A DNA stretch of 64,000 nt from Rhizobium sp. Root708 (GTDB lineage: Bacteria; Pseudomonadota; Alphaproteobacteria; Rhizobiales; Rhizobiaceae). Positions within the stretch are counted from its first letter, which is position 1. Each line of letters starts with the position of its first letter. Location of the stretch: positions 265,825-329,824 of the forward strand of contig NZ_LMHV01000040.1 in the NCBI RefSeq assembly GCF_001429725.1. The letters are read 5' to 3'. Positions 1 to 64,000 of this stretch are shown here, piece after piece. The translations under genes were made by a program, and so were the position numbers. Under the pieces are notes generated by a model that worked only from the letters and a program-made list of their open reading frames with translations, was not told the DNA's origin and made no database searches.

Positions 1-51
1 TTTGCCCGTTCTTGAGCAAGAACCGGCTGCATTGGGGGAAAACGAGCCCGT

Positions 52-915
52 ATGGCTGACATCACCAAGACCCGCTCTCTGCGTTCGCCGAAAATCGCTG
101 TTCTGCCGGTTTTCGCCATCGTCACCGCGCTAGGCCTTGCTGGCTGCACGACAAGCAACACCTCCGATGCCGTGATACGCATCGACAAGGCGCAGGGCTC
201 TCAGGAAAACATCGCGTCGCTGACCTCGGTCATCAACGCCAATCCGAAGGATCCCGAAGGCTACAACGTCCGCGGCTCGGCCTATGGCCGGGGCGGCGAT
301 TTCCGCCAGGCGCTGAACGACTTCAACACTGCCCTGCAGCTCAATCCGCGCTTCTACCAGGCCTACGCGAACCGCGCCCTGGTCTATCGCAACATGGGCC
401 AGCAACAGCAGGCGATCCAGGACTACAACGCCGCGCTGCAGATCAACCCGAACTACGACGTCGCCCTGATCGGTCGCGGCAACGTTTATCGGACCGCCGG
501 CCAGGACGATGCCGCGTTCAACGATTTCAACAAGGCGATCCAGAACGGCACTACCGACGGTCGCGCCTATCACAATCGCGGTCTGCTCTTCCAGAAGCGC
601 AACCAGCAGGACAAGGCGATCGACGACTTCTCGAAGGCGATCTCGCTGTCGCCGAACGCGCCGGAACCTTATAACGGCCGCGGCATTTCCTACATCGCAC
701 TGAATGACGACGACAACGCGTTCGCCGATTTCAACCACGCGATCGAGCTCAACGGCAACCTGGCGGAATCCTGGGCAAACCAGGCGCTGGTTTACGAGCG
801 CCGCGGCGAAAAGGACAAGGCCGCCCGCTCGTACCGTCATGCGATCGGTCTCGATCAGAAGTATCAGCCGGCAAAGGACGGTCTTGCTCGCGTAGGCGCC
901 TCGACCTCCGGCTAA
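52..915 (+). CDS. TPR-repeat outer-envelope lipoprotein
   Basis: This 287-residue protein has a basic N-terminus, a hydrophobic stretch (about residues 15-29) and a lipobox LAGC with the lipidated cysteine at residue 32, so it should be exported and acylated. From about residue 65 to the end it is a run of roughly six 34-residue tetratricopeptide repeats (recurring patterns such as A-x-x-D-[FY]-N-x-A-[IL]-x-[IL]-[ND]-P). The layout resembles NlpI-like scaffold lipoproteins, but I cannot assign a partner. The ATG at 52 follows a purine-rich GGGGGAA. Only 15 bases separate it from the next gene, so the two may be cotranscribed. Confidence 0.9.
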   Translation: MADITKTRSLRSPKIAVLPVFAIVTALGLAGCTTSNTSDAVIRIDKAQGSQENIASLTSVINANPKDPEGYNVRGSAYGRGGDFRQALNDFNTALQLNPRFYQAYANRALVYRNMGQQQQAIQDYNAALQINPNYDVALIGRGNVYRTAGQDDAAFNDFNKAIQNGTTDGRAYHNRGLLFQKRNQQDKAIDDFSKAISLSPNAPEPYNGRGISYIALNDDDNAFADFNHAIELNGNLAESWANQALVYERRGEKDKAARSYRHAIGLDQKYQPAKDGLARVGASTSG

Positions 916-930
916 GAATGGGAGCAGCCG

Positions 931-1992
931 ATGGCAGCAAGGAAACGAGTTGTCATCATCGGCTCCGGCATTATCGGCGCTTCGATCGCCTGGCACCTGA
1001 GCCGGCGGGACACCGACGTCACCGTGATCGCGGAAGACATCGGCGGCGTCGCCACGCCGAATTCCTTTGCCTGGATCAACGCCAGCTGGGGCAATCCTGA
1101 ATTCTACTTTCGCTTTCGCCGTCGTGCCATGAGGGAATGGAAGCGGCTGTCCGGCGACATCCCAGGCCTGCCCCTCTCCTGGTGTGGCAGCGTCTGCTGG
1201 GATCTTCCGCCTGAACGATTGGAAGCCTTTGCCAGCGAGCATGGCCGTTGGGGTTATGGCATCGAGCGCGTCGGGCGCTTCGAAATATCACGCCGCGAAC
1301 CCTATCTCGCCGCTGTGCCGGATCTTGCGCTGGCCGTCGCCGAGGAAGGCGCCGTGGAACCGGTCCCCGCAGCCAGAATGATGCTCGCCGATGCCGAGGC
1401 ACGCGGCGCACGTTTCGTGACAGGCGATGTCAGCGGCTTCATCAGGCGTGGCGAGCGCATCGCCGGCGTCGTCAGCTCCGCCGGCATGTTCGAGGCCGAT
1501 GATGTGGTTCTGGCGGCGGGAGCCGGCGCCGTTCCATTGGCCGATGGCATCGGCATCACCATCCCCCTCACCACCCCGCCCGGGCTTCTCGTTCACTCGC
1601 GCCCCTTCGAGAAACGTCTGAACGGCCTTGTCATCGCAGCCGAGCTTCATATGCGCCAGACGGCGGATGGCAGAATCGTCGCGGGCAGCGATTTCGGCGG
1701 CAGCGCACCCGGAGCAGATCGTCAGGAGACCGCCGCTGCACTCTTCGCCAAGGTCAAGGCCAGCCTGACCGACAGCGCAGACCTCGCGCTCGAGACATTC
1801 ACCGTCGGCTATCGCCCGACGCCCGCCGATGGCTTCCCCGTGATCGGCAACGCCGGCTGCGACGGGCTCTATGTCGCCATCATGCACTCCGGCGTCACAC
1901 TTGCGCCCCTCGTCGGATTACTCGCCTCTAACGAGATTTTATCGGAGCAATCCGAGCCGGAACTTGCAGCCTTCCGGTTGTCGCGTTTTTGA
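931..1992 (+). CDS. FAD-dependent oxidoreductase (DAO family)
   Basis: The 353-residue protein opens with a Rossmann dinucleotide motif GSGIIG at residues 11-16 and ends with the T-V-G-Y-R-P-T-P-A-D-G-F-P-V-I-G block characteristic of the DAO/glycine oxidase superfamily. This family oxidises amino or imino compounds using FAD. It is soluble, without a signal peptide. The substrate cannot be read from the sequence. The start has GGGAG just upstream and lies 15 bases after the lipoprotein gene. Confidence 0.88.
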   Translation: MAARKRVVIIGSGIIGASIAWHLSRRDTDVTVIAEDIGGVATPNSFAWINASWGNPEFYFRFRRRAMREWKRLSGDIPGLPLSWCGSVCWDLPPERLEAFASEHGRWGYGIERVGRFEISRREPYLAAVPDLALAVAEEGAVEPVPAARMMLADAEARGARFVTGDVSGFIRRGERIAGVVSSAGMFEADDVVLAAGAGAVPLADGIGITIPLTTPPGLLVHSRPFEKRLNGLVIAAELHMRQTADGRIVAGSDFGGSAPGADRQETAAALFAKVKASLTDSADLALETFTVGYRPTPADGFPVIGNAGCDGLYVAIMHSGVTLAPLVGLLASNEILSEQSEPELAAFRLSRF

Positions 1993-2213
1993 TTACATGC
2001 GACATGAATTTGAACGCGCGAAATGCGCGTGACATGTTTTAGTGTGTTGCAAGGATTGGATGCTGTCCCTAACATGCGGCTGCTTCGATAGCAGGCTATT
2101 GGACAACAGAATTCTGTATTGAGGGCAATCGTGGTGATCCAGTTTTTTGCTTTCAGATCCGTCATTGCCTTTGGCGCCAGCATTTTTTCGTTTCCGGAAC
2201 GAAGAAAGTGCTC

Positions 2214-3872
2214 ATGAACCGACGCTTCCGTTTCTTCCCCAAGGCATCGATCGGCACCTACCTGATCGCGATGGCGCTCGCCACGTCGCTTCCCATCTTT
2301 GCGCTTGTTGCCCTGCTTCTCGGCCGGCTCGAAGACAACCAGCGCTCGATCCTCAAGCGTGAAACGGCACAGGACGCAACGGCGCTTGCCCGATCCGTCG
2401 ACCGGCAGCTGCAGGATATGGCTACAACCCTTAGGTTGTTATCGACGTCCCCTGAACTCGAGCATAACGACTTCGCGGCCTTTCACGAGCGCACGGAGAC
2501 GGCCCTGCGTGCCGATACGCTTTACGTCATTGCGACCGAGGCGAACGGACAACAGCTCCTGAACACCCGCGTCGATTTCGGCGGTCAGCTCCACCAGGTC
2601 GGCAACATGCCGTCGCTGGAATCCGCCTTGAAATCGGGCCGCATAGAAGCCTCGGATGTCTTTCGCGGCCGCACGAGCGGCGATTGGGTCTATAGCGTCA
2701 CGATGCCGATCAAGATCGGCCGTGTCGCGGCGCTGATCATCACACAGAACGCGCGCGATCTTGCCAAGATCGTCTCGACCGAAGGCCTTCCCTCGGGCTG
2801 GTCCGCGGCCATCATCGATCAGGGCGGGCATGTCGTCGCCTCTGTCGGCGCGAGCAACATCGGCTTCGGGGAAGCATTCGATCCTCGTATCTTGCCGTCG
2901 CTCGTCGATTCCAGTGGCGTCTATGAAGACTCGGCGGTGCTGCCACGAACGCTGCTCGGCTACGCGCAGATACCCGGCTGGTCCTGGAAGGCGATCGTCT
3001 GGGGACCGATGGCAACCGCGCAATCTTCTATCCTGACGACCTGGCGCTTCCTCATCATCGGCGGCCTCGCCCTGCTTGTCGTCGCGGTCCTCGCCGCCTA
3101 CGTGGTTGCCCGACAGGTCCGGACCACCATCCGCGCGATCGCCGATATGGCGATCCGCATGGGTGAAGGCCAGATCGTCGCTCCGATCGAAACCAGCGTC
3201 ATCGAAGCCAACCAGGTCGCCGTTGCGCTTTCCAACGCCTCCTTCGATCGCAGCCAGACTGAAGACCGGCTGCATTTTGTCATGAACGAACTGGTTCACC
3301 GCACAAAGAACCTGCTGGCGCTCACCCAAGCCATGATGCGCCAGTTGGCCAGGCAAAGCGGTACGGTGCAGGAGTTCCAGGCGGCGGTCTCGGACCGTCT
3401 CAACGGCCTCTCCCGTTCCATCCAGCTCCTGACCAGCGAGCAATGGGCGGGCGCTTCACTCCGGCGCGTCGTCGACATCCACCTCGACGCCTTCCCGCAG
3501 GCCCTGCCGCAGATCGAGATCATCGGCAACGACTTCATCCTGAAGCCGGAAGCCGTCCAGAACCTCGGCCTGGCGATTCATGAGTTGGCGACCAACTCGG
3601 TCAAGTACGGTGCGCTTTCGGTGCCGCAGGGCCGCATCCGCTTCTATTGGCAGACCATCCAGGAAGAATGGCATACCGAGGAGATGCTGCGCTTCATCTG
3701 GGAAGAACTGGATGGGCCTCCGGTGCGGACGCCGACCCATACGGGCTTCGGAACGACCGTGATCAAGAACCACGCTGCCGCCGCTTTCAGCGGTACGGTG
3801 ACAATCGACTTCCTGCCGAGCGGCCTGCGCTGGGAACTCACGGGCCCCCGCCGCGTGCTGGAGCGAAAGTAA
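2214..3872 (+). CDS. HWE-family sensor histidine kinase with extracytoplasmic sensor domain
   Basis: From the ATG at 2214 (a GTG two codons earlier is possible) the protein is 552 residues. A first membrane helix (about 14-34) and a second (about 278-298) enclose a periplasmic Cache-like sensor; a HAMP-like linker follows. The phosphoacceptor His is about residue 362 in ELVHRTKNLLAL, the N box is HELATNSVKYGALS near 456-469, and a W-E-E motif followed by GFGTTVI marks the HWE/HisKA_2 type common in rhizobia. No response regulator or anti-sigma factor gene is adjacent, so this is an orphan kinase here. A hairpin terminator follows. Confidence 0.9.
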   Translation: MNRRFRFFPKASIGTYLIAMALATSLPIFALVALLLGRLEDNQRSILKRETAQDATALARSVDRQLQDMATTLRLLSTSPELEHNDFAAFHERTETALRADTLYVIATEANGQQLLNTRVDFGGQLHQVGNMPSLESALKSGRIEASDVFRGRTSGDWVYSVTMPIKIGRVAALIITQNARDLAKIVSTEGLPSGWSAAIIDQGGHVVASVGASNIGFGEAFDPRILPSLVDSSGVYEDSAVLPRTLLGYAQIPGWSWKAIVWGPMATAQSSILTTWRFLIIGGLALLVVAVLAAYVVARQVRTTIRAIADMAIRMGEGQIVAPIETSVIEANQVAVALSNASFDRSQTEDRLHFVMNELVHRTKNLLALTQAMMRQLARQSGTVQEFQAAVSDRLNGLSRSIQLLTSEQWAGASLRRVVDIHLDAFPQALPQIEIIGNDFILKPEAVQNLGLAIHELATNSVKYGALSVPQGRIRFYWQTIQEEWHTEEMLRFIWEELDGPPVRTPTHTGFGTTVIKNHAAAAFSGTVTIDFLPSGLRWELTGPRRVLERK

Positions 3873-3894
3873 GCCGCCGTTTACACAAAAGAAA

Positions 3895-3913
3895 AGGGCG
3901 CGAAACGCGCCCT
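3895..3913. terminator. Bidirectional hairpin terminator between the kinase and pntB
   Basis: AGGGCGCG-AAA-CGCGCCCT forms an 8-bp perfect stem with a 3-base loop between two convergent genes, with A-rich sequence on its left side that becomes a U-run for the pntB transcript. Confidence 0.75.
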
Positions 3914-3942
3914 CTCGATTGGATTATCGGACCTGATGATAA

Positions 3943-5337
3943 TCAGTGGCCGATCGCCTTGTTGATTTCCTCGGTGACCTTCTTGGCATCGCCGAGCAGC
4001 ATCATCGTGCCGTCCTTGTAAAACAGCGTATTGTCGATGCCGGCATAGCCGGAGCCGAGCGAGCGCTTGACGAACAGGCAGGTCTTGGCCTTGTCGACAT
4101 CGAGGATCGGCATCCCGTAGATCGGCGAGGTCTTGTCGTCGCGCGCCGCCGGATTGGTGACGTCGTTGGCACCGATGACATAGGCAACGTCGGCCTGGGC
4201 AAACTCCGAATTGATGTCCTCGAGCTCGAAGACCTCGTCGTAAGGTACATTCGCCTCGGCCAGCAGTACGTTCATATGACCGGGCATGCGGCCCGCGACC
4301 GGGTGGATCGCGTACTTCACCTCGACGCCGTTCTTCTTCAGATTGTCGGTCATTTCGCGAAGGGCGTGCTGCGCCTGCGCCACTGCCATGCCGTAGCCCG
4401 GCACGATGATGACCTTCGAGGCGTTCGCCATCAGATAGGCGGCATCCTCCGCCGAACCGAGCTTGACGGTCTTGTCGGAATTGTCCGTGCTGCCACTCAC
4501 CGTCTCGCCGCCGAAGCCGCCGAGGATGACCGAGATGAACGAGCGGTTCATGCCCTTGCACATGATGTAGGAGAGGATTGCCCCTGACGAGCCGACCAGA
4601 GCGCCTGTTATGATCAGCGCCAGATTGCCGAGCGTGAAGCCGATGCCGGCGGCGGCCCATCCCGAATAGGAGTTCAGCATCGACACGACGACAGGCATGT
4701 CGGCGCCGCCGATCGGCACGATCAGCAGGACACCGAGCGCCAGCGACAGGACGACGACCGCCCAGAAATCGAAATGGCTTTCCGTTGCGGCGAGGCCGAC
4801 GATGAACAGCACGATCAGCGCCAACAGCACGATATTGATCACGTGCCGGAACGGCAGCATGATCGGCTTGCCGGACATGCGCCCGTCAAGCTTCAGGAAG
4901 GCGATAATCGAGCCGGTGAAGGTCAAGGCGCCGATCGCAACGCCAAGCGCCATTTCGATCCGCGCCTCGGTGTGGATCTCGCCGATGTTGCCGATGCCGA
5001 AGGACGAGGGCGTGTAGAGTGCCGAAGCCGCGACCAGCACGGCGGCAAGGCCGACCAGCGAGTGGAACCCGGCAACCAGCTGCGGCATCGAGGTCATCGG
5101 AATGACGCGGGCGATGTAGGCGCCTGCGCCGCCGCCGATGGCGAGGCCGAGGATGATCAGCAGGAGGCCGCCGAAGGACGGGGTCGCCAGCGTCAGCGTG
5201 GTGAGGATGGCGATACCCATGCCGGCCATGCCGTAGAGATTGCCCTTACGGCTGGTGGCCGGATGGGAAAGGCCGCGCAATGCCAGGATGAAAAGAACGC
5301 CGGACACAAGATAAAGGAAGGCTGCGATACTGTTCAT
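3943..5337 (-). CDS. pntB: NAD(P) transhydrogenase subunit beta
   Basis: The 464-residue membrane subunit of proton-translocating transhydrogenase, which uses the proton gradient to transfer hydride from NADH to NADP+. An N-terminal set of eight or more membrane segments is followed by the NADP(H)-binding domain III with VPGYGMAVAQAQHALREM and the VIGANDVTNPAA and GMPILDV blocks. I chose the ATG at 5337 (MNSIAAFLY) because upstream in-frame sequence is the end of pntAB in another frame. It is the last gene of pntAA-pntAB-pntB and lies 7 bases after pntAB. Confidence 0.97.
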   Translation of the reverse strand: MNSIAAFLYLVSGVLFILALRGLSHPATSRKGNLYGMAGMGIAILTTLTLATPSFGGLLLIILGLAIGGGAGAYIARVIPMTSMPQLVAGFHSLVGLAAVLVAASALYTPSSFGIGNIGEIHTEARIEMALGVAIGALTFTGSIIAFLKLDGRMSGKPIMLPFRHVINIVLLALIVLFIVGLAATESHFDFWAVVVLSLALGVLLIVPIGGADMPVVVSMLNSYSGWAAAGIGFTLGNLALIITGALVGSSGAILSYIMCKGMNRSFISVILGGFGGETVSGSTDNSDKTVKLGSAEDAAYLMANASKVIIVPGYGMAVAQAQHALREMTDNLKKNGVEVKYAIHPVAGRMPGHMNVLLAEANVPYDEVFELEDINSEFAQADVAYVIGANDVTNPAARDDKTSPIYGMPILDVDKAKTCLFVKRSLGSGYAGIDNTLFYKDGTMMLLGDAKKVTEEINKAIGH

Positions 5338-5344
5338 GCGGTCC

Positions 5345-5743
5345 TCACTTGTCCTTCTTCTTGTACATCGCCAGCATGCGCTGGGTGACAAGGAAGCCGC
5401 CAAAGATGTTCACCGAGACGAGAACGAGCGCGACAAAGCCGAAGCCGGTTGCAAGCCCGCTCGTCGAAATGCCGACCGCCAGAAGCGCGCCGACGACGAT
5501 GACCGAGGAGATCGCGTTTGTGACCGCCATCAGCGGCGTGTGCAACGCCGGCGTTACCGACCAGACGACGTAGTAACCGACGAAGATCGCCAGCACGAAG
5601 ATCGCGAACTGGAACACGAAGGGATCGATCGCGCCGCCGGTGGCGGCACTTGCGGCCTCCGGTGCGTGGGCCGCAGCCGCCGTCACGGCGCTCACGGCCT
5701 GGTTCAATTGCTCCAGCGCCTTGTCCATTGTTTCACCGGCCAT
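5345..5743 (-). CDS. pntAB: NAD(P) transhydrogenase subunit alpha part 2
   Basis: A 132-residue protein with three predicted membrane helices ([20 protein letters not shown], the [16 protein letters not shown] block and the [21 protein letters not shown] block). It corresponds to the C-terminal membrane part of the single-chain E. coli PntA, split off as a separate subunit in alphaproteobacteria. The first ~45 residues are Ala-rich and poorly conserved. Its ATG overlaps the stop of pntAA by one base (TGATG), indicating translational coupling. Confidence 0.95.
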
Positions 5744-6891
5744 CAGTTATCCCCCTTCTTCGCGCCGCCGAATGCCGGGTGCACGACTTCACCCGCATGC
5801 GTCAGCATCGTCGCCTTGATCAGCTCGTCCTCGAGATTGAGGGCAATCGCCTTCGTCTCCTTGTTGACCATGGTATCGAGGAAGGTGACGAGGTTCTTGG
5901 CGTAGAGTGCCGAGGCGCTGGCCGCGATCCGACCGGACATGTTTGCGTAACCGATGACGCGTACGCCATCGACGTCGGCGACCTTGCCCGGCTTGACGCC
6001 TTCGATATTGCCGCCGCGTTCGACGGCGAGATCGACGGCAACCGCACCCGGCTTCATCGACTTCAGCATCTCGCGCGAAACCAACCTTGGTGCCGGGCGC
6101 CCCGGGATCAGGGCCGTGGTGATGACGATATCCTGCTTGGCGATATGATCGGCAACGAGTGCCGCCTGCTTCGCCTGGTATTCCCTGGACATTTCCTTGG
6201 CGTAGCCGCCGGCGGTCTCGGCCGCCTTGAACTCCTCGTCCTCGACGGCGATGAACTTCGCGCCAAGCGAGGCAACCTGTTCCTTGGCCGCCGGACGAAC
6301 GTCGGTCGCCGATACGGCCGCACCGAGGCGACGCGCCGTGGCAATCGCCTGCAGGCCGGCGACACCGGCGCCCATGACGAACACCTTCGCCGCCGGAACA
6401 GTGCCGGCTGCCGTCATCATCATCGGCATGGCACGATCATAGACCGCCGCCGCTTCGATGACCGCCTGGTAGCCTGCAAGGTTAGCCTGTGAGGACAGAA
6501 CGTCCATCGACTGCGCGCGGGTGATGCGCGGCATCAGCTCCATTGCGAAGCTGGAAAGCCCGGCCTTGGCCATGGCGGCGATCGCCTCGTCATTGCCGTA
6601 AGGGTCCATGATCGCGATCACGATCGCGCCGCTCTTGTAGCCGCTGATCTCTTCGTCGGTCGGGCGCCGAACCTTCAGCACCACATCGGCGGTCGCAGCA
6701 GCACCGACCGAACCGATCCGTGCGCCGACCGCCTCGAATTCCGCATCCGGAATTTTCGACTTCGCACCGGCACCAGCCTCAACGACAACGTCGAGGCCAA
6801 GACCGATCATTTTCTTTACGGTTTCGACTGACGCGGCAACGCGCGTCTCGTCCCCCGTGGTTTCTTTCGCCACAAAAACAAGGTTGCCCAA
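5743..6891 (-). CDS. pntAA: NAD(P) transhydrogenase subunit alpha part 1 (NAD-binding domain I)
   Basis: A 382-residue soluble subunit that binds NAD(H) and docks on the membrane part. It shows the alanine dehydrogenase/PNT fold: [11 protein letters not shown] near the N-terminus, the nucleotide-binding [20 protein letters not shown] around residues 170-190, the mobile loop region GGYAKEMS, and [12 protein letters not shown]. It is the first gene of the pnt operon; a small COX IV-like gene lies about 100 bases upstream on the same strand. Confidence 0.97.
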
Positions 6892-6993
6892 CCGCCCCTC
6901 CTCCGGGTCAGCCAGTCTGTCGCAGGTCCTCCCCTGCCCAGCCCGAGCACTCAGTCAAAGCTTTTTGGAAAAGCCGCTCCCCCGAAGCCGCGC

Positions 6994-7218
6994 TTAGCGC
7001 AGCAGGACGAGGCCCGCGATGAAAACCGCCAACATCACGACGATACCGCCGAGGAAGCCGGCGCCGGTGAAGAAGCCCGCCGCCATGCCAACCAGGAGAG
7101 CGACCAGGAACAACGTGCCGTACTTCGCAGCCGCGAGGAACATGTTGTAGGTGTGCTCATGTTCCTTGTAGTCCATCGGCGCGCCAACTTCGGCAGGTCC
7201 GGTGTTATGCTCGGCCAT
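6994..7218 (-). CDS. Small aa3-type cytochrome c oxidase subunit IV-like membrane protein
   Basis: From the ATG at 7218 this is a 74-residue protein with a short hydrophilic N-terminus containing YKEHEHTYNMFL, then two hydrophobic segments. This pattern is that of the bacterial aa3 oxidase subunit IV family (COX4_pro_2). The longer in-frame reading upstream runs through intergenic DNA and is rejected. It lies directly upstream of pntAA on the same strand and may share its transcript. Its function with transhydrogenase rather than oxidase is unknown. Confidence 0.8.
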   Translation of the reverse strand: MAEHNTGPAEVGAPMDYKEHEHTYNMFLAAAKYGTLFLVALLVGMAAGFFTGAGFLGGIVVMLAVFIAGLVLLR

Positions 7219-7337
7219 GAATATCGTCTCCCTCATAATATCAAGCGCATGGCCTCGGCCATAACAGTCATGATTCCTCGATCCCACGAGGAAAATTCCC
7301 TTGAGAGGGATTACACAAAGCCTTGGGAAAGCGCAAT

Positions 7338-7373
7338 GCATGAGAATGCCGCAGCGGGACGGCATTCTCATGC
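7338..7373. terminator. Strong hairpin between the COX IV-like gene and the acyl-amino-acid synthase
   Basis: GCATGAGAATGCCG and CGGCATTCTCATGC form a perfect 14-bp stem with an 8-base loop, 17 bases beyond the stop of the minus-strand synthase gene. There is no clean U-run, so it may also work as an RNA 3' stabiliser. Confidence 0.6.
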
Positions 7374-7389
7374 AATTCAGTGCATCGGA

Positions 7390-8142
7390 TCAGAGCGGCA
7401 GGTCGGTGCCGAACTCGCCCTCGGGAACGAAGCGCGCCGTCGGGATGATCGTCAGCGGCGGCAGCGTGTCTTCGGGATTGCGCGAGAACATCATGCGTTG
7501 CTCGCTGGCGCTCGAGATGAAGAACGGATAGCGCGTCAGAAGCTTGCGCCCCACTTCGATCACGTTCGTCGCCATCAGCGTCATGTCGATACCGTAGTTC
7601 TTCGCCAGCTGGCCGGGCACGATCGTATCGGCATAGAAGACCCGCTTGTAGAAAGCGGCATGCGGAGGGCGGCAGAACTGCAGCACGCGATCGGCGCGGA
7701 AATAGGCTGCGGCGACAATGCTCGGCCGCAGCGTCAGATAGGGGATCCAGGGCAGATCGGCACTCAGATCCGGGTCGGCGGCGAAACGCGCCGGATCGAT
7801 CAAGGTCAGCCCGGCATCGAGCAGCGCGTCCATCGCCCAGGGAAAAGCACCCGCCGACTGGCTGACGCGATGCTCGGGTGTCACATAATGGAGCCGTATG
7901 GTACTGACCAGTTCCCCATAATAGTACAGGCCGAAGACATGCGCGTGGCTGTCGAAATCGGTGGCATCTAGCAGTCCTTTCGGAGCGAGCGCCAGGACAT
8001 CGTGGGCCTTGTAAGCCTTGTAGCGCAGGCGCTCCACCTCGACCATGTCCTCGCTGCTTTCCATGCGGCGATACTCGACGTGATCCAAAACTTCCAAAAG
8101 CTTGCTGCTGAAATCACTGCGCGCGAAAAGTGTCTCTGACAT
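7390..8142 (-). CDS. N-acyl amino acid synthase FeeM/LuxI-like (GNAT-fold acyltransferase)
   Basis: A 250-residue protein of the autoinducer-synthase-like FeeM group, which transfer acyl chains from acyl carrier protein to an amino acid or amine. Features seen are the early E-x-x-R-Y-K-A-Y block near residues 38-46, an acidic SHAHVFGLYYYGELVSTIRLH strand region typical of the LuxI/FeeM GNAT core, then TLRPSIVAAAYFRADRVLQ and a C-terminal ATNVIEVGRKLLTRY. No LuxR-type regulator is next to it. It lies between pnt and a GGDEF-EAL gene and is transcribed alone. The product molecule cannot be predicted. Confidence 0.75.
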   Translation of the reverse strand: MSETLFARSDFSSKLLEVLDHVEYRRMESSEDMVEVERLRYKAYKAHDVLALAPKGLLDATDFDSHAHVFGLYYYGELVSTIRLHYVTPEHRVSQSAGAFPWAMDALLDAGLTLIDPARFAADPDLSADLPWIPYLTLRPSIVAAAYFRADRVLQFCRPPHAAFYKRVFYADTIVPGQLAKNYGIDMTLMATNVIEVGRKLLTRYPFFISSASEQRMMFSRNPEDTLPPLTIIPTARFVPEGEFGTDLPL

Positions 8143-8289
8143 TTGTGCCCATCCGGTGTTAACGGAATATTAATCATCCGACAAAGGCACTTAACGCAAG
8201 GCAATCTGACAATTTGCATCGAATTTAAGATATTAAGGTTAATGCGGCCTGCAATCTAAAGTCTGCTCCCGCCTTACACGGCGAGAGGT

Positions 8290-10593
8290 TCAGGCGACTT
8301 TGTTGCGACGACGCTGGACCGTGCGGCGGCCGATGGCCTGCTGCAGAAGCGCAATGTTCTGGGAGGGAACCGGAGGCGAGAAGACGTAACCCTGAATAAG
8401 GTCCGTCGCCCGGTACTTGTTGAGAAGAGCAAGCTGCTCGGTCGTCTCGACACCTTCGGTGACGATCTTCAGGCCGAGTTCGCGGGCAAGATTGACGGTG
8501 CCGCGCAGCAGCTTGAGGCGACGTCCGTCTTCGACGATGTTGCGCAGGAAGGAACGGTCGATCTTGACGATGTCGAGCGGTAGGGTGTCGAGGTAGCTGA
8601 GGCTGGAGAAGCCGGTGCCGAAGTCGTCGATGGCGATGGTGATGCCACGGGCGCGCAATTCCGCGAGGATGGCGCGAACCGCCGCCGGCTCGTCGATCAG
8701 GCAGCTTTCGGTGATCTCGAGGTGAAGACGCGACGCCTCCAGCTTGGATGCCTGCAGCGCTTCGGCCACGACCGCGAGGATATCGGTGTCACGCAGGTCG
8801 CGCGCCGACAGATTGACCGAGACAGCGATATGCTCGGGCCAAGTCATGCAATCCGTGCAGGCTTTCATCAGTATGAAGCGGGTGATATCGGAAATGACAC
8901 CCATCTCTTCGGCGAGGCGAATGAAGACGTCGGGCGGGATTGCTCCCTTTTCCGGATGCACCCATCGTGCAAGCGCTTCCGCGCATTCAATCCGCGAACC
9001 ATCGGCCTTGAACATCGGCTGGTAGGCAACGCTGAGGCCCTTGGAGGTAATAGCGTCCCGCAGATCCGACTTGAGCTTCTGCTGCTCGATGTAGCGTCCA
9101 TCCATCTCGCGCTCGAAGCCGGAGATGCCGCCGCGCTGCTTCGACTTGCTTTCGAACAGGGCGAGGTCGGCCTTGATGCTCCACTCCTCCATCGCGAAGG
9201 CGTCGCTTTCGAGCAGGACGAAGCCGCCGCTCAAGGACACGAGGAAGGTCGCATCGTCGGCTTCGTAGGTCCCCTGGATCGCCGAATGAACGCGGCGGAT
9301 TTCGGCGTCGAGCGCCGTCATGTCCTTCGCATGCGGGAAGAACAGGATGAACTGGTCGCCCATCAGGCGGCCGACGGTCGCCTTGCCTCCCTGCTTGGCG
9401 ACGCGATTGGCTATCGCGCACAGCAGGCGGTCGCCGGTGATGTGGCCACGCATGTCGTTGACATGCTTGAACTCGTCGATGTCGAGAACCATGAAGCCGA
9501 TCGGGCCGCGCTTCTTGGTGTGCTTGGCGAGGTAATCCTGGACGAGGTGGCTGAAATACTCGCGGTTCGGCAGGCCCGTGAGGGAATCGAAACGCACCAT
9601 GTGCAGGATCTTCTGCTCTGCCTTCACGCGGCTCGAGACATCCTCGAAGATCAGCACGGCGCCGCCGTCGGCACGCGGACTTGCGGAAAACTCGAGCGAC
9701 AGATCCTCTGGAAAGTGAATAAGCGTGCGCGAAAGCTTGCCTTCCGCGACATGCGTCATCTGTCGAAGGATGAGCTCCGGCTGTGACGCGTCCATGAAGC
9801 TGTAGCGGGCCCCATAACGCAGGACGGCGCCGAGATCGCGATCCTTCAGCCGGTCTGGATCGCCGATTCTCAGCAGCTCACACGCCTTCCGGTTGATGAC
9901 CTGAATGCGGTTCTGCGCGTCGACCATGACGAGGCCATGCGGCATGTTGTTAAGCGCCGTGTCGAAACGATCAGCGATCGACGTGATCTCGCGACGCGCG
10001 ATGACGTTCTCATAGAGGAATTCGCGCACGCCGTTCGCCATCGCGCGGGTCGTCAGCCAGAACGGAATGAGGAAGATCGACAGGATGCCGCGATAGAAAT
10101 CCAGCACCATCAGGCTGCAGATGATCATCGGCAGGCAGCAGGAGAACGTCTGGATATCGATCGCCATGCGCGATCCGTAATTGCGCCCGACCACGGACAC
10201 CATCGTCGCCATGGTGACGGCGATGCAGGCGAGCTCGGCAAAACCGTCGCCGAGGAAAAATATGGCGTAACCGCTTGCAAAACCAAGCAAAGTCGTGGTG
10301 CCGGCGGCGCCGGTGACGAGAATGCGCTCCCAACGCTGGATGTCGTCGTGAGACAGCGCGTCCTTGTCTACCTTGTCGAAGGCACGGAAGGTCGCGATAC
10401 GGCCTAGGAAGACGAAGACGAAGCCGAGGGCCAGAGCGACATAAAGGAGAGATTGGGTTTTGGCGGCGATTGCAAGGCACGTCGCAGCATGGACGATGAC
10501 ACCGACGAGCAACGTCATGCGGTTCCCTGAGAGGGAACTCACAAACGACAGATACACATCCGTAGGGACCCTGTTCGGGTTATGTGGTTTCAT
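8290..10593 (-). CDS. Membrane PAS-GGDEF-EAL protein, probable c-di-GMP phosphodiesterase
   Basis: I start this 767-residue protein at the ATG at 10593, preceded by GGAAAG. About residues 25-215 hold five or six membrane helices, then a PAS domain (NMPHGLVMVDAQNRIQVINRKA), a GGDEF domain and an EAL domain. The GGDEF signature is degenerate, reading LMGDQF instead of GGDEF, so cyclase activity is unlikely. The EAL domain keeps ECAEALARW, the DDFGTGFSSLSYL loop and EGVET, all needed for metal-dependent hydrolysis of cyclic-di-GMP. The likely role is a membrane-bound phosphodiesterase tuned by PAS input. Confidence 0.9.
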   Translation of the reverse strand: MKPHNPNRVPTDVYLSFVSSLSGNRMTLLVGVIVHAATCLAIAAKTQSLLYVALALGFVFVFLGRIATFRAFDKVDKDALSHDDIQRWERILVTGAAGTTTLLGFASGYAIFFLGDGFAELACIAVTMATMVSVVGRNYGSRMAIDIQTFSCCLPMIICSLMVLDFYRGILSIFLIPFWLTTRAMANGVREFLYENVIARREITSIADRFDTALNNMPHGLVMVDAQNRIQVINRKACELLRIGDPDRLKDRDLGAVLRYGARYSFMDASQPELILRQMTHVAEGKLSRTLIHFPEDLSLEFSASPRADGGAVLIFEDVSSRVKAEQKILHMVRFDSLTGLPNREYFSHLVQDYLAKHTKKRGPIGFMVLDIDEFKHVNDMRGHITGDRLLCAIANRVAKQGGKATVGRLMGDQFILFFPHAKDMTALDAEIRRVHSAIQGTYEADDATFLVSLSGGFVLLESDAFAMEEWSIKADLALFESKSKQRGGISGFEREMDGRYIEQQKLKSDLRDAITSKGLSVAYQPMFKADGSRIECAEALARWVHPEKGAIPPDVFIRLAEEMGVISDITRFILMKACTDCMTWPEHIAVSVNLSARDLRDTDILAVVAEALQASKLEASRLHLEITESCLIDEPAAVRAILAELRARGITIAIDDFGTGFSSLSYLDTLPLDIVKIDRSFLRNIVEDGRRLKLLRGTVNLARELGLKIVTEGVETTEQLALLNKYRATDLIQGYVFSPPVPSQNIALLQQAIGRRTVQRRRNKVA

Positions 10594-10931
10594 CCATACT
10601 TTCCCTGTGCCGCAGAACCATACTCCCAACCCTTTAAAAATTGATTTCGTGGCTGCCCTACATTTGGCGGATTTTTCTAAAACCATAGCGGGAATATCGT
10701 GGTTTCAGAACGGTTTATGCAGCCTAATGGGGATGTTCCATTGCGATCCGGGCCGCGTCCGGGGTGCCATGCGACGAAGAAAATCGCCCCAGCTCGCGCA
10801 TGACGCGAGGCATCTTCGGCATAGACTATAGTCCTACGCCGGAGCTCCATTCTTCCAATTTGGAAAACGCTGGTCTACACAAAACGGAAGGGAGAACGCG
10901 CCGGAAAGGCGCGGCAAAATGGGGGAAAGGC
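10594..10931. other. Divergent intergenic region with a short palindrome
   Basis: The 338 bases between the GGDEF-EAL gene and the TRAP operon hold no supported gene. A perfect 10-base palindrome GACTATAGTC (10824-10833) lies about 100 bases upstream of the TRAP small-permease gene and could be a regulator site. In-frame extensions of both flanking genes into this region lack family conservation. Confidence 0.4.
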
Positions 10932-11471
10932 ATGCCGGCTTTGCTGACCGTCAGCCGGCTGATCGATGCGATCAGCCAATTCATGGGCAAACTGTCCGAA
11001 TACATGGTGCTGGCCTGCTGTCTGATCAGCGCCGCCAACGCCCTGATCCGATACTCTTTCAACTACAGCTCCAACGGCTGGCTAGAGATCCAATGGTATC
11101 TCTTCGCCTTCATCGTCGTGCTTGGCGCAGCGCAGACCCTGCGCATGAACGAGCATGTCCGGGTCGACCTGATCTACGGCGCAGTCTCCGAAAGGACGAG
11201 GATCTGGATCGACATAATCGGTCTCGTCGTCTTCCTCATTCCGGCCTGCATCTTCCTGACCTGGCTCTGCTGGCCGTTCTTCCTGTCCTCCTACCTGCAG
11301 CATGAAGTCTCGGCGAATGCCGGCGGCCTGATCCGCTGGCCGGTCAAGCTTGTGCTTCTCCTCGGCTTCGGGCTGCTGGCCCTGCAAGGCCTGTCCGAGC
11401 TGATCAAGCGGATCGCGGCCGTGACCGGCTATATCCGGATCGACACCACGTACGAAAAGCCGCTGCAGTAA
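10932..11471 (+). CDS. TRAP transporter small permease (DctQ-type)
   Basis: A 179-residue protein with four membrane helices, the QWYLFAFIVVLGAAQTLRMNEHVRVDL block typical of DctQ subunits, and a C-terminal cytoplasmic tail. The ATG at 10932 directly follows GGGGGAAAGG. It pairs with the large permease 21 bases downstream and forms a sodium-coupled secondary importer that receives substrate from a periplasmic binding protein. Sequence style is that of the Tak/Fcb subgroup. Confidence 0.92.
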   Translation: MPALLTVSRLIDAISQFMGKLSEYMVLACCLISAANALIRYSFNYSSNGWLEIQWYLFAFIVVLGAAQTLRMNEHVRVDLIYGAVSERTRIWIDIIGLVVFLIPACIFLTWLCWPFFLSSYLQHEVSANAGGLIRWPVKLVLLLGFGLLALQGLSELIKRIAAVTGYIRIDTTYEKPLQ

Positions 11472-11492
11472 GCCGGATCGGGAGGAACGCGA

Positions 11493-13022
11493 TTGTTTGA
11501 TTTCGGCATCATTCCGCCGGCCATGTTCGTGGGCATGGTCCTGTTCATGCTCTACGGTTTTCCGGTTGCCTTTTCACTGGCAGCCGTCGGCCTGTTCTTC
11601 GGCATCATCGGCATCGCCACCGGGCATTTCACCGAAGCCTTCCTGCAGGCCCTGCCGCTGCGCTTCTTCGGGATCGTCTCCAACGACCTGCTGCTTGCCA
11701 TCCCCTTCTTCACCTTCATGGGGGCAATCCTGGAGCGCTGCGGTCTGGCGGAAGACCTGCTGGAGGGAACCGGCAAGCTGTTCGGCCGCGTTCCCGGCGG
11801 CCTTGCCTACGCTGTGATCCTCGTCGGCGCCGTGCTCGGCGCGATCACCGGAACGGTCGCGGCCTCGGTCATCACCATGGGTGTGATCTCGCTGCCGATC
11901 ATGCTGCGCTATGGCTACAGCCCGCGGCTCGCCACCGGCGTTATCGCCGCCTCCGGCACCATAACCCAGGTGATCCCGCCGTCCCTCGTCCTGGTGGTGC
12001 TCGCCGATCAGCTCGGCAAGTCTGTCGGAGACATGTATCTCGGCGCCATCGGCCCGTCGATCCTGCAGGTCGCGATCTTCATGGGCTACATCCTGATCCT
12101 CTCGATCCTGAAGCCCGCCTCCATGCCGCCGTTGCCGAAGGAAGTGCGCGGCGACTTCAACTGGGCCCTGCTCTTCAAGGTCCTGTCGGGGATGGTGCCC
12201 TCGATCGTGCTGATCTTCCTGGTCCTCGGCACCATCTTCATGGGACTGGCGACCCCGACTGAAGCCGGCGCGCTTGGCGTCGTCGGCGCCATGGCGCTGG
12301 CCGCCATGCATCGCCGCCTCACCTGGCCCCTGATGCAGGACGCCATGCGCTCGACCATGCATATCACCTCGATGGTAGTGATGATCCTGATCGGCTCGAC
12401 CGTGTTCAGCCTCGTCTTCCAGGGCATGGACGGCTCACGCTGGATCGAGCACATGCTGTCAGGCATCCCCGGCGGCCCGGTCGGCTTCCTGATCTTCGTC
12501 AACATCTTCATTTTCGTGCTGGCCTTCTTTCTCGATTTCTTCGAGATCGCCTTCATCGTCATCCCGATGCTGGCGCCTGTCGCCTCGGCCTTGGGGATCG
12601 ACCTGATCTGGTTCGGCGTGCTCATCTGCGTCAACATGCAGACGAGCTTCATGCACCCGCCCTTCGGCTTCGCGCTGTTCTACCTGCGCTCCATCGCCGA
12701 CCGCAGCGTCAAGACCTCGGATATCTACATGGGCGCCCTTCCCTGGGTCGGCATGCAGCTGATCCTCGTGGCGATCGTGATCTTCTGGCCGCAATCGGTG
12801 ACCTATTGGCTGGACAAGGGGCCCAAGGTCGATCCGAACTCGATCAAGATCGAAGTGCCGGGCTTCGGCGGCAATGGCCTTTCGCTGCCGCCGCCAGTAA
12901 TGCCCGGCGGCGCCCCGCAGCTCCCGGGCCTGACGCTGCCGCCACTGAACGGCCTGCCCGGTCAGCCCACAAAACCCGCGCCGCCGCCGACCGACCTCAG
13001 CCAACCGCCGGTGGTGAAGTAG
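11493..13022 (+). CDS. TRAP transporter large permease (DctM-type) with proline-rich tail
   Basis: A 509-residue permease with twelve or more hydrophobic segments and the DctM signatures GAVLGAITGTVAASVITMGVIS and IAASGTITQVIPPS. It starts with TTG at 11493, supported by GGAGG seven bases upstream. The last 60 or so residues are an unusual extension rich in Pro, Gly and Leu (LSLPPPVMPGG, LTLPPLNGLPG, KPAPPPTDL) that lies beyond the normal family end. Substrate is probably a 2-oxoacid or similar carboxylate, judged from the binding protein. Confidence 0.93.
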   Translation: MFDFGIIPPAMFVGMVLFMLYGFPVAFSLAAVGLFFGIIGIATGHFTEAFLQALPLRFFGIVSNDLLLAIPFFTFMGAILERCGLAEDLLEGTGKLFGRVPGGLAYAVILVGAVLGAITGTVAASVITMGVISLPIMLRYGYSPRLATGVIAASGTITQVIPPSLVLVVLADQLGKSVGDMYLGAIGPSILQVAIFMGYILILSILKPASMPPLPKEVRGDFNWALLFKVLSGMVPSIVLIFLVLGTIFMGLATPTEAGALGVVGAMALAAMHRRLTWPLMQDAMRSTMHITSMVVMILIGSTVFSLVFQGMDGSRWIEHMLSGIPGGPVGFLIFVNIFIFVLAFFLDFFEIAFIVIPMLAPVASALGIDLIWFGVLICVNMQTSFMHPPFGFALFYLRSIADRSVKTSDIYMGALPWVGMQLILVAIVIFWPQSVTYWLDKGPKVDPNSIKIEVPGFGGNGLSLPPPVMPGGAPQLPGLTLPPLNGLPGQPTKPAPPPTDLSQPPVVK

Positions 13023-13041
13023 CGGTGCACAAACAAAAGCC

Positions 13042-13065
13042 GCCGCGAGGGACCTTCCTCGCGGC
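13042..13065. terminator. Hairpin terminator between convergent TRAP genes
   Basis: GCCGCGAGG-GACCTT-CCTCGCGGC gives a perfect 9-bp stem with a 6-base loop, followed by AGCGTTTT on the plus strand and preceded by an A-rich stretch, so it can serve both convergent genes. Confidence 0.8.
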
Positions 13066-13119
13066 AGCGTTTTGAACTGCAATCGGATCAAAGATGCTCG
13101 TAGCCGGCCGGCGGCTCGC

Positions 13120-14292
<1,173 letters not shown>

Positions 14293-14520
14293 CTAAGCAC
14301 GCTGGCGCACCTGTTTCAAGCGCCCGGCCATTAGTCTTTGGGATCACGACACCAATATGGCGGCGCGCGCATTTCCATCGAAATCAGCGGGTTAGAGAGT
14401 GTGCCGCTCCGGAATGGCACGCCGGCCGCCGCAATTCCGCCCGACAGCTCATCGAAACGTTGACTTGGGACGCTTTCTGGTTTCTCACAATATGCAACAA
14501 CAGCTTCAGCCGGAGTCAAA

Positions 14521-15300
14521 ATGACGAAGCCGATCGTCGCCGTTCCCGCCGATATCCGCGTCTTCGACGGCGCGACATGGCATGCCGTACAGCACCAGTA
14601 CGTTCGCGCGGCGCTGAATGCCGCCGGTGTGATGTCCTTCATCATTCCGGCCTTCGAGGAGGGCTACGACACCGATACCATCCTAGATCGGGTCGACGGT
14701 GTTCTCGTTTCGGGGTCGGCCAGCAACGTCCACCCCTCGCTTTACGGCAGGCAGGCAACGGAAGCCGACGGGCCATTCGATCCCGCCCGCGACGCCACCA
14801 GCCTGCCGCTGATCCGCCGGTCGATCGAACGCGCCATTCCGCTGCTGGCGATCTGCCGTGGCATTCAGGAGCTGAACGTCGCGCTTGGCGGAACCCTTGC
14901 GAGCGAGATCCAGGAGCAGCCGGGCATCTCGGATCATCGCAAGCCCCCGAATGTCGATCGCGACGCCATGTACGCGGTTCGCCAGACCGTCTTCGTCAAG
15001 GAAGGCTCCTGCATCGCCGGGATCGTCGGATCCGGCGAAGTCCTGGTGAATTCGCTGCATCGTCAGGCGATCGCGCAGACCGCGCCGCGCCTGCAGGTGG
15101 AAGCCGTGGCCGAGGACGGAACGATCGAGGCCGTTTCGGTGATCGATGCGCCGGCCTTCGCGGTCGGCGTGCAATGGCATCCGGAATACTGGGCGGAGAC
15201 GGACAAGCCGTCGAACCAGATCTTCCAGGCCTTCGGCGATGCCGTCAGAGACTATGCCGCCGGCAAGCTTGCGGATACCCGCACGAAGCAGATCGCCTGA
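14521..15300 (+). CDS. PuuD-like gamma-glutamyl-GABA hydrolase (class I glutamine amidotransferase fold)
   Basis: A 259-residue peptidase C26-type enzyme. The nucleophile is Cys112 in LLAICRGIQELN and the catalytic dyad partners are His220 and Glu222 in GVQWHPEYW; a VNSLHRQAI block near residue 178 matches gamma-glutamyl hydrolases. Such enzymes cleave gamma-glutamyl amides, for example in putrescine or ethanolamine degradation. The usual partner genes (gamma-glutamyl-putrescine synthetase, oxidase) are not in this window. It is divergent from the TRAP binding-protein gene with 294 bases between. Confidence 0.85.
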   Translation: MTKPIVAVPADIRVFDGATWHAVQHQYVRAALNAAGVMSFIIPAFEEGYDTDTILDRVDGVLVSGSASNVHPSLYGRQATEADGPFDPARDATSLPLIRRSIERAIPLLAICRGIQELNVALGGTLASEIQEQPGISDHRKPPNVDRDAMYAVRQTVFVKEGSCIAGIVGSGEVLVNSLHRQAIAQTAPRLQVEAVAEDGTIEAVSVIDAPAFAVGVQWHPEYWAETDKPSNQIFQAFGDAVRDYAAGKLADTRTKQIA

Positions 15301-15321
15301 GCGGCAATCACGCGCTCGGCT

Positions 15322-16218
15322 TCATTTCCGTCTGAGCCATTGAAGGCCGGCGGCAACGGCAAAGCCGAAGAGCGGCCATGCCGCCCAGAATACCCCGTGC
15401 CAGGTCAACAGGTTGATGGCGACGATCCCAATCGCGAGGACGCCGAGGGCGGTCATGCCACGGTAGATCCGCTCCTGGGTGCGGACCCAGTTCATGGCGA
15501 CGGCAAAAGCCAGGGCAAGCAGCGGCCACACCGCCCAGAACACACCGCTCCAGGTCAGAAGATTGATGACGACGAGCGCAGCCGCGATGATGGCGAAGAA
15601 TCCAGCCCGTTTCCCGAGACCCTTCAACGAAGGCTGAGATTGCGCAGATGCGCTCTGTCGCGGCAGTGCGACGGGCTCGGCCTGCGCTGGCGGCGCTTCG
15701 CCGATCCTCACCGCATAGCTCGGCACTGCCTCGTTGACATTCTTCACTGCCAAGGCGCCGAGAAAATCGAAGCCGACGGCGACCTTGTTGCGGACCTGAT
15801 CATAGACCGTGCTGGAGATGACGATTCCACCGGGTGTTGCCGATGTCTGCAGCCTGGCGGCAATGTTCACGCCGTCGCCATAGATGTCGTCGCCATCGAC
15901 AATCACGTCGCCGAGATTGATGCCGATCCGGAAAAGCATGCGGCCACCCTCCGGCTTCCCGGCGTTCAGCCCCGCCAACTCGCTCTGGACATCGACCGCG
16001 GCACGCACGGCTTCGACGACGCTTGGAAATTCCGCGATCAGCCCGTCGCCCCAGGTGTTGATGACCCGGCCGCCATGCGTGCCTATCAGGCGCGACATGG
16101 CATCCCGCGATCGCTTCAGCATTGCGAGCGTGCCTTCTTCGTCCGCTCCCATCAGCCGCGTGTAGTCCTGCACGTCGGCTGAGAAGATGGTTGTCAGCTT
16201 GCGGCTAGTCTCGCTCAT
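15322..16218 (-). CDS. Class III adenylate/guanylate cyclase with C-terminal tandem membrane repeats
   Basis: From the ATG at 16218 (GGGAGG upstream) the protein is 298 residues. The N-terminal catalytic domain has the first metal Asp at residue 15 (FSADVQDYTRL), the second in TWGDGLIAEF, and an intact transition-state motif VNIAARLQ, so it should be active. After a Pro/Ala/Gln-rich linker the last ~100 residues hold two copies of a hydrophobic module with the shared words NLLTW-x-GVFWA-x-WPL, resembling 2TM domains. The gene follows a hydroxyacid dehydrogenase by 38 bases and is probably the third gene of a LacI-led operon. Confidence 0.88.
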   Translation of the reverse strand: MSETSRKLTTIFSADVQDYTRLMGADEEGTLAMLKRSRDAMSRLIGTHGGRVINTWGDGLIAEFPSVVEAVRAAVDVQSELAGLNAGKPEGGRMLFRIGINLGDVIVDGDDIYGDGVNIAARLQTSATPGGIVISSTVYDQVRNKVAVGFDFLGALAVKNVNEAVPSYAVRIGEAPPAQAEPVALPRQSASAQSQPSLKGLGKRAGFFAIIAAALVVINLLTWSGVFWAVWPLLALAFAVAMNWVRTQERIYRGMTALGVLAIGIVAINLLTWHGVFWAAWPLFGFAVAAGLQWLRRK

Positions 16219-16256
16219 GATACCTCCCTCGATCGACTGGCGACGGCTTTCGCGGT

Positions 16257-17204
16257 CTATGCCTTCAGCGGCGTCTCCGGCACCGGTGTCAACGGCTTGC
16301 CCTTGGCGAACCACTCGACGAGGTTGTCGACGACCAGATCCGCCATGGCGTTGCGCGTCGGTACCGAGCCCGAGGCGAGGTGAGGCAGAAGCACCGCGTT
16401 CGGCAGATCGAGCAGCGACGCGGGGACATTCGGCTCGTCGTAGAAGACATCGAGACAGGCCGCGCCGATTGTTCCTGATTTCAGCGCCTGCGCGAGCGCC
16501 TCCTCATCGACCGTCCAGCCACGACCGACATTGATGAAAACGCCTTCGGGACCAAGCGCGGAGAGGATTTCCGCATTGATGGTCTTGTGGGTCTGTGGCG
16601 TCTTCGGAACGATGGAGATCAGCGTATCCACGGCTTCGGCGAGATCCTTCAGCGAGGGATAATAGCTGTAGGGAACGTCGGGGTGGCGCGTGCGGGTGTG
16701 ATAGCTGATCTTGACCTTGAACGGCTCGAGACGCTTGGCGATTTCCTGGCCGATGCGACCGAGACCGTAGATCCCGACATGCCGCCCCTTCAATGAAAAG
16801 CGCGACAGCGGATAGTTTTGTCCCGGCTTCCAGTTTCCGGCGCGCAGCCAGTTCTCCGCCCGCGGAAATTCACGGATCGTGTTGAGCAGCAGTCCGATCG
16901 CCGTATCGGCAACTTCATCGTTCAGCACATCCGGCGTATTCGTGACGATGACGCCCTTGGTCGCCGCATGCTTTGCATCGACGCCGTCGTAGCCGACGCC
17001 GAAGCTCGACACGAGTTCGACATTCGGCAAGCTGTCGATGGCGGCCGCGTTCAACGTGCCGGAGACGGCAACGCCGCGAATGCGCGCCGCGGCTTCTGCA
17101 CCAAGCGTCGCCGGGTCGGCTTCGATAACGTCGAAACTCTCCTTCAGGCGCGCGAGCACGCGTTCGTGTATCTTCCCCGGAACGAGAACGGCGATACGGG
17201 ACAT
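16257..17204 (-). CDS. D-2-hydroxyacid dehydrogenase (glyoxylate/hydroxypyruvate reductase type)
   Basis: A 315-residue NAD(P)-dependent enzyme. It has the nucleotide fold motif YGLGRIGQEIAKRL around residues 145-158, catalytic Arg in INVGRGWTVDE, Glu in FYDEPNVP, and His in LLPHLASGS. The family reduces glyoxylate, hydroxypyruvate or related 2-oxoacids. It starts 20 bases after the stop of the LacI gene and is followed closely by the cyclase, so the three genes are likely one transcript. Exact substrate cannot be told. Confidence 0.92.
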   Translation of the reverse strand: MSRIAVLVPGKIHERVLARLKESFDVIEADPATLGAEAAARIRGVAVSGTLNAAAIDSLPNVELVSSFGVGYDGVDAKHAATKGVIVTNTPDVLNDEVADTAIGLLLNTIREFPRAENWLRAGNWKPGQNYPLSRFSLKGRHVGIYGLGRIGQEIAKRLEPFKVKISYHTRTRHPDVPYSYYPSLKDLAEAVDTLISIVPKTPQTHKTINAEILSALGPEGVFINVGRGWTVDEEALAQALKSGTIGAACLDVFYDEPNVPASLLDLPNAVLLPHLASGSVPTRNAMADLVVDNLVEWFAKGKPLTPVPETPLKA

Positions 17205-17224
17205 GGCATTTCCTCTTGGCTTGC

Positions 17225-18247
17225 TTACGGGCGCGGTCGGTAGGGGCTGGTCGACTGGCGGATGCGCATTTCAGGCTTGATGAGATGAATGCCGTCAGGC
17301 TCATGGCTGCCCGCCAGACGATCGAGGAGGGCGCGGGCGGCAAGGCGTCCGACCTCGGCCTGACCGTTCCATACGGTTGTCAGCGCGGGCGTCGAGATCG
17401 ACGCTTCCTCAAGATCGTCGTAACCGGTGACGGAGATGTCATTGCCAGGAACGAGACCGGCACGCGCGATGCCGTTCATCAGGCCGATCGCCACGAGGTC
17501 GTTCCAGCAGACGGCAGCCGTCGGCTTCTGCGGCAGCGACAGGAAGTGCACCGCCGCCTCGAAGCCGCCCTGCATCGAGCGTGGTCCGGGAATGCGCAGA
17601 CCCGGATCGACGTCGATGCCGGCCTTGCGCAGCGCATTGACATAACCCTGATAGCGATCGCGACCCGTCGAAGTCTGATCGGTACCGCCGATCATCGCGA
17701 TCGACCGATGGCCAAGGCCGATCAGATGGTTGGTGGCGAGCGAAATGCCGTAGCTGTCATCGCCGCGATAGGTCGGCAGGGCCGAACCTTCCATCGAGCG
17801 GGCGACAAGGATAGCCGGCATCCCGTTATCTTCCGCCAGCTGCATATCCTCCGGCGGCGTACCGATCGCCGGCGACATGATCACCCCGTCTCCGCCGAGC
17901 TGCAGCAGCGTCTCGATGAAGGTGCGCTGCTTTTCGACAGAGTCGTAGTGGTTGGACAGGATGAAGGTCTGGCGGCTGCGATCGAGTTCGCTTTCGATCG
18001 CCTTGAGAATTTCGCCGTAGAACGGGTTCATGATGTCGTGCACGACGACACCGATGATACCCGATCGCGAGGTCCGCAGGCTGGCGGCACGGCGATTGTA
18101 GATATAGCCGAGAGCCCGAGCCTGTTCCTTGATCTTCTCACGCGTCGCGCTTGCAACAAGCGGACTGTCGCGCAAGGCAAGCGATACTGTGGCGGTGGAA
18201 ATGCCGAGGGTCTCGGCGATGGTCGAAAGCTTGATTTTTTGAGCCAC
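17225..18247 (-). CDS. LacI-family transcriptional regulator
   Basis: A 340-residue regulator with an N-terminal helix-turn-helix (KLSTIAETLGISTATVSLAL), hinge region near residue 55, and a periplasmic-binding-protein-like effector domain starting at SGIIGVVVHDIMNPFYGEIL. It is the first gene of an apparent operon with a hydroxyacid dehydrogenase and an adenylate cyclase, which suggests control of 2-hydroxy- or 2-oxoacid metabolism. An inverted repeat about 65 bases upstream of its start could be its own operator. Confidence 0.93.
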   Translation of the reverse strand: MAQKIKLSTIAETLGISTATVSLALRDSPLVASATREKIKEQARALGYIYNRRAASLRTSRSGIIGVVVHDIMNPFYGEILKAIESELDRSRQTFILSNHYDSVEKQRTFIETLLQLGGDGVIMSPAIGTPPEDMQLAEDNGMPAILVARSMEGSALPTYRGDDSYGISLATNHLIGLGHRSIAMIGGTDQTSTGRDRYQGYVNALRKAGIDVDPGLRIPGPRSMQGGFEAAVHFLSLPQKPTAAVCWNDLVAIGLMNGIARAGLVPGNDISVTGYDDLEEASISTPALTTVWNGQAEVGRLAARALLDRLAGSHEPDGIHLIKPEMRIRQSTSPYRPRP

Positions 18248-18311
18248 GTGTCCTCCCCAGGCAACCCGCGGTTTTTCAACGCCTTCTAAACCGTCGCGGC
18301 GTCCTTAAAAT

Positions 18312-18331
18312 GTTTAATTAAAAGATTAAAC
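18312..18331. promoter_or_regulatory. Candidate operator upstream of the LacI gene
   Basis: GTTTAAT and ATTAAAC are perfect 7-base inverted arms separated by TAAAAG in an AT-rich stretch between the LacI start (18247) and the stop of the upstream MarR gene. Placement suggests autoregulation; the spacer is wider than usual for a LacI site, so this is tentative. Confidence 0.4.
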
Positions 18332-18363
18332 TTAGGGAGGCAATTCGTAATTTCATAATCCCG

Positions 18364-18876
18364 TTAGATTTCTTCCACCTCTTCGAACTCAGGCGCCTCT
18401 GCCTGCAGGTTCCCGTCGATCGCCTTCAGAAGACGAACGAGGTTGCGAATTTCCTTCTCGGAGAAAGCCTGCGTGGCGACCTTGTCGCACGACGAGGCGG
18501 CCATTTCGATCGCCTTGACGCTGCCGCGACCAAGCTCGGTCAGATAGACCTTGGTGAGACGAGCATCCTCCTCGTCGGCCTTGCGCTCGAGAAAGCCCTG
18601 AGCTTCCATTCGACCGATCGTGCGCGTCATCGTCGGCGCCTTGACGCCGAGCTTCTGCGCCAATCCGCCCGCGGTCATCCCATCCGCTTCGGCGAGCGAG
18701 AGGATAACGCCGTCCTGGCCGGCGTAAAGACCGCTCTCCAGAAGATTCCGCGACAACACGGTGCGCATGGAGCGGGCGGCCTGTGTCAAAGCCGGCGAAA
18801 GGTCTACCAGCGTATATTCCGTCTGGTCCTTCTTCTTCGACTTCTGCTTCTTGCCGTCTTTATGCTTTTTCCCCAT
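18364..18876 (-). CDS. MarR-family regulator with lysine-rich N-terminus
   Basis: I start at the ATG at 18876, with AAAGGGAT upstream, giving 170 residues. The first ~18 residues are nearly all Lys, Gly, Asp and Gln (MGKKHKDGKKQKSKKKDQ), an unusual basic tail. The rest is a winged-helix MarR fold: LGVKAPTMTRTIGRMEAQGFLERK for the recognition helix region, then DEEDARLTKVYLTELG for the wing. It is divergent from a creatininase-family gene with about 160 bases between, which may be its target. The C-terminal end is Glu-rich. Confidence 0.88.
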   Translation of the reverse strand: MGKKHKDGKKQKSKKKDQTEYTLVDLSPALTQAARSMRTVLSRNLLESGLYAGQDGVILSLAEADGMTAGGLAQKLGVKAPTMTRTIGRMEAQGFLERKADEEDARLTKVYLTELGRGSVKAIEMAASSCDKVATQAFSEKEIRNLVRLLKAIDGNLQAEAPEFEEVEEI

Positions 18877-19039
18877 CGCTATCCCTTTAACCTGACCGCG
18901 CCGCGGGCAAGACCGCGGGAACATGTTTGAACCGACATCCCTAAATCCATTTCGATTTAAGAGGTTATGCGGTAAGCATTGGCAACGCTGCGTTATGACA
19001 TTGCGCATCATCTCGTCATAAACAAGAGGCATTAGCCGG

Positions 19040-19831
19040 ATGACCGCGCCTTCCCGCAACTTCGATGACAACGACCCCGGCCTCACCCCTTCCGATCGCC
19101 AGCGCTGGATCGCCGTTCTGCCGCTCGGCGCCCATGAACAGCATGGCCCTCACCTGCCATTCGAGACCGATACACTGATCGCAGCCGGCATCGTTGCCCG
19201 GCTCAAGGCCGCCCTTCCCTCGACTGCGCCGGTGACGTTCCTGCCGGTGGAAGACGTCGGCTACTCGATTGAGCATATGGATGTGACGGGAACGCGAACG
19301 CTGACATATGGCGAGGCGCTCGACCGTTGGCTCGGCATTGCCGAGCGGCTTTCGCAGATGGGTGTGCGCAAGTTCGTGATGCTGAACGCCCACGGCGGCA
19401 ACGCGCCGCTGATGACGATCGTCGCGACCGAGGCCAGGGTCCGCTTCAACATGCTCGCCGTCGCCACCAGCTGGACGCGCTTCGGCGTTCCTGCCGATAT
19501 CATCCCGCCCGAGGCAAAGGCGATCGACATCCACGGCGGCGACATCGAGACCTCAGTGATGCTGGCGCTGCATCCTGACATGGTCGACATGACCAGGGCA
19601 GCGGACTTCCCCTCCCGCCAGTCTGAATTTACCGCCCGCTTCAAGCATCTGCGCGCCTACGGCCAGCATGCCTTCGGATGGAAAATGTCGGATCTCAGCG
19701 CATCTGGCGTCGCGGGCAATGCATCGCTGGCGACTGCGCAAAAAGGCGAAACGCTGATTGCCAACTCCGTAAAAGGGCTGGTGGAACTGCTCGAGGATGT
19801 CGATGCATTTGACGCGACCGAGCTGGATTGA
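19040..19831 (+). CDS. Creatininase-family amidohydrolase
   Basis: A 263-residue metalloenzyme of the creatininase superfamily. Metal-binding and catalytic features are LPLGAHEQHGPHLPFETDT near residues 28-46, LNAHGGNAPL near 115-124, and the later DIHGGDIETSVML with conserved Glu. The superfamily opens cyclic amides or related compounds such as creatinine, formylaminopyrimidine or precursors of mycofactocin; which one acts here is unknown. It is divergent from the MarR gene and upstream of the COG0523 GTPase by 125 bases. Confidence 0.88.
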   Translation: MTAPSRNFDDNDPGLTPSDRQRWIAVLPLGAHEQHGPHLPFETDTLIAAGIVARLKAALPSTAPVTFLPVEDVGYSIEHMDVTGTRTLTYGEALDRWLGIAERLSQMGVRKFVMLNAHGGNAPLMTIVATEARVRFNMLAVATSWTRFGVPADIIPPEAKAIDIHGGDIETSVMLALHPDMVDMTRAADFPSRQSEFTARFKHLRAYGQHAFGWKMSDLSASGVAGNASLATAQKGETLIANSVKGLVELLEDVDAFDATELD

Positions 19832-19848
19832 AACCGTCGCCGTTGCGA

Positions 19849-19863
19849 TGTGATCTTATAACA
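19849..19863. promoter_or_regulatory. Weak Zur/Fur-like dyad upstream of the COG0523 gene
   Basis: TGTGATCTTATAACA is an imperfect TGT...ACA dyad with one strong half (TATAACA) about 95 bases before the GTPase start. Rhizobial Zur sites have this general form, and His-rich COG0523 genes are often zinc-responsive, but the left half matches poorly. Confidence 0.3.
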
Positions 19864-19956
19864 TACGAATCCCTTTGAACTGCCGCGCGCAACTCCTTAT
19901 ATGAAACCGACGAATTTTCAGCCCCGCCCCCGGGCGTGCCATCTCTCGAGGTTCTC

Positions 19957-21093
19957 ATGACCGACGCGATCCCCACCCAGCAGAAGCCAATCCCCGTTAC
20001 CGTTCTCACCGGCTACCTCGGCGCCGGCAAGACGACCTTGCTCAACCGCATCCTCTCGGAGAACCACGGCAAGAAGTATGCGGTCATCGTCAACGAGTTC
20101 GGCGAGATCGGCATCGACAACGACCTCATCGTCGAATCCGACGAAGAAATCTACGAAATGAACAATGGCTGTGTCTGCTGCACCGTGCGCGGCGACCTGA
20201 TCCGCGTCGTTGAGGGCCTGATGCGCCGCCCCGGCCGTTTCGACGGTATCATCGTTGAAACCACCGGCCTTGCCGATCCGGTACCGGTCGCACAGACCTT
20301 CTTCATGGATGACGACGTTCGCGCCAAGACCGAACTCGACGCCGTTGTCGCACTGGTCGACGCCAAGCACCTGCCGCTGCGTCTGAAAGACAGCCGCGAA
20401 GCCGAAGACCAGATCGCCTTCGCCGACGTCGTCCTGATCAACAAGACCGACCTCGTGACGCCGGAAGAACTGGCGCAGATCGAAGACGTCGTGCGCGCCA
20501 TCAACCCTTCGGCCCGCGTCTACAACACCAGCCGTTCGGGCGTCGATCTGGCGCGCGTTCTCGATCAGGGTGCCTTCAATCTGGAGCGTGCGCTGGAGAA
20601 CGATCCGCATTTCCTCGATCACGACCACGACGATCACGTCTGCGGCCCGGATTGCGATCACGACCACCATCATCACCATGCGCATGATCACGACCACGAT
20701 CATGACCACGGGCATGATCATGATCATCACCACGATCACGGTCACGGTCACGACCACCATCATCACCATGGCGCCGTATCGCCGATCCACGACGTAACGG
20801 TGCAGTCGGTCTCGCTGCGCGGCGGCGAGATGAACGCCGAGCGCTTCTTCCCCTGGGTCCAGAAGATCACCCAGACGCAGGGCCCGAACATCCTCCGCCT
20901 CAAGGGCATCATTGCCTTCAAGGACGATCCCGAGCGCTATGTCATTCAGGGCGTTCACATGATCGTCGAAGGCGATCATCAGCGTCCGTGGAAGGATGGC
21001 GAGAAGCACGAAACCCGCCTCGTCTTCATCGGCCGCGAACTCGACCGCGAAAAGCTCGAAGCTTCCTTCAAGGCGTGCGAGGCGGCAGCCTGA
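19957..21093 (+). CDS. COG0523/CobW-family G3E GTPase with histidine-rich metal loop
   Basis: From the ATG at 19957 the protein is 378 residues. It has Walker [13 protein letters not shown], the metal-binding CxCC motif in [12 protein letters not shown], the ETTGLADP switch block, and NKTD for guanine recognition. Between the GTPase domain and the C-terminal CobW domain is a stretch of about 45 residues made largely of His and Asp, presumably a metal store. Such proteins deliver zinc or other metals to client enzymes. A TGATG overlap couples it to the WD40 gene that follows. Confidence 0.93.
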
Positions 21094-22082
21094 TGCCGAC
21101 AGTTGCCCCGTTTGATCTCGACGGCCATATCCTGGCCGTCGAATTTTTAGGTGACACCCCCTTTTTCGCCAATGCCGCCGGCACCTTTCACCGCCTCGAC
21201 GGCGGCGAGAAGGTGACCGAAGCCCATCAGGGCATGTTGAGCTGCATCCGCGACCCCTATAGCGACAGCCTGATTTCCGGCGGCGAGGACGGCAAGGTGC
21301 TGCGCATCGGAGCCGACGCCAGCGTAACCGAGCTTGCCAATGCGCCGCGCAAGTGGATTTCCCAGCTTGCCGCCGGTCCGCAGGGCGCCGTCGCCTACTC
21401 CTACGGCAAGAGCGCTTTCGTCCGCCTCGCCGATGGCACGACCAAGGAATTTACCGAAGAGCGCACCGTCGAAGGTCTAGCCTTCGCGCCCAAGGGCATG
21501 CGCATCGCCGCAGCGCGCTATAACGGCGTGTCCCTGCATTGGGTCGGCACAGCTGCCAAGCCCGCCGACCTCGAATGGAAAGGGGCTCATACCGGCGTCA
21601 CCTTTTCGCCCGACGGCAACTTCCTCGTCACCATGATGCAGGAAAATGCGCTGCACGGCTGGAAGCTCGACAGCAAGGCCGGCGCGGACGCACGCCACAT
21701 GCGCATGACCGGCTACCCCGCCAAGGTGAAGTCGCTCTCCTGGTCGGCGAAGGGCAAGTGGCTTGCCTCGTCGGGTGCACCGGCAGCCATCGTCTGGCCC
21801 TTCCAGGGCAAGGACGGCCCGATGGGCAAGGCACCGCTGGAACTCGGCACCCGCGCCAACATCATGGCAACGTCGGTCAAGTTCCATCCGGTGGAGGACA
21901 TCCTCGCAATCGGCTTTATCGATGGCATGATCCTGGCCGTGCGCCTCAACGACAGCAAGGAAGCGCTGCTGCGCCGCCCCGGCAAGGGCGCCATCACCTC
22001 GATGAGTTGGAGCAAGAACGGCAAGCTGCTGGCCTTCGCTTCCGAAGCCGGCGATTGCGGCGTCGTCGATATCGCGGCTTAG
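21093..22082 (+). CDS. WD40-repeat protein coupled to the COG0523 GTPase
   Basis: A 329-residue beta-propeller protein with no signal peptide. Repeat units can be seen as short hydrophobic strands with SGGEDGKVLRIG, FSPDGNFLVTM, SWSAKGKWLASSGAPAAIVWPF and SWSKNGKLLAFASEAG. Its ATG at 21093 shares a base with the stop of the GTPase gene, so the two are translated together and probably form or serve a complex. The role is unknown; it may be a scaffold or client-recognition partner in metal delivery. The gene ends at a terminator. Confidence 0.85.
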   Translation: MPTVAPFDLDGHILAVEFLGDTPFFANAAGTFHRLDGGEKVTEAHQGMLSCIRDPYSDSLISGGEDGKVLRIGADASVTELANAPRKWISQLAAGPQGAVAYSYGKSAFVRLADGTTKEFTEERTVEGLAFAPKGMRIAAARYNGVSLHWVGTAAKPADLEWKGAHTGVTFSPDGNFLVTMMQENALHGWKLDSKAGADARHMRMTGYPAKVKSLSWSAKGKWLASSGAPAAIVWPFQGKDGPMGKAPLELGTRANIMATSVKFHPVEDILAIGFIDGMILAVRLNDSKEALLRRPGKGAITSMSWSKNGKLLAFASEAGDCGVVDIAA

Positions 22083-22096
22083 ACCGCCACCGAAAC

Positions 22097-22123
22097 AAGG
22101 CGCCGCCAGATCAGCGGCGCCTT
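22097..22123. terminator. Hairpin terminator between the WD40 gene and the GGDEF gene
   Basis: AAGGCGCCGC and GCGGCGCCTT form a perfect 10-bp stem with a 7-base loop, followed by TCTAG on the plus strand; it sits between convergent genes and is probably used by both. Confidence 0.8.
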
Positions 22124-22139
22124 TCTAGACCGTCAACCT

Positions 22140-23294
22140 TCAGGCAGCCTGCTCGCCTGCCGAGGCCTCGACGCGATCGCGGCCGTGGCGCTTGGAGGCA
22201 TAGAGCGCCTCGTCGGCCTTTCGCAAAAGCTGTTCGAAGTCGGTTTCCGCCTTGCATGAGGTGGCGACGCCGATGCTGAGCGTCGGAAACACCGTCAGCC
22301 CCGGCATCTGCGCGACCGCCGCCGAAAACGCCTGCCGCATGCCTTCGGCGATCTGGACAGCCTCGGCGCCGGTCATACCCTTCAGCACGACCACGAACTC
22401 GTCGCCACCATGGCGGGACAGGAGATCGCCGGGCCGAAGGGCGGTCTGCGCCACCCAGGCAAAGAGCCGCAAGATGTCGTCCCCGACCGCATGGCCGTGC
22501 TGATCGTTCAGCTGCTTGAAGCCGTCGATATCGATCGCCAGCAACGCGAGCGACTGCGGCGGCTTCAATGGCAGATGTTGGGCAAGCCCGCTGCGATTGA
22601 GCACGCCGGTCAGCGGGTCGCGATGCGCGAGATCGATGAGCTTGGCCCTGTTGCGCTCGGCCGACATCAGCACGACCACCACGCTGCGCAGTGCGAGGAA
22701 CACCACCGCCGTCGCCCCCATCCAGCCATGCACGGGGCTATCCCCGAAAGCGCCCGGCCCGCCAATCTGGCCAGTGCCGGCAAGCAGGCAGCGAACCAGG
22801 AACATCGCCGCGGTCGGAGCGTAGAGCCAGGCAAGCAAGCCCGCTGAGAACAGCTTCTCGCGCCGGTAGATCACGACGCCTTCCCGCAGGATCGCGAGAT
22901 CACAGAGGCAGCAGACGGCCGAAACGTAAAGAAGCCGGCTCGATATTCTGGCGGGATCCACCGTGAACAGCAGCACCGGCAGGCTGATGCAGGCAATGGC
23001 GAATACGCAGTAGCGTTTGTCGACCGGCCGTTCGGCAAAGACACGGATTGCGAAGAACGTCAGGAGATAGCCGGCGATCGTCAACACGTTGCCGGCATCC
23101 AGCGATACGGATGCCGGGACGAAATTGCGAAGCGAAACGCAAAGCGTACCGATACCGATAAGGAGATTGGCAATGCCCCACCAGGCCGGCCAGCGCCCGA
23201 AGCGGCCAGTCGAATAGGCTGCGAGATACACGCAGCCCAAAACCAGGCATGTCATGGCTGAAACGACGTAGATCGTCCTCAGGTCCAGTATCAT
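22140..23294 (-). CDS. Membrane diguanylate cyclase (GGDEF)
   Basis: The ATG at 23294 has GGAGAG eight bases upstream and is preferred to a TTG fifteen bases earlier; the protein is 384 residues. The first ~210 residues contain about six membrane helices forming a probable sensor. The GGDEF domain has an intact HGGDEFVVVL active site, and an RPGD inhibitory site five residues before it, so the enzyme should make cyclic-di-GMP and be subject to product inhibition. No EAL domain is present. Confidence 0.92.
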   Translation of the reverse strand: MILDLRTIYVVSAMTCLVLGCVYLAAYSTGRFGRWPAWWGIANLLIGIGTLCVSLRNFVPASVSLDAGNVLTIAGYLLTFFAIRVFAERPVDKRYCVFAIACISLPVLLFTVDPARISSRLLYVSAVCCLCDLAILREGVVIYRREKLFSAGLLAWLYAPTAAMFLVRCLLAGTGQIGGPGAFGDSPVHGWMGATAVVFLALRSVVVVLMSAERNRAKLIDLAHRDPLTGVLNRSGLAQHLPLKPPQSLALLAIDIDGFKQLNDQHGHAVGDDILRLFAWVAQTALRPGDLLSRHGGDEFVVVLKGMTGAEAVQIAEGMRQAFSAAVAQMPGLTVFPTLSIGVATSCKAETDFEQLLRKADEALYASKRHGRDRVEASAGEQAA

Positions 23295-23396
23295 TCCGGC
23301 GCTCTCCAACCGATGGCTGGCGCACTTTATAGCGACGTTGTTGAATTTTGATTTTAGAGCTCGCTCGTTTTTTAACGATGTGCCGAAATCGACCGG

Positions 23397-24404
23397 TCAG
23401 CTCGGGCGGCCGACGGCGATGATCTCGGCAAGCAGCGCGTGCAGCGCATCGCGATAGCCGGTGCGCGCCGATGGGCCGCTCTCGTCCGATGTCATGACGA
23501 CGGTCATGCCGAGCGTCGGCACGATGTAGAGCATCTGGCCGCCGTAGCCCCACGCGAAGTGAACCGTCTCGCCGCCGATCTCCCGCGAGAACCAGCCGTA
23601 ACCATAGTCGTCGCCGGAAAAGCGTGAATTGGTGCGATGCTGCCAGGACTGGACGATCCAGTCCGACGGAACGACCTGTGTCCCATCCGCCGCCTTGCCG
23701 CCGTTGCGATAGAGTTCACCGAACGCCAGCAGCGAGCGAGCCGTCATCGCCATCTGGTTGCCGCCGAGATAGATGCCCTGCGGGTCGCGCTCCCAGGCAC
23801 CGATCCGAAAGCCATCCACCGGAGCCAGCCACTCCCGGGCAAGCGCCAGCGTCGACTTCCCGCTGACCTTGGTCAGGATCGCCGAGAGCAGATGTGTGGA
23901 AGCGGTCGAATAGAGCATCTCTGCGCCCGGCTCGTCGTCGAACGGTTGGGCAAGCGCAAAACGCACCCAGTTGCGCGAGGCAACCCAGCGGCCATAGTTG
24001 GGCCCCGACAGGCGACCAAGCCCTGCCTGCATCGAAAGCAGATGGCCGATGGTGATCTCGCTCAGCCGCGGATCGGGATCGGCGGGCAGATCGGCCTTCA
24101 GGATCGGAGCGATCTTCTGTCCGGTGCCTTCGAGCAGTTTCTTCTCGATGGCGATACCGACGAGAGCCGAGATGATCGACTTCGACGCGGACTTTATATT
24201 GACGGACTCTGTCGCCGAATGGCCGCGATAGCCTTGCTCGCCGATGGTGCGGCCGCCGCTCGCAACGATCACCGTTTTCAGCGGTTTCAGCTCCGCCCGT
24301 GATGAAAGGCTTTTGAGCAATGTCGCGGTCCTCGCACCATCCTGCGCATCGGCGGCAAGCGGCAACAACAAGAGGGCGACGAAGAAAGCAAGGCGGGTGA
24401 TCAT
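23397..24404 (-). CDS. Exported serine hydrolase of the beta-lactamase/class C penicillin-binding type
   Basis: A 335-residue protein with a signal peptide ending near PLAADAQ. The catalytic S-x-x-K is in IKSASKSIISALVGIA near residues 71-80, the second motif is LYSTAS (Y-S-T), and the last is WGYGGQMLYIVPTLG. It has the form of esterase EstB or 6-aminohexanoate-dimer hydrolase-like enzymes rather than a true beta-lactamase. The substrate is not evident. It sits alone between the GGDEF gene and a small secreted protein gene. Confidence 0.85.
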   Translation of the reverse strand: MITRLAFFVALLLLPLAADAQDGARTATLLKSLSSRAELKPLKTVIVASGGRTIGEQGYRGHSATESVNIKSASKSIISALVGIAIEKKLLEGTGQKIAPILKADLPADPDPRLSEITIGHLLSMQAGLGRLSGPNYGRWVASRNWVRFALAQPFDDEPGAEMLYSTASTHLLSAILTKVSGKSTLALAREWLAPVDGFRIGAWERDPQGIYLGGNQMAMTARSLLAFGELYRNGGKAADGTQVVPSDWIVQSWQHRTNSRFSGDDYGYGWFSREIGGETVHFAWGYGGQMLYIVPTLGMTVVMTSDESGPSARTGYRDALHALLAEIIAVGRPS

Positions 24405-24489
24405 TGCGCTGAGCTAGTGCAGGCCACACGCAAAATCATCTCCCGCGCGATCGAAGTCACGGGGACGTGATGGCTTATGATCGCTGGCG

Positions 24490-24720
24490 TTACTGATGAA
24501 CGCAGTTGCGTTTCACCGTGGGCCGCTTCTGCGCCTTGGTGAATTTGGCGATCATCCCGGCCGGGCACTTCTTGTCGTCGAAGAGCACGGATTGGCCGGG
24601 CGCCAGCGACTCCACCGTCGGCTTCGATGTGACGGTCTGGATCGCAGCGCTTGCCGGCGTGAAACTGGCGGTGGCGGCGAGCAGTGAAACAGAGATCAGG
24701 ATGGAAGCTGAACGCGTCAT
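24490..24720 (-). CDS. Small secreted protein of unknown function
   Basis: From the ATG at 24720 (GAGGGG seven bases upstream) this is 76 residues. A signal peptide ends at ASAA, leaving about 50 residues with two Cys (DDKKCPAGM and KRNCVHQ), several Lys and the word LAPGQSVLFDDKKCPAGMIA. The Cys pair could form a disulphide in the periplasm. I do not recognise the family with certainty; similar short two-Cys secreted proteins occur in rhizobia. Confidence 0.75.
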   Translation of the reverse strand: MTRSASILISVSLLAATASFTPASAAIQTVTSKPTVESLAPGQSVLFDDKKCPAGMIAKFTKAQKRPTVKRNCVHQ

Positions 24721-24812
24721 TTGCACACCCCTCGATTTTGGATAGCTAATTTACTATCTTATCGAGAAGCCATCGGCGCAACGAGGCAGAAAGACGTAAG
24801 GGGCGTGGCGAT

Positions 24813-24920
24813 GGCAGACCAAGGCGCCGCGCGAAGCAATGCTTCGCGACGGTCTGCCAGGTGGGAGAAGGCAGGCGATCGGGATAGTAGTGGTTGGTGT
24901 GTCAGGCTGCATCGCCTGCC
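24813..24920. repeat. Twin-palindrome intergenic element, RIME1-like
   Basis: Two adjacent stem-loops are seen in about 108 bases. The first has outer arms GGCAGACC (24813-24820) and GGTCTGCC (24851-24858) enclosing inner arms CGCGAAGC and GCTTCGCG. The second has arms GCAGGCGAT (24871-24879) and ATCGCCTGC (24911-24919). Length and double-palindrome form fit the rhizobial intergenic mosaic element RIME1; identity is inferred, not checked against a reference copy. Confidence 0.6.
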
Positions 24921-25063
24921 CGGTTGCATCAGGCTTTCGGGCGTCACGAGGGCGGCAGGAGCGTCTCCCGACCTCGATTTCCCCGGCGGATCATCAGCCC
25001 TGACGGCGTCAAATCCGACCTACGGCAACCATCATCGGGCGCCGAAATATGAACGGAAGGCGT

Positions 25064-25145
25064 ACCGGTTCATGAACCCGGCTCCCTGCCCGATGACTGG
25101 GAGATCATAGAACCGCTGTTCCCCACGGGCAAAACGCGTGCCCAA
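25064..25145 (+). pseudogene. Probable IS5-type transposase N-terminal remnant
   Basis: One reading frame here gives SLPDDWEIIEPLFPTGKTRA, matching the D-x-x-W-x-x-I-E-P-L-x-P opening of IS5-family transposases. The similarity stops after about 20 residues and there is no start codon in frame, so only a scrap remains. It lies in a gene-poor gap of 626 bases (24721-25346) that otherwise holds the twin-palindrome repeat and AT-rich sequence. Confidence 0.45.
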
Positions 25146-25346
25146 ATTTTCATCTATATGATTGAAATAATTGCACATTCACAAGAACAAAACACGAATT
25201 TCATCTTCTCCGGAGCGAAACTCACGTGTTGCTAAAATATCATTAATCTTAACCCTCACAGTTTTTTGTTCATCTGGCGTTCAGAAAACTCTTTGGAAAG
25301 GCGTCTTTTGGGGCCACATTGAACTCCTGAGAATAGGAGTGCATGA

Positions 25347-25481
25347 ATGATTCTAAAGGCCACTGCCGCAGCGACTATATTCGCGGTCTATGCTTTCACG
25401 ATGTTTTTCATCGCCGCTATACCTGAAAATGTCGTTCAGACTGCCGGAACCCAACTGACGGACGCAAGCGTCGTAAAATGA
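25347..25481 (+). CDS. 44-residue single-membrane-helix small protein
   Basis: A short gene starting ATG-ATT-CTA with AGGAG at 25335-25339, seven bases upstream. The product has Lys4, then a hydrophobic stretch of about 20 residues (TAAATIFAVYAFTMFFIAAI) and a polar C-terminus ending TDASVVK. It could be a membrane microprotein or a small exported peptide. The upstream 200 bases are AT-rich and could contain its promoter. A competing frame starting four bases earlier gives 27 codons without membrane character. Confidence 0.5.
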   Translation: MILKATAAATIFAVYAFTMFFIAAIPENVVQTAGTQLTDASVVK

Positions 25482-25584
25482 ACGGGTACCCTTGAGGGGT
25501 AGGCAGGTAACGTTAACGGGACAATCGTCCGCCGGCTCTTCCGGCGCCCCTGAATTCTGATTTCCTTGAAACCACAAAACAAAA

Positions 25585-25611
25585 AAGCCCCTCCCCATCG
25601 GGGAGAGGCTT
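25585..25611 (-). terminator. Rho-independent terminator of the GNAT gene
   Basis: Read on the minus strand, AAGCCTCTCCCC-GAT-GGGGAGGGGCTT is a 12-bp stem with one mismatch followed by TTTTTTG, just beyond the GNAT stop at 25618. Confidence 0.88.
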
Positions 25612-25617
25612 TACCGA

Positions 25618-26208
25618 TCACGCCGCCCTGCGGACCGGTGCGCTTGCCAGCATCCGCCCCGAGGGGACGATCATGCCGGCTGCGCCGTCAAGCCAACCTT
25701 CGGTGAGCTCCAGCGCCAGGAAGCGCGAGCGTTCGAAGGGACCCGGCATGACAAGATGTTGAGCCTTCTCGGCAAAGAAGCCGAAACGCTCGTAGTAAGG
25801 CGCATCGCCGACGAGCAGGATCGCGCCGTGCCCACGGTTCTTTGCTTCCAGGATGGCGGCGCGCATCAGCGCTGAACCAACGCCCTTGCCTTCGAAGCTG
25901 CAATCGACCGCCAGCGGTCCGAGCAGCAGCGCGTTGATCGCGGTCGCGTCAGCGTTGACGCCGGCCTCGACGTTCCACAGGCGAACGGTGCCGATGACGT
26001 GACCATCGCGATCACGCGCGACCAGCGCCAGGCCTTCGGCCGGCACGCGGCCGCGGCGGATCTTTTCCGACGACTTCTTGCGGCGGTTCGGGCCCATGGC
26101 GCGATCGAGCAGGTTCTCGCGTGCCACGACATCGCCGGCATTTTCGGCGTCGATGGTGAAAATGGAATGCGCAAAGAATGCGCGGACAGAATCAAGAACA
26201 GCGGCCAT
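25618..26208 (-). CDS. GNAT-family N-acetyltransferase (YhbS-like)
   Basis: A 196-residue acetyltransferase with the acetyl-CoA-binding motif region VDCSFEGKGVGSALMRAAILEA (the Q/R-x-x-G-x-G/A form is F-E-G-K-G-V-G-S) and a following GAILLVGDAPYYERFGF, which is typical of the YhbS group. The acceptor substrate is unknown. It lies 88 bases downstream of the lysine/ornithine decarboxylase gene on the same strand, so it might acetylate a polyamine, but this is only positional inference. Confidence 0.85.
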   Translation of the reverse strand: MAAVLDSVRAFFAHSIFTIDAENAGDVVARENLLDRAMGPNRRKKSSEKIRRGRVPAEGLALVARDRDGHVIGTVRLWNVEAGVNADATAINALLLGPLAVDCSFEGKGVGSALMRAAILEAKNRGHGAILLVGDAPYYERFGFFAEKAQHLVMPGPFERSRFLALELTEGWLDGAAGMIVPSGRMLASAPVRRAA

Positions 26209-26296
26209 CGTGGCCTCCCGAACTCAAAACCGTTTCAAACGGTATCGTCAGATCATTGTGAGGGTGCCGCCCCGGCTGGCTACGGGGCGAGCTTAA

Positions 26297-27430
26297 TCAG
26301 ATGATGTAGGCCTTCAGCGGCTCGAAGCCGTTGAACGCGACCGCCGAATAGGTGGTCGTGTAGGCACCGGTGCCTTCGATCAGGATCTCGTCGCCGATCG
26401 AAAGGGTGAGCGGCAGCGGGTAGAGATTCTTCTCGTATAGCACGTCGGCCGAGTCGCAGGTCGGGCCGGCGATGACGCAGGGTTCCATTTCGTCGCCGTC
26501 GCGCTCGGTGCGGATCGGGTAACGAATGGCTTCGTCCATCGTTTCGGCCAGACCGCCGAACTTGCCGATGTCGAGGAACACCCAGCGAGCGGCGTCGTTG
26601 TCCGACTTCTTCGAGATCAGCACGACTTCCGTCTTGATGACGCCGGCGTTGCCGACCATGCCGCGGCCCGGCTCGATGATCGTCTTCGGCAGGTTGTTGC
26701 CGAAGTGGTCACGAAGGCTCTGGTAGATCGCACGACCGTAAGCTTCCGCCGACGGAACGTCGCGCAGGTACTTGGTCGGGAAGCCGCCGCCCATGTTGAC
26801 CATCTGCAAGTGAATGCCCTGCTTGGCCAACTGAACGAACACGCGCTTGGCATCGGCAAGAGCCGAATCCCAGGCATCGACCTTGGTCATCTGCGAACCG
26901 ACGTGGAACGAGACGCCGTAGGACTCGAGGCCGAGCTGGTGAGCGTAGACGAGAACGTCGACGGCCATCTGCGGCACGCAGCCGAACTTGCGCGACAGCG
27001 GCCATTCGGCGCCTTCGCCATCGGTGAGGACGCGGCAGAATACGCGGGCGCCAGGAGCGGCGCGGCCGATCTTCTCGACTTCCTCGTGGCTGTCGACCGC
27101 AAAGAGGCTGACGCCGAGCGCATGCGCGCGGGCAACGTCGCGTTCCTTCTTGATCGTGTTGCCGAAGGAGATGCGGGCAGCGGTCGCACCGGCGTTGAGC
27201 GCCATTTCGATTTCAGCGACGGACGCGCAATCGAAGTTGGAGCCCATGTCGGCGAGCAGCTTCAGGACTTCTGGAGCCGGGTTTGCCTTGACGGCATAGT
27301 AGATGGCGCTATCCGGCATGGCGTGACGGAAAGCGGAGAAGTTGTCACGCACGACGTCGAGGTCGACCACGAGGCAGGGACCGTCGGGACGTCGGGTTGC
27401 GAGAAAGTCGCGGATGCGCTGGGTGGTCAT
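26297..27430 (-). CDS. odc2: PLP-dependent lysine/ornithine decarboxylase (fold III)
   Basis: From the ATG at 27430 the protein is 377 residues, close to other alphaproteobacterial lysine/ornithine decarboxylases such as S. meliloti Odc2. The PLP lysine is in IYYAVKANPAPEV near residue 50, the phosphate-binding glycines in NMGGGFPT and IEPGRGMVGNAG, and the active-site Cys in GPTCDSADVLYE. It makes putrescine or cadaverine in the cytoplasm. The gene has an unusually long, structured 5' leader, which suggests RNA-level control by a polyamine or ornithine signal. Confidence 0.92.
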   Translation of the reverse strand: MTTQRIRDFLATRRPDGPCLVVDLDVVRDNFSAFRHAMPDSAIYYAVKANPAPEVLKLLADMGSNFDCASVAEIEMALNAGATAARISFGNTIKKERDVARAHALGVSLFAVDSHEEVEKIGRAAPGARVFCRVLTDGEGAEWPLSRKFGCVPQMAVDVLVYAHQLGLESYGVSFHVGSQMTKVDAWDSALADAKRVFVQLAKQGIHLQMVNMGGGFPTKYLRDVPSAEAYGRAIYQSLRDHFGNNLPKTIIEPGRGMVGNAGVIKTEVVLISKKSDNDAARWVFLDIGKFGGLAETMDEAIRYPIRTERDGDEMEPCVIAGPTCDSADVLYEKNLYPLPLTLSIGDEILIEGTGAYTTTYSAVAFNGFEPLKAYII

Positions 27431-27838
27431 ATCGATTCCCTTTTCCAATTCCAGAGCTCCGGAAAAACCGGAGGACAAAGGGCAATCAATCGCTCGCATA
27501 GGAACCAGCCGGTGGAGACCCCGGAACCTTAGCAAGCGCTTGATAGCGCGAATGATGAATCAACGCCGCGAAAGCGACATGGATCCGGCTTTGTCTGCCA
27601 TGGATTGGAGGGGGTTCCCTACCGCACTTCCGGCAATGAAGGTGTGCCTCTTCAGTAACCCCCGCTGATGGAAAGCAGGGAGAGAACAAAAAGGCCCGCA
27701 CCGTCGTTGCTTCAGGCGTCCTCGCATTTTCCGGTTGGCCGGAATAGCGACTGGAGGGGTTAATTCCAGGTACCTTACCGATTTCCTCACCAATTCGAGG
27801 GTTCGGCGGACACCCATGGGCACGTGCGACTTTGGGCT
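27431..27838 (-). ncRNA. Long structured mRNA leader of the decarboxylase gene (candidate speF-type element)
   Basis: No convincing gene lies between the decarboxylase and the divergent LysR gene. A possible minus-strand promoter is TTGATT (27873-27868), 17 bases, then TATCTC (27850-27845), which would give a leader of about 400 bases. The leader ends with a hairpin CTCCGG-TTTTT-CCGGAG (about 27460-27476) shortly before the ribosome site AAAAGGGAAT. A conserved leader of this kind, the speF motif, is known before alphaproteobacterial ornithine decarboxylase genes; assignment here rests on position and length. Confidence 0.55.
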
Positions 27839-27997
27839 GATCCCGAGATAAGAACATTCGCGGTCATAATCAAGCGGTTTTTTCGCATAGACCGGCAGAA
27901 AATATTTGAACAATAGATCGCAATTTGTTCAACGTGATGAAACAGTGCGCAACTGACTGATTTGAAAAGCGGTTCAGCGCTTTTTGGGAGCCCGCCT

Positions 27998-28891
27998 ATG
28001 GACACACTCACCCGCATCCGCGCCTTCATCGATGTCGTTGAAGCAGAAGGCTTTTCGGCTGCGGCGCGGCGCACCGGCCGTTCCAAGGCGCTATTGTCGA
28101 AATATGTGCGCGAGTTGGAGGATGAACTTGGCGCCCTGCTCCTGAACCGGACGACCCGCCAATTCTCCATGACCGAGGCCGGCCACACTTATTATCGCAC
28201 CGCTTCCGACATCCTCAAGGAGATCGACAACCTTGCCGATCTGGTGCGCGAGAACAACGCGCAGCTGAAGGGGCGCCTGAAGATTTCGGTACCGCGCACC
28301 TTCGTTGATGCCGACGTCGGCCAGTCGCTGATCGATTTCGCCAAGGAAAATCCGGATCTGGCGCTGGAGATCGCCGCGGACGACCGGTTCGTCGACCTGA
28401 TCGAGGAAGGCTTCGACGTCGCCATCCGCGTCACCAAGCTAGAGGACTCGGGCATGATCGCTCGCAAGATCTCGGATTTCCGCGTCCATCTTTGTGCGAC
28501 GCCTGAATTCCTGGAGCGCCATCCGGACCTCGCGCACCCGTCGGACTTGTCGAACGTCCCGTTCATCGTCGACACCAATTCCCGCAGCCAGGGCAGCATC
28601 CGCTTCTATAATCCGGACAGCACCTCTTTCGCGGTCGCCGTGACAGGCCCGATGGAAGTCAACAGCCCGCATGCAACGCTGCGCGCGGCGTTATCAGGTA
28701 TTGGCGTCGCGCTGATTCCCGATTTCATTGCCCGCAAGCCGATCGAGAACGGCGAACTGCTGACGCTGTTCAACGACTACATTCCGACGGATCGCGGCAT
28801 CTATGCCGTCTACCCGCACCGCCGCTACCTGCCGGCCAAGGTGCGCATCTTCGTCGACTATCTTCACAATTGGTTCAAGAAGCATTCCTGA
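27998..28891 (+). CDS. LysR-family transcriptional regulator
   Basis: From the ATG at 27998 (GGGAG upstream) the protein is 297 residues. The N-terminal winged helix-turn-helix reads FIDVVEAEGFSAAARRTGRSKALLSKYVRELEDELG, and the effector domain starts with LKGRLKISVPRTF. It is of the type with a short C-terminal domain often found near transport or metabolic genes. The gene is divergent from the decarboxylase leader and precedes the nickel/cobalt exporter pair by 87 bases; its target is unknown. Confidence 0.92.
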   Translation: MDTLTRIRAFIDVVEAEGFSAAARRTGRSKALLSKYVRELEDELGALLLNRTTRQFSMTEAGHTYYRTASDILKEIDNLADLVRENNAQLKGRLKISVPRTFVDADVGQSLIDFAKENPDLALEIAADDRFVDLIEEGFDVAIRVTKLEDSGMIARKISDFRVHLCATPEFLERHPDLAHPSDLSNVPFIVDTNSRSQGSIRFYNPDSTSFAVAVTGPMEVNSPHATLRAALSGIGVALIPDFIARKPIENGELLTLFNDYIPTDRGIYAVYPHRRYLPAKVRIFVDYLHNWFKKHS

Positions 28892-28978
28892 GCCCTCGCC
28901 ATCAGGGACCGGTCCCAATTCCGTCCCATTTACTGGCAAGGAATCAGAGGAATTAGAGATCCCGCAGTAAGAGCACGC

Positions 28979-29620
28979 ATGAAGAAATCGACATTCCTGA
29001 TGGCGTCGCTCCTGTCGCTGCTGCCGGCCGCCGCCTTTGCCCACCCGCATGTGTTCGTCGAGGCACGGCTCGAGGTCGTCGCCGACGATGAGGGCAATGT
29101 TGCCGAGCTGCGCAACGTCTGGCGCTTCGACGAGGTCTTCTCCTCATCCGTCGTCATGGATTTCGACAAGAACACCGACCTGAAGCTCGATCCGAACGAG
29201 TTGGCCGAGGTCGGTAAGACCGTGCGGGATTCACTCGTCGACTACGACTACTACATGAACCTCACGATCGACGGAAAGAACATCAAGGTCGAGAAGCCCG
29301 ACCTGATCCATGTGGATTACAAGCAGGGCCAGCTCCTGATGTTTTTTGCCGTCAAGCCGGCGGAAAAGATGCCGCTGAAGGGTCGCCTGACCTTCGGCGT
29401 CTATGACCCGACGCTCTACACCTCGATCGACTTTCCGAGCGACAAGGAACTCGTGCTGGTCGGAGACGGCTTCAAGAGCTGCAAGCACCAGGTCGTGCGA
29501 CCGGATGCCGACCAGGTGATCGCCGAGAACAAACAGTCCTTGACCGACGCCTTCTTCAACGACCCGACGGGAACGAACATGTCGAAGCTCTTCGCCACGC
29601 GACTGGACGTGACATGCTGA
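28979..29620 (+). CDS. DUF1007 periplasmic protein paired with a NicO exporter
   Basis: A 213-residue exported protein: signal peptide to about AAAFA, then HPHVFVEARLEV, a His-rich mature N-terminus that could bind metal. The DUF1007 core follows, with a calcium-loop-like DFDKNTDLKLDPNEL near residues 60-75. Two Cys occur at the C-terminal region. Its last seven bases overlap the start of the NicO gene, so the two are coupled; a periplasmic metal-handling partner is likely. Confidence 0.88.
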   Translation: MKKSTFLMASLLSLLPAAAFAHPHVFVEARLEVVADDEGNVAELRNVWRFDEVFSSSVVMDFDKNTDLKLDPNELAEVGKTVRDSLVDYDYYMNLTIDGKNIKVEKPDLIHVDYKQGQLLMFFAVKPAEKMPLKGRLTFGVYDPTLYTSIDFPSDKELVLVGDGFKSCKHQVVRPDADQVIAENKQSLTDAFFNDPTGTNMSKLFATRLDVTC

Positions 29621-30693
29621 GGCACCGGCTTCGCCGGGTTGCCCTCGGCGCGGTACTCGTGCTGGTCGCGGGCATCGCCGTCGCGCACGCCCAGTCGCCG
29701 CTCGGCATCGGCACATCCGAGCCGAGCTTTCAGCCAATGGGCGGCCCGCTTGCTCCCCTCCTCCTCTATATCAATACCCAGCAACAGGCTTTCTATCGTG
29801 CGCTGACAGGTGCGTTGCGCGCCATGCGCGAGGATTCCTGGCATCTCTGGACGCTGATCGGCCTCTCTTTCGCCTATGGTGTCTTCCATGCCGCCGGCCC
29901 CGGGCACGGCAAGGCCGTCATCTCCTCCTACATGATCGCCAACGAGATCGAGCTGAAGCGCGGCGTCTCCATCTCCTTCGTCTCCGCCTTTCTTCAGGGC
30001 GTGGTGGCGATCGCGCTGGTCGGCGGCGCATGGCTGGTGTTGCGCGGCACCGGCATAACCCTGACGGCTGCAACACAGGCGATGGAGATCGTAAGCTTCA
30101 TCATGGTCATCCTGTTCGGGTGTTGGCTGCTGCTTCGCAAGCTGCGTGCGATCGTCCCCGGCATGCCACGCCGCGAGGTGGTGGCAACCGCCTCCGGACC
30201 GGTCAGCATGATGCTGGACTGGAAGGACAATGAGGAGCGCAAGCAGGGCTCGAGCTATGCCTTCGGCGAGGCGGATGCGCTGAAAGCCGGACACAGGTTC
30301 ATTGCGGGCATGGCCTGCGAGACCTGCGGCCAGTCGCACATGCCCGATCCGTCGCTGCTCGGCGCCGAGAAATTCAACATCCGCGAAGCATGGTCCGCCA
30401 TCATCGCCGTCGGCCTGCGCCCTTGCTCCGGCGCCCTGCTGGTGATGACCTTCTCGCTTCTGAACAGCCTTTATCTTGGCGGCGTTCTCTCGGTGATCGC
30501 CATGTCGCTCGGCACCGCAATCACGGTCGCGCTGCTGGCAACGCTTGCCGTCACCGCCAAGAGCACGGCAATGCGCCTCGCCGGTCACGGCTCCGCAGCA
30601 TCGGTCTGGATCGGCAATGCGATCGAAATCCTGGGGGCGCTGCTTGTCATCGCCATGGGCGCACTGCTGCTTGGCGCCTCGCTACAGGGCTAG
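29614..30693 (+). CDS. NicO/RcnA-type nickel or cobalt exporter
   Basis: A 359-residue membrane protein with a leader-like first helix and about six further helices. The family signature H-A-x-x-P-G-H-G-K is seen in FHAAGPGHGKAVISSYM near residue 96, and a second motif AVGLRPCSGALLVMTF near 268. A cytosolic loop contains MACETCGQSHMP, with Cys and His that could bind metal. Family members export Ni2+ or Co2+. No nickel riboswitch or RcnR-type repressor is adjacent. It ends just before a convergent small membrane gene. Confidence 0.9.
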   Translation: MLRHRLRRVALGAVLVLVAGIAVAHAQSPLGIGTSEPSFQPMGGPLAPLLLYINTQQQAFYRALTGALRAMREDSWHLWTLIGLSFAYGVFHAAGPGHGKAVISSYMIANEIELKRGVSISFVSAFLQGVVAIALVGGAWLVLRGTGITLTAATQAMEIVSFIMVILFGCWLLLRKLRAIVPGMPRREVVATASGPVSMMLDWKDNEERKQGSSYAFGEADALKAGHRFIAGMACETCGQSHMPDPSLLGAEKFNIREAWSAIIAVGLRPCSGALLVMTFSLLNSLYLGGVLSVIAMSLGTAITVALLATLAVTAKSTAMRLAGHGSAASVWIGNAIEILGALLVIAMGALLLGASLQG

Positions 30694-30701
30694 CGCCAGC
30701 G

Positions 30702-30917
30702 CTACTTGCCGTGGCGACGCTGATAGCGTGCTCTCAGCCAGAAGACGACGAAAAAGGCAAGGATCAGGCAGGCGCCAACGGCCGCTGCCAGATAGGGCGA
30801 ATAGCTGCTGAGCCCGAGCACGATGGTCGGCATGAAATAGAGCACAAGGCCGGCAACCAAGAGGATGACGGCGGCCGCAATTGCCTGCGAACGGCTTTCG
30901 GCTTTCGGATCTGACAT
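30702..30917 (-). CDS. Small two-helix membrane protein of unknown function
   Basis: From the ATG at 30917 (GGAG six bases upstream) this is 71 residues. It has a charged N-terminus (MSDPKAESRSQ), two hydrophobic helices (IAAAVILLVAGLVLYFMP and AAAVGACLILAFFVVFWL), and a strongly basic tail RARYQRRHGK. The family is not recognised. Only eight bases separate its stop from the NicO stop, so the two transcripts converge. Confidence 0.65.
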   Translation of the reverse strand: MSDPKAESRSQAIAAAVILLVAGLVLYFMPTIVLGLSSYSPYLAAAVGACLILAFFVVFWLRARYQRRHGK

Positions 30918-31122
30918 GCTATGCTCCATGCTGGTCTCGCGGCGGCCATGCCTTGGCGAAAGCCTGACGCCCTCAACGAAATTCCGGTGCACGAGGACGA
31001 TCGCGAACGTTGCGGCCGGGACAGGCCGTTTTCAAACCACGCAGCGTTGCGCAGCGCTCCCCCCTGGCAAGGAGACATGGCTTAGGCCAGCCGCCTCCGA
31101 AAGGCAACTGGCCGCTTGATGC

Positions 31123-31833
31123 CTAGAGGCTAACCTTCGCGGAAGATACCGTTGCCTCGATATGGTCGACCAGCGCATCAGGCAGGCCGAGCCGGCCCGC
31201 CAGCAGATCGAGGTAACCGCGCTCGGCCCGTGAATCGGGCTCGATCGTCAGTCGCGAGGCGGTATAAAGCTCCACCCGCTGCTCTTCCGTCACCGCGGCG
31301 GCGACCAGTGCATCGAGATCCGTCGGCTGCGACAGCTCCCGCTCGATGAAGGCCGCTGCTTCGCCGCTAACATCGGCGGCCTTGACCTTGTCGAGGATCA
31401 GCGCACGTTCGCCCTGGTCGATATGGCCGTCGGCCTTCGCCGCGGCGATCATGGCGCGGATGAGGACGAGCACGAATTCATTGCTCTGCGCGGGAGAAGC
31501 CGGGCTGAAGCCGGAGTCGGCGGGTGGCGGCAGCACGGCCGTTCTAGGCGGAGGTGCATCGGACGGCGTCGCCGGCGCCTGTCCAGACTGATAATTCTTG
31601 TAGGCCTGATAGCCGAGGCCGGCAATCGCCGCGAGCCCGCCGATAGCAAGCGCATTGCCGGCAATGCTGCGGCCGGTCTTGGTGCCGAGCAGCGCGGTTG
31701 CGAGCGCACCTGCCTTCCATGGATTGTCCTTGGCCATCTGGACCGCATCGCCTGCCCGGTCCCTGACGGAGCCGCCGACACCCGGCATTTGCGAGCCCAA
31801 AAACTGCTCAAGAAGCTTCTTCGCGTCGAACAT
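31123..31833 (-). CDS. DUF533 (YebE/TerB-like) protein
   Basis: A 236-residue protein. The N-terminal half contains a Gly/Ala-rich helix (NALAIGGLAAIAGLGYQAYKNYQ) typical of DUF533, then a Pro-rich linker, and the C-terminal half (SNEFVLVLIRAMIAAAKADGHIDQGERALI) is a TerB-like helical domain with the conserved A-A-x-x-D-G-x-I-D-x-x-E pattern. It is probably membrane-associated. Function is unknown, though family members are linked to envelope stress in other bacteria. Confidence 0.87.
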   Translation of the reverse strand: MFDAKKLLEQFLGSQMPGVGGSVRDRAGDAVQMAKDNPWKAGALATALLGTKTGRSIAGNALAIGGLAAIAGLGYQAYKNYQSGQAPATPSDAPPPRTAVLPPPADSGFSPASPAQSNEFVLVLIRAMIAAAKADGHIDQGERALILDKVKAADVSGEAAAFIERELSQPTDLDALVAAAVTEEQRVELYTASRLTIEPDSRAERGYLDLLAGRLGLPDALVDHIEATVSSAKVSL

Positions 31834-31894
31834 TCCTCATCATCTCCCTGTCTCGAGGCCAGAAGGGAGATAGGTATTGATGCCCGAAATACAA

Positions 31895-31919
31895 ATGCAG
31901 GCGGAACCTCCGCCTGCAT
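31895..31919 (-). terminator. Terminator downstream of eda
   Basis: ATGCAGGCGG and CCGCCTGCAT form a perfect 10-bp stem with a 5-base loop; on the minus strand it is followed by TTGTATTTC, a loose U-tract, 24 bases after the eda stop. Confidence 0.78.
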
Positions 31920-31942
31920 CACGTCTGCGTTTGGTGCTAAAA

Positions 31943-32581
31943 TCAGCCCTTCAGGGCGGCCGCTTCCGCGGCAAGCTTGGTGATGTCTGCCCAATCGCCT
32001 GCGGCAACCAGTTCCTTCGGCGCAACCCAAGAGCCGCCAACGCAGATGACGTTCGGCAGCGACAGGTAGTCCATCGCGTTCTTCAGCGAGATACCGCCCG
32101 TCGGGCAGAAGACGGTGCCTGCCAGCGGCGAGGAGAGCGCCTTGAGATAGGCAGCACCCCCGGCCTGCTCGGCCGGGAAGAACTTCAGAACCTTGTAGCC
32201 TTCCTCGCGCAGCGCCATGACCTCGCTCGCGGTCGCGGCACCCGGCAGCAACGGAACCGGCGAATTGCGTGCGGCATCAAGCAGTTCCTGCGTCGCACCC
32301 GGGCTGACGACGAACTTGGAGCCGGCGGCAACGGCAGCATCCCAGTGCGCGGCGTTGAGGATGGTGCCGGCACCGACTTCCGCGCCTTCGACTTCATCGG
32401 CAACAGCACGGACGGCATCGAGGGCCGCCGGCGTGCGCATGGTGATCTCGATCGCCTTCAGGCCGCCTGCGACAAGAGCACGCGAAAGTGATACGGCCGA
32501 CTTGACGTCGTCAACGATCAGAACCGGAACGACAGGCTGAAGTTTCAGGATGGAAAGGAGCTTTTCTGTCTTTTCGCCCAT
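31943..32581 (-). CDS. eda: KDPG/KHG aldolase
   Basis: A 212-residue class I aldolase of the Entner-Doudoroff pathway that splits 2-keto-3-deoxy-6-phosphogluconate to pyruvate and glyceraldehyde 3-phosphate. The catalytic Glu is in AIEITMRTPAAL near residue 45, the Schiff-base Lys in VLKFFPAEQAGG near 131, and the phosphate site in CPTGGISLKN and CVGGSWVAP. Length is normal. Rhizobia degrade most hexoses by this route, so it links to the sugar uptake genes elsewhere in the window. It is transcribed alone. Confidence 0.95.
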   Translation of the reverse strand: MGEKTEKLLSILKLQPVVPVLIVDDVKSAVSLSRALVAGGLKAIEITMRTPAALDAVRAVADEVEGAEVGAGTILNAAHWDAAVAAGSKFVVSPGATQELLDAARNSPVPLLPGAATASEVMALREEGYKVLKFFPAEQAGGAAYLKALSSPLAGTVFCPTGGISLKNAMDYLSLPNVICVGGSWVAPKELVAAGDWADITKLAAEAAALKG

Positions 32582-32736
32582 GGCCGCGTGATCCTTTTGA
32601 ATCGATTGAATTCGGGACCCGACATAGCTCCAAGGGTACGCTTTGTCGAGACAAAACCCATCTTTGGAAGAGAATGGGTACCCATTGCGGGAAAATTAGG
32701 CTAGCGTAATAAAATCGTCACGAAAGGTTACTGGTA

Positions 32737-33225
32737 ATGGCGAAAGAGATCGAGCGGAAGTTTCTTGTACGCAACGACGGCTGGCGCTCCGGAGCCAAGG
32801 CAAAATCCATTTTGAAACAAGGCTATATCGCCTCGATGGACGACCGCTCGGTGCGTGTGCGCGTGCTCGACAATGAAAAGGCCAGGCTGACGATCAAGAT
32901 CGGCCGCAGCGCCATGACGCGCGACGAATTCGAATACGCTATTCCCGTTGTCGACGCCGAACAGCTGCTTGGCGATGCGATCGGCATCGTGATCGAAAAG
33001 ACCCGCTACCGCGTGCCGCATGAAGGCTTTGTCTGGGAAGTCGACGTCTTTGCCGGCGAGCATCGCGGACTGGTCATCGCGGAAGTGGAAATGCGTTCCG
33101 AAACCGACAAGCCGACCCTGCCTTCATGGCTCGGGCGGGAGGTTACGGGCGATTTCCGCTACTCCAACCAGGCACTTGCCACCGAATTCGAGCACGACCG
33201 GCATGCCCTTTCGAATACGGCCTGA
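32737..33225 (+). CDS. CYTH-domain protein (class IV cyclase/triphosphatase fold)
   Basis: A 162-residue protein beginning MAKEIERKFLV, which holds the ExExK signature, followed by alternating charged strands of the triphosphate tunnel: VRVRVLDNEKARLTIKIG, and E-V-D-V-F and I-A-E-V-E-M-R. Such proteins hydrolyse inorganic triphosphate or related compounds, or form the class IV adenylate cyclases. Its last 23 bases overlap the start of a CHAD gene, a frequent partnership linked to polyphosphate. Confidence 0.92.
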   Translation: MAKEIERKFLVRNDGWRSGAKAKSILKQGYIASMDDRSVRVRVLDNEKARLTIKIGRSAMTRDEFEYAIPVVDAEQLLGDAIGIVIEKTRYRVPHEGFVWEVDVFAGEHRGLVIAEVEMRSETDKPTLPSWLGREVTGDFRYSNQALATEFEHDRHALSNTA

Positions 33226-34111
33226 CCGGGGCTTCACCGCTGAGTTCAGGCGGTCCGTAGACGGATAGCTTTGTCATGCAATCCACTCGCTCGAGAAAAA
33301 ACCGGACGGCTTGCACGAGGCCATTCACGCTTTCCGCAAGAATCTGAAACGCCTGCGATCGCTCTATCGCCTGGTTGCTGATGAAATCCCGGAGTTCCGT
33401 GAGCAGGAAAACCGGCGCCTGCGCGACGTTGGAAAATCGCTTTCGGCGATCCGGGACGCGACGGCTCTGATCGAAACCGCCAGGCATCTTCAGGATCGCG
33501 CGCGCGACACCGAGGAAGCCGACGCAGTGAGCCGGGTAATTTCGGCGCTCACCACCCGGCGCGACGCAATGGCCAAGGCTGAAGCCGGTATGGCGCCAAG
33601 GCTGGCCGGCGCCCTCGAACAGCTGCGACAGGCAGCCCATGCGGTCGAGGACGTCCATTTCAACGGCGGCCCGCGACGGCACGGCCGGCTTCTGGCAAAG
33701 GGTTGGCGCAAGACCGCGACGAAGGCCAGGGAGGCGATGGCGCATTGCCAGGCTGATCGGTCCGCGGAAGCCTTTCACGATTTGCGCAAGCGCGCTCAGG
33801 ACTACCGCGCCTATCACATGCTGCTCAAGCCGCTCTGGCCGGCAGCGATGGAGGCGAAGTATGAGGTCATCAGCAGCCTGATCGACCTGCTCGGCGAAAT
33901 CCATGACCTCGATGTGCTGTGCGAACTCGTGGAAGCCGAACCCAAGCACTTTCCCGATGCCGACGATCTCGCGCATCTGCTCGACGCCATCATTTTCCGG
34001 CAGCAGGAAGCCCGGGCAGCGGCATTGGACCGCGCGAAAGATGTTTTCGCCGACGATCCGGATGACGAGGCCAGCCGGATCGAGCTGCTCTGGCAGGCGC
34101 AATCGCGCTGA
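33203..34111 (+). pseudogene. CHAD-domain gene interrupted by an in-frame amber codon
   Basis: The natural start is the ATG at 33203 (MPFRIRPDRGFTAEFRRS), overlapping the CYTH gene. Codon 22 is TAG (33266-33268). The frame then continues unbroken for 280 codons with a conserved CHAD sequence: LCHAIHSLEKKPDG, HEAIHAFRKNLKRLRSLYR and, later, AFHDLRKRAQDYRAYHMLLKPLW, with the His/Arg/Lys-rich helices that bind polyphosphate. A CAG to TAG change would explain it. A shorter product from TTG at 33311 is possible but lacks a clear ribosome site. Confidence 0.8.
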
Positions 34112-34157
34112 AACGTCCCAATTGCGCAGACGGCCCGAAAGCTGTATTTGCAGCCGC

Positions 34158-35099
34158 ATGACAGACACGCTGACACAACCGACGTCTGCGACGAGCCCCT
34201 TCCTCGTTGCGGCTCTCTACCATTTCGTTTCCGTCCCGCGCTTCGAAAGCCTGCGCGAGCCGTTGCAGACGCTTTGCGAGGAAAACGGCGTGAAGGGCAC
34301 GCTGCTTCTGGCGCATGAGGGGATCAACGGCACGATCGGCGGCCCGGATGCCGGCATCAGGACCGTGCTCGCGTTTCTGCGCGCCCAGCCGGAATTTGCC
34401 GCGCTCGAGCACAAGGAAAGCCGCGCATCGAAGATGCCTTTCCTGCGCATGAAGGTGAAGCTCAAGAAAGAGATCGTCACCATGGGCGTCGAGAACATCG
34501 ACCCCAACCAGGTGGTCGGCACCTATGTCGCGCCCCAGGACTGGAATGCGCTGATTTCCGATCCCGATACGATCGTCATCGACACGCGCAACGACTACGA
34601 GACAGCCATCGGAATCTTCCGCGGCGCCGTCGACCCGAACACCAAGACCTTCCGCGAGTTTCCGGACTGGGTGCGGAACAATACCGGCCTGCACAACAAA
34701 CCGAAGATCGCTATGTACTGCACCGGCGGTATCCGCTGCGAGAAGGCAACCGCCTTCATGAAGGAGCAGGGCTTCGAGGAAGTTTACCACCTCAAGGGCG
34801 GCATCCTGAAATATCTCGAAGAGATCCCGCAGGAAGAAAGCCTGTGGGACGGCGCCTGCTTCGTCTTCGACGAACGCGTCTCGGTCGAACACGGCCTCAA
34901 GGAAGGCGAGCACAAGCTCTGCCACGCCTGCCGCAATCCGATCACCGCGGAAGAGATTACCTCGCCTCACTACGAGGAAGGCGTGTCCTGCAGCAACTGC
35001 TACGCCACGCGTAGCGAAGATGACCGCCTGCGTTATCGCCAGCGGCAGCACCAGATCGCGCTTGCCAAAAAGCGCGGCCAGAAGCACATCGGAACCTGA
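34158..35099 (+). CDS. trhO: tRNA uridine(34) hydroxylase
   Basis: From the ATG at 34158 this is 313 residues. An N-terminal acylphosphatase-like domain ([14 protein letters not shown]) precedes a rhodanese domain with the catalytic Cys in [16 protein letters not shown] and the ending [12 protein letters not shown] with paired Cys motifs CxxC that could bind zinc. The TrhO/YceA family carries out oxygen-dependent hydroxylation of uridine 34 in tRNA, toward 5-methoxy- or oxyacetyl-uridine. It is transcribed in the same direction as the CHAD gene, 46 bases away. Confidence 0.94.
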
Positions 35100-35134
35100 C
35101 GGATAGCACGGACGGCGGCGACACGGCTGAGGGA

Positions 35135-37345
35135 TCAGGCGGCGTTTGTCCGGCGGCTGTTCATCTTCCGACCGCGTGCCTCGAGCACCAGCTCGGTTAT
35201 CTTTTCCGACGGCATCGGTCTGCCGAAGAAATAGCCCTGCAACGTGTCGCAGCCGAACAACCGGACAGCGATCGCCTGCTCTTCCGTCTCGATGCCTTCG
35301 GCGGTAACCGGAATATCGAGCGAGCGCGCAAGAGCGACGGTTGCCTGCAGCATTTCGCGCTGGCTGTCGCTTTCCTGGATGTCCATGACCAGCGAGCGGT
35401 CGATCTTGATGCGGTCGAAACCGAACTGCCTGAGATAGCCGATCGAGGAGAAGCCCGAGCCGAAATCATCGAGCGCAATCTTGATCCCGAGCGTCTTCAG
35501 CCGCTCGATCGCCTGCCGGGTGCGTTGCGGGTTCTGGATCATGTAGCCTTCGGTCACCTCGAGAGTGACGCGCTTCGGCTCTATATCCGCCTGCCGCAGG
35601 ACATAACGGACGTAGTCGGCGAAGGCCGGATTGCGGAACTGACCCGGCGAAACATTGACCGCGATGCGCAGCTCCGGCCATTGCTTGACCGTTTCGCAGG
35701 CCTTTCTCAGGACGAACAACCCAAGCGCTTCGATCAGGCCGCTGGTTTCAGCCACCGGAATGAACACCTCCGGCGACACTGGCCCGTGGCCCGGACGGTT
35801 CCAGCGAACCAGCGCCTCGACGCCCACCATCTCATGGCTCGCCGCGTCGATCAGCGGCTGGTAGGCAAGTGTCAGATCTCCGCCCTCGATCGCCATGCGC
35901 AAGTCGAGTTCCAGAGCATTGCGTTCCTCGCGATCGGCATCCATGGCCGGATCGTAGAGCGTCATGCGCGCACGCCCGGCCTCCTTCGCCTTGTACATGG
36001 CTAGATCGGCCCGGCGAACCAGTTCCTCACGCCCGACCGTGCCTTCCGGCGAAGCGGAGATACCGATGCTGGCGCCGATGACGACGACGCGCCGGCCGAT
36101 TTCCAGAGGCTCGGCAAGGAAATCGAGAATATGCTCGGAGAGCTGCAGTGCGGCGGCATCTCCAATCTTGGATGAAAAGGCGATGGCGAACTCATCGCCG
36201 CCGATACGGGCGAGAACCGCGCCCTTGGGGATAAGCACCTGCAATCCCGCGGCGACGGCACGGATCAGCTGGTCGCCGGTCCCGTGTCCATAGGCGTCGT
36301 TGACCTCTTTGAAGCCATCGAGATCGAGATAAAGTACGAGGACGCTCTGCTTTGTTTCCAGCGCCTGCGCCACCAGATCGTCCACGGCAACGCGAAGCCC
36401 GTCCCTGTTGAGAAGACCGCTCAGCCTGTCGCGTAGCGCTTCCTCACGCGCGCTGACTTCCTCGGCCTTCAACCGGCGGCCGGCCATCCATCCGATGACC
36501 AGCAGTACGACGAAGAACAGTCCGACGAGGCAGAGTGCCTGCACGACCTTCGGGCGAACCTCGCTGTAGCCGATATCTCCAGGCGCACGGGAAGCCCATA
36601 CGAGCTTTCCGAGCTGAACATTGCGGGCGTCGGAGATGACGACGGAATAGCGCGCCTCCGTCTCCGGCGCGACCTTCTTCAAGCCGCCGATGACGTAGGT
36701 GTTCCCAAGCTCGTCGATCCTGCGGGTATCGAGGTCGCGAACGAAGATGAGGTAGCGATGCTTGCCCGGCGGCACCGAGAGCGAACCGGACTTCTCGCGC
36801 ACCAGCGCCACGCCGACGACGGCGGTACCGGCCTTGGTGTCGACGAAGCCGGTGGCCTCCGGGCTATCCTGCGGGCTGGCAGCCTTCACCTTTTCGAAAA
36901 GCGTCCAGAGTGCCGGCGAAAAGAAATCGTCGAGCGAACCGTCCATGGGCTTGCCGTCGCGATAGACCATGATCGGCCGCTTGTCGTTATCGATGACGAT
37001 CGCCATGTTGAAGAGCGAACTGTTGACCGACATCTCGCCGTAGTTGGAGATCGTCCAGGCCATACCATCGACCGCGTAGACATTTTCGGCCGCATCGTCC
37101 CAGGCCGCGTAGTCGTTGAGCGTCGCTCCAAGCTGTTCCTGAAACGTCTGCAACGCGCCGGACATGGTCTCCTGCGAACGCTCGTCATCGAGAATGTTGG
37201 ATTTCTGCGCCACATGCCCCAGCGCGTTCAGCACGATCATCGTGACAACGGCAACGACGATCGCGAACGAAAACAACACGCCCGTCACGGTTGTGTGACG
37301 GCCGATGCCGGTTATTTTCCTACGCGCGCCAGAAGTTGATGGCAT
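35135..37345 (-). CDS. CHASE4-GGDEF-EAL membrane protein (c-di-GMP turnover)
   Basis: I start at the ATG at 37345, preceded by GGGGAGAAAGA, giving 736 residues. A first membrane helix, a periplasmic CHASE4 sensor with the LNDYAAWDDAAENVY motif, and a second helix (ALCLVGLFFVVLLVIGWMAG) precede GGDEF and EAL domains. Both keep their signatures: RIGGDEFAIAF and VGVEALVRWNRP. The RxxD inhibitory site is absent (PKGA at that position). It may make or hydrolyse cyclic-di-GMP; the EAL loop DDFGSGFSSIGYLRQF is intact, so phosphodiesterase activity is possible. Confidence 0.92.
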   Translation of the reverse strand: MPSTSGARRKITGIGRHTTVTGVLFSFAIVVAVVTMIVLNALGHVAQKSNILDDERSQETMSGALQTFQEQLGATLNDYAAWDDAAENVYAVDGMAWTISNYGEMSVNSSLFNMAIVIDNDKRPIMVYRDGKPMDGSLDDFFSPALWTLFEKVKAASPQDSPEATGFVDTKAGTAVVGVALVREKSGSLSVPPGKHRYLIFVRDLDTRRIDELGNTYVIGGLKKVAPETEARYSVVISDARNVQLGKLVWASRAPGDIGYSEVRPKVVQALCLVGLFFVVLLVIGWMAGRRLKAEEVSAREEALRDRLSGLLNRDGLRVAVDDLVAQALETKQSVLVLYLDLDGFKEVNDAYGHGTGDQLIRAVAAGLQVLIPKGAVLARIGGDEFAIAFSSKIGDAAALQLSEHILDFLAEPLEIGRRVVVIGASIGISASPEGTVGREELVRRADLAMYKAKEAGRARMTLYDPAMDADREERNALELDLRMAIEGGDLTLAYQPLIDAASHEMVGVEALVRWNRPGHGPVSPEVFIPVAETSGLIEALGLFVLRKACETVKQWPELRIAVNVSPGQFRNPAFADYVRYVLRQADIEPKRVTLEVTEGYMIQNPQRTRQAIERLKTLGIKIALDDFGSGFSSIGYLRQFGFDRIKIDRSLVMDIQESDSQREMLQATVALARSLDIPVTAEGIETEEQAIAVRLFGCDTLQGYFFGRPMPSEKITELVLEARGRKMNSRRTNAA

Positions 37346-37488
37346 TCTTTCTCCCCAGTGAGGAAATACTGCCCGCCAATGCTTCAAAAAACGGTTAAGG
37401 TTGCGCTGTAACGATTAACCTGAAACGTTCCCGCTGGGCGAGAGCGAGACGCGCCTGCGAAGCAGGAAATTCATTTTAATTCAATACA

Positions 37489-38061
37489 TTAGGAACGTTG
37501 TTCCGCTTGGAAATCGACGCGGCCGCCGGAAATCGCATCGCGGAATTCTGCAATTGCGGTACTCAGACGTTCGTTTTCCGAAAAATCGGCAAGTGTCGCA
37601 GCCTGAGCGTCATCAGCTTTGCCGAGCAAAGAAATCCGTAAAAACGCCTCGTCGACAACGCGCAGCGACATCGTCCTCAGCACTTCCGTCAACTGCTCTA
37701 ACGCGAAATCACCGCGATGCGAGGCATGCGCGATCATCACGGGCTTGAACGGCACTTCGTCACGGGAGACGAGCCAATCGAGCGCATTCTTCAATCCGCC
37801 CGGCAGGCCATGGGCGTATTCCGGACAGGCGACGATGATGCCGTCGGCCGACCGGATCTTGGCTGCGAGCGCTTCTACGATCGCCGGCGTTTTTTCGCCC
37901 TCGCGATCAGGGTTGAAGATCGGCAGCTCGCCGATCAGCTTCGAGATCTCGATCGCGACACCGTCAGGTGCGTTGTCACGAAGAGCTTCGAGCAGCCGGC
38001 GATTGGTCGAGGCCTTTCGCTGGCTGCCGCAGAGCGCATAGAGGAAGAGCGGCTTTTCCAT
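37489..38061 (-). CDS. NADPH-dependent FMN reductase
   Basis: From the ATG at 38061 this is 190 residues with a flavodoxin-like fold. The FMN phosphate loop is CGSQRKASTNRRLLEAL and the second flavin contact is VACPEYAHGLPGGLKNALDWLV. Family members reduce quinones, azo compounds or chromate; the physiological substrate cannot be judged. It is 44 bases downstream of the beta-glucosidase gene on the same strand and may share its mRNA. Confidence 0.88.
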   Translation of the reverse strand: MEKPLFLYALCGSQRKASTNRRLLEALRDNAPDGVAIEISKLIGELPIFNPDREGEKTPAIVEALAAKIRSADGIIVACPEYAHGLPGGLKNALDWLVSRDEVPFKPVMIAHASHRGDFALEQLTEVLRTMSLRVVDEAFLRISLLGKADDAQAATLADFSENERLSTAIAEFRDAISGGRVDFQAEQRS

Positions 38062-38105
38062 ACGTTTGGGTTTAAGCCACGGCGCCGATTCGCGCCATGC
38101 GCCGG

Positions 38106-39479
38106 TTAGCTGCTCTTGTGGTTGCCCTTCGGGAACTGCGCGGCAAGCTCGCTGTACCACTTGCCGCTCTTCTTCACCGTACGGACCTGCGTCTCGTAGT
38201 CGACATGCACGAGGCCGAACCGCATGCGGTAGCCCTCGGCCCACTCGAAATTATCCATCAGGCTCCAGGCGAAGTAGCCGCGCATCGGATAACCGTCCTT
38301 GATCAGGGCAGCGACGGTATCGAGGTGCTCGCTGTAGTAATCGAGGCGCGGCTGGTCATCGACCTCACCGTTGACGACGTCCGTGTTGTAGCAGGCGCCG
38401 TTCTCGGTGATGTAGCACTCCGGCAACTCGTAGCGACGATAGAGATCCTCGACGACGTTCTTCAGGCCGGGCGCATAGACCTCCCAGCCGATATCCGTCT
38501 TCACGTCGCTGACGCGTGGCGCCTCGACCGTCCAGGGGAAATCGCCGTTCTTCGCCGGAACGTCGGCAACACGTAGCGGCGTGTAATAGTTGAGGCCCCA
38601 CCAATCGAGCTTCTGGTTGATGATCTTCAGGTCGCCCTCTTCCACGACGGGCATACGGTCGCCGAGCGCTTTCACGAATTCCTGCGGATACTCGCCCTTG
38701 AAGACCGGATCGAAGAAGGCGCCATTGTGGAACTGATGGGCACGTTCGCCAGCCGCCTGGTCGGCGGCGCTGTCGGAACCCGGCATCACGGACATGGCAT
38801 TGAGCACGAGGCCGACAGGCACATTGGGCGCTTCCGAACGGATCGCCTCCACGCCGAGGCCGTGAGCAAGGTTCATGTGGTGCATGGCGTGTAGGGCCGC
38901 CTGCATGTTGCGCTCGCCCGGCGCATGGATACCGTAGAGGTGGCTGAGCCAGACGATGCACCACGGCTCGTTGAAGGTCGCAACGCTGTCGAGACGATCG
39001 CCTAGGCGGGCCATCACGGTCTTGGCATAACGCTGGAACGCATAGGCCGTCGAGCGCGCCGTCCAGCCGCCGTCGCCGGCGAGAAGCAGCGGCAAATCCC
39101 AATGGTAGAGCGTCGCGAAGGTCTTGATGCCGCGTGCCTTGCAGCCATCGACGAGGCGATCGTAGAAATCGAGACCCGCCTCGTTCACCGGGCCGGTGCC
39201 GTCAGGGATGATGCGCGGCCAGGCGATCGAGAAGCGGTAGGCTTCGACGCCCATCGACTTGATGAGATCGAGATCCTGATCGAGCCTGTTGTAGTGATCG
39301 CAGGCGACATCGCCATCGTCGCGGTTGAAGACGCGGCCCGGCATGTTGCAGAAGGCATCCCAGATGGAGGGCTTGCGGCCGTCTGCCTTGGAAGCGCCTT
39401 CAATCTGAAACGCCGCCGTCGCAACGCCAAACGTGAAATCGCCCGGAAAGCGGGCAGCAAGTGTCTTCGGATCGATCAT
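38106..39479 (-). CDS. bglA: GH1 beta-glucosidase, Abg-like
   Basis: From the ATG at 39479 (MIDPKTLAARFPGDF) the protein is 457 residues; an ATG six codons earlier is possible, but the known Agrobacterium enzyme Abg starts MTDPNTLAARFPGDF. The acid/base Glu is in ATFNEPWC and the nucleophile Glu in YITENGACYN, separated as in GH1 enzymes. There is no signal peptide, so it acts on cytoplasmic beta-glucosides such as cellobiose or plant aryl-glucosides. A LacI-type palindrome lies upstream, and an acetylated-sugar esterase is divergent from it. Confidence 0.95.
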   Translation of the reverse strand: MIDPKTLAARFPGDFTFGVATAAFQIEGASKADGRKPSIWDAFCNMPGRVFNRDDGDVACDHYNRLDQDLDLIKSMGVEAYRFSIAWPRIIPDGTGPVNEAGLDFYDRLVDGCKARGIKTFATLYHWDLPLLLAGDGGWTARSTAYAFQRYAKTVMARLGDRLDSVATFNEPWCIVWLSHLYGIHAPGERNMQAALHAMHHMNLAHGLGVEAIRSEAPNVPVGLVLNAMSVMPGSDSAADQAAGERAHQFHNGAFFDPVFKGEYPQEFVKALGDRMPVVEEGDLKIINQKLDWWGLNYYTPLRVADVPAKNGDFPWTVEAPRVSDVKTDIGWEVYAPGLKNVVEDLYRRYELPECYITENGACYNTDVVNGEVDDQPRLDYYSEHLDTVAALIKDGYPMRGYFAWSLMDNFEWAEGYRMRFGLVHVDYETQVRTVKKSGKWYSELAAQFPKGNHKSS

Positions 39480-39556
39480 GGAAATCCCGTTCGTCATGGT
39501 TTCGAGGGGCGGTTTAGCCAAGCGGACCGATGTTGTACAGGGTGGAAGTGACAACG

Positions 39557-39570
39557 CTGTAACGTTTCAG
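39557..39570. promoter_or_regulatory. LacI-type operator between bglA and the esterase pair
   Basis: CTGTAACGTTTCAG is a 14-base palindrome with the AACGTT centre common in LacI-family sites and one mismatched pair. It lies 78 bases before the bglA start and 79 before the divergent esterase start, so it could control both. The regulator is not adjacent. Confidence 0.5.
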
Positions 39571-39648
39571 TGAGGCCTTTCGCAGGACTCCCGGTACGGT
39601 AGGCACGCCTGCCTTGCATTGCGCGCCTTTTCGCGGAACAACCCACCG

Positions 39649-40614
39649 ATGAGCATTCCGACGACACATCCTTTCGCCTTCGATCCCACCTACGGCATGA
39701 CGCTTGCCGACCTCCAGGCCATCGTCCCGCCGGAGGCGCCGCCGGGATTCGATGCGTTCTGGCACGCCCGACACGAAAGGGCGATCGCCATCGATCCGCA
39801 GCCGAAGCTGCGGAAAAGCAAGCTGACGCACGCCGACTGGCAGGTCCTCGATATCACCTACACCTCGACAGATGGATTCGAGATCAGCGGCTGGCTGCTC
39901 CTGCCACGGGGAAGCCCAGTGCGTCGCGGGTTGGTGGTCGGCCACGGCTACGGCGGCCGCGATGCGCCGGATTTCGAGATGCCGGTCGAGGACACGGCCA
40001 TTCTCTTTCCCTGCGCGCGCGGCCTGTCGCTCAGTGCCCGCCCGCCGATCCCGGCAGATGCGTCCGGTCACGTCCTCCACGGTATCGACAAGCCTGAGAC
40101 CTACATCATCGGCGGCTGCGTCGACGACCTCTGGCTTGCCGTCTCGACGCTTCTGGCACTTTATCCTTGGCTAGCAGGCCACATCGGCTACAGCGGCGTC
40201 AGCTTCGGCGGCGGTATCGGGGCGCTGGCGATCCCGTTCGATCCGCGCATCGATCGCGGCCACCTCGTCGTCCCGACCTTCGGCGATCGCGCGCAATGGC
40301 TGACGCTGCCGACGGTCGGTAGCGCCGATTCCGTGCAGACGTACCAGAAGACACATGGAAGCGTGCTCGAGACCCTGCGCATGTTCGACGCGGCCAGCGC
40401 CGCAAGCCGGATCAAGGTGCCGATGCTGGCAGCCGTCGCTCTCTTCGACCCCGCAGTCGCACCGCCCTGCCAGTTCGCGGTGGCCAACGCCCTCCCGACA
40501 TCAAACTATAATGAAACCTTCATATTGGACGCAGGACACTTCGATTATCCCGGAAGCACCGAGCAGAACGCGATTCTGCGCGAGAAAGTCCGAGATTTTT
40601 TCAAGGTGTTATGA
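39649..40614 (+). CDS. Acetylxylan esterase/cephalosporin-C deacetylase family (CE7, AXE1)
   Basis: From the ATG at 39649 this is 321 residues. An alpha/beta hydrolase with nucleophile Ser in IGYSGVSFGGGIGALA, a helix insert typical of AXE1, and the catalytic His in FILDAGHFDYPGS. AXE1 enzymes remove acetyl groups from xylo-oligosaccharides. There is no signal peptide, so short imported acetylated sugars are the likely substrates. Its stop overlaps the start of the next esterase by ATGA. Confidence 0.85.
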   Translation: MSIPTTHPFAFDPTYGMTLADLQAIVPPEAPPGFDAFWHARHERAIAIDPQPKLRKSKLTHADWQVLDITYTSTDGFEISGWLLLPRGSPVRRGLVVGHGYGGRDAPDFEMPVEDTAILFPCARGLSLSARPPIPADASGHVLHGIDKPETYIIGGCVDDLWLAVSTLLALYPWLAGHIGYSGVSFGGGIGALAIPFDPRIDRGHLVVPTFGDRAQWLTLPTVGSADSVQTYQKTHGSVLETLRMFDAASAASRIKVPMLAAVALFDPAVAPPCQFAVANALPTSNYNETFILDAGHFDYPGSTEQNAILREKVRDFFKVL

Positions 40615-41339
40615 ACCGGGAATATCTGCGCTGGCATAGTCCACGCCTGCATCGCGAGATGGAACTGCTGGTGTTCGGCCATGCCGGCGCCAAGGTGCTG
40701 ATGTTTCCGACCCGCGAGGGACGTTTCTGGGAATACGAAAAGCTCGGCGTTGTGGAAAGCCTCTCCGAGAAGCTGCAAGCTGGCCAGCTGCAGCTCTTCT
40801 GCATCGAGGGACTGGCCGCCGAGACATTTTACGGCTTCAACCGGCATCCGGCAGATCGCATCCGTCGCCACACCGACTTCGAGGATTATATCCTGAACGA
40901 AGTGCTGCCGCTGATGACGTCGAAGAACGGCCATGAGTGCACCATCGTGCATGGCTGCAGCCTCGGCGCCTTCCAGGCCGCGAGCCTCGTCTTCCGGCAT
41001 CCGCATCTGTTCCGCAAACTCGTCGCCTTTTCCGGCCGCTACGACCTGACGATCAGGGTCGAATCCTTCGGCGATCTGTTCGACGGCTATTACGACGACA
41101 CCGTCTATTTCCACACGCCGACGCACTTCTTGCCGGGACTTCACGGTGGTTGGCAGCTGGAAAAGCTGCGCGGGGTCGAGATTGTCCTGACCATCGGTGA
41201 CGCCGATCCTTTCCTCGACAACAACTATCACCTCAGCCGCCTGCTCGCGGAGAAGCAGGTCGGCCACCAGCTGCATGTCTGGAACGGTCGCGCGCACCGG
41301 GCCGGCGCCTGGCGCAAGATGGCGGGCCTCTACATCTGA
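40611..41339 (+). CDS. Esterase D-like alpha/beta hydrolase
   Basis: A 242-residue protein of the putative-esterase (PF00756) type. The nucleophile Ser is in VHGCSLGAFQAASL, the acid in IGDADPFLDNN, and the His in RAHRAGAWRKM at the C-terminus. It has no signal peptide and begins MNREYLRWHSPRLHREMELLV. Translation is coupled to the CE7 esterase by a 4-base overlap, which suggests that the two act on the same acetylated or acylated sugar substrate. The actual substrate is unknown. Confidence 0.82.
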   Translation: MNREYLRWHSPRLHREMELLVFGHAGAKVLMFPTREGRFWEYEKLGVVESLSEKLQAGQLQLFCIEGLAAETFYGFNRHPADRIRRHTDFEDYILNEVLPLMTSKNGHECTIVHGCSLGAFQAASLVFRHPHLFRKLVAFSGRYDLTIRVESFGDLFDGYYDDTVYFHTPTHFLPGLHGGWQLEKLRGVEIVLTIGDADPFLDNNYHLSRLLAEKQVGHQLHVWNGRAHRAGAWRKMAGLYI

Positions 41340-41343
41340 TCGC

Positions 41344-42945
41344 CTAGAGCAGAACCTCTTCACCCAGCGGAAGCTGAAGCCGTCGCGATATGCCGATATT
41401 CTCCAGGAACACCTCGTCGTGACTGATGACAAGCAGCGCACCGTCATAGGCCCGCAAACCCACCTCCACCGCGGCGATCGAGTCGATATCCAGATGGTTG
41501 GTCGGCTCGTCCAGGATCAGCAGCGGCGGCGGTTTCGCTCCGCCGAGGACACAGGCAAGCCCAGCGCGCAGCAACTGCCCGCCCGAAAGCGTCGAGACCT
41601 GCTGCAGCGCCGCATCCGCCCGGAACATGAAACGCGCCAGCGCGGCGCGGCAGGCATTTTCGTTGGCGCCCGGATTGAGATTGCGGAAATTCTCGCGGAT
41701 CGACAGCGATCGATCGAGGAGACTGACACTCTGATCGAACAGCGAAAAGCCGGTCATGACGGAGACGGTTCCGGACGACGGCTGCAGCGCGCCGGTGATC
41801 AGCGCCAGCAGGGTCGTCTTGCCCGAGCCGTTCGGCCCTGCAATCGCGACGCGATCGGGGCCGGTCATGGCAAAAGAGAGGTTTCGGATGATCGGCGCCT
41901 CCGGCCGATAACCGACCGTGACGCGCTCCAGCCTGAGAACATCCCTGCCCGGCGGCAGTCCGGTTGACGCCAGCTGGGCCGAGAAGGGCTGCAGGATCTC
42001 GATCCGCTTTCGCGCCGCGGACGCCTCCTCCATCGCTTGCTCACGGCGTTTTTCACCAAGGCGAACCTTGTTGCCGCTGGTGTTTTCCGCCGCCCGCTTG
42101 AGCCCGCCGGCGACGATGCGGGGCATATCGCCCCTTGCCGCCTTCTTGCGACCGTTGCGGTCGCTGCGGGCCTGCCGCTCCGTCGCAACCTGGGCGCTAC
42201 GGACCACATCGGCAACGCGCCGCTCCGCGTCCGCGAGATCGTGTTCGGCGGCGGCGAGTTCAAGCATCTTGCGCTCCTGAAAAGCGCTCCAGTTTCCACC
42301 ATATCGCCGGGCGCCAAGCGTGGTGATCTCGACGATCGCATCCATGGTTTCGAGCAGTTCGCGATCATGGCTGACGACGATAGCACCGCCGCGCCAGCCG
42401 GCCAGCAAGGCGATGACAGCCTCCCGCCCATCGCGGTCGAGATTGTTGGTCGGCTCGTCGAGGATGAGGAAATCGGGATCGGAGAAGACGAGCGCCGCAA
42501 GACCCACGCGCGTCCGCTGCCCACCCGAAAGCGAGGTGAGCAGCGTTTCCGGTTCCGCGTCCAAACCGACGCGTTCGATCGCCGCGGCCATCCGCGCCTC
42601 GATCGTCCAATCGGCATTGGCAAGCTCGTCGGCGGTGGCATCGCCGGCTTCGGCGCGGTGAAGGATAGCCAGCGCTTCACTGGCACCGAAGAGATCGGCG
42701 ACCGTTGCCCCCTCTTCCACCTGAACCGACTGGCGCAGGATGCCGAGCCGCCCGCCAAAGGCAATGCTGCCGGATTGCGGCTGCAATTCGCCGGCGACGA
42801 GCTTCAGCAGCGTCGTCTTGCCGACACCGTTGCGGCCGACGAGGCCGGTCCGCTCGGCGCCGAAGCTCAGATCGAGATGGGCAAGAAGGGCGCGCCCGTC
42901 AGGCGTGGACCACGAAAGATTGGACAGGGTAATGGATGCAGGCAT
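41344..42945 (-). CDS. ABC-F family dual-ATPase protein
   Basis: From the ATG at 42945 this is 533 residues: two ABC ATPase domains without membrane segments, joined by a charged, Arg/Ala-rich linker. Walker A motifs are GRNGVGKTT and GPNGSGKTT; signatures LSGGQRTRVGLAALVF and LSGGQLLRAGLACVLG; Walker B motifs end DEPTNNLD and DEPTNHLD. ABC-F proteins act on the ribosome, as translation factors or antibiotic-protection proteins. No resistance function can be claimed. A short upstream open frame overlaps its start. Confidence 0.92.
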   Translation of the reverse strand: MPASITLSNLSWSTPDGRALLAHLDLSFGAERTGLVGRNGVGKTTLLKLVAGELQPQSGSIAFGGRLGILRQSVQVEEGATVADLFGASEALAILHRAEAGDATADELANADWTIEARMAAAIERVGLDAEPETLLTSLSGGQRTRVGLAALVFSDPDFLILDEPTNNLDRDGREAVIALLAGWRGGAIVVSHDRELLETMDAIVEITTLGARRYGGNWSAFQERKMLELAAAEHDLADAERRVADVVRSAQVATERQARSDRNGRKKAARGDMPRIVAGGLKRAAENTSGNKVRLGEKRREQAMEEASAARKRIEILQPFSAQLASTGLPPGRDVLRLERVTVGYRPEAPIIRNLSFAMTGPDRVAIAGPNGSGKTTLLALITGALQPSSGTVSVMTGFSLFDQSVSLLDRSLSIRENFRNLNPGANENACRAALARFMFRADAALQQVSTLSGGQLLRAGLACVLGGAKPPPLLILDEPTNHLDIDSIAAVEVGLRAYDGALLVISHDEVFLENIGISRRLQLPLGEEVLL

Positions 42946-43290
42946 GGATAAAGGACTCCCGAATGGCAAGGCGAACTGGCGTTGCGATCGGGGTGAAATC
43001 CATTGCTACACACACATCCTGTTGGTATTGGCGATGGCCGCAATCTAGGCGGGCACCGCGCCGAAATCAAGGCAGCGGACGGTAGAAGTGATATCTCCGG
43101 ACATCTCCAGCGACAGTTCATCCGTCCGCATATCCACGTCCGGGCGCTCTGAGCCGTAACCATGAGTCCGGCGCCAATTGACCGCTATCACATTGAAAAT
43201 ACTGATAACGCCGATGTCAGAAGTCGTGAATTTGCGATCCCTGGAAGCCACGCTAGAGAGCAAGGAGGATATCACCACGAAAGGAACCCG
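42946..43290. other. Divergent intergenic region between ABC-F and DoxX genes
   Basis: The 345 bases probably carry both promoters. On the minus strand a 34-codon open frame (43003-42899, MDFTPIATPV...) overlaps the ABC-F start and is a speculative leader peptide. On the plus strand TTGAAA (about 43192) precedes AT-rich sequence toward DoxX. No other gene is supported. Confidence 0.35.
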
Positions 43291-43692
43291 ATGCTCTCCT
43301 CGATCCACCTGGCGCAGCCATATCTCCTAAGCCTGCTGCGCGTCGTCTCCTCGCTCGTGCTCTTCAGCTTTGGCACGCAGAAAATCCTGCATTTTCCGGC
43401 CGCCGAACGCGTGCCCGATGTGGGCTCCATGTCCTGGATCGCGGGCCTGCTTGAACTGACGCTCGGCTTCCTGGTGCTGGTCGGCTTCCAGACGCGCGCC
43501 GCAGCCTTCATCCTCTCGGGTCTGATGGCCTTTGCCTATTTCATCGGACATGCCTCGAAAGGCTTCTACCCGGCGCAGAACGGCGGCGTTGCCGCAATCC
43601 TGTTCTGCTTCGTCTTTTTATATCTGGTTGCCGCCGGTGGTGGTCCCTTCAGCATCGATGCGCTGATCAAGCGCAAGCAGGCAGCGGCCTGA
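43291..43692 (+). CDS. DoxX-family membrane protein
   Basis: From the ATG at 43291 (AAGGAACCCG upstream) this is 133 residues with four membrane helices: LSLLRVVSSLVLFSFGTQKILHF, SWIAGLLELTLGFLVLVGF, TRAAAFILSGLMAFAYFIGH and GVAAILFCFVFLYLVAAGGG. The G-x-x-K-x-x-x-F and E-x-x-x-G-x-x-L-x-x-G patterns are those of DoxX. Family members relate to oxidative-stress or quinone-linked membrane complexes. An upstream in-frame extension of 43 codons is charged and not DoxX-like, so I reject it. Confidence 0.9.
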   Translation: MLSSIHLAQPYLLSLLRVVSSLVLFSFGTQKILHFPAAERVPDVGSMSWIAGLLELTLGFLVLVGFQTRAAAFILSGLMAFAYFIGHASKGFYPAQNGGVAAILFCFVFLYLVAAGGGPFSIDALIKRKQAAA

Positions 43693-43705
43693 TCGATGCG
43701 CGATT

Positions 43706-43730
43706 TCGAAGCGGCGCGCTGCCGCTTCGA
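43706..43730. terminator. Hairpin between DoxX and a periplasmic protein gene
   Basis: TCGAAGCGGC-GCGCT-GCCGCTTCGA is a perfect 10-bp stem with a 5-base loop between convergent genes. There is no U-run, so termination strength is uncertain. Confidence 0.6.
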
Positions 43731-43748
43731 CCATGCAGCCGAGGACGC

Positions 43749-44147
43749 TCAGGGGTTCTGTTTGGCGTCCTTGAGCTTCACCGCCATCGTGACGGTGCCG
43801 CGCACGATGATGTCGTTGCGCGAGCCATCGCCTCGAGGATAGCGATTGAGATCGGCGGTGCTCGTAAGATTGGTGATCTGGCAACTCTCGGCAAGCGTCT
43901 GCAGAAGAAGATCGCACTGACCGCCCGCCATCAGGTAAAACCCCTTCTGGGCGGCCGTGATCTGCTCGCTGTTGTCCTTCCCGGCATCGACGGGCACCGA
44001 CAGCGAAACCGTGGTCTGCACGTTGACCATGCCTGGCATACGCTGGCCGGCGTAAAAATTCGGCATGCGATTGGGCACGTCTTGCGACAGGGTAGGAAAC
44101 GCAGCAAGCGCGAAACCGCAGGTCAGAACTTTGGCAAAAACTTTCAT
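43749..44147 (-). CDS. Small exported protein of unknown function
   Basis: From the ATG at 44147 (GGGGAGACG upstream) this is 132 residues. A signal peptide (MKVFAKVLTCGFALAAFPTLSQ) is followed by a region with two Cys (GGQCDLLLQTL and ESCQIT) that may pair in the periplasm, and a beta-rich tail ending VTMAVKLKDAKQNP. The family is not recognised. An inverted repeat lies about 55 bases upstream. Confidence 0.75.
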   Translation of the reverse strand: MKVFAKVLTCGFALAAFPTLSQDVPNRMPNFYAGQRMPGMVNVQTTVSLSVPVDAGKDNSEQITAAQKGFYLMAGGQCDLLLQTLAESCQITNLTSTADLNRYPRGDGSRNDIIVRGTVTMAVKLKDAKQNP

Positions 44148-44201
44148 CGAACGTCTCCCCATTTGGTTGCGTTCGTTTCTGCCACAGCACTGTTAAGCGA
44201 C

Positions 44202-44241
44202 AATGAGCGCACTCCCTAACATTGTAGGAAATGCGCTCATT
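44202..44241. promoter_or_regulatory. Inverted repeat AATGAGCGCA/TGCGCTCATT
   Basis: Perfect 10-base inverted arms at 44202-44211 and 44232-44241 with a 20-base loop lie between the exported-protein gene and the upstream dehydrogenase gene on the same strand. It may be a terminator for the dehydrogenase gene or a double regulator site. Confidence 0.45.
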
Positions 44242-44271
44242 AGTTGCATCAATCGGAGAGATGCACGAGGA

Positions 44272-45459
44272 TCAGACCTTGACCCAGGCGCCGTTCTTCT
44301 TCGAGGAAGCGACGCAGGCATCAACGAAGGCAACGCCCTTCACGCCGTCATCGACAGTCGGGTAGACCACGGCCTTGTCGACCGCCTTGCCCTTCTTGTG
44401 TGCGTTGATCGCGTGCGCGGCTTCCGTGTAGATCGTCGCGAAGGCTTCGAGATAGCCTTCCGGATGACCGGACGGAATGCGCGAAACGCGGGCAGCGGCC
44501 GGGCCGGAGCCGGCGCCATTGCGGGTGATCAGGCGCTTCGGTTCGCCGAACGGCGTGAACCACAGGTAGTTCGGATCGGCCTGAACCCATTCCAGACCAC
44601 CCTTGGTGCCGTAGACGCGGACCTTCAGGCCGTTCTCGTGGCCGGGAGCCACCTGGCTGCACCAGAGCATGCCCTTGGCCGGCTTTTCGGAACCCTTGGC
44701 CTTGAAGCGCAGCATGACGTGGGCGTTATCGTCGAGGCGACGACCTTCGACGAAGCTGTCGAGATCGGCGGCAAGGCTGTCGAGCTCGAGGCCCGACACG
44801 AAGGAAGCGAGGTTGTAGGCATGCGTGCCGATATCGCCGGTCGAGCCACCAGCACCCGACTGCGCCGGGTCGGTGCGCCATACGGCCTGCTTGGCGCCGG
44901 TCTGCTCGACGGCCTCGGTCAGCCAGTCCTGCGGATACTCGGCCTGTACCAGACGGATATCGCCGAGTTCGCCATTGGCGATCATCTCGCGTGCCTGACG
45001 AACCATCGGGTAGCCGGTGTAGTTGTGCGTCAGGATGAAGAGCGCGCCGCTCTCGTCGGCGACCTTCTTCAGCTTCTTCGCGTCGGCAAGGTTCGAGGTC
45101 AGCGGCTTGTCGCAGATGACGTGGATGCCGCGACGCAGGAATTCCTTGGCGGCGTCGTAGTGAACGTGGTTCGGTGTAACGATCGAAACCGCTTCGATGC
45201 CGTTCTTCAGCTTCGCTTCGCGGATCGCCATTTCGCGATAGCTGGAATAGGTGCGCGACGGATCGAGGCCGAGATCGAGACCCGAAGCCATCGCCTTTTC
45301 CGGCGTCGACGACAGCGCACCCGCGATCAGGTCGTACTGGTCGTCGATGCGGGCGGCGATGCGGTGCACTGCGCCGATGAACGCGCCGGCGCCGCCGCCG
45401 ACCATGCCGAGACGGATGCGCGGTTCGCGAGCTTGTTCTGTAGATGCTTCAATTGCCAT
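44272..45459 (-). CDS. Gfo/Idh/MocA-family oxidoreductase
   Basis: From the ATG at 45459 (GGAGG upstream) this is 395 residues. The Rossmann motif is LGMVGGGAGAFIGAVHR and the conserved lysine is in VICDKPLTSNLADA, followed by GDIGTHAYNLASFVSG with the catalytic His. The family oxidises sugars, inositols or their derivatives using NAD(P). It lies downstream of a sugar-phosphate isomerase gene on the same strand, with a palindromic repeat between, and near an ABC importer, so it probably handles the imported sugar or polyol. Confidence 0.92.
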   Translation of the reverse strand: MAIEASTEQAREPRIRLGMVGGGAGAFIGAVHRIAARIDDQYDLIAGALSSTPEKAMASGLDLGLDPSRTYSSYREMAIREAKLKNGIEAVSIVTPNHVHYDAAKEFLRRGIHVICDKPLTSNLADAKKLKKVADESGALFILTHNYTGYPMVRQAREMIANGELGDIRLVQAEYPQDWLTEAVEQTGAKQAVWRTDPAQSGAGGSTGDIGTHAYNLASFVSGLELDSLAADLDSFVEGRRLDDNAHVMLRFKAKGSEKPAKGMLWCSQVAPGHENGLKVRVYGTKGGLEWVQADPNYLWFTPFGEPKRLITRNGAGSGPAAARVSRIPSGHPEGYLEAFATIYTEAAHAINAHKKGKAVDKAVVYPTVDDGVKGVAFVDACVASSKKNGAWVKV

Positions 45460-45489
45460 TGGTTCCTCCAAATTTGTTCTTTGCGGAAA

Positions 45490-45624
45490 AGTCCCCCTCT
45501 GCCCTGCCGGGCATCTCCCCCACAAGGGGGGAGAACACCTGCGGCATCGTCTTGCCCAAGGGTAGGGCTCAGTGGCTGCCGCGAGAAGCCCTCCCCCTTG
45601 TGGGGAGGAGTTGGGGAGGGGTTC
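45490..45624. repeat. Intergenic palindromic repeat, copy A
   Basis: About 135 bases starting AGTCCCCCT and ending with GAAGCCCTCCCCCTTGTGGG then GAGGAGTTGGGGAGGGGTT. It contains complementary runs (ATCTCCCCCACAAGGGGGGAG and CCCTCCCCCTTGTGGGGAGG). Copy B lies at 56023-56152. Both lie just upstream of the second gene in a minus-strand gene pair. Confidence 0.75.
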
Positions 45625-45631
45625 TAGCTGA

Positions 45632-46684
45632 TCAAAGCCCCAGCATGCGGCGGTTGGCCGCCTGGTCCGTACCGCTGCCGGCGAAGTCGTCGAACGCCTT
45701 TTCGGTGACGCGGATGATGTGCGCCTTGACGAACTCGGCACCTTCGCGTGCGCCATCCTCGGGATGCTTCAGCGCGCATTCCCATTCGACCACGGCCCAA
45801 CCGTCGAAGTTGTTTGCCGTCATCTTCGAGAAGACCGCACCGAAATCGACCTGGCCGTCGCCGAGCGAACGGAAGCGGCCGGCACGCTCGACCCAGCCCT
45901 GGTAACCGCCGTAGACGCCCTGGCGACCGGTCGGGTTGAACTCGGCATCCTTGACGTGGAACATCTTGATCCGGTCTTTGTAGATGTCGATGTTGTCGAG
46001 GTAATCCAGGCACTGCAGGATGTAGTGCGACGGATCGTAGAGCATGTTGGCGCGCGGGTGGTTCTTCACGCGCTCGAGGAACATCTCGAAAGTCACGCCG
46101 TCATGCAGATCTTCGCCGGGATGGATCTCGTAGCAAACGTCGACGCCGTTTTCGTCGGCGTGATTGAGGATCGGCGTCCAGCGCTTGGCAAGTTCGTCGA
46201 AGGCGGTCTCCACGAGACCCGCTGGGCGCTGCGGCCACGGATAGATGAACGGCCAGGCGAGCGCGCCCGAGAAGGTCGCATGTGCCTTGATGCCGAGGTG
46301 TTTGGACGCCGTCAGCGCCATCTTGACCTGCTCGACCGCCCATTCCTGGCGCGCCTTCGGATTGCCGCGCACCTCAGGTGCCGCAAATCCGTCGAAGGCT
46401 TCGTCATAGGCAGGATGGACGGCGACGAGCTGCCCCTGAAGATGGGTGGAGAGTTCGGTGACTTCGACGCCGTTCTGGCGCGCGACGCCGGCAAACTCGT
46501 CGCAATAATCCTTCGAGGAGGCGGCCTTCTTGAGGTCGATCAGCTGGCTCGCCCAGGTCGGAACCTGCACGCCCTTGTAGCCGATGTCGGCTGCCCATTT
46601 GGTGATCGAATCCCACGAGTTGAAAGGCGCGGCATCGCCCGCGAATTGTCCAAGGAACAGGCCCGGACCCTTGATCGTTTTCAT
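45632..46684 (-). CDS. Sugar-phosphate isomerase/epimerase (xylose-isomerase-like TIM barrel)
   Basis: A 350-residue protein with the AP-endonuclease-2/xylose-isomerase-like barrel. Metal-ligand regions are VCYEIHPGEDLHDG (Glu and His), NMLYDPSHYILQ (Asp and His), KMFHVKDAEFN (His) and VVEWECA (Glu). Such enzymes epimerise or isomerise keto-sugars or inositol derivatives. It is followed by the Gfo/Idh/MocA gene. A LacI-type palindrome with an AAACGTTT core lies 22 bases upstream of the start, so it is likely regulated with the nearby sugar locus. Confidence 0.9.
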   Translation of the reverse strand: MKTIKGPGLFLGQFAGDAAPFNSWDSITKWAADIGYKGVQVPTWASQLIDLKKAASSKDYCDEFAGVARQNGVEVTELSTHLQGQLVAVHPAYDEAFDGFAAPEVRGNPKARQEWAVEQVKMALTASKHLGIKAHATFSGALAWPFIYPWPQRPAGLVETAFDELAKRWTPILNHADENGVDVCYEIHPGEDLHDGVTFEMFLERVKNHPRANMLYDPSHYILQCLDYLDNIDIYKDRIKMFHVKDAEFNPTGRQGVYGGYQGWVERAGRFRSLGDGQVDFGAVFSKMTANNFDGWAVVEWECALKHPEDGAREGAEFVKAHIIRVTEKAFDDFAGSGTDQAANRRMLGL

Positions 46685-46706
46685 GTCAATTCCTCCCTAA
46701 AAGATG

Positions 46707-46724
46707 ACCGTAAACGTTTCTGGT
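46707..46724. promoter_or_regulatory. LacI-type operator upstream of the isomerase gene
   Basis: ACCGTAAACGTTTCTGGT is an 18-base palindrome with perfect AAACGTTT centre and matching ACC/GGT ends (two internal pairs mismatch). It shares the half-site GTAAAC with the twin operator at 52503-52537, so the LacI regulator encoded at 52630 may control this gene too. Confidence 0.6.
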
Positions 46725-46972
46725 AGAGTTCTAGCACGCGATTTGAAGTCTGCAAGCCGATTCCGGCGAAACTGCAAATTTGCCCCGGGGGCGAAAATCG
46801 AAGGCGGCAGACTTAACCACGGTCGGCCCCGGGCTGCAAGATGTACGTACCGCATTTCTGGTGTCGCGGACTGCCGGCCGCCGTCACAAAGCCGGGACCC
46901 GCCCGCTTTCGACGCTATGCGATGGACATCAAGCCGTGCCGTGTTACTCTTTCCGGACCAGGAGGTTGGCGC

Positions 46973-48751
46973 ATGACGCGGCGTCTGGCAGCAATCTTGG
47001 ACGCGGATGTCGTCGGCTTTTCCCGGCTGATGGGACTTGACGAAGCGGGTACGTTTGCGTGCCTGAAGGCGCACAATAACCAGATCATCGTCCCCTCCAT
47101 CGCCAGCCATCATGGCCGTGTCGTAAAGTTCGTCGGCGATGGCGTGCTGGCGGAATTTGCCAGCGTCGTCGACGCCGTTGCCTGTGCGGTGGATATTCAA
47201 AACGCCCTGCTTCAACGCAACGAGTCGACGGAGCCCGACCGGCGCATGAGATGGCGCATCGGCATCCACGTAGACGACGTGCTGGTCCAGGACGACGACA
47301 TCTTCGGAGATGGCGTGAGCATCGCCGGCAGCCTGCAGGCGCTCGCGCCGCCGGGCGGCATCTGCATATCCCAGCAGGTGAGTGATCAGATTCGATCGAA
47401 GCTCGATTTCAGGGCAGTAGACTTCGGCAACCGCAGGCTTGAAAACATCGAGCGCCCGATACGCGTTTGGCGATGGGTTGCGGAAGAGAATACAGAGCTT
47501 GCGTCTCCCGCCGCGCCGCGCGAGGAAACCGCGCTGCCGGTGCGCAACCGCCCATCGATTGCCGTGCTGCCCTTTACCAACATGTCGAGCGTGGAGGGCC
47601 AGGAGCATTTCTCCGACGGCTTTACCGACGAGCTGATCGGCACGCTTGCTCGCTGCCGCTGGCTGCTTGTCGCGGCGCGAAACTCCTCCTTCAGCTACAA
47701 GGGACGTCAGGTAGACATCCAGCGCGTCGCCGAGGATCTCGGCGTCAAATACGTACTCGAAGGCAGCGTCCGCCGGGCGGCCGACCGTGTGAGGATAACC
47801 GCGCAGTTGCTGAACGGTACGGACGGTACGCTTCTCTGGGCGGAGCGGTACGATCGCACCTTGGCGGATATTTTCGAAGTGCAGGACGAGCTTGCCTCGG
47901 AGATCACCGGCACCGTCGAGCCCGAGCTTGGGGCCATCGAATTCGCGGCTTTGCGCGGACGCGCCGTCCTCGACATGAATGCCTGGGAAATCTACCTGAA
48001 AGGTCTCTGGCATCTCTACCGCTTCACGCTTCACGACCTGACCATCGCCAAGGCTTTGTTCGAACAGGCGATCGCCGCCGATCCGGGCTTCGCACAGGCG
48101 CAGGCGCGGCTCGCCTATGTTCATATCCAGCTTGGCTGGTACGGCTCGCTCGACGAACGCGCCGACCGGATCTGCGAAGCGATCGGACTTGCCGAACGCG
48201 CCATCATTCTGGACCAGAAGGAGCCGGCCGCCCATCTTGCACTCGGCAGGGCGCTGGCGCTCGACGGAGCGACCACCGCCGGCATTTCTCACCTTCGCAA
48301 CGCGACGCAGCTCGACCCAAGCTTCGCCCAGGCGCATTTCGCGCTTGGTCAGGCGCTCTGTTATGCCGAGCGTCCGGACCAGGGCATTCCCGAAATCCGG
48401 GAAGCATTCCGGCTCAGTCCCCGCGACCCGCATCTGTGGACGTTTCATAACATGCTCGCGATCGCCGGCTATCAGATGGACGACATGGAGGACGCTGCCA
48501 AGGCGGCACGCGCGGCACTCCGCTCTCCGAATGTGACCTTCTGGCCAGCCATGGCTTTGGTTGCGATCCTTGGGCGCCAGGGGCGACCGGAGGAGGCGAG
48601 AGAAGCTGTATCGCGGCTCCATCGCTTCCGCCCGGGAATGACATGCGCCGACGCCCGGCGCGAATTCTATTTCGGCGACAATCCGGTCATGGGCAAAGCC
48701 TTCATCGACCGCTTCGTTGCCGATCTCGATGCCGCCGGCCTGCCCGAGTAA
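46973..48751 (+). CDS. Class III cyclase-domain/TPR protein with degenerate active site
   Basis: From the ATG at 46973 (GGAGG upstream) this is 592 residues: an N-terminal cyclase domain (1 to about 165), a CadC-like TolB/FlgO-type segment (RPSIAVLPFTNMSS, FSDGFTDELIGTLARC, LGVKYVLEGSVRR), then about six TPRs. Metal Asp residues are kept (ILDADVVGFSRLM, KFVGDGVLAEF), but the transition-state motif that is normally N-x-x-x-R reads VSIAGSLQ, with Ser at both positions. It is therefore probably a non-catalytic sensor or has altered activity. It is transcribed opposite to the surrounding sugar genes. Confidence 0.88.
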   Translation: MTRRLAAILDADVVGFSRLMGLDEAGTFACLKAHNNQIIVPSIASHHGRVVKFVGDGVLAEFASVVDAVACAVDIQNALLQRNESTEPDRRMRWRIGIHVDDVLVQDDDIFGDGVSIAGSLQALAPPGGICISQQVSDQIRSKLDFRAVDFGNRRLENIERPIRVWRWVAEENTELASPAAPREETALPVRNRPSIAVLPFTNMSSVEGQEHFSDGFTDELIGTLARCRWLLVAARNSSFSYKGRQVDIQRVAEDLGVKYVLEGSVRRAADRVRITAQLLNGTDGTLLWAERYDRTLADIFEVQDELASEITGTVEPELGAIEFAALRGRAVLDMNAWEIYLKGLWHLYRFTLHDLTIAKALFEQAIAADPGFAQAQARLAYVHIQLGWYGSLDERADRICEAIGLAERAIILDQKEPAAHLALGRALALDGATTAGISHLRNATQLDPSFAQAHFALGQALCYAERPDQGIPEIREAFRLSPRDPHLWTFHNMLAIAGYQMDDMEDAAKAARAALRSPNVTFWPAMALVAILGRQGRPEEAREAVSRLHRFRPGMTCADARREFYFGDNPVMGKAFIDRFVADLDAAGLPE

Positions 48752-48772
48752 CCTGGACCATCGGCAAGAAAA

Positions 48773-48798
48773 GGCGCCCGTCCTTCCGAACGGGCGCC
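48773..48798. terminator. Bidirectional hairpin terminator
   Basis: GGCGCCCGT-CCTTCCGA-ACGGGCGCC forms a perfect 9-bp stem between the cyclase-TPR gene and the convergent binding-protein gene, with an AAGAAAA run on the left that gives a U-tract on the minus strand. Confidence 0.8.
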
Positions 48799-48815
48799 GC
48801 ATGGGTTTTCTCAGA

Positions 48816-49763
48816 TCAGAACGGAGAATCCGGGAAGTAGAAGTCCTTGGCATTGTCCTTCGTGACGAGCGTCGCGTCGAGGACGAAGGTGCCGCGAACC
48901 GGAACCTGGTCGTAGAGGCCAGCTGCCGTCAGTTCCATCGCGGTACCGACCATTGCCGGCGGATAGAGAACATCGACCGGGATCATCTTGTCGCCGTCCA
49001 TGACCTTCTTGATCATGTCCTTGGAGCCGGCGCCGGCGACGACATACTTGATGTCGGTGCGCTTGGCCTGCTCGATTGCCTGCAGCACGCCGACAGCCAT
49101 GTCGTCATCCTGGCACCATACGACGTCGATCTTCGGATACTTCGTCAGATAGTCCTGCATGACCTTGAAGGCGTCGTCGCGGTTCCAGTTGCCGTATTGA
49201 CGGTCAAGAACCTTGACCTTGGAGCCGGCAATGCCCTTGTCGAAGCCGTCCTGGCGCTGCTGGTCGATCGGGATCGGCAGGCCGCGGATGATGACGACTT
49301 CAGCGTCCGGCGTCTGCGAAGCGATGTACTTGCCGGCGACTTCGCCGAGCGCCGGGTTGTTGCCGGCGACGTAGAGGTCGCGAACCGAGTCGTCGTTGGT
49401 CGAAGGCGCACGGTCGACGAGCGCGACGTACTTGCCCTTGCCCTTGACTTCCTTGATGGCGTTGACGAGCGGATCCGGATCCGACGGCAGGATCACGAGC
49501 GCGTCGATGCCCTGCGTATCAAGGTCCTGCACGGCGTTGGCCTGGCTGGCGGGATCCGGCGAGGTCTTGACGATGACGTTCAGGCCCGGATGCTCTTCCA
49601 TCAGCTTCTTGGCGATACGTTCGGCATGGAACACCACACCGGAAGTCCAGCCGTGGTCGGCGGCCGGAATGGACACGCCGATGGTGAATTTCTTGTCTTG
49701 TGCGTATGCGGTCCCCGACAGTGCGACGGCCGCAACCGCAAGACCCAACACGAGTTTGCGCAT
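48816..49763 (-). CDS. Sugar ABC transporter substrate-binding protein (RbsB-like)
   Basis: From the ATG at 49763 (GGGAGGAAAT upstream) this is 315 residues. A signal peptide ends GTAYAQ; the mature protein starts with DKKFTIGVSIPAADHGWTSG, as in the ribose/galactose-binding Peripla_BP_4 group, with the effector contacts LVDRAPSTNDDS and WCQDDDMAVGVL. It is the last gene of an ATPase-permease-binding-protein set (52460 to 48816). The ligand is probably a monosaccharide or polyol, not identifiable from sequence. Confidence 0.93.
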   Translation of the reverse strand: MRKLVLGLAVAAVALSGTAYAQDKKFTIGVSIPAADHGWTSGVVFHAERIAKKLMEEHPGLNVIVKTSPDPASQANAVQDLDTQGIDALVILPSDPDPLVNAIKEVKGKGKYVALVDRAPSTNDDSVRDLYVAGNNPALGEVAGKYIASQTPDAEVVIIRGLPIPIDQQRQDGFDKGIAGSKVKVLDRQYGNWNRDDAFKVMQDYLTKYPKIDVVWCQDDDMAVGVLQAIEQAKRTDIKYVVAGAGSKDMIKKVMDGDKMIPVDVLYPPAMVGTAMELTAAGLYDQVPVRGTFVLDATLVTKDNAKDFYFPDSPF

Positions 49764-49849
49764 GCTATTTCCTCCCATAAACGTCAGGGACTTTTTCCTA
49801 CCCGTGAACCGGACGCCCTGTGACCCGGCCAATTCCTGGAACCGGTCCG

Positions 49850-50854
49850 TTATGATTTGCGGACCAGTGAGCGCTGCACCAGCATGGCGATGATGATGAT
49901 CGCACCCTGGATCGCACCGATGAGATATTCGCTGATGAAGTTCGACAGCAGCATAATGTTGCCGACGAGTTCAAGAATGAAGGCGCCGCAGATCGTGCCC
50001 CACACGCGGCCGGCGCCGCCCTTGAGCGCCGTACCGCCGACGACGACGGCGGTGATCGCCTGCAGCTCCCAGAGGATGCCCGTTGTTGCCGAAGTCGAAC
50101 CGAGACGCGGCACGTAAAGCAGCACGGCAATGGCGACGCAAAGCCCCTGGATGACAAAGGCGATGGTGCGCACGCGATTGACCGCGATGCCGGAATAGCG
50201 AGCGACGTCGCTGTTCGAGCCGACCGCAACGACGTGCCGGCCATAGCGCGTACGGTATAGAATGAAGGCAGCCACGGCAGTCACGGCAAGAATGACGACG
50301 ATCGGCACAGGCACGCCAAGAATGCTGCCGAAATAGGCGGGGCGGTAAAGCGTCTGAATGTCGGCGGAACGCAGCGTGATGGCGCCGCCCTGGCTGAGCC
50401 AGGTCGTCAGACCGCGATAGATGCCCATGGTGCCGAGCGTGGCAATGAACGGCTCGATCTTTCCAACGGTGGTAATCAAGCCGTTCGCAAGCCCGCAGAG
50501 CGCACCGGCGATCAACGTGAATACGACCGCGGCGACCAGCATCAACGTCGGGTCGGCGATCACGCCGGAATTCATCAGCAGGATCATCAAGCTCGCCACG
50601 AAGGCGACCATGGAGCCGACAGACAGATCGAGATCACCTGCCGATATGACGAATGTCGCGCCCACCGCGATGATCGCGATAAACGCGCAGCGCGTGGCGA
50701 CATTGGCGAGATTGGTGATGCCGATGAAGTTGGGATTGACCAGAGCCCCAACGATCAGCAGCAGAAAGAGGGCCGCGAACGGCGCAACGGCCCTGAGATC
50801 GATATCCCGCCAGGGGCGACGCCGGATTTCCCTGGTCTCCTCGTTCACACTCAT
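49850..50854 (-). CDS. Sugar ABC transporter permease (RbsC-like)
   Basis: From the ATG at 50854 this is 334 residues with about ten membrane helices and the CUT2 permease motifs FVISAGDLDLSVGSMVAF, FIATLGTMGIYRGL, YGRHVVAVGSN and VGGTALKGGAGRVWGTICGAF. It forms the membrane channel of the importer with the ATPase 82 bases upstream and the binding protein downstream. A start eleven or more codons earlier is possible but not supported by conservation. Confidence 0.93.
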   Translation of the reverse strand: MSVNEETREIRRRPWRDIDLRAVAPFAALFLLLIVGALVNPNFIGITNLANVATRCAFIAIIAVGATFVISAGDLDLSVGSMVAFVASLMILLMNSGVIADPTLMLVAAVVFTLIAGALCGLANGLITTVGKIEPFIATLGTMGIYRGLTTWLSQGGAITLRSADIQTLYRPAYFGSILGVPVPIVVILAVTAVAAFILYRTRYGRHVVAVGSNSDVARYSGIAVNRVRTIAFVIQGLCVAIAVLLYVPRLGSTSATTGILWELQAITAVVVGGTALKGGAGRVWGTICGAFILELVGNIMLLSNFISEYLIGAIQGAIIIIAMLVQRSLVRKS

Positions 50855-50936
50855 GTCCAAACCAACCTCCCGTCCCAATCCGATGGGCATCATACATGCG
50901 CGGCGCATCAAGTGCAGCCGCCTCCTCCGCCCGGCG

Positions 50937-52460
50937 TCAGGCGGCTTTTTTCTTCAATCCCGCGGCGTAGCGCATGATCTCCTGCTCGGAGATCTCCTCG
51001 CCCTCGAGCACACCGACGATCCGCCCCTCGCGCATCACTGCGACGCGTGTGCAGAGCCCAATCACTTCGGGCATTTCGGAGGAAACAACGATGATCGAGC
51101 GACCATCGCGCGCCAGCGCCGAGATGAAATGATAGATCTGCTGCTTGGTACCGACATCGATGCCGCGCGTCGGCTCGTCGATGATGATGATCTCTGGCTC
51201 GGTCTCCATGACCTTGGCCAGCAGCAGCTTCTGCTGGTTGCCGCCCGACATGCGCCCTGCGACGATATTGGTGTCACGAACGCGAATGTCGAAGCGCCGC
51301 CGCGCGGTGGCAAGCGCCCTCGCCTCGCTGCTCGGGCTGAGATAGCCGTGCCGCGAGTGTTGGCCGAGCGATTGCAGCGTCAGGTTCGCCATCATCCCGG
51401 ACCGCAGCAGCAGCCCTTTCGACTTCCGATCCTTCGTCATGTAGGCAAGCCCGGCGCGATTGGCTGCATGCACATCGCCAGCCGGAATGAGGTCACCGCG
51501 AATGTGAACGTCTCCAGCGGTGCGGCCGCGTAGTCCGGCTATCGCCTCCATCAGTTCCGTACGACCGGAACCGATCAGCCCCGAGAAGCCGATGATCTCG
51601 CCCTTGCGAACCTCGAAGCTTGCGTCTTGAACATACCCCGTCGAAACGCCCTCGACCCGAAGAACAACTTCCTCGTCGACATTCGGCTCAACCTTTGTGG
51701 GATAGAGGCTCGACAGTTCACGCCCAACCATCAGCTGAGCGATCGACTCGCCGTCGAGCATGGAGGTCGGCGCCGTCTTGACCCACTGGCCATCGCGCAG
51801 CACCGTCACCCGATCGGTAATTTCCATCACTTCGTCGAGCTTGTGGGACACGAAGATGAAGCTTGTGCCCTTGTCGCGCAGCTTGCGGACCTGCCGGAAC
51901 AGGAAGTTGGTTTCTTCCCGCGACAGCACCGCGGTCGGCTCGTCCATGATGACGACGCGCGCATCGCGGCTGATTGCCTTGGCGATCTCGACCATCTGCT
52001 TGTCGGCGATCGACAATGTCCCGATCAGGGCATTCTCATCGACATGCGAGCCGAGGAGATCGAGCGCCTTGCGGGTCTCCGAGCGCATGTATCTGCGGTC
52101 GAGCACGCCAAATCGCGTGACTTCGCGCCCAAGATAAAGGCTTTCGGTGACCGTCAGATGTTCGGCGAGATTGAATTCCTGGTGGATGAGGACAATGCCG
52201 AGCGCTTCCGCGGCACCGTTCGCCGGCAACACCACCGGCTTGCCATCAAGCAGGATTTCGCCCGAACTGGGCTGCTCGAAACCGGCCATCACTTTGACGA
52301 GAGTGGATTTGCCCGCACCGTTTTCGCCCATAAGGGCATGGATTTCGCCGGCGCGCAGATCGAAATTCACGCTGAACAGAACCTGCACGCCGCTGAACGA
52401 CTTGCAGATGCGTCGAGCGGACAACACCACTGGCGCGGCGTCGACAGAATCCACACTCAT
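50937..52460 (-). CDS. Sugar ABC transporter ATP-binding protein (RbsA-like, dual domain)
   Basis: From the ATG at 52460 (GGAGGAAG upstream) this is 507 residues with two ATPase domains. The N-terminal Walker A is GENGAGKST and Walker B is VVIMDEPTAVLS. The C-terminal domain has the altered P-loop GLIGSGRTEL typical of CUT2 ATPases, with the signature MSGGNQQKLLLAK and IIIIDEPTRGID. It ends with a basic tail LKKKAA. It is the first gene of the importer operon, and its promoter region carries the twin LacI operator. Confidence 0.94.
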   Translation of the reverse strand: MSVDSVDAAPVVLSARRICKSFSGVQVLFSVNFDLRAGEIHALMGENGAGKSTLVKVMAGFEQPSSGEILLDGKPVVLPANGAAEALGIVLIHQEFNLAEHLTVTESLYLGREVTRFGVLDRRYMRSETRKALDLLGSHVDENALIGTLSIADKQMVEIAKAISRDARVVIMDEPTAVLSREETNFLFRQVRKLRDKGTSFIFVSHKLDEVMEITDRVTVLRDGQWVKTAPTSMLDGESIAQLMVGRELSSLYPTKVEPNVDEEVVLRVEGVSTGYVQDASFEVRKGEIIGFSGLIGSGRTELMEAIAGLRGRTAGDVHIRGDLIPAGDVHAANRAGLAYMTKDRKSKGLLLRSGMMANLTLQSLGQHSRHGYLSPSSEARALATARRRFDIRVRDTNIVAGRMSGGNQQKLLLAKVMETEPEIIIIDEPTRGIDVGTKQQIYHFISALARDGRSIIVVSSEMPEVIGLCTRVAVMREGRIVGVLEGEEISEQEIMRYAAGLKKKAA

Positions 52461-52502
52461 TGAAGACTTCCTCCATGCGGCTCCCATCCGCTTGGAGGCA
52501 TA

Positions 52503-52537
52503 TGTAAACCTTTACACGACCAATGTAAAGGTTTACA
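52503..52537. promoter_or_regulatory. Twin LacI operators between the ABC operon and its LacI regulator
   Basis: TGTAAACCTTTACA (52503-52516) and TGTAAAGGTTTACA (52524-52537) are each a palindrome except for the central CC/GG, and are exact reverse complements separated by seven bases; their centres are 21 bases apart, two helical turns. They lie 42 bases upstream of the ATPase start and 92 upstream of the LacI start, a good position to control both. Confidence 0.85.
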
Positions 52538-52629
52538 TCGTTGTTTCACACAGATCTGTCGGCTTGGACGTTTGACCTCCGAGCGACTCTGTGTAGTGTC
52601 GCGGCGAAGGCATCCCAAGGCAGGACGCA

Positions 52630-53661
52630 GTGTCGAATTCCACGCCCGCAACCATAGAAGACGTCGCTCGGATCGCCGAGGTTTCGATCGCGACGGTATC
52701 GCGGGCGATCCACACGCCGGAGAAGGTCGCCAACTCCACGCGTCTGAAAGTCAACCAGGCAATCGCCATCACCGGCTATACGACGAACGCCATGGCCCGC
52801 AGCCTGCGGCTTGGCCGGTCGAACATGATTCTGGTGGTTGCCCCTGATATCGGCGACCCGAACTTCTCCAACATTCTCGTCGGCCTCGAGAACGAAGCCC
52901 GCGCCCATGGCTACGGCATCCTGATCGGCCATACGCAGAACGACGCCCAGCGCGGCCTCGAATATCTGAAGTTCCTGAACTCCAATCAGGCCGCCGGGCT
53001 GATCCTTTTTACCGGCATCCTCCCCTTCGGCCACCAGACGATGACCGCCCGCCTGCCGCCCAGCGTCGGCGTCTTCGAACCGGTTTTCAATGGCGGCATT
53101 CCCTATGTCGGCGTCGACGATGTCGAGGGCGCCCGAAAGGCGGTTGACCTGCTGCTGGCCGAGGGCCACCGCAAGATCGCCTTCATCGGTGATAGCAGAA
53201 CGCGCCTTGCATATAGCCGGCGGCGGCAGGGCTATGACGAAGGGCTCGATGCAGCCGGCGTCCCGCCCGATATGCGGATCGTGCTCGAAGGCGACGGAAC
53301 GCTGGAAAGCGGCCGGCACGCCGTCGAGCAGCTTTTCATGCGCGACACGCTGCCGACCGCCTTCATGTGCGTGAACGACCAGACGGCGATCGGCGTCATG
53401 ATCGGCCTTGGCGCCCGTGGCTACGACATCCCGACCGACTTCTCGGTGACCGGCTTCGACGACGTGCCGCAGGCTGTCTTCATGTCGCCGCCGCTGACAA
53501 CCATCCGCCAGCCGCGCGCGGCGATCGGCAAGCAGGCCATGGCGCTTCTGCTGGAGTTTCTGTCCGACGGCCAGCCCGCCGAGACCGAAATCCTGCTGCG
53601 GCCGGATCTCGTGGTTCGCAATTCCGTCGGCGCGCCATCGCGGCGATGGAGCAAACGCTAG
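52630..53661 (+). CDS. LacI-family regulator of the adjacent sugar ABC operon
   Basis: The start is GTG at 52630 (AAGGCAGGA upstream), giving 343 residues. The helix-turn-helix is TIEDVARIAEVSIATVSRAI, the hinge helix NAMARSLRLGRS, and the effector domain begins NMILVVAPDIGDPNFSNIL. It is divergent from the importer operon, with two palindromic sites between them, so it should repress transport genes until the sugar binds. Its other target may be the isomerase gene at 45632, which has a similar site. Confidence 0.94.
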   Translation: MSNSTPATIEDVARIAEVSIATVSRAIHTPEKVANSTRLKVNQAIAITGYTTNAMARSLRLGRSNMILVVAPDIGDPNFSNILVGLENEARAHGYGILIGHTQNDAQRGLEYLKFLNSNQAAGLILFTGILPFGHQTMTARLPPSVGVFEPVFNGGIPYVGVDDVEGARKAVDLLLAEGHRKIAFIGDSRTRLAYSRRRQGYDEGLDAAGVPPDMRIVLEGDGTLESGRHAVEQLFMRDTLPTAFMCVNDQTAIGVMIGLGARGYDIPTDFSVTGFDDVPQAVFMSPPLTTIRQPRAAIGKQAMALLLEFLSDGQPAETEILLRPDLVVRNSVGAPSRRWSKR

Positions 53662-53756
53662 CTGCCGCCTGTCCTATTGAGCGCCGCGCGAACGGATCGC
53701 CTCCGGCACATAGGCTGCGGCGGCGACCTGCAATTTGATGCAAACGTCGGCCGGCG

Positions 53757-54530
53757 CTACTCGACAAGCCCGAACATCGGACCGAAGCCACCATGCCAGG
53801 ATTTGTCGTCACGTCCAAGCGCGGGACTGTAAAGCCCGACACCCCGGCCTCCATCGAGAAACAATGCATTCGGGCACGTCAGATGGTCGCGAAACAGGCG
53901 CGCGAAATCGTGGAAATTCACCCGGTCTTCGCTGATCGCGAAGCGCACCAAGCCATCGCCGCAGATACCGACGCCGCCGCGACGGGTCTTATCGGTCGAA
54001 CCAACGATGAAGATCGGATTGAGCGTGTTGTCGATCACGAGCATCGGGCCAGACTGCGTGGCGAGCCGGACATCAAGGCGGCGCTTCAGAAATTCCTGCG
54101 TCGGAAGTATTCCTGCTGACGTCCCATCGATGAAGAACACGCCATTCGGCTTCTTGTAGAAGTTCGGCACCGGGCCGTCGGTGGCCCCATCGCTTCGTGC
54201 GGTGCTGGCTGGACGCAATTCCTTGCCGTCTTCGACATAGAGCCCGATCGGCGAAAAATCGGGCAGATACATGCCGGCATTGACCGCGAACACCAAGCTC
54301 TGCCCGCGCTTCTTGAGAGCCTCGGCAAACCCGGAGAAGTCGCGATAGGGTTCTCCATCCGCGTTCTTCCAGAACAAGCGGAGATCGCCTTTTCCTTTCT
54401 CGACCGTGCAGACGACGTAGGCCTCGCCTTCGAACGTGTCCTGCACGCAAGGCTCCGCTGCGACTGCCTCCGCAAGCGTCGCGACGGCCAACATCATGGC
54501 TGCGGCAAGCATACCCTGTCTGAAATCCAT
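53757..54530 (-). CDS. Exported phosphodiester glycosidase-family (DUF2233) protein
   Basis: A 257-residue protein with a signal peptide ending near EAVAAE. It has the family words SLVFAVNAGMYLPDFSPIGLYV, KPNGVFFIDG, ATQSGPMLVIDN and CPNALFLDGGRGVGLY, as in the NAGPA/phosphodiester glycosidase group that cleaves phosphate-linked sugars. The DGG near the end holds a likely catalytic Asp. It is convergent with the LacI gene and alone in its transcript. The substrate is perhaps a cell-wall or exopolysaccharide link. Confidence 0.87.
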   Translation of the reverse strand: MDFRQGMLAAAMMLAVATLAEAVAAEPCVQDTFEGEAYVVCTVEKGKGDLRLFWKNADGEPYRDFSGFAEALKKRGQSLVFAVNAGMYLPDFSPIGLYVEDGKELRPASTARSDGATDGPVPNFYKKPNGVFFIDGTSAGILPTQEFLKRRLDVRLATQSGPMLVIDNTLNPIFIVGSTDKTRRGGVGICGDGLVRFAISEDRVNFHDFARLFRDHLTCPNALFLDGGRGVGLYSPALGRDDKSWHGGFGPMFGLVE

Positions 54531-54626
54531 CGCAGCCTTCCCATGAGATCGCCGAGCGCCCTGCCAATAGCAGGTGATCGCGCCTCATCCAAAACATGGA
54601 AACGGCATCGCCTCAATCAACAAAAA

Positions 54627-54652
54627 GGCCGGGAAACCTTCGCTCCCCGGCC
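54627..54652 (-). terminator. Terminator downstream of xylA
   Basis: GGCCGGG-AAACCTTCGCTC-CCCGGCC is a 7-bp stem with a 12-base loop; on the minus strand it is followed by TTTTTG, 24 bases past the xylA stop. Confidence 0.82.
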
Positions 54653-54676
54653 CTCTCCTCCACAATCAACCGCCGA

Positions 54677-55987
54677 TTAGACGTAACGGTTGACGATGTT
54701 TTCAAGCAGTTCCTGCTTGCCGGACTTCGGCTGCGGGTTGATGTCGTTGGCTTCGACCCACTCGGCGATCTGCTCGAGCGAGTATTCGCCGCGGGCAAGC
54801 TTCTGGCCTTCGGCCGAATCCCAACCGGCGTAACGGGCATCGAGCGGGCCGGACAGAGCCTTGTCCTCGATCATCTTGGCAGCAGCCTTCAGACCGCGGG
54901 CGCAGGCATCCATACCGCCGATATGGCCGATCAGCAGATCTTCCGCGTCGAGCGACTGACGGCGCAGCTTGGCGTCGAAGTTGGTGCCGCCAGTCGTGAA
55001 GCCGCCACCCTGAAGAACCTGGTAGTAGGCAAGCGCCATTTCAGGAACGTTGTTCGGGAACTGGTCGGTATCCCAGCCGGACTGGTAGTCGTTGCGGTTC
55101 ATGTCGATCGAGCCGAAGATGCCGAGCGCATTGGCGAGCGCCAGTTCGTGTTCGAAGGAGTGGCCGGCGAGGATCGCGTGGCCCTGCTCGATGTTGACCT
55201 TCACTTCGTTTTCCAGGCCGTGGTTCTTGAGGAAGCCGTAGACCGTCGCGACGTCGTAGTCGTACTGGTGCTTGGTCGGCTCTTGCGGCTTCGGCTCGAT
55301 GAGGATCGTGCCCTTGTAGCCGATCTTGTGCTTGTACTCGACGACGAGGTTGAGGAAGCGGCCGAGATGGTCGAGTTCCTTCTTGAGGTCGGTGTTGAGC
55401 AGAGTTTCATAGCCTTCGCGACCGCCCCAGAGAACGTAGTTCTCACCGCCGAGCTTCATCGTGGCGTCCATGCAGGTCTTAACGGTCGCGGCCGAGTAGG
55501 CGAAGACATCCGGATCCGGGTTGGTGGCGGCACCCGACATGAACCGGCGGTTTGAGAAGAGGTTCGCCGTGCCCCAAAGCAGCTTGGTTCCGGTCGCGGC
55601 CTGCTTCTCGGCGAAGTAGTCGACGATCTCGTTCAGGTTCTTGGTGTTTTCGGCGAAGTTCTTGCCTTCCGGGCGCACGTCGGCGTCGTGGAAGCAGTAG
55701 AACGGTGCGTCGAGAATCTCGAAGAGCTCGAACGCGACGTCGGCCTTCAGCTTGGCGGCCTTCATCGAGTCTTCGAACCAGGGGCGCAGGAAGGTCCGTC
55801 CGCCGAAGGGGTCGCCGCCCTCCCAGGCAAACGTGTGCCAGTAGGCAACTGCAAAGCGCAGGTGATCTTCCAGGCGCTTGCCGAGAACGACTTCGTCCTT
55901 GTTGTAGTGGCGGAAGGCGAGCGGATTGGTGCTCTCAGGGCCCTCATACTTGATCTTCTGGATGTCGCCGAAGAATCCGGTGCTCAT
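54677..55987 (-). CDS. xylA: Xylose isomerase
   Basis: A 436-residue, class II-length enzyme that interconverts D-xylose and D-xylulose. The catalytic His is in [12 protein letters not shown] near residue 101, metal sites in [44 protein letters not shown] and [20 protein letters not shown]. The start follows GGAGGAAA. It is the last gene of xylR-xylB-xylA, separated from xylB by 188 bases that contain palindromic repeat copy B, so it might have its own promoter or be read through. Confidence 0.97.
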
Positions 55988-56022
55988 GTGTGTTTCCTCC
56001 TATGGAACGAATGCAACTGTCA

Positions 56023-56152
56023 AAGTCCCCCTCGACCTGCCGGCATCTCCCCACGAGGGAGGAGAAGGCTGGTGGTCCGCCTCTCGTCTCGAAAGGTCAG
56101 CCCGGGGCAAGAAGCCCTCCCCCTTGTGGGGAGGGGTTGGGGAGGGGTCTTC
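56023..56152. repeat. Intergenic palindromic repeat, copy B
   Basis: About 130 bases starting AAGTCCCCCT and ending with GAAGCCCTCCCCCTTGTGGG then GAGGGGTTGGGGAGGGGTCT. It matches copy A (45490-45624) closely at both ends while the middle differs. It lies between xylB and xylA. Confidence 0.75.
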
Positions 56153-56175
56153 CGACACCTCCCGGTATTTAAGCC

Positions 56176-57630
56176 TTAGTGCTGCAGCGATTTGATCGCC
56201 GGGTAGAGAGCGCGGTAGCGCTTGTAGGCATCCTCGTAGGCGCCGGAGAGCGCCGTGACGGGTTCGATCGTGCCAGCCGTCTTCGGCGGCGTGCAAACGG
56301 CAACCGGATCAGCCCCGGTGGCGGCAATCAGGCCGAGGCGCGCTGCGCCGAATGCCGCACCGAAATCACCATCGGCGGGCAGATCCACGGGCACGCCGAG
56401 AGCGGTCGCGATCGAGGCCAGCCAATAACGCGAGCGGGAGCCGCCGCCGATTGCCGTGACGCGGGAAATATCTGTGCCCGCGGAGCGCAGCGCTTCCAGA
56501 TTGTCGCGAATGGCGAACGACACGCCTTCCAGAACCGCCTGGGTCAGCACGACCCGGCTGCTCTCATGCTCGAGGCCGATGAACGCGCCGCGAATAACGG
56601 CGTCGTTGTGCGGCGTGCGCTCGCCGGAAAGGTAGGGCAGGAAGGTGACGCCCGAGGGCGCCTTCAGCGTTTCACCCAGCTCGGTGGTCAGATCCGCCGC
56701 CGACTTGCCGGTAACGCTGGAGTGCCAGTTCAGCGCGTCTGTCGCCGAGAGGATGACGCCCATCTGATGCCAGGTGTTGGGCAGCGCGTGGCAGAAGGCG
56801 TGGACGGCGCTTTCCGGCTTCGGCAGATAGGCGGCGTTGGCCGCAAAGAGAACGCCCGAGGTGCCGAGCGACACGAAGGCCGCGCCATCGCTGACGGTGC
56901 CCATGCCGCAAGCCGAAGCCGCGTTGTCACCGGCGCCACCGGCAATGACCACGCTACCAGACATGCCCCACTGCCCGGCCAGCTCGCCGCGCAGCTTGCC
57001 GCCCTGCTCCGTGCCTTCGATCAGGCGAGGCATCTGCTTCTCGTCAAGACCGGTTGCCGCGAGCAGCTCGGAGGACCAGGCGCGCTTTCCCGTATCCAGC
57101 CAGGAGGTGCCGGCCGAATCCGACATCTCGGAGATATGCTCGCCGGTCAGCCAGAGGCGCAGGTAATCCTTCGGCAGCAGCACCTTGGCGACCTTGGCGA
57201 AGATCTCGGGCTCATGCTTGGCAACCCAGGCAAGCTTCGGCGCTGTGAAACCGGGGAAAACGATGTTGCCGGTCAGCTTGCGGAAGCGCGGATCGGAATC
57301 GAGCGCCGCCGCTTCGACGTGGGAACGCGTGTCGTTCCAGAGAATGCAGGGACGCAGCACCTTATCGTCGGCATCGAGCAGCGTCGCGCCGTGCATCTGG
57401 CCCGAGAGACCGATGCCCTTCACGGCGGCGAGCTCCTTCGGGTGCTTTGCCTTCAGTCCGGCAACGGCCTCTTCGGTCGCGCGGATCCAGTGCGAGGGCT
57501 CCTGCTCCGACCAGCCGGAATGCGGGCGCGAGACGTCGAGCGAACCATTGGCCGAGCCGATGATCTTCTGATCGCCGTCGATCAGCATGGCTTTGACGCC
57601 GGAGGTTCCGAGATCGAGACCCAGATACAT
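56176..57630 (-). CDS. xylB: Xylulokinase
   Basis: A 484-residue FGGY-family kinase that phosphorylates D-xylulose to xylulose 5-phosphate, feeding the pentose phosphate pathway. Seen are GLDLGTSGVKAMLIDGD at the N-terminus, LSGQMHGATLLD, LWNDTRSH, FLPYLSGERTPHNDA and the adenosine site TAIGGGSRSRYWLASIA. It starts 18 bases after the stop of xylR and is probably in the same transcript. Confidence 0.96.
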   Translation of the reverse strand: MYLGLDLGTSGVKAMLIDGDQKIIGSANGSLDVSRPHSGWSEQEPSHWIRATEEAVAGLKAKHPKELAAVKGIGLSGQMHGATLLDADDKVLRPCILWNDTRSHVEAAALDSDPRFRKLTGNIVFPGFTAPKLAWVAKHEPEIFAKVAKVLLPKDYLRLWLTGEHISEMSDSAGTSWLDTGKRAWSSELLAATGLDEKQMPRLIEGTEQGGKLRGELAGQWGMSGSVVIAGGAGDNAASACGMGTVSDGAAFVSLGTSGVLFAANAAYLPKPESAVHAFCHALPNTWHQMGVILSATDALNWHSSVTGKSAADLTTELGETLKAPSGVTFLPYLSGERTPHNDAVIRGAFIGLEHESSRVVLTQAVLEGVSFAIRDNLEALRSAGTDISRVTAIGGGSRSRYWLASIATALGVPVDLPADGDFGAAFGAARLGLIAATGADPVAVCTPPKTAGTIEPVTALSGAYEDAYKRYRALYPAIKSLQH

Positions 57631-57648
57631 GTGTTTCTCCCTTTGCCG

Positions 57649-58674
57649 TTACGGCAGATTGTCTTTTAGGAATATGTCGAGGCGGATGCGCTCTTGCGCC
57701 TCGATGACGGCAAGCCCGTCCGCTTTCGCCTTGAGGACGCGGATGGCGCTGCGAACCTCGTGGCCCGCATCCTGGTTCAGAATTGCGTCAATGGTTCCGT
57801 CGAGCAACGCAGCGCGTGTATGCGCCGTCAGCTCATGGGCAATGACCGTCAGCGACCGATCGACCGCTTTTTCCTTCAACGCCCTGATCAGGCCGCGATT
57901 GCCAGCACCGAGGCTGTAGACCCCGATGATGCCGCTTTTCCTAGACAGCGCGTCCGCCACCAGCATATGCGCCACCTCGGGGTCGTCGCGGCCTTCGATG
58001 ACAGGCAAAATGGATAGCGATGGAAACTCCGCCGCCATGACCGCCGCAAAACCCTCCAAACGCTCACGATGGTCACGTACCAGCATCGAGCCGGCAAGCA
58101 CGGCGATCTCGCCCCTGGCGCCACCGAGGAAACGCCCGAGCAGCCGAGCAGCCGTACGACCGGCCGCGATGTTGTCGACGCCGGCATAGTGATGGCGCTG
58201 CGAGCCGGTGAGATCCGAAACGAGCGTCACGACAGGAATGCCATCCTGCACCAGACGGTCGACGGCATCGCGCACCTCAGGTGCATCGGTCGCGACAAGC
58301 GCGATCCCCGACGGTCGTTCGTCGCCAAGCTCGTCCAGGATCTGGACCAACGCGCGCGGATCGAACGCCGGCACTTCAATCGTTCGGATATTCGTTCGCT
58401 CCACCGACGAGCGTGCAATGGCAACACGCACCTCCCCGTTCAGCCCGTGCATGAAGGAGTTGTCGCTGGCTGGCAGGATGAAGACGAATGAGTAGGTCCG
58501 GCCCTTCGCGAGATTGGCGGCGGCAACGTCCCTGACATAGCCGATCTCGCGGATGGCCTTCTCGACCTTCTCGCGCGTGACGTGGCGCACGCCCGGCCGC
58601 TGGTTCAAAACCCGGTCGACGGTCGCCAGACTGACACCTGCCGCAGCAGCGATATCGTGGACTGTTGGCCTCAT
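57649..58674 (-). CDS. xylR: LacI-family xylose regulator
   Basis: From the ATG at 58674 (AGGAGGAGAG upstream) this is 341 residues. The helix-turn-helix is TVHDIAAAAGVSLATVDRVLNQRPG, and the effector domain begins YSFVFILPASDNSFMHGLNG. It is the first gene before xylB and xylA. The same regulator-kinase-isomerase order next to emrBA-emrR occurs in S. meliloti. A near-perfect 20-base palindrome 32 bases upstream of the start is its likely operator, giving autoregulation of the whole operon. Confidence 0.92.
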   Translation of the reverse strand: MRPTVHDIAAAAGVSLATVDRVLNQRPGVRHVTREKVEKAIREIGYVRDVAAANLAKGRTYSFVFILPASDNSFMHGLNGEVRVAIARSSVERTNIRTIEVPAFDPRALVQILDELGDERPSGIALVATDAPEVRDAVDRLVQDGIPVVTLVSDLTGSQRHHYAGVDNIAAGRTAARLLGRFLGGARGEIAVLAGSMLVRDHRERLEGFAAVMAAEFPSLSILPVIEGRDDPEVAHMLVADALSRKSGIIGVYSLGAGNRGLIRALKEKAVDRSLTVIAHELTAHTRAALLDGTIDAILNQDAGHEVRSAIRVLKAKADGLAVIEAQERIRLDIFLKDNLP

Positions 58675-58705
58675 CTCTCCTCCTGACGAGACCTTTAGCT
58701 CCAAA

Positions 58706-58725
58706 TTTGATGTACGTAAATCAAA
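58706..58725. promoter_or_regulatory. Palindromic operator upstream of xylR
   Basis: TTTGATGTACGTAAATCAAA is a 20-base palindrome with one mismatched pair, centred on TACGTA, directly in front of the xylR-xylB-xylA operon. Confidence 0.75.
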
Positions 58726-58768
58726 ATCTGCAGACGCTTCCGTTCACGTCAAAAATTCACGCAAAAGC

Positions 58769-58800
58769 AAAGGCCGGCGCGGGATGCCCGGCCGGCCTTT
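58769..58800 (-). terminator. Terminator downstream of emrB
   Basis: AAAGGCCGGC and GCCGGCCTTT form a perfect 10-bp stem with a 12-base loop; the minus strand then reads TGCTTTTGCG. It lies between the emrB stop and the xylR promoter. Confidence 0.8.
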
Positions 58801-58822
58801 GAGCTTGGATATCAGGATGGGA

Positions 58823-60415
58823 TCAGTGGCCTCCGCCGCCACCGCCTCCGCCTTGCGGCGCAGGCTTGTCGAGCATTGCGACCCCGATGATCATCGCCGT
58901 GAAGAGCACCGTCAGCATCAGGAAGATATCGCTGAACGAAAGGACGACGGCCTGCTTCGTTGCAATTCCCACCATCTGCTTGATGGCAACGGCAGCACCG
59001 TCCATTCCGTAGGTGTTGTAGTTTGCCGTCATGTTGTTCATCTGGTCGATCGCGGCCGGATTGCCCCAGTGCACGTTCTCGCGCAGCCGTTCGTAGTGCA
59101 CGTCCTGCCGGTTCGTCAGTACCGTATTGATGATGGCAAGACCGACGGCGCCGCCAAGGTTACGCGTGAGGTTGAAGAGACCGGACGCGCCACGCATGCG
59201 CGCAGGCGGCATCGTGCCGAGCGCGATGTTGTTGATCGGCACCATGCACATCATCAGCCCGAAACCGCGGAATACCTGCGGAATGAAGAGCTCGTAGAAG
59301 TCCCAATCCTGCGTCAGGTTCGTCATGATATAGGTGCCGGCCGCGAAGCTCGCGAAGCCGATCACCATCATCAGCCGCAGGTCCATCTTCGCCGACAGCT
59401 TGCCGGCAATCGGCGCCGTGAAGAACATCGCCAGACCGGAGACGAACATCGTCTCGCCGATCATCAACGAGTCATAGCCGCGGATACGTCCGAGATAGAC
59501 CGGATAGATGTAGGTCAGCCCATAAAGGCCGATACCCATGACGAACGAGAACACCGAGCCGAAGGCGAAGTTCCGGTTGGTGAAGGCCCTGAGGTCGACG
59601 ACCGGGAATTCAACGGTGAAGGCCCGGTAGAAGAACACGACCGCGGCAATCGCAGAGGCGATGGCGCCGATGAAGATGTAGCTGTCGTTGAACCAGTCAT
59701 TCGAATTGCCCTCTTCCAGCACGTATTCAAGCGCGCCGAGGAAGACGCCCATCGAGATCAGGCCCCACCAGTCGAACTTCTTGATCAGCGAGAATTCCGG
59801 CTTGTCGAAATCGATGAAGTTCCAGGTGACGATCGTGACGATGATCCCCGGGATGATGTTGACGAGGAACAGCCAATGCCAGGAGAAGGCATGGCTGAGA
59901 TAGCCGCCGACCGTCGGACCGATGGTTGGTGCCAGCGTCGCGATCAGGCCGATGATCGGCGAAACGATGCTGCGCTTGGAGGGCGGGAAGATCGTGAAGG
60001 CGGCAGCGAACACCGAGGGGATCATGCCGCCGCCGATGAAGCCCTGAATGGCGCGATAGACGATCATCTGGTCGATGTTCGTGGCCGTCGCGCAGAGGAC
60101 ACTCGAAAGCGTGAAGCCCGCCGCGGAGATCGCAAACAGATAGCGCGTCGACACGATGCGCGCGAGCGTACCTGATAGCGGGATCATGATGACTTCCGCG
60201 ATCAGGTAGGATGTCTGCACCCAGCCGATTTCGTCCGAGCCGGCACTGAGGCCGGCCTGGATCTCGGCAAGCGACGCCGATACGATCTGGATGTCGAGGA
60301 TCGACATGAACATGCCAAGCACCATCGCGAAGAACGCGATGAGCTTGCGCGGATCCATGTGGTCCGCGGCCGCCGAGGCGGCCGGGATTGTTCCAACTGT
60401 TGCGCTGCCGGCCAT
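58823..60415 (-). CDS. emrB: EmrB/QacA-family multidrug efflux permease (DHA2, MFS)
   Basis: A 530-residue proton-driven drug exporter with 14 membrane helices. The motif A-like SGTLARIVSTRYLF follows helix 2, and motif C-like GPTVGGYLSHAFSWHWLFLVNIIPG marks the DHA2 group. The C-terminus has an odd tail KPAPQGGGGGGGGH of eight glycines and a histidine. It is second in the operon after emrA, 20 bases away, and should form a tripartite pump with EmrA and an outer-membrane channel encoded elsewhere. Confidence 0.94.
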   Translation of the reverse strand: MAGSATVGTIPAASAAADHMDPRKLIAFFAMVLGMFMSILDIQIVSASLAEIQAGLSAGSDEIGWVQTSYLIAEVIMIPLSGTLARIVSTRYLFAISAAGFTLSSVLCATATNIDQMIVYRAIQGFIGGGMIPSVFAAAFTIFPPSKRSIVSPIIGLIATLAPTIGPTVGGYLSHAFSWHWLFLVNIIPGIIVTIVTWNFIDFDKPEFSLIKKFDWWGLISMGVFLGALEYVLEEGNSNDWFNDSYIFIGAIASAIAAVVFFYRAFTVEFPVVDLRAFTNRNFAFGSVFSFVMGIGLYGLTYIYPVYLGRIRGYDSLMIGETMFVSGLAMFFTAPIAGKLSAKMDLRLMMVIGFASFAAGTYIMTNLTQDWDFYELFIPQVFRGFGLMMCMVPINNIALGTMPPARMRGASGLFNLTRNLGGAVGLAIINTVLTNRQDVHYERLRENVHWGNPAAIDQMNNMTANYNTYGMDGAAVAIKQMVGIATKQAVVLSFSDIFLMLTVLFTAMIIGVAMLDKPAPQGGGGGGGGH

Positions 60416-60435
60416 GGGCCTACCTCGTCAGGATA

Positions 60436-61632
60436 TTACTTGCCGGCATCTGGCGCCGTGCGCGTGTCGACATCGACAACAACGCTGAGACCAGCACGCA
60501 GGCGGCCGCTATCGAGAGCATCCTGCGGCAGCGAAATGCGAACGGGGACGCGCTGGATGATCTTCGTGAAGTTGCCTGTCGCGTTTTCCGGGGGCAGCAG
60601 CGAGAAGACCGAGCCGGAAGCCGGCGAGATCGAATCGACCGTGCCGACGATCGGATGATCGTCATAGGCATCGACGTGCACGTTGACCTTGGAGCCCGGA
60701 ACCAGATGCTGGATCTGCGTTTCCTTGAAGTTCGCGTCGATATAGAGCTGGCGGACCGGGACGAGCGCCATCAGGCGCTGGCCGGGCGATACCAGATCGC
60801 CTTCCTGAACCGAGCGATTGCCGACGACACCATCGTAAGGTGCCTTGAGAATGGTGAAGGAAAGATCGCGGGCGGCCTTGTCGCGCGCCAGTTCGAGCTG
60901 CCGGATCGTGCCTTCGGCTTCACGGCGCTGAGCCTGCAGAAGCGTGATGTTGGCGTGCGCCGATGCGATCGCGGCGTTGCCGCCGACGAGGTTTGCCTTG
61001 GCCTGATCGAGCGCGATGTTCGCGGCATCGAGGTTAGCCGTGGTGCCGACCGACTTCGACTGCAGTTCGGCGGCGCGGGTCTGGGTGATCTGAGCACCGC
61101 GGACCGTTGCCTCCAAGGCAGCCTTCTGCGCGTTTGCCTGGTCGAGGCTCGCTTCCCCACCGGCAATCTGTGCATCGATGCGCTGCAGCGATAGCTTTTC
61201 GGTATCGAAAGACGCGCCGGCCTGATCGAGAGCGAGCTTGTAATCGCCGTCGTCGAGGATGGCGAGCACGTCGCCTGCCTTGACCTTCTGGTTGGCGACA
61301 ACGTTCACCTTGGCAACGTAGCCGGTAACCTTCGGCGAGATCGTCGCGATGTCGCCTTCAACATAGGCGTCATCGGTCGAGACGAGGAAACGGCCGGTGG
61401 TCCACCAGTCGTACCCGTACCATGCGGCACCAGCGAGCGCCGCAAGCCCGATGATCGGCAACACGAGGCTACGCTTCTTCTTCTTTTCCGCGGGAGCAGT
61501 TTTCACATCCGCAGGCGCCTGCGGCGAGCGCGGCGCTTCTGCGGTTGGAGCAACTGCTTCCTGAGCCTTGCCTTCGACATCATCGTTATCGGTGACGATA
61601 CGGGCAACAGTGGCTTTTGGACTGGACGACAT
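60436..61632 (-). CDS. emrA: HlyD-family efflux adaptor EmrA
   Basis: A 398-residue membrane-fusion protein. A cytoplasmic N-terminus rich in Glu, Ala and Pro, then a Lys-rich stop-transfer KKKKRSLVLP and one membrane helix (IIGLAALAGAAWYGYDWW), a biotinyl-lipoyl half (VAKVNVVANQKVKAGDVLAILDD), a long coiled-coil hairpin of Ala/Gln-rich helices, and the beta-barrel end with DGVVGNRSVQEGDLVSPGQ. It bridges EmrB to an outer-membrane channel. It is the first gene of emrAB and is divergent from emrR. Confidence 0.94.
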   Translation of the reverse strand: MSSSPKATVARIVTDNDDVEGKAQEAVAPTAEAPRSPQAPADVKTAPAEKKKKRSLVLPIIGLAALAGAAWYGYDWWTTGRFLVSTDDAYVEGDIATISPKVTGYVAKVNVVANQKVKAGDVLAILDDGDYKLALDQAGASFDTEKLSLQRIDAQIAGGEASLDQANAQKAALEATVRGAQITQTRAAELQSKSVGTTANLDAANIALDQAKANLVGGNAAIASAHANITLLQAQRREAEGTIRQLELARDKAARDLSFTILKAPYDGVVGNRSVQEGDLVSPGQRLMALVPVRQLYIDANFKETQIQHLVPGSKVNVHVDAYDDHPIVGTVDSISPASGSVFSLLPPENATGNFTKIIQRVPVRISLPQDALDSGRLRAGLSVVVDVDTRTAPDAGK

Positions 61633-61666
61633 GGGCGACTACCGGTAAATCGAGTGAATTTAATCG

Positions 61667-61688
61667 AACTGAACGGTTCGGTTCAGTT
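61667..61688. promoter_or_regulatory. TetR-type operator 1 between emrA and emrR
   Basis: AACTGAAC-GGTTCG-GTTCAGTT is a perfect 8-base inverted repeat with a 6-base spacer, 35 bases before the emrA start. TTGACA (61686-61691) overlaps its right edge and could be a -35 box for emrR with CATATC 17 bases on. Confidence 0.78.
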
Positions 61689-61723
61689 GACATAGAGCCT
61701 TTTTGCATTCATATCAAGATGTA

Positions 61724-61741
61724 TCGAACCACGTGGTTCGA
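61724..61741. promoter_or_regulatory. TetR-type operator 2 between emrA and emrR
   Basis: TCGAACCACGTGGTTCGA is a perfect 18-base palindrome 45 bases before the emrR start. It shares the GAAC/GTTC words with operator 1, so one regulator may bind both. Confidence 0.8.
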
Positions 61742-61786
61742 TTTTATTAACGAAACATTCGCAATTGCGAACATGGTTAAGGAGCT

Positions 61787-62455
61787 ATGACAGAGCTTTC
61801 CGACACGCGCGCAGACGATTCCCCCGCGACTGGCGGCCGATGGGCTGCCGGTGAAGATCCTGCCAAGCGCAAGCAAATTCTCGACGGCGCCCGCCGCGTA
61901 TTCATGAAACTCGGCTTCGATGCCGCAAGCATGAACGATGTAACGCGCGAGGCCGGCGTTTCAAAGGGAACGCTCTACGTCTACTTCGCCAATAAGGAAG
62001 AACTGTTCACGGCCATGATGGAAAGCGAGCGCGCTGCCTTCATCGCCAGCGTGCGCAGCGCCTTGACTGAAACCAGCGATCCCGACGTGGCTCTGCACGA
62101 TTTCGGCCTGACTTTTGTCCACCATATCACCGAGGACAAGGTGATCAACGCGATGCGCATCGTGATCGGCGTGCGCGACCGCATGCCGCACCTCTGTCAA
62201 CGCTTCTTCACCGGCCCGGAAAACATCCGAACCGTGTTGAAGGACTTCCTGACGGACCAGGTCGAAGCGGGCCGCTTCGAGATCGACGACATCGAACTGG
62301 CCGCCCGCCAGTTCCTGGAGCTTTGCAGCGGCAGCTTCTTCAAGCTGCGGCTGTTCGGCGACATGGACGCGCCTCCTCCGCGCGAGGAGATGGATCGCGT
62401 CGTCAACGGCGCTATCCGCGTCTTTACCGCCGCCTACGGCGCCAAGAAGGCCTGA
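61787..62455 (+). CDS. emrR: TetR-family repressor of the efflux operon
   Basis: A 222-residue regulator. The DNA-binding helix-turn-helix lies near residues 30-75: RKQILDGARRVFMKLGFDAASMNDVTREAGVSKGTLYVYFANKEEL region (recognition helix KGTLYVYF). The rest is an all-helical ligand domain. It is divergent from emrAB with two palindromes between, and a TetR repressor EmrR controlling emrAB in this arrangement is known in S. meliloti. It should repress both its own gene and the pump until an inducer, possibly a plant flavonoid, binds. Confidence 0.93.
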   Translation: MTELSDTRADDSPATGGRWAAGEDPAKRKQILDGARRVFMKLGFDAASMNDVTREAGVSKGTLYVYFANKEELFTAMMESERAAFIASVRSALTETSDPDVALHDFGLTFVHHITEDKVINAMRIVIGVRDRMPHLCQRFFTGPENIRTVLKDFLTDQVEAGRFEIDDIELAARQFLELCSGSFFKLRLFGDMDAPPPREEMDRVVNGAIRVFTAAYGAKKA

Positions 62456-62562
62456 ACCCTGCCTCGTTGATTTCTCCTGCCCTTCCGGCAAAATCCCGCA
62501 ACCGGGATCAAGCGCGACCTGCCGGCCTTCGGTAAGAAAGGCCTGCAGCCAAGGGAGTAGGA

Positions 62563-63402
62563 ATGAGTGCAATCGGACGTGCGATCTGGTTCATCGAAAG
62601 TCATTTCGGTAACGATATCTCGCTCGAAGAGATTTCAGGCGTTGCCGGCCTTTCGCGCTACCACCTGTCGCGCGTCTTCGGCCTCGCCACCGGCCACTCG
62701 ATCAGCAGCTATATCAGAGCCCGACGCCTGAGTGCGGCGGCTGGGCGACTGGTCGATCAGCCGGAAAGCATTCTCGAGGTTGCCCTTGATGCGGGCTATG
62801 GCTCGCACGAGGCATTCACCCGGGCCTTTCGCGACCAGTTCGGCATCACGCCGGAGATGGTTCGCAAGCAAGGGCACACGCGCAACCTCGTACTTCTGGA
62901 GCCACTCCGCATGGACCCCGCTCGTCTTCCCGAACTTGAACCGCCGCGTTTCGAAACCCTGCCGCCGATGCTCTTGGCCGGTTTGCAGGAGACCTACGCT
63001 TACGGCGGCAACGCCGCGATCCCTTCGCTCTGGCAAAAATTCAACGTCCATTTCGGCAACATTCCCGGCCAGATCGGCAATGTCGCCTACGGCGTCTGCA
63101 CGCACATCGAAGGCGAAGCCGAAAAGTTCCGCTACATGGCGGCGGCGGCTGTCGATGACGGCAGCGATCTACCGGCCGGCTTCGCAAGCCTGAAGATACC
63201 CGGGCAGCGCTACGCCGTCTTTGCCCATCGCGGCCATGTTTCCGGCATTCCGGCAACCATGCACCGGATTTTCGGCGAGTGGATGCCGAACGCCGGCATC
63301 GAATTCGGCAACCTGCCCGACATGTTCGAGCGTTATGATGATCGCTTCGACCCCCACACCGGCATGGGCCTGACGGAAATCTGGATTCCAGTCAGGGAAT
63401 AA
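62563..63402 (+). CDS. AraC-family regulator with GyrI-like effector domain
   Basis: A 279-residue protein with the AraC DNA-binding domain at its N-terminus (two helix-turn-helix units: SLEEISGVAGLSRYHLSRVF and ILEVALDAGYGSHEAFTRAFRDQFG) and a C-terminal Rob/GyrI-like domain that binds small molecules. This N-terminal DNA-binding order matches Rob/SoxS-type regulators with GyrI tails. It lies 107 bases after emrR in the same direction; a role in stress or drug response is likely but the target is unknown. Confidence 0.9.
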   Translation: MSAIGRAIWFIESHFGNDISLEEISGVAGLSRYHLSRVFGLATGHSISSYIRARRLSAAAGRLVDQPESILEVALDAGYGSHEAFTRAFRDQFGITPEMVRKQGHTRNLVLLEPLRMDPARLPELEPPRFETLPPMLLAGLQETYAYGGNAAIPSLWQKFNVHFGNIPGQIGNVAYGVCTHIEGEAEKFRYMAAAAVDDGSDLPAGFASLKIPGQRYAVFAHRGHVSGIPATMHRIFGEWMPNAGIEFGNLPDMFERYDDRFDPHTGMGLTEIWIPVRE

Positions 63403-63501
63403 AACCCGTCCTGCTTTCGTATATCCCCTTGCGCGCTTGCCAAGGCAGGCCGCGTCCGTACATTGCGAGCGTCGAACTGTGACGCAAGGGGATAAACGTC
63501 G

Positions 63502-64000
63502 ATGGAAGATATCATGATACTCGTTCAGGACCCGGCCGCCTGGGTGGCCCTCGTCACCCTTGTGGTGATGGAAGTGGTCCTCGGGATCGACAATCTTATC
63601 TTCATCTCCATTCTTACCAACAAGCTTCCACCCGAGCATCGCGAGAAGGCGCGCAAGATCGGCATCGGTCTTGCTCTCGTCATGCGTCTTGCCCTCCTCG
63701 GCACCGTTGCCTGGATCGTCAAGCTGACGACGCCGGTCTTCGAATTGTTCGGCCATGGCTTTTCCTGGAAGGACCTCATCCTCATCGCCGGCGGTCTCTT
63801 CCTGCTCTGGAAGGCGACGAAGGAAATTCACCACAACGTCGATCCGGCCGATCACAACGAGGACTTCATCGGCAAGACGGTGACGACAGGCTTTGCCGCT
63901 GCAATCGGCCAGATCCTGATCCTCGACCTCGTTTTCTCTGTGGACAGCATCATCACCGCCGTCGGCATGACACCTCACCTGCCGATCATGATCATCGCCG
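63502..64000 (+). CDS. TerC-family integral membrane protein (3' end cut by window)
   Basis: The first 166 codons of a TerC/YgdQ-type membrane protein, starting at ATG 63502. Seen are [18 protein letters not shown] with the conserved E-x-x-L-x-x-D-N, [18 protein letters not shown], and a second acidic motif [19 protein letters not shown]. Such proteins are linked to metal, chiefly manganese, export or tellurium resistance. The reading frame is open to the end of the window. An internal ATG four codons later is a possible start. Confidence 0.88.

Follow-up and report, generated by a model that had tools for sequence, protein, structure and literature searches.

The window, that is, the whole 64,000-nucleotide stretch of DNA analysed here, carries two overlapping genes on its forward strand. 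The first (32737-33225, + strand) encodes an intact CYTH-domain protein of 162 aa, which matches Pfam PF01928 with 67.5 bits against a curated cut-off of 23.2. Its residues 4-8 (EIERK) fit, by eye, the ExExK motif, which is the N-terminal motif of the CYTH or triphosphate tunnel family. The second gene of the pair is a CHAD-domain frame of 302 codons (33203-34111, + strand; Pfam PF05235) with intact orthologues in other genomes, which begins with an ATG at 33203, within the 3' end of the CYTH gene, and ends with a TGA at 34109-34111. An earlier note on this DNA had described the CYTH gene as intact and overlapping the start of CHAD, and both points were confirmed, the overlap being 23 nt. The main observation of that note was also reproduced: codon 22 of the frame that starts at 33203 is an in-frame TAG (33266-33268, + strand), a sense codon in 139 of 139 unbroken copies of the genus, and the frame is otherwise free of in-frame stops up to its TGA. 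From the normal CHAD start, a peptide of 21 residues is expected (33203-33268, + strand). The first in-frame start-type codon past the TAG is a TTG at codon 37, from which a CHAD frame of 266 codons can be read (33311-34111, + strand). The downstream neighbour, used as a locus marker, encodes TrhO, a tRNA uridine hydroxylase of the rhodanese type (34158-35099, + strand; NCBIfam NF001133, 338.9 bits with a cut-off of 170). A scan for promoters and terminators gave no match at the CYTH-CHAD locus.

When the interrupted frame was aligned with the intact protein of a close relative (G025), 20 of the 21 residues before the stop and 250 of the 280 residues after it were identical. As the identity carries on past the stop, a chance reading frame was ruled out. 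The Pfam PF05235 match reached 96.5 bits when read from the TTG at 33311 and 97.0 bits when read through the TAG, against a curated cut-off of 25.6. Two statements of the earlier note stood in part. It had counted 280 codons before and after the stop, of which the 280 following it were found, but only 21 precede it; and it had called the pair broken, which holds for the interrupted CHAD but not for CYTH, which is intact, and a second, intact CYTH-CHAD fusion is present elsewhere in the genome.

According to PMC6537752, CHAD domains are polyphosphate-binding helical modules; some share one protein with a TTM/CYTH domain, and others stand alone and are often encoded in operons with polyphosphate enzymes. 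PMC10892726 describes CHAD activity past polyphosphate binding as unknown. The window CHAD belongs to the same Pfam family (PF05235) as the stand-alone CHADs encoded beside polyphosphate enzymes (Lorenzo-Orts et al., 2019, PMC6537752). It is also similar to them in having about 300 residues, which makes it a 'long' type by length, and in adjoining a CYTH/TTM gene. It differs from them in the interruption at codon 22, and polyphosphate binding, known for characterised members of the family, is putative for the window CHAD.

Codon 22 was compared among related genomes of the genus, the window species itself being represented by one assembly. The nearest copies, those of G025 (89% identical) and G120 (88%), are both open over 302 codons with glutamine at codon 22. 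Among the 139 unbroken genus copies, the residue at this position was glutamine in 133, glutamate in four and histidine in two, and a stop was present in none. In a seven-taxon tree the window was sister to G025 plus G120 and, therefore, the stop arose most simply on the window's own branch. The stop is conserved in none of the 139 relatives, contrary to what would be expected of a recoded gene, and the combination found, a disabling change in a gene that close relatives have in intact form, is that of a recent pseudogene. The absence of TAG from all the unbroken copies argues against a conserved readthrough or reinitiation, both of which the earlier note had left as alternatives.

The selection acting on the CHAD gene was estimated with a codon model of the same seven taxa. 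Over the whole tree, CYTH was more tightly constrained (dN/dS = 0.055) than CHAD (dN/dS = 0.115). On the window branch of the CHAD tree dN/dS was 0.136 compared to 0.114 elsewhere, with no difference between them (2dlnL 0.17), the profile interval being about 0.06-0.37 and a value of 1 being rejected (2dlnL 7.9). Apart from the stop, the window has two private changes at 165 sites that are invariant in eight relatives, a number not raised with respect to the two sister branches (1 at 163 sites and 5 at 167 sites). Neither the relaxed selection nor the further lesions of an ageing pseudogene were found, as there is also no second stop. Given purifying selection on the window branch, the lesion, if real, is recent; if CHAD has been unconstrained since the stop appeared, this phase takes up no more than about 29% of the length of the branch. 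A very young lesion would give such a dN/dS value, and so, just as well, would a base error or a gene that still functions. With the nearest relatives open at this codon, the suggestion that the lesion is recent in an otherwise conserved CHAD gene is apparently right.

The CYTH-CHAD locus was then measured in both frames in 148 genomes of the genus. CYTH was open in all 148 (152-163 aa); stops flagged in the CYTH genes of G144 and G089 lie at the C-terminus, and these genes were counted as intact. A CHAD match was present in 144 of the 148 genomes searched, and the adjacent CHAD was broken or gone in nine. In addition to the nonsense codon of the window genome (G000), these include a frame break in G052, frame breaks plus stops in G068 and G139, a missing N-terminal part in G085 and a match limited to residues 1-59 in G086, whose genome is 73% complete. 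In the remaining three (G064, G065 and G145) there was no CHAD match and TrhO follows CYTH after about 100 nt. From the tree and the differing lesions, the nine losses represent about seven events, although node support was low around G085 and G086 (0.375 and 0.567) and some of the frame breaks, coming from draft assemblies, may be errors. The sparing of CYTH in some seven events carries modest weight, since CHAD makes up about 65% of the length of the pair and 0.65^7 is about 0.05. Nine genomes of the genus lack an unbroken CHAD at this locus and all 148 have an intact CYTH, so the two genes do not form an obligate pair there. The literature search did not find a description of CHAD gene loss in rhizobia.

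A CHAD product could still be made in spite of the stop if ribosomes re-initiated at the TTG at 33311, 42 nt past the TAG, to yield a working protein of 266 residues without its first helix. The position of this TTG as the first in-frame candidate would suit such a restart, as would the facts that the Pfam-scored CHAD region lies almost wholly downstream of it and that the codons there are conserved. However, its anti-Shine-Dalgarno energy (-3.0) is near the background (median -2.5), and two out-of-frame starts, TTG 33271 and ATG 33276, are nearer to the TAG. Moreover, 17 of the 139 unbroken copies also have this TTG, as do both of the nearest intact relatives; in them it is an ordinary internal codon and, thus, it did not arise as a start. 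A protein begun there would also start past the first helix, predicted at residues 9-32 in a low-confidence model. The CHAD family is characterised by two four-helix bundles; the AlphaFold model of the window CHAD, built on a three-row alignment, was all-helical and poor (pLDDT 44.5, pTM 0.33), and the 266-residue part matched no PDB sequence at E 0.001. A dedicated restart at this codon was regarded as improbable. Amber readthrough or suppression would instead produce a full-length CHAD, and the frame is indeed open and conserved on either side of the TAG. Against this, no CUA anticodon was detected among the 45 tRNAs typed with ARAGORN, a set that is incomplete (it has no isoleucine tRNA, and two Rfam tRNA matches out of 47, both partial, went untyped), and none of the 139 unbroken copies has the TAG, making readthrough highly improbable.

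It is also conceivable, though unlikely, that a sense codon truly occupies 33266-33268 and that CHAD is normal, the TAG being a sequencing or assembly error. The base rests on a single assembly of 44 contigs (genome of 6.29 Mb), and the purifying selection detected on the window branch is the expectation for an intact gene, for which the selection result would be the same. The state of the other genes in the window speaks against such an error. The comparison took in the 56 ORFs of G025 of at least 100 aa that have a window counterpart. A stop or low coverage singled out 12 of them in addition to CHAD, but most of these were explained by over-extended starts, shadow frames or a conserved RNA leader, and no clear gene other than CHAD contained an internal stop. 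As no other clear gene of the window is broken with respect to G025, two ambiguous stretches aside, the assembly appears clean there. In addition, the gene affected is the same one that is broken or gone in eight other genomes of the genus. The two ambiguous stretches, at 43483-44253 and 6943-7389, contain overlapping ORFs poorly conserved with respect to G025 and no clear gene.

The TAG is thus probably a real and recent nonsense mutation by which this Rhizobium-type genome lost the function of its stand-alone CHAD gene, one half of a split CYTH/CHAD pair. We regard it as an ordinary loss-of-function mutation of recent date, in a partner gene that is lost recurrently. Translation from the normal CHAD start would end after the 21-residue peptide, leaving the CYTH reading frame untouched, and CHAD protein would no longer be produced in useful amounts. 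Such a loss would be tolerated if CHAD is more easily dispensed with than CYTH, as seems to be the case, and the fusion encoded elsewhere in the genome may account for this tolerance by supplying a CHAD domain. As a likely consequence, the CYTH enzyme would lack the polyphosphate-binding partner encoded at its own locus. The gene is similar to other recent single-nonsense pseudogenes in having one stop, an otherwise open frame, intact relatives and no accumulated decay, and differs from them in that its locus repeatedly loses the same partner within the genus while the neighbour is kept.

The second CHAD of the window genome is part of an intact CYTH-CHAD fusion of 483 residues located on another contig (G000:C4:193735-195183), with both Pfam domains within one frame. 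Its structure matches include the E. coli inorganic triphosphatase 5a60/5a61, the best being the CHAD structure 6qv5. The protein is therefore alike to the fusion triphosphatase YgiF of E. coli (PDB 5a60/5a61; E 9.6e-19 for 5a60), whereas the window locus differs from YgiF-type fusions in having both domains as separate overlapping genes. The fusions of G132, G114 and G119 share 85-87% identity with that of the window genome, although the CYTH and CHAD of these three reach only 81-83% and 55-57%, respectively, when compared with those of the window. In two nearer species, G048 and G081, CYTH (90-91%) and CHAD (69-73%) are closer to those of the window, yet the identity of their fusions to that of the window genome is only 61% and 50%. 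No fusion match was obtained in G025 and G120. The fusion region is common to G132 and G119 over about 3 kb and to G114 over about 1.6 kb, and the adjoining genes for a NUDIX protein and a PHB-depolymerase-type esterase are common to G132 and G119. A search for repC gave matches on contigs other than that of the fusion. As the identities of the fusions conflict with the relations of the species, horizontal acquisition is suggested, and in the simplest reading of these comparisons between sequences the fusion would have been acquired horizontally on the window lineage. A further short CYTH protein of 136 aa was also detected in this genome (G000:C43:397259-397636); over 126 residues it shares 53% identity with the CYTH of the window.

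An intact fusion was present in 47 of the 148 genus genomes, where G116 was scored as having no intact fusion, since there are two stops in its match, and G102, with a match only 30% identical, as fusion-bearing. The match was partial or had stops in G003, G094, G116, G127 and G134. Both CHAD types seem to have been gained and lost in the genus. The intact fusion accompanied a broken CHAD in eight of eight near-complete genomes, compared to 39 of the 139 with an unbroken CHAD (Fisher 7e-5, post hoc, as the link with the fusion was noticed first and tested later). This count leaves out G086, in which no fusion was found; when it was entered as a miss, the Fisher value was 4.5e-4. Counted per event, and with fusion-bearing lineages making up 0.286 of the terminal branch length, the probability was 5.5e-4 for six of six events and 0.003 for six of seven; for the events on tips alone, it was 0.002 for five of five and 0.009 for five of six.

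The same association was examined at the family level in a sample of 151 genomes, 75 of them outside the genus and with CYTH, in which absence of CHAD means a search miss. A full-length fusion was found in 3 of 10 genomes without a CHAD match and in 6 of 65 with one, which is the same direction but not significant (p=0.09). The proportions were 2/10 vs. 4/65 for the closer fusion orthologues only (p=0.18) and 4/10 vs. 7/65 when partial fusion matches were added (p=0.03), and six of the ten CHAD-less genomes had no fusion match of any kind. Regarding selection, estimated here with fixed tree branch lengths, the intact CHADs of the 39 fusion-bearing tips were not relaxed compared to those of the 100 other tips (dN/dS 0.106 vs. 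0.119, 2dlnL 3.28), and the CYTH control gave 0.082 vs. 0.070 (2dlnL 2.01).

It may be that a horizontally spreading CYTH-CHAD fusion makes the resident CHAD expendable, which then decays once the fusion has arrived, whereas a separate role preserves the resident CYTH. Such a displacement is a tentative and rather doubtful explanation and, given that neither the family-level sample nor the selection test gives it backing, it is put forward as a lead and not as a result. If true, the window would show one replacement just past its first mutation. The TAG alone is an ordinary young nonsense mutation, and the surrounding comparison is the more useful part, as genomes without the stand-alone CHAD, beside relatives that have it, constitute natural deletion strains for CHAD function.

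Elsewhere in the window, two RNA families were matched on the - strand, a speF leader (27526-27681, Rfam RF00518) and, adjoining it, the sRNA ar45 (27690-27837, RF02347), both upstream of a decarboxylase-type gene (26297-27535, - strand) whose own matches fall below the curated cut-offs. The DNA of this region (27526-27837) is near-identical among the window genome, G025 and G120.
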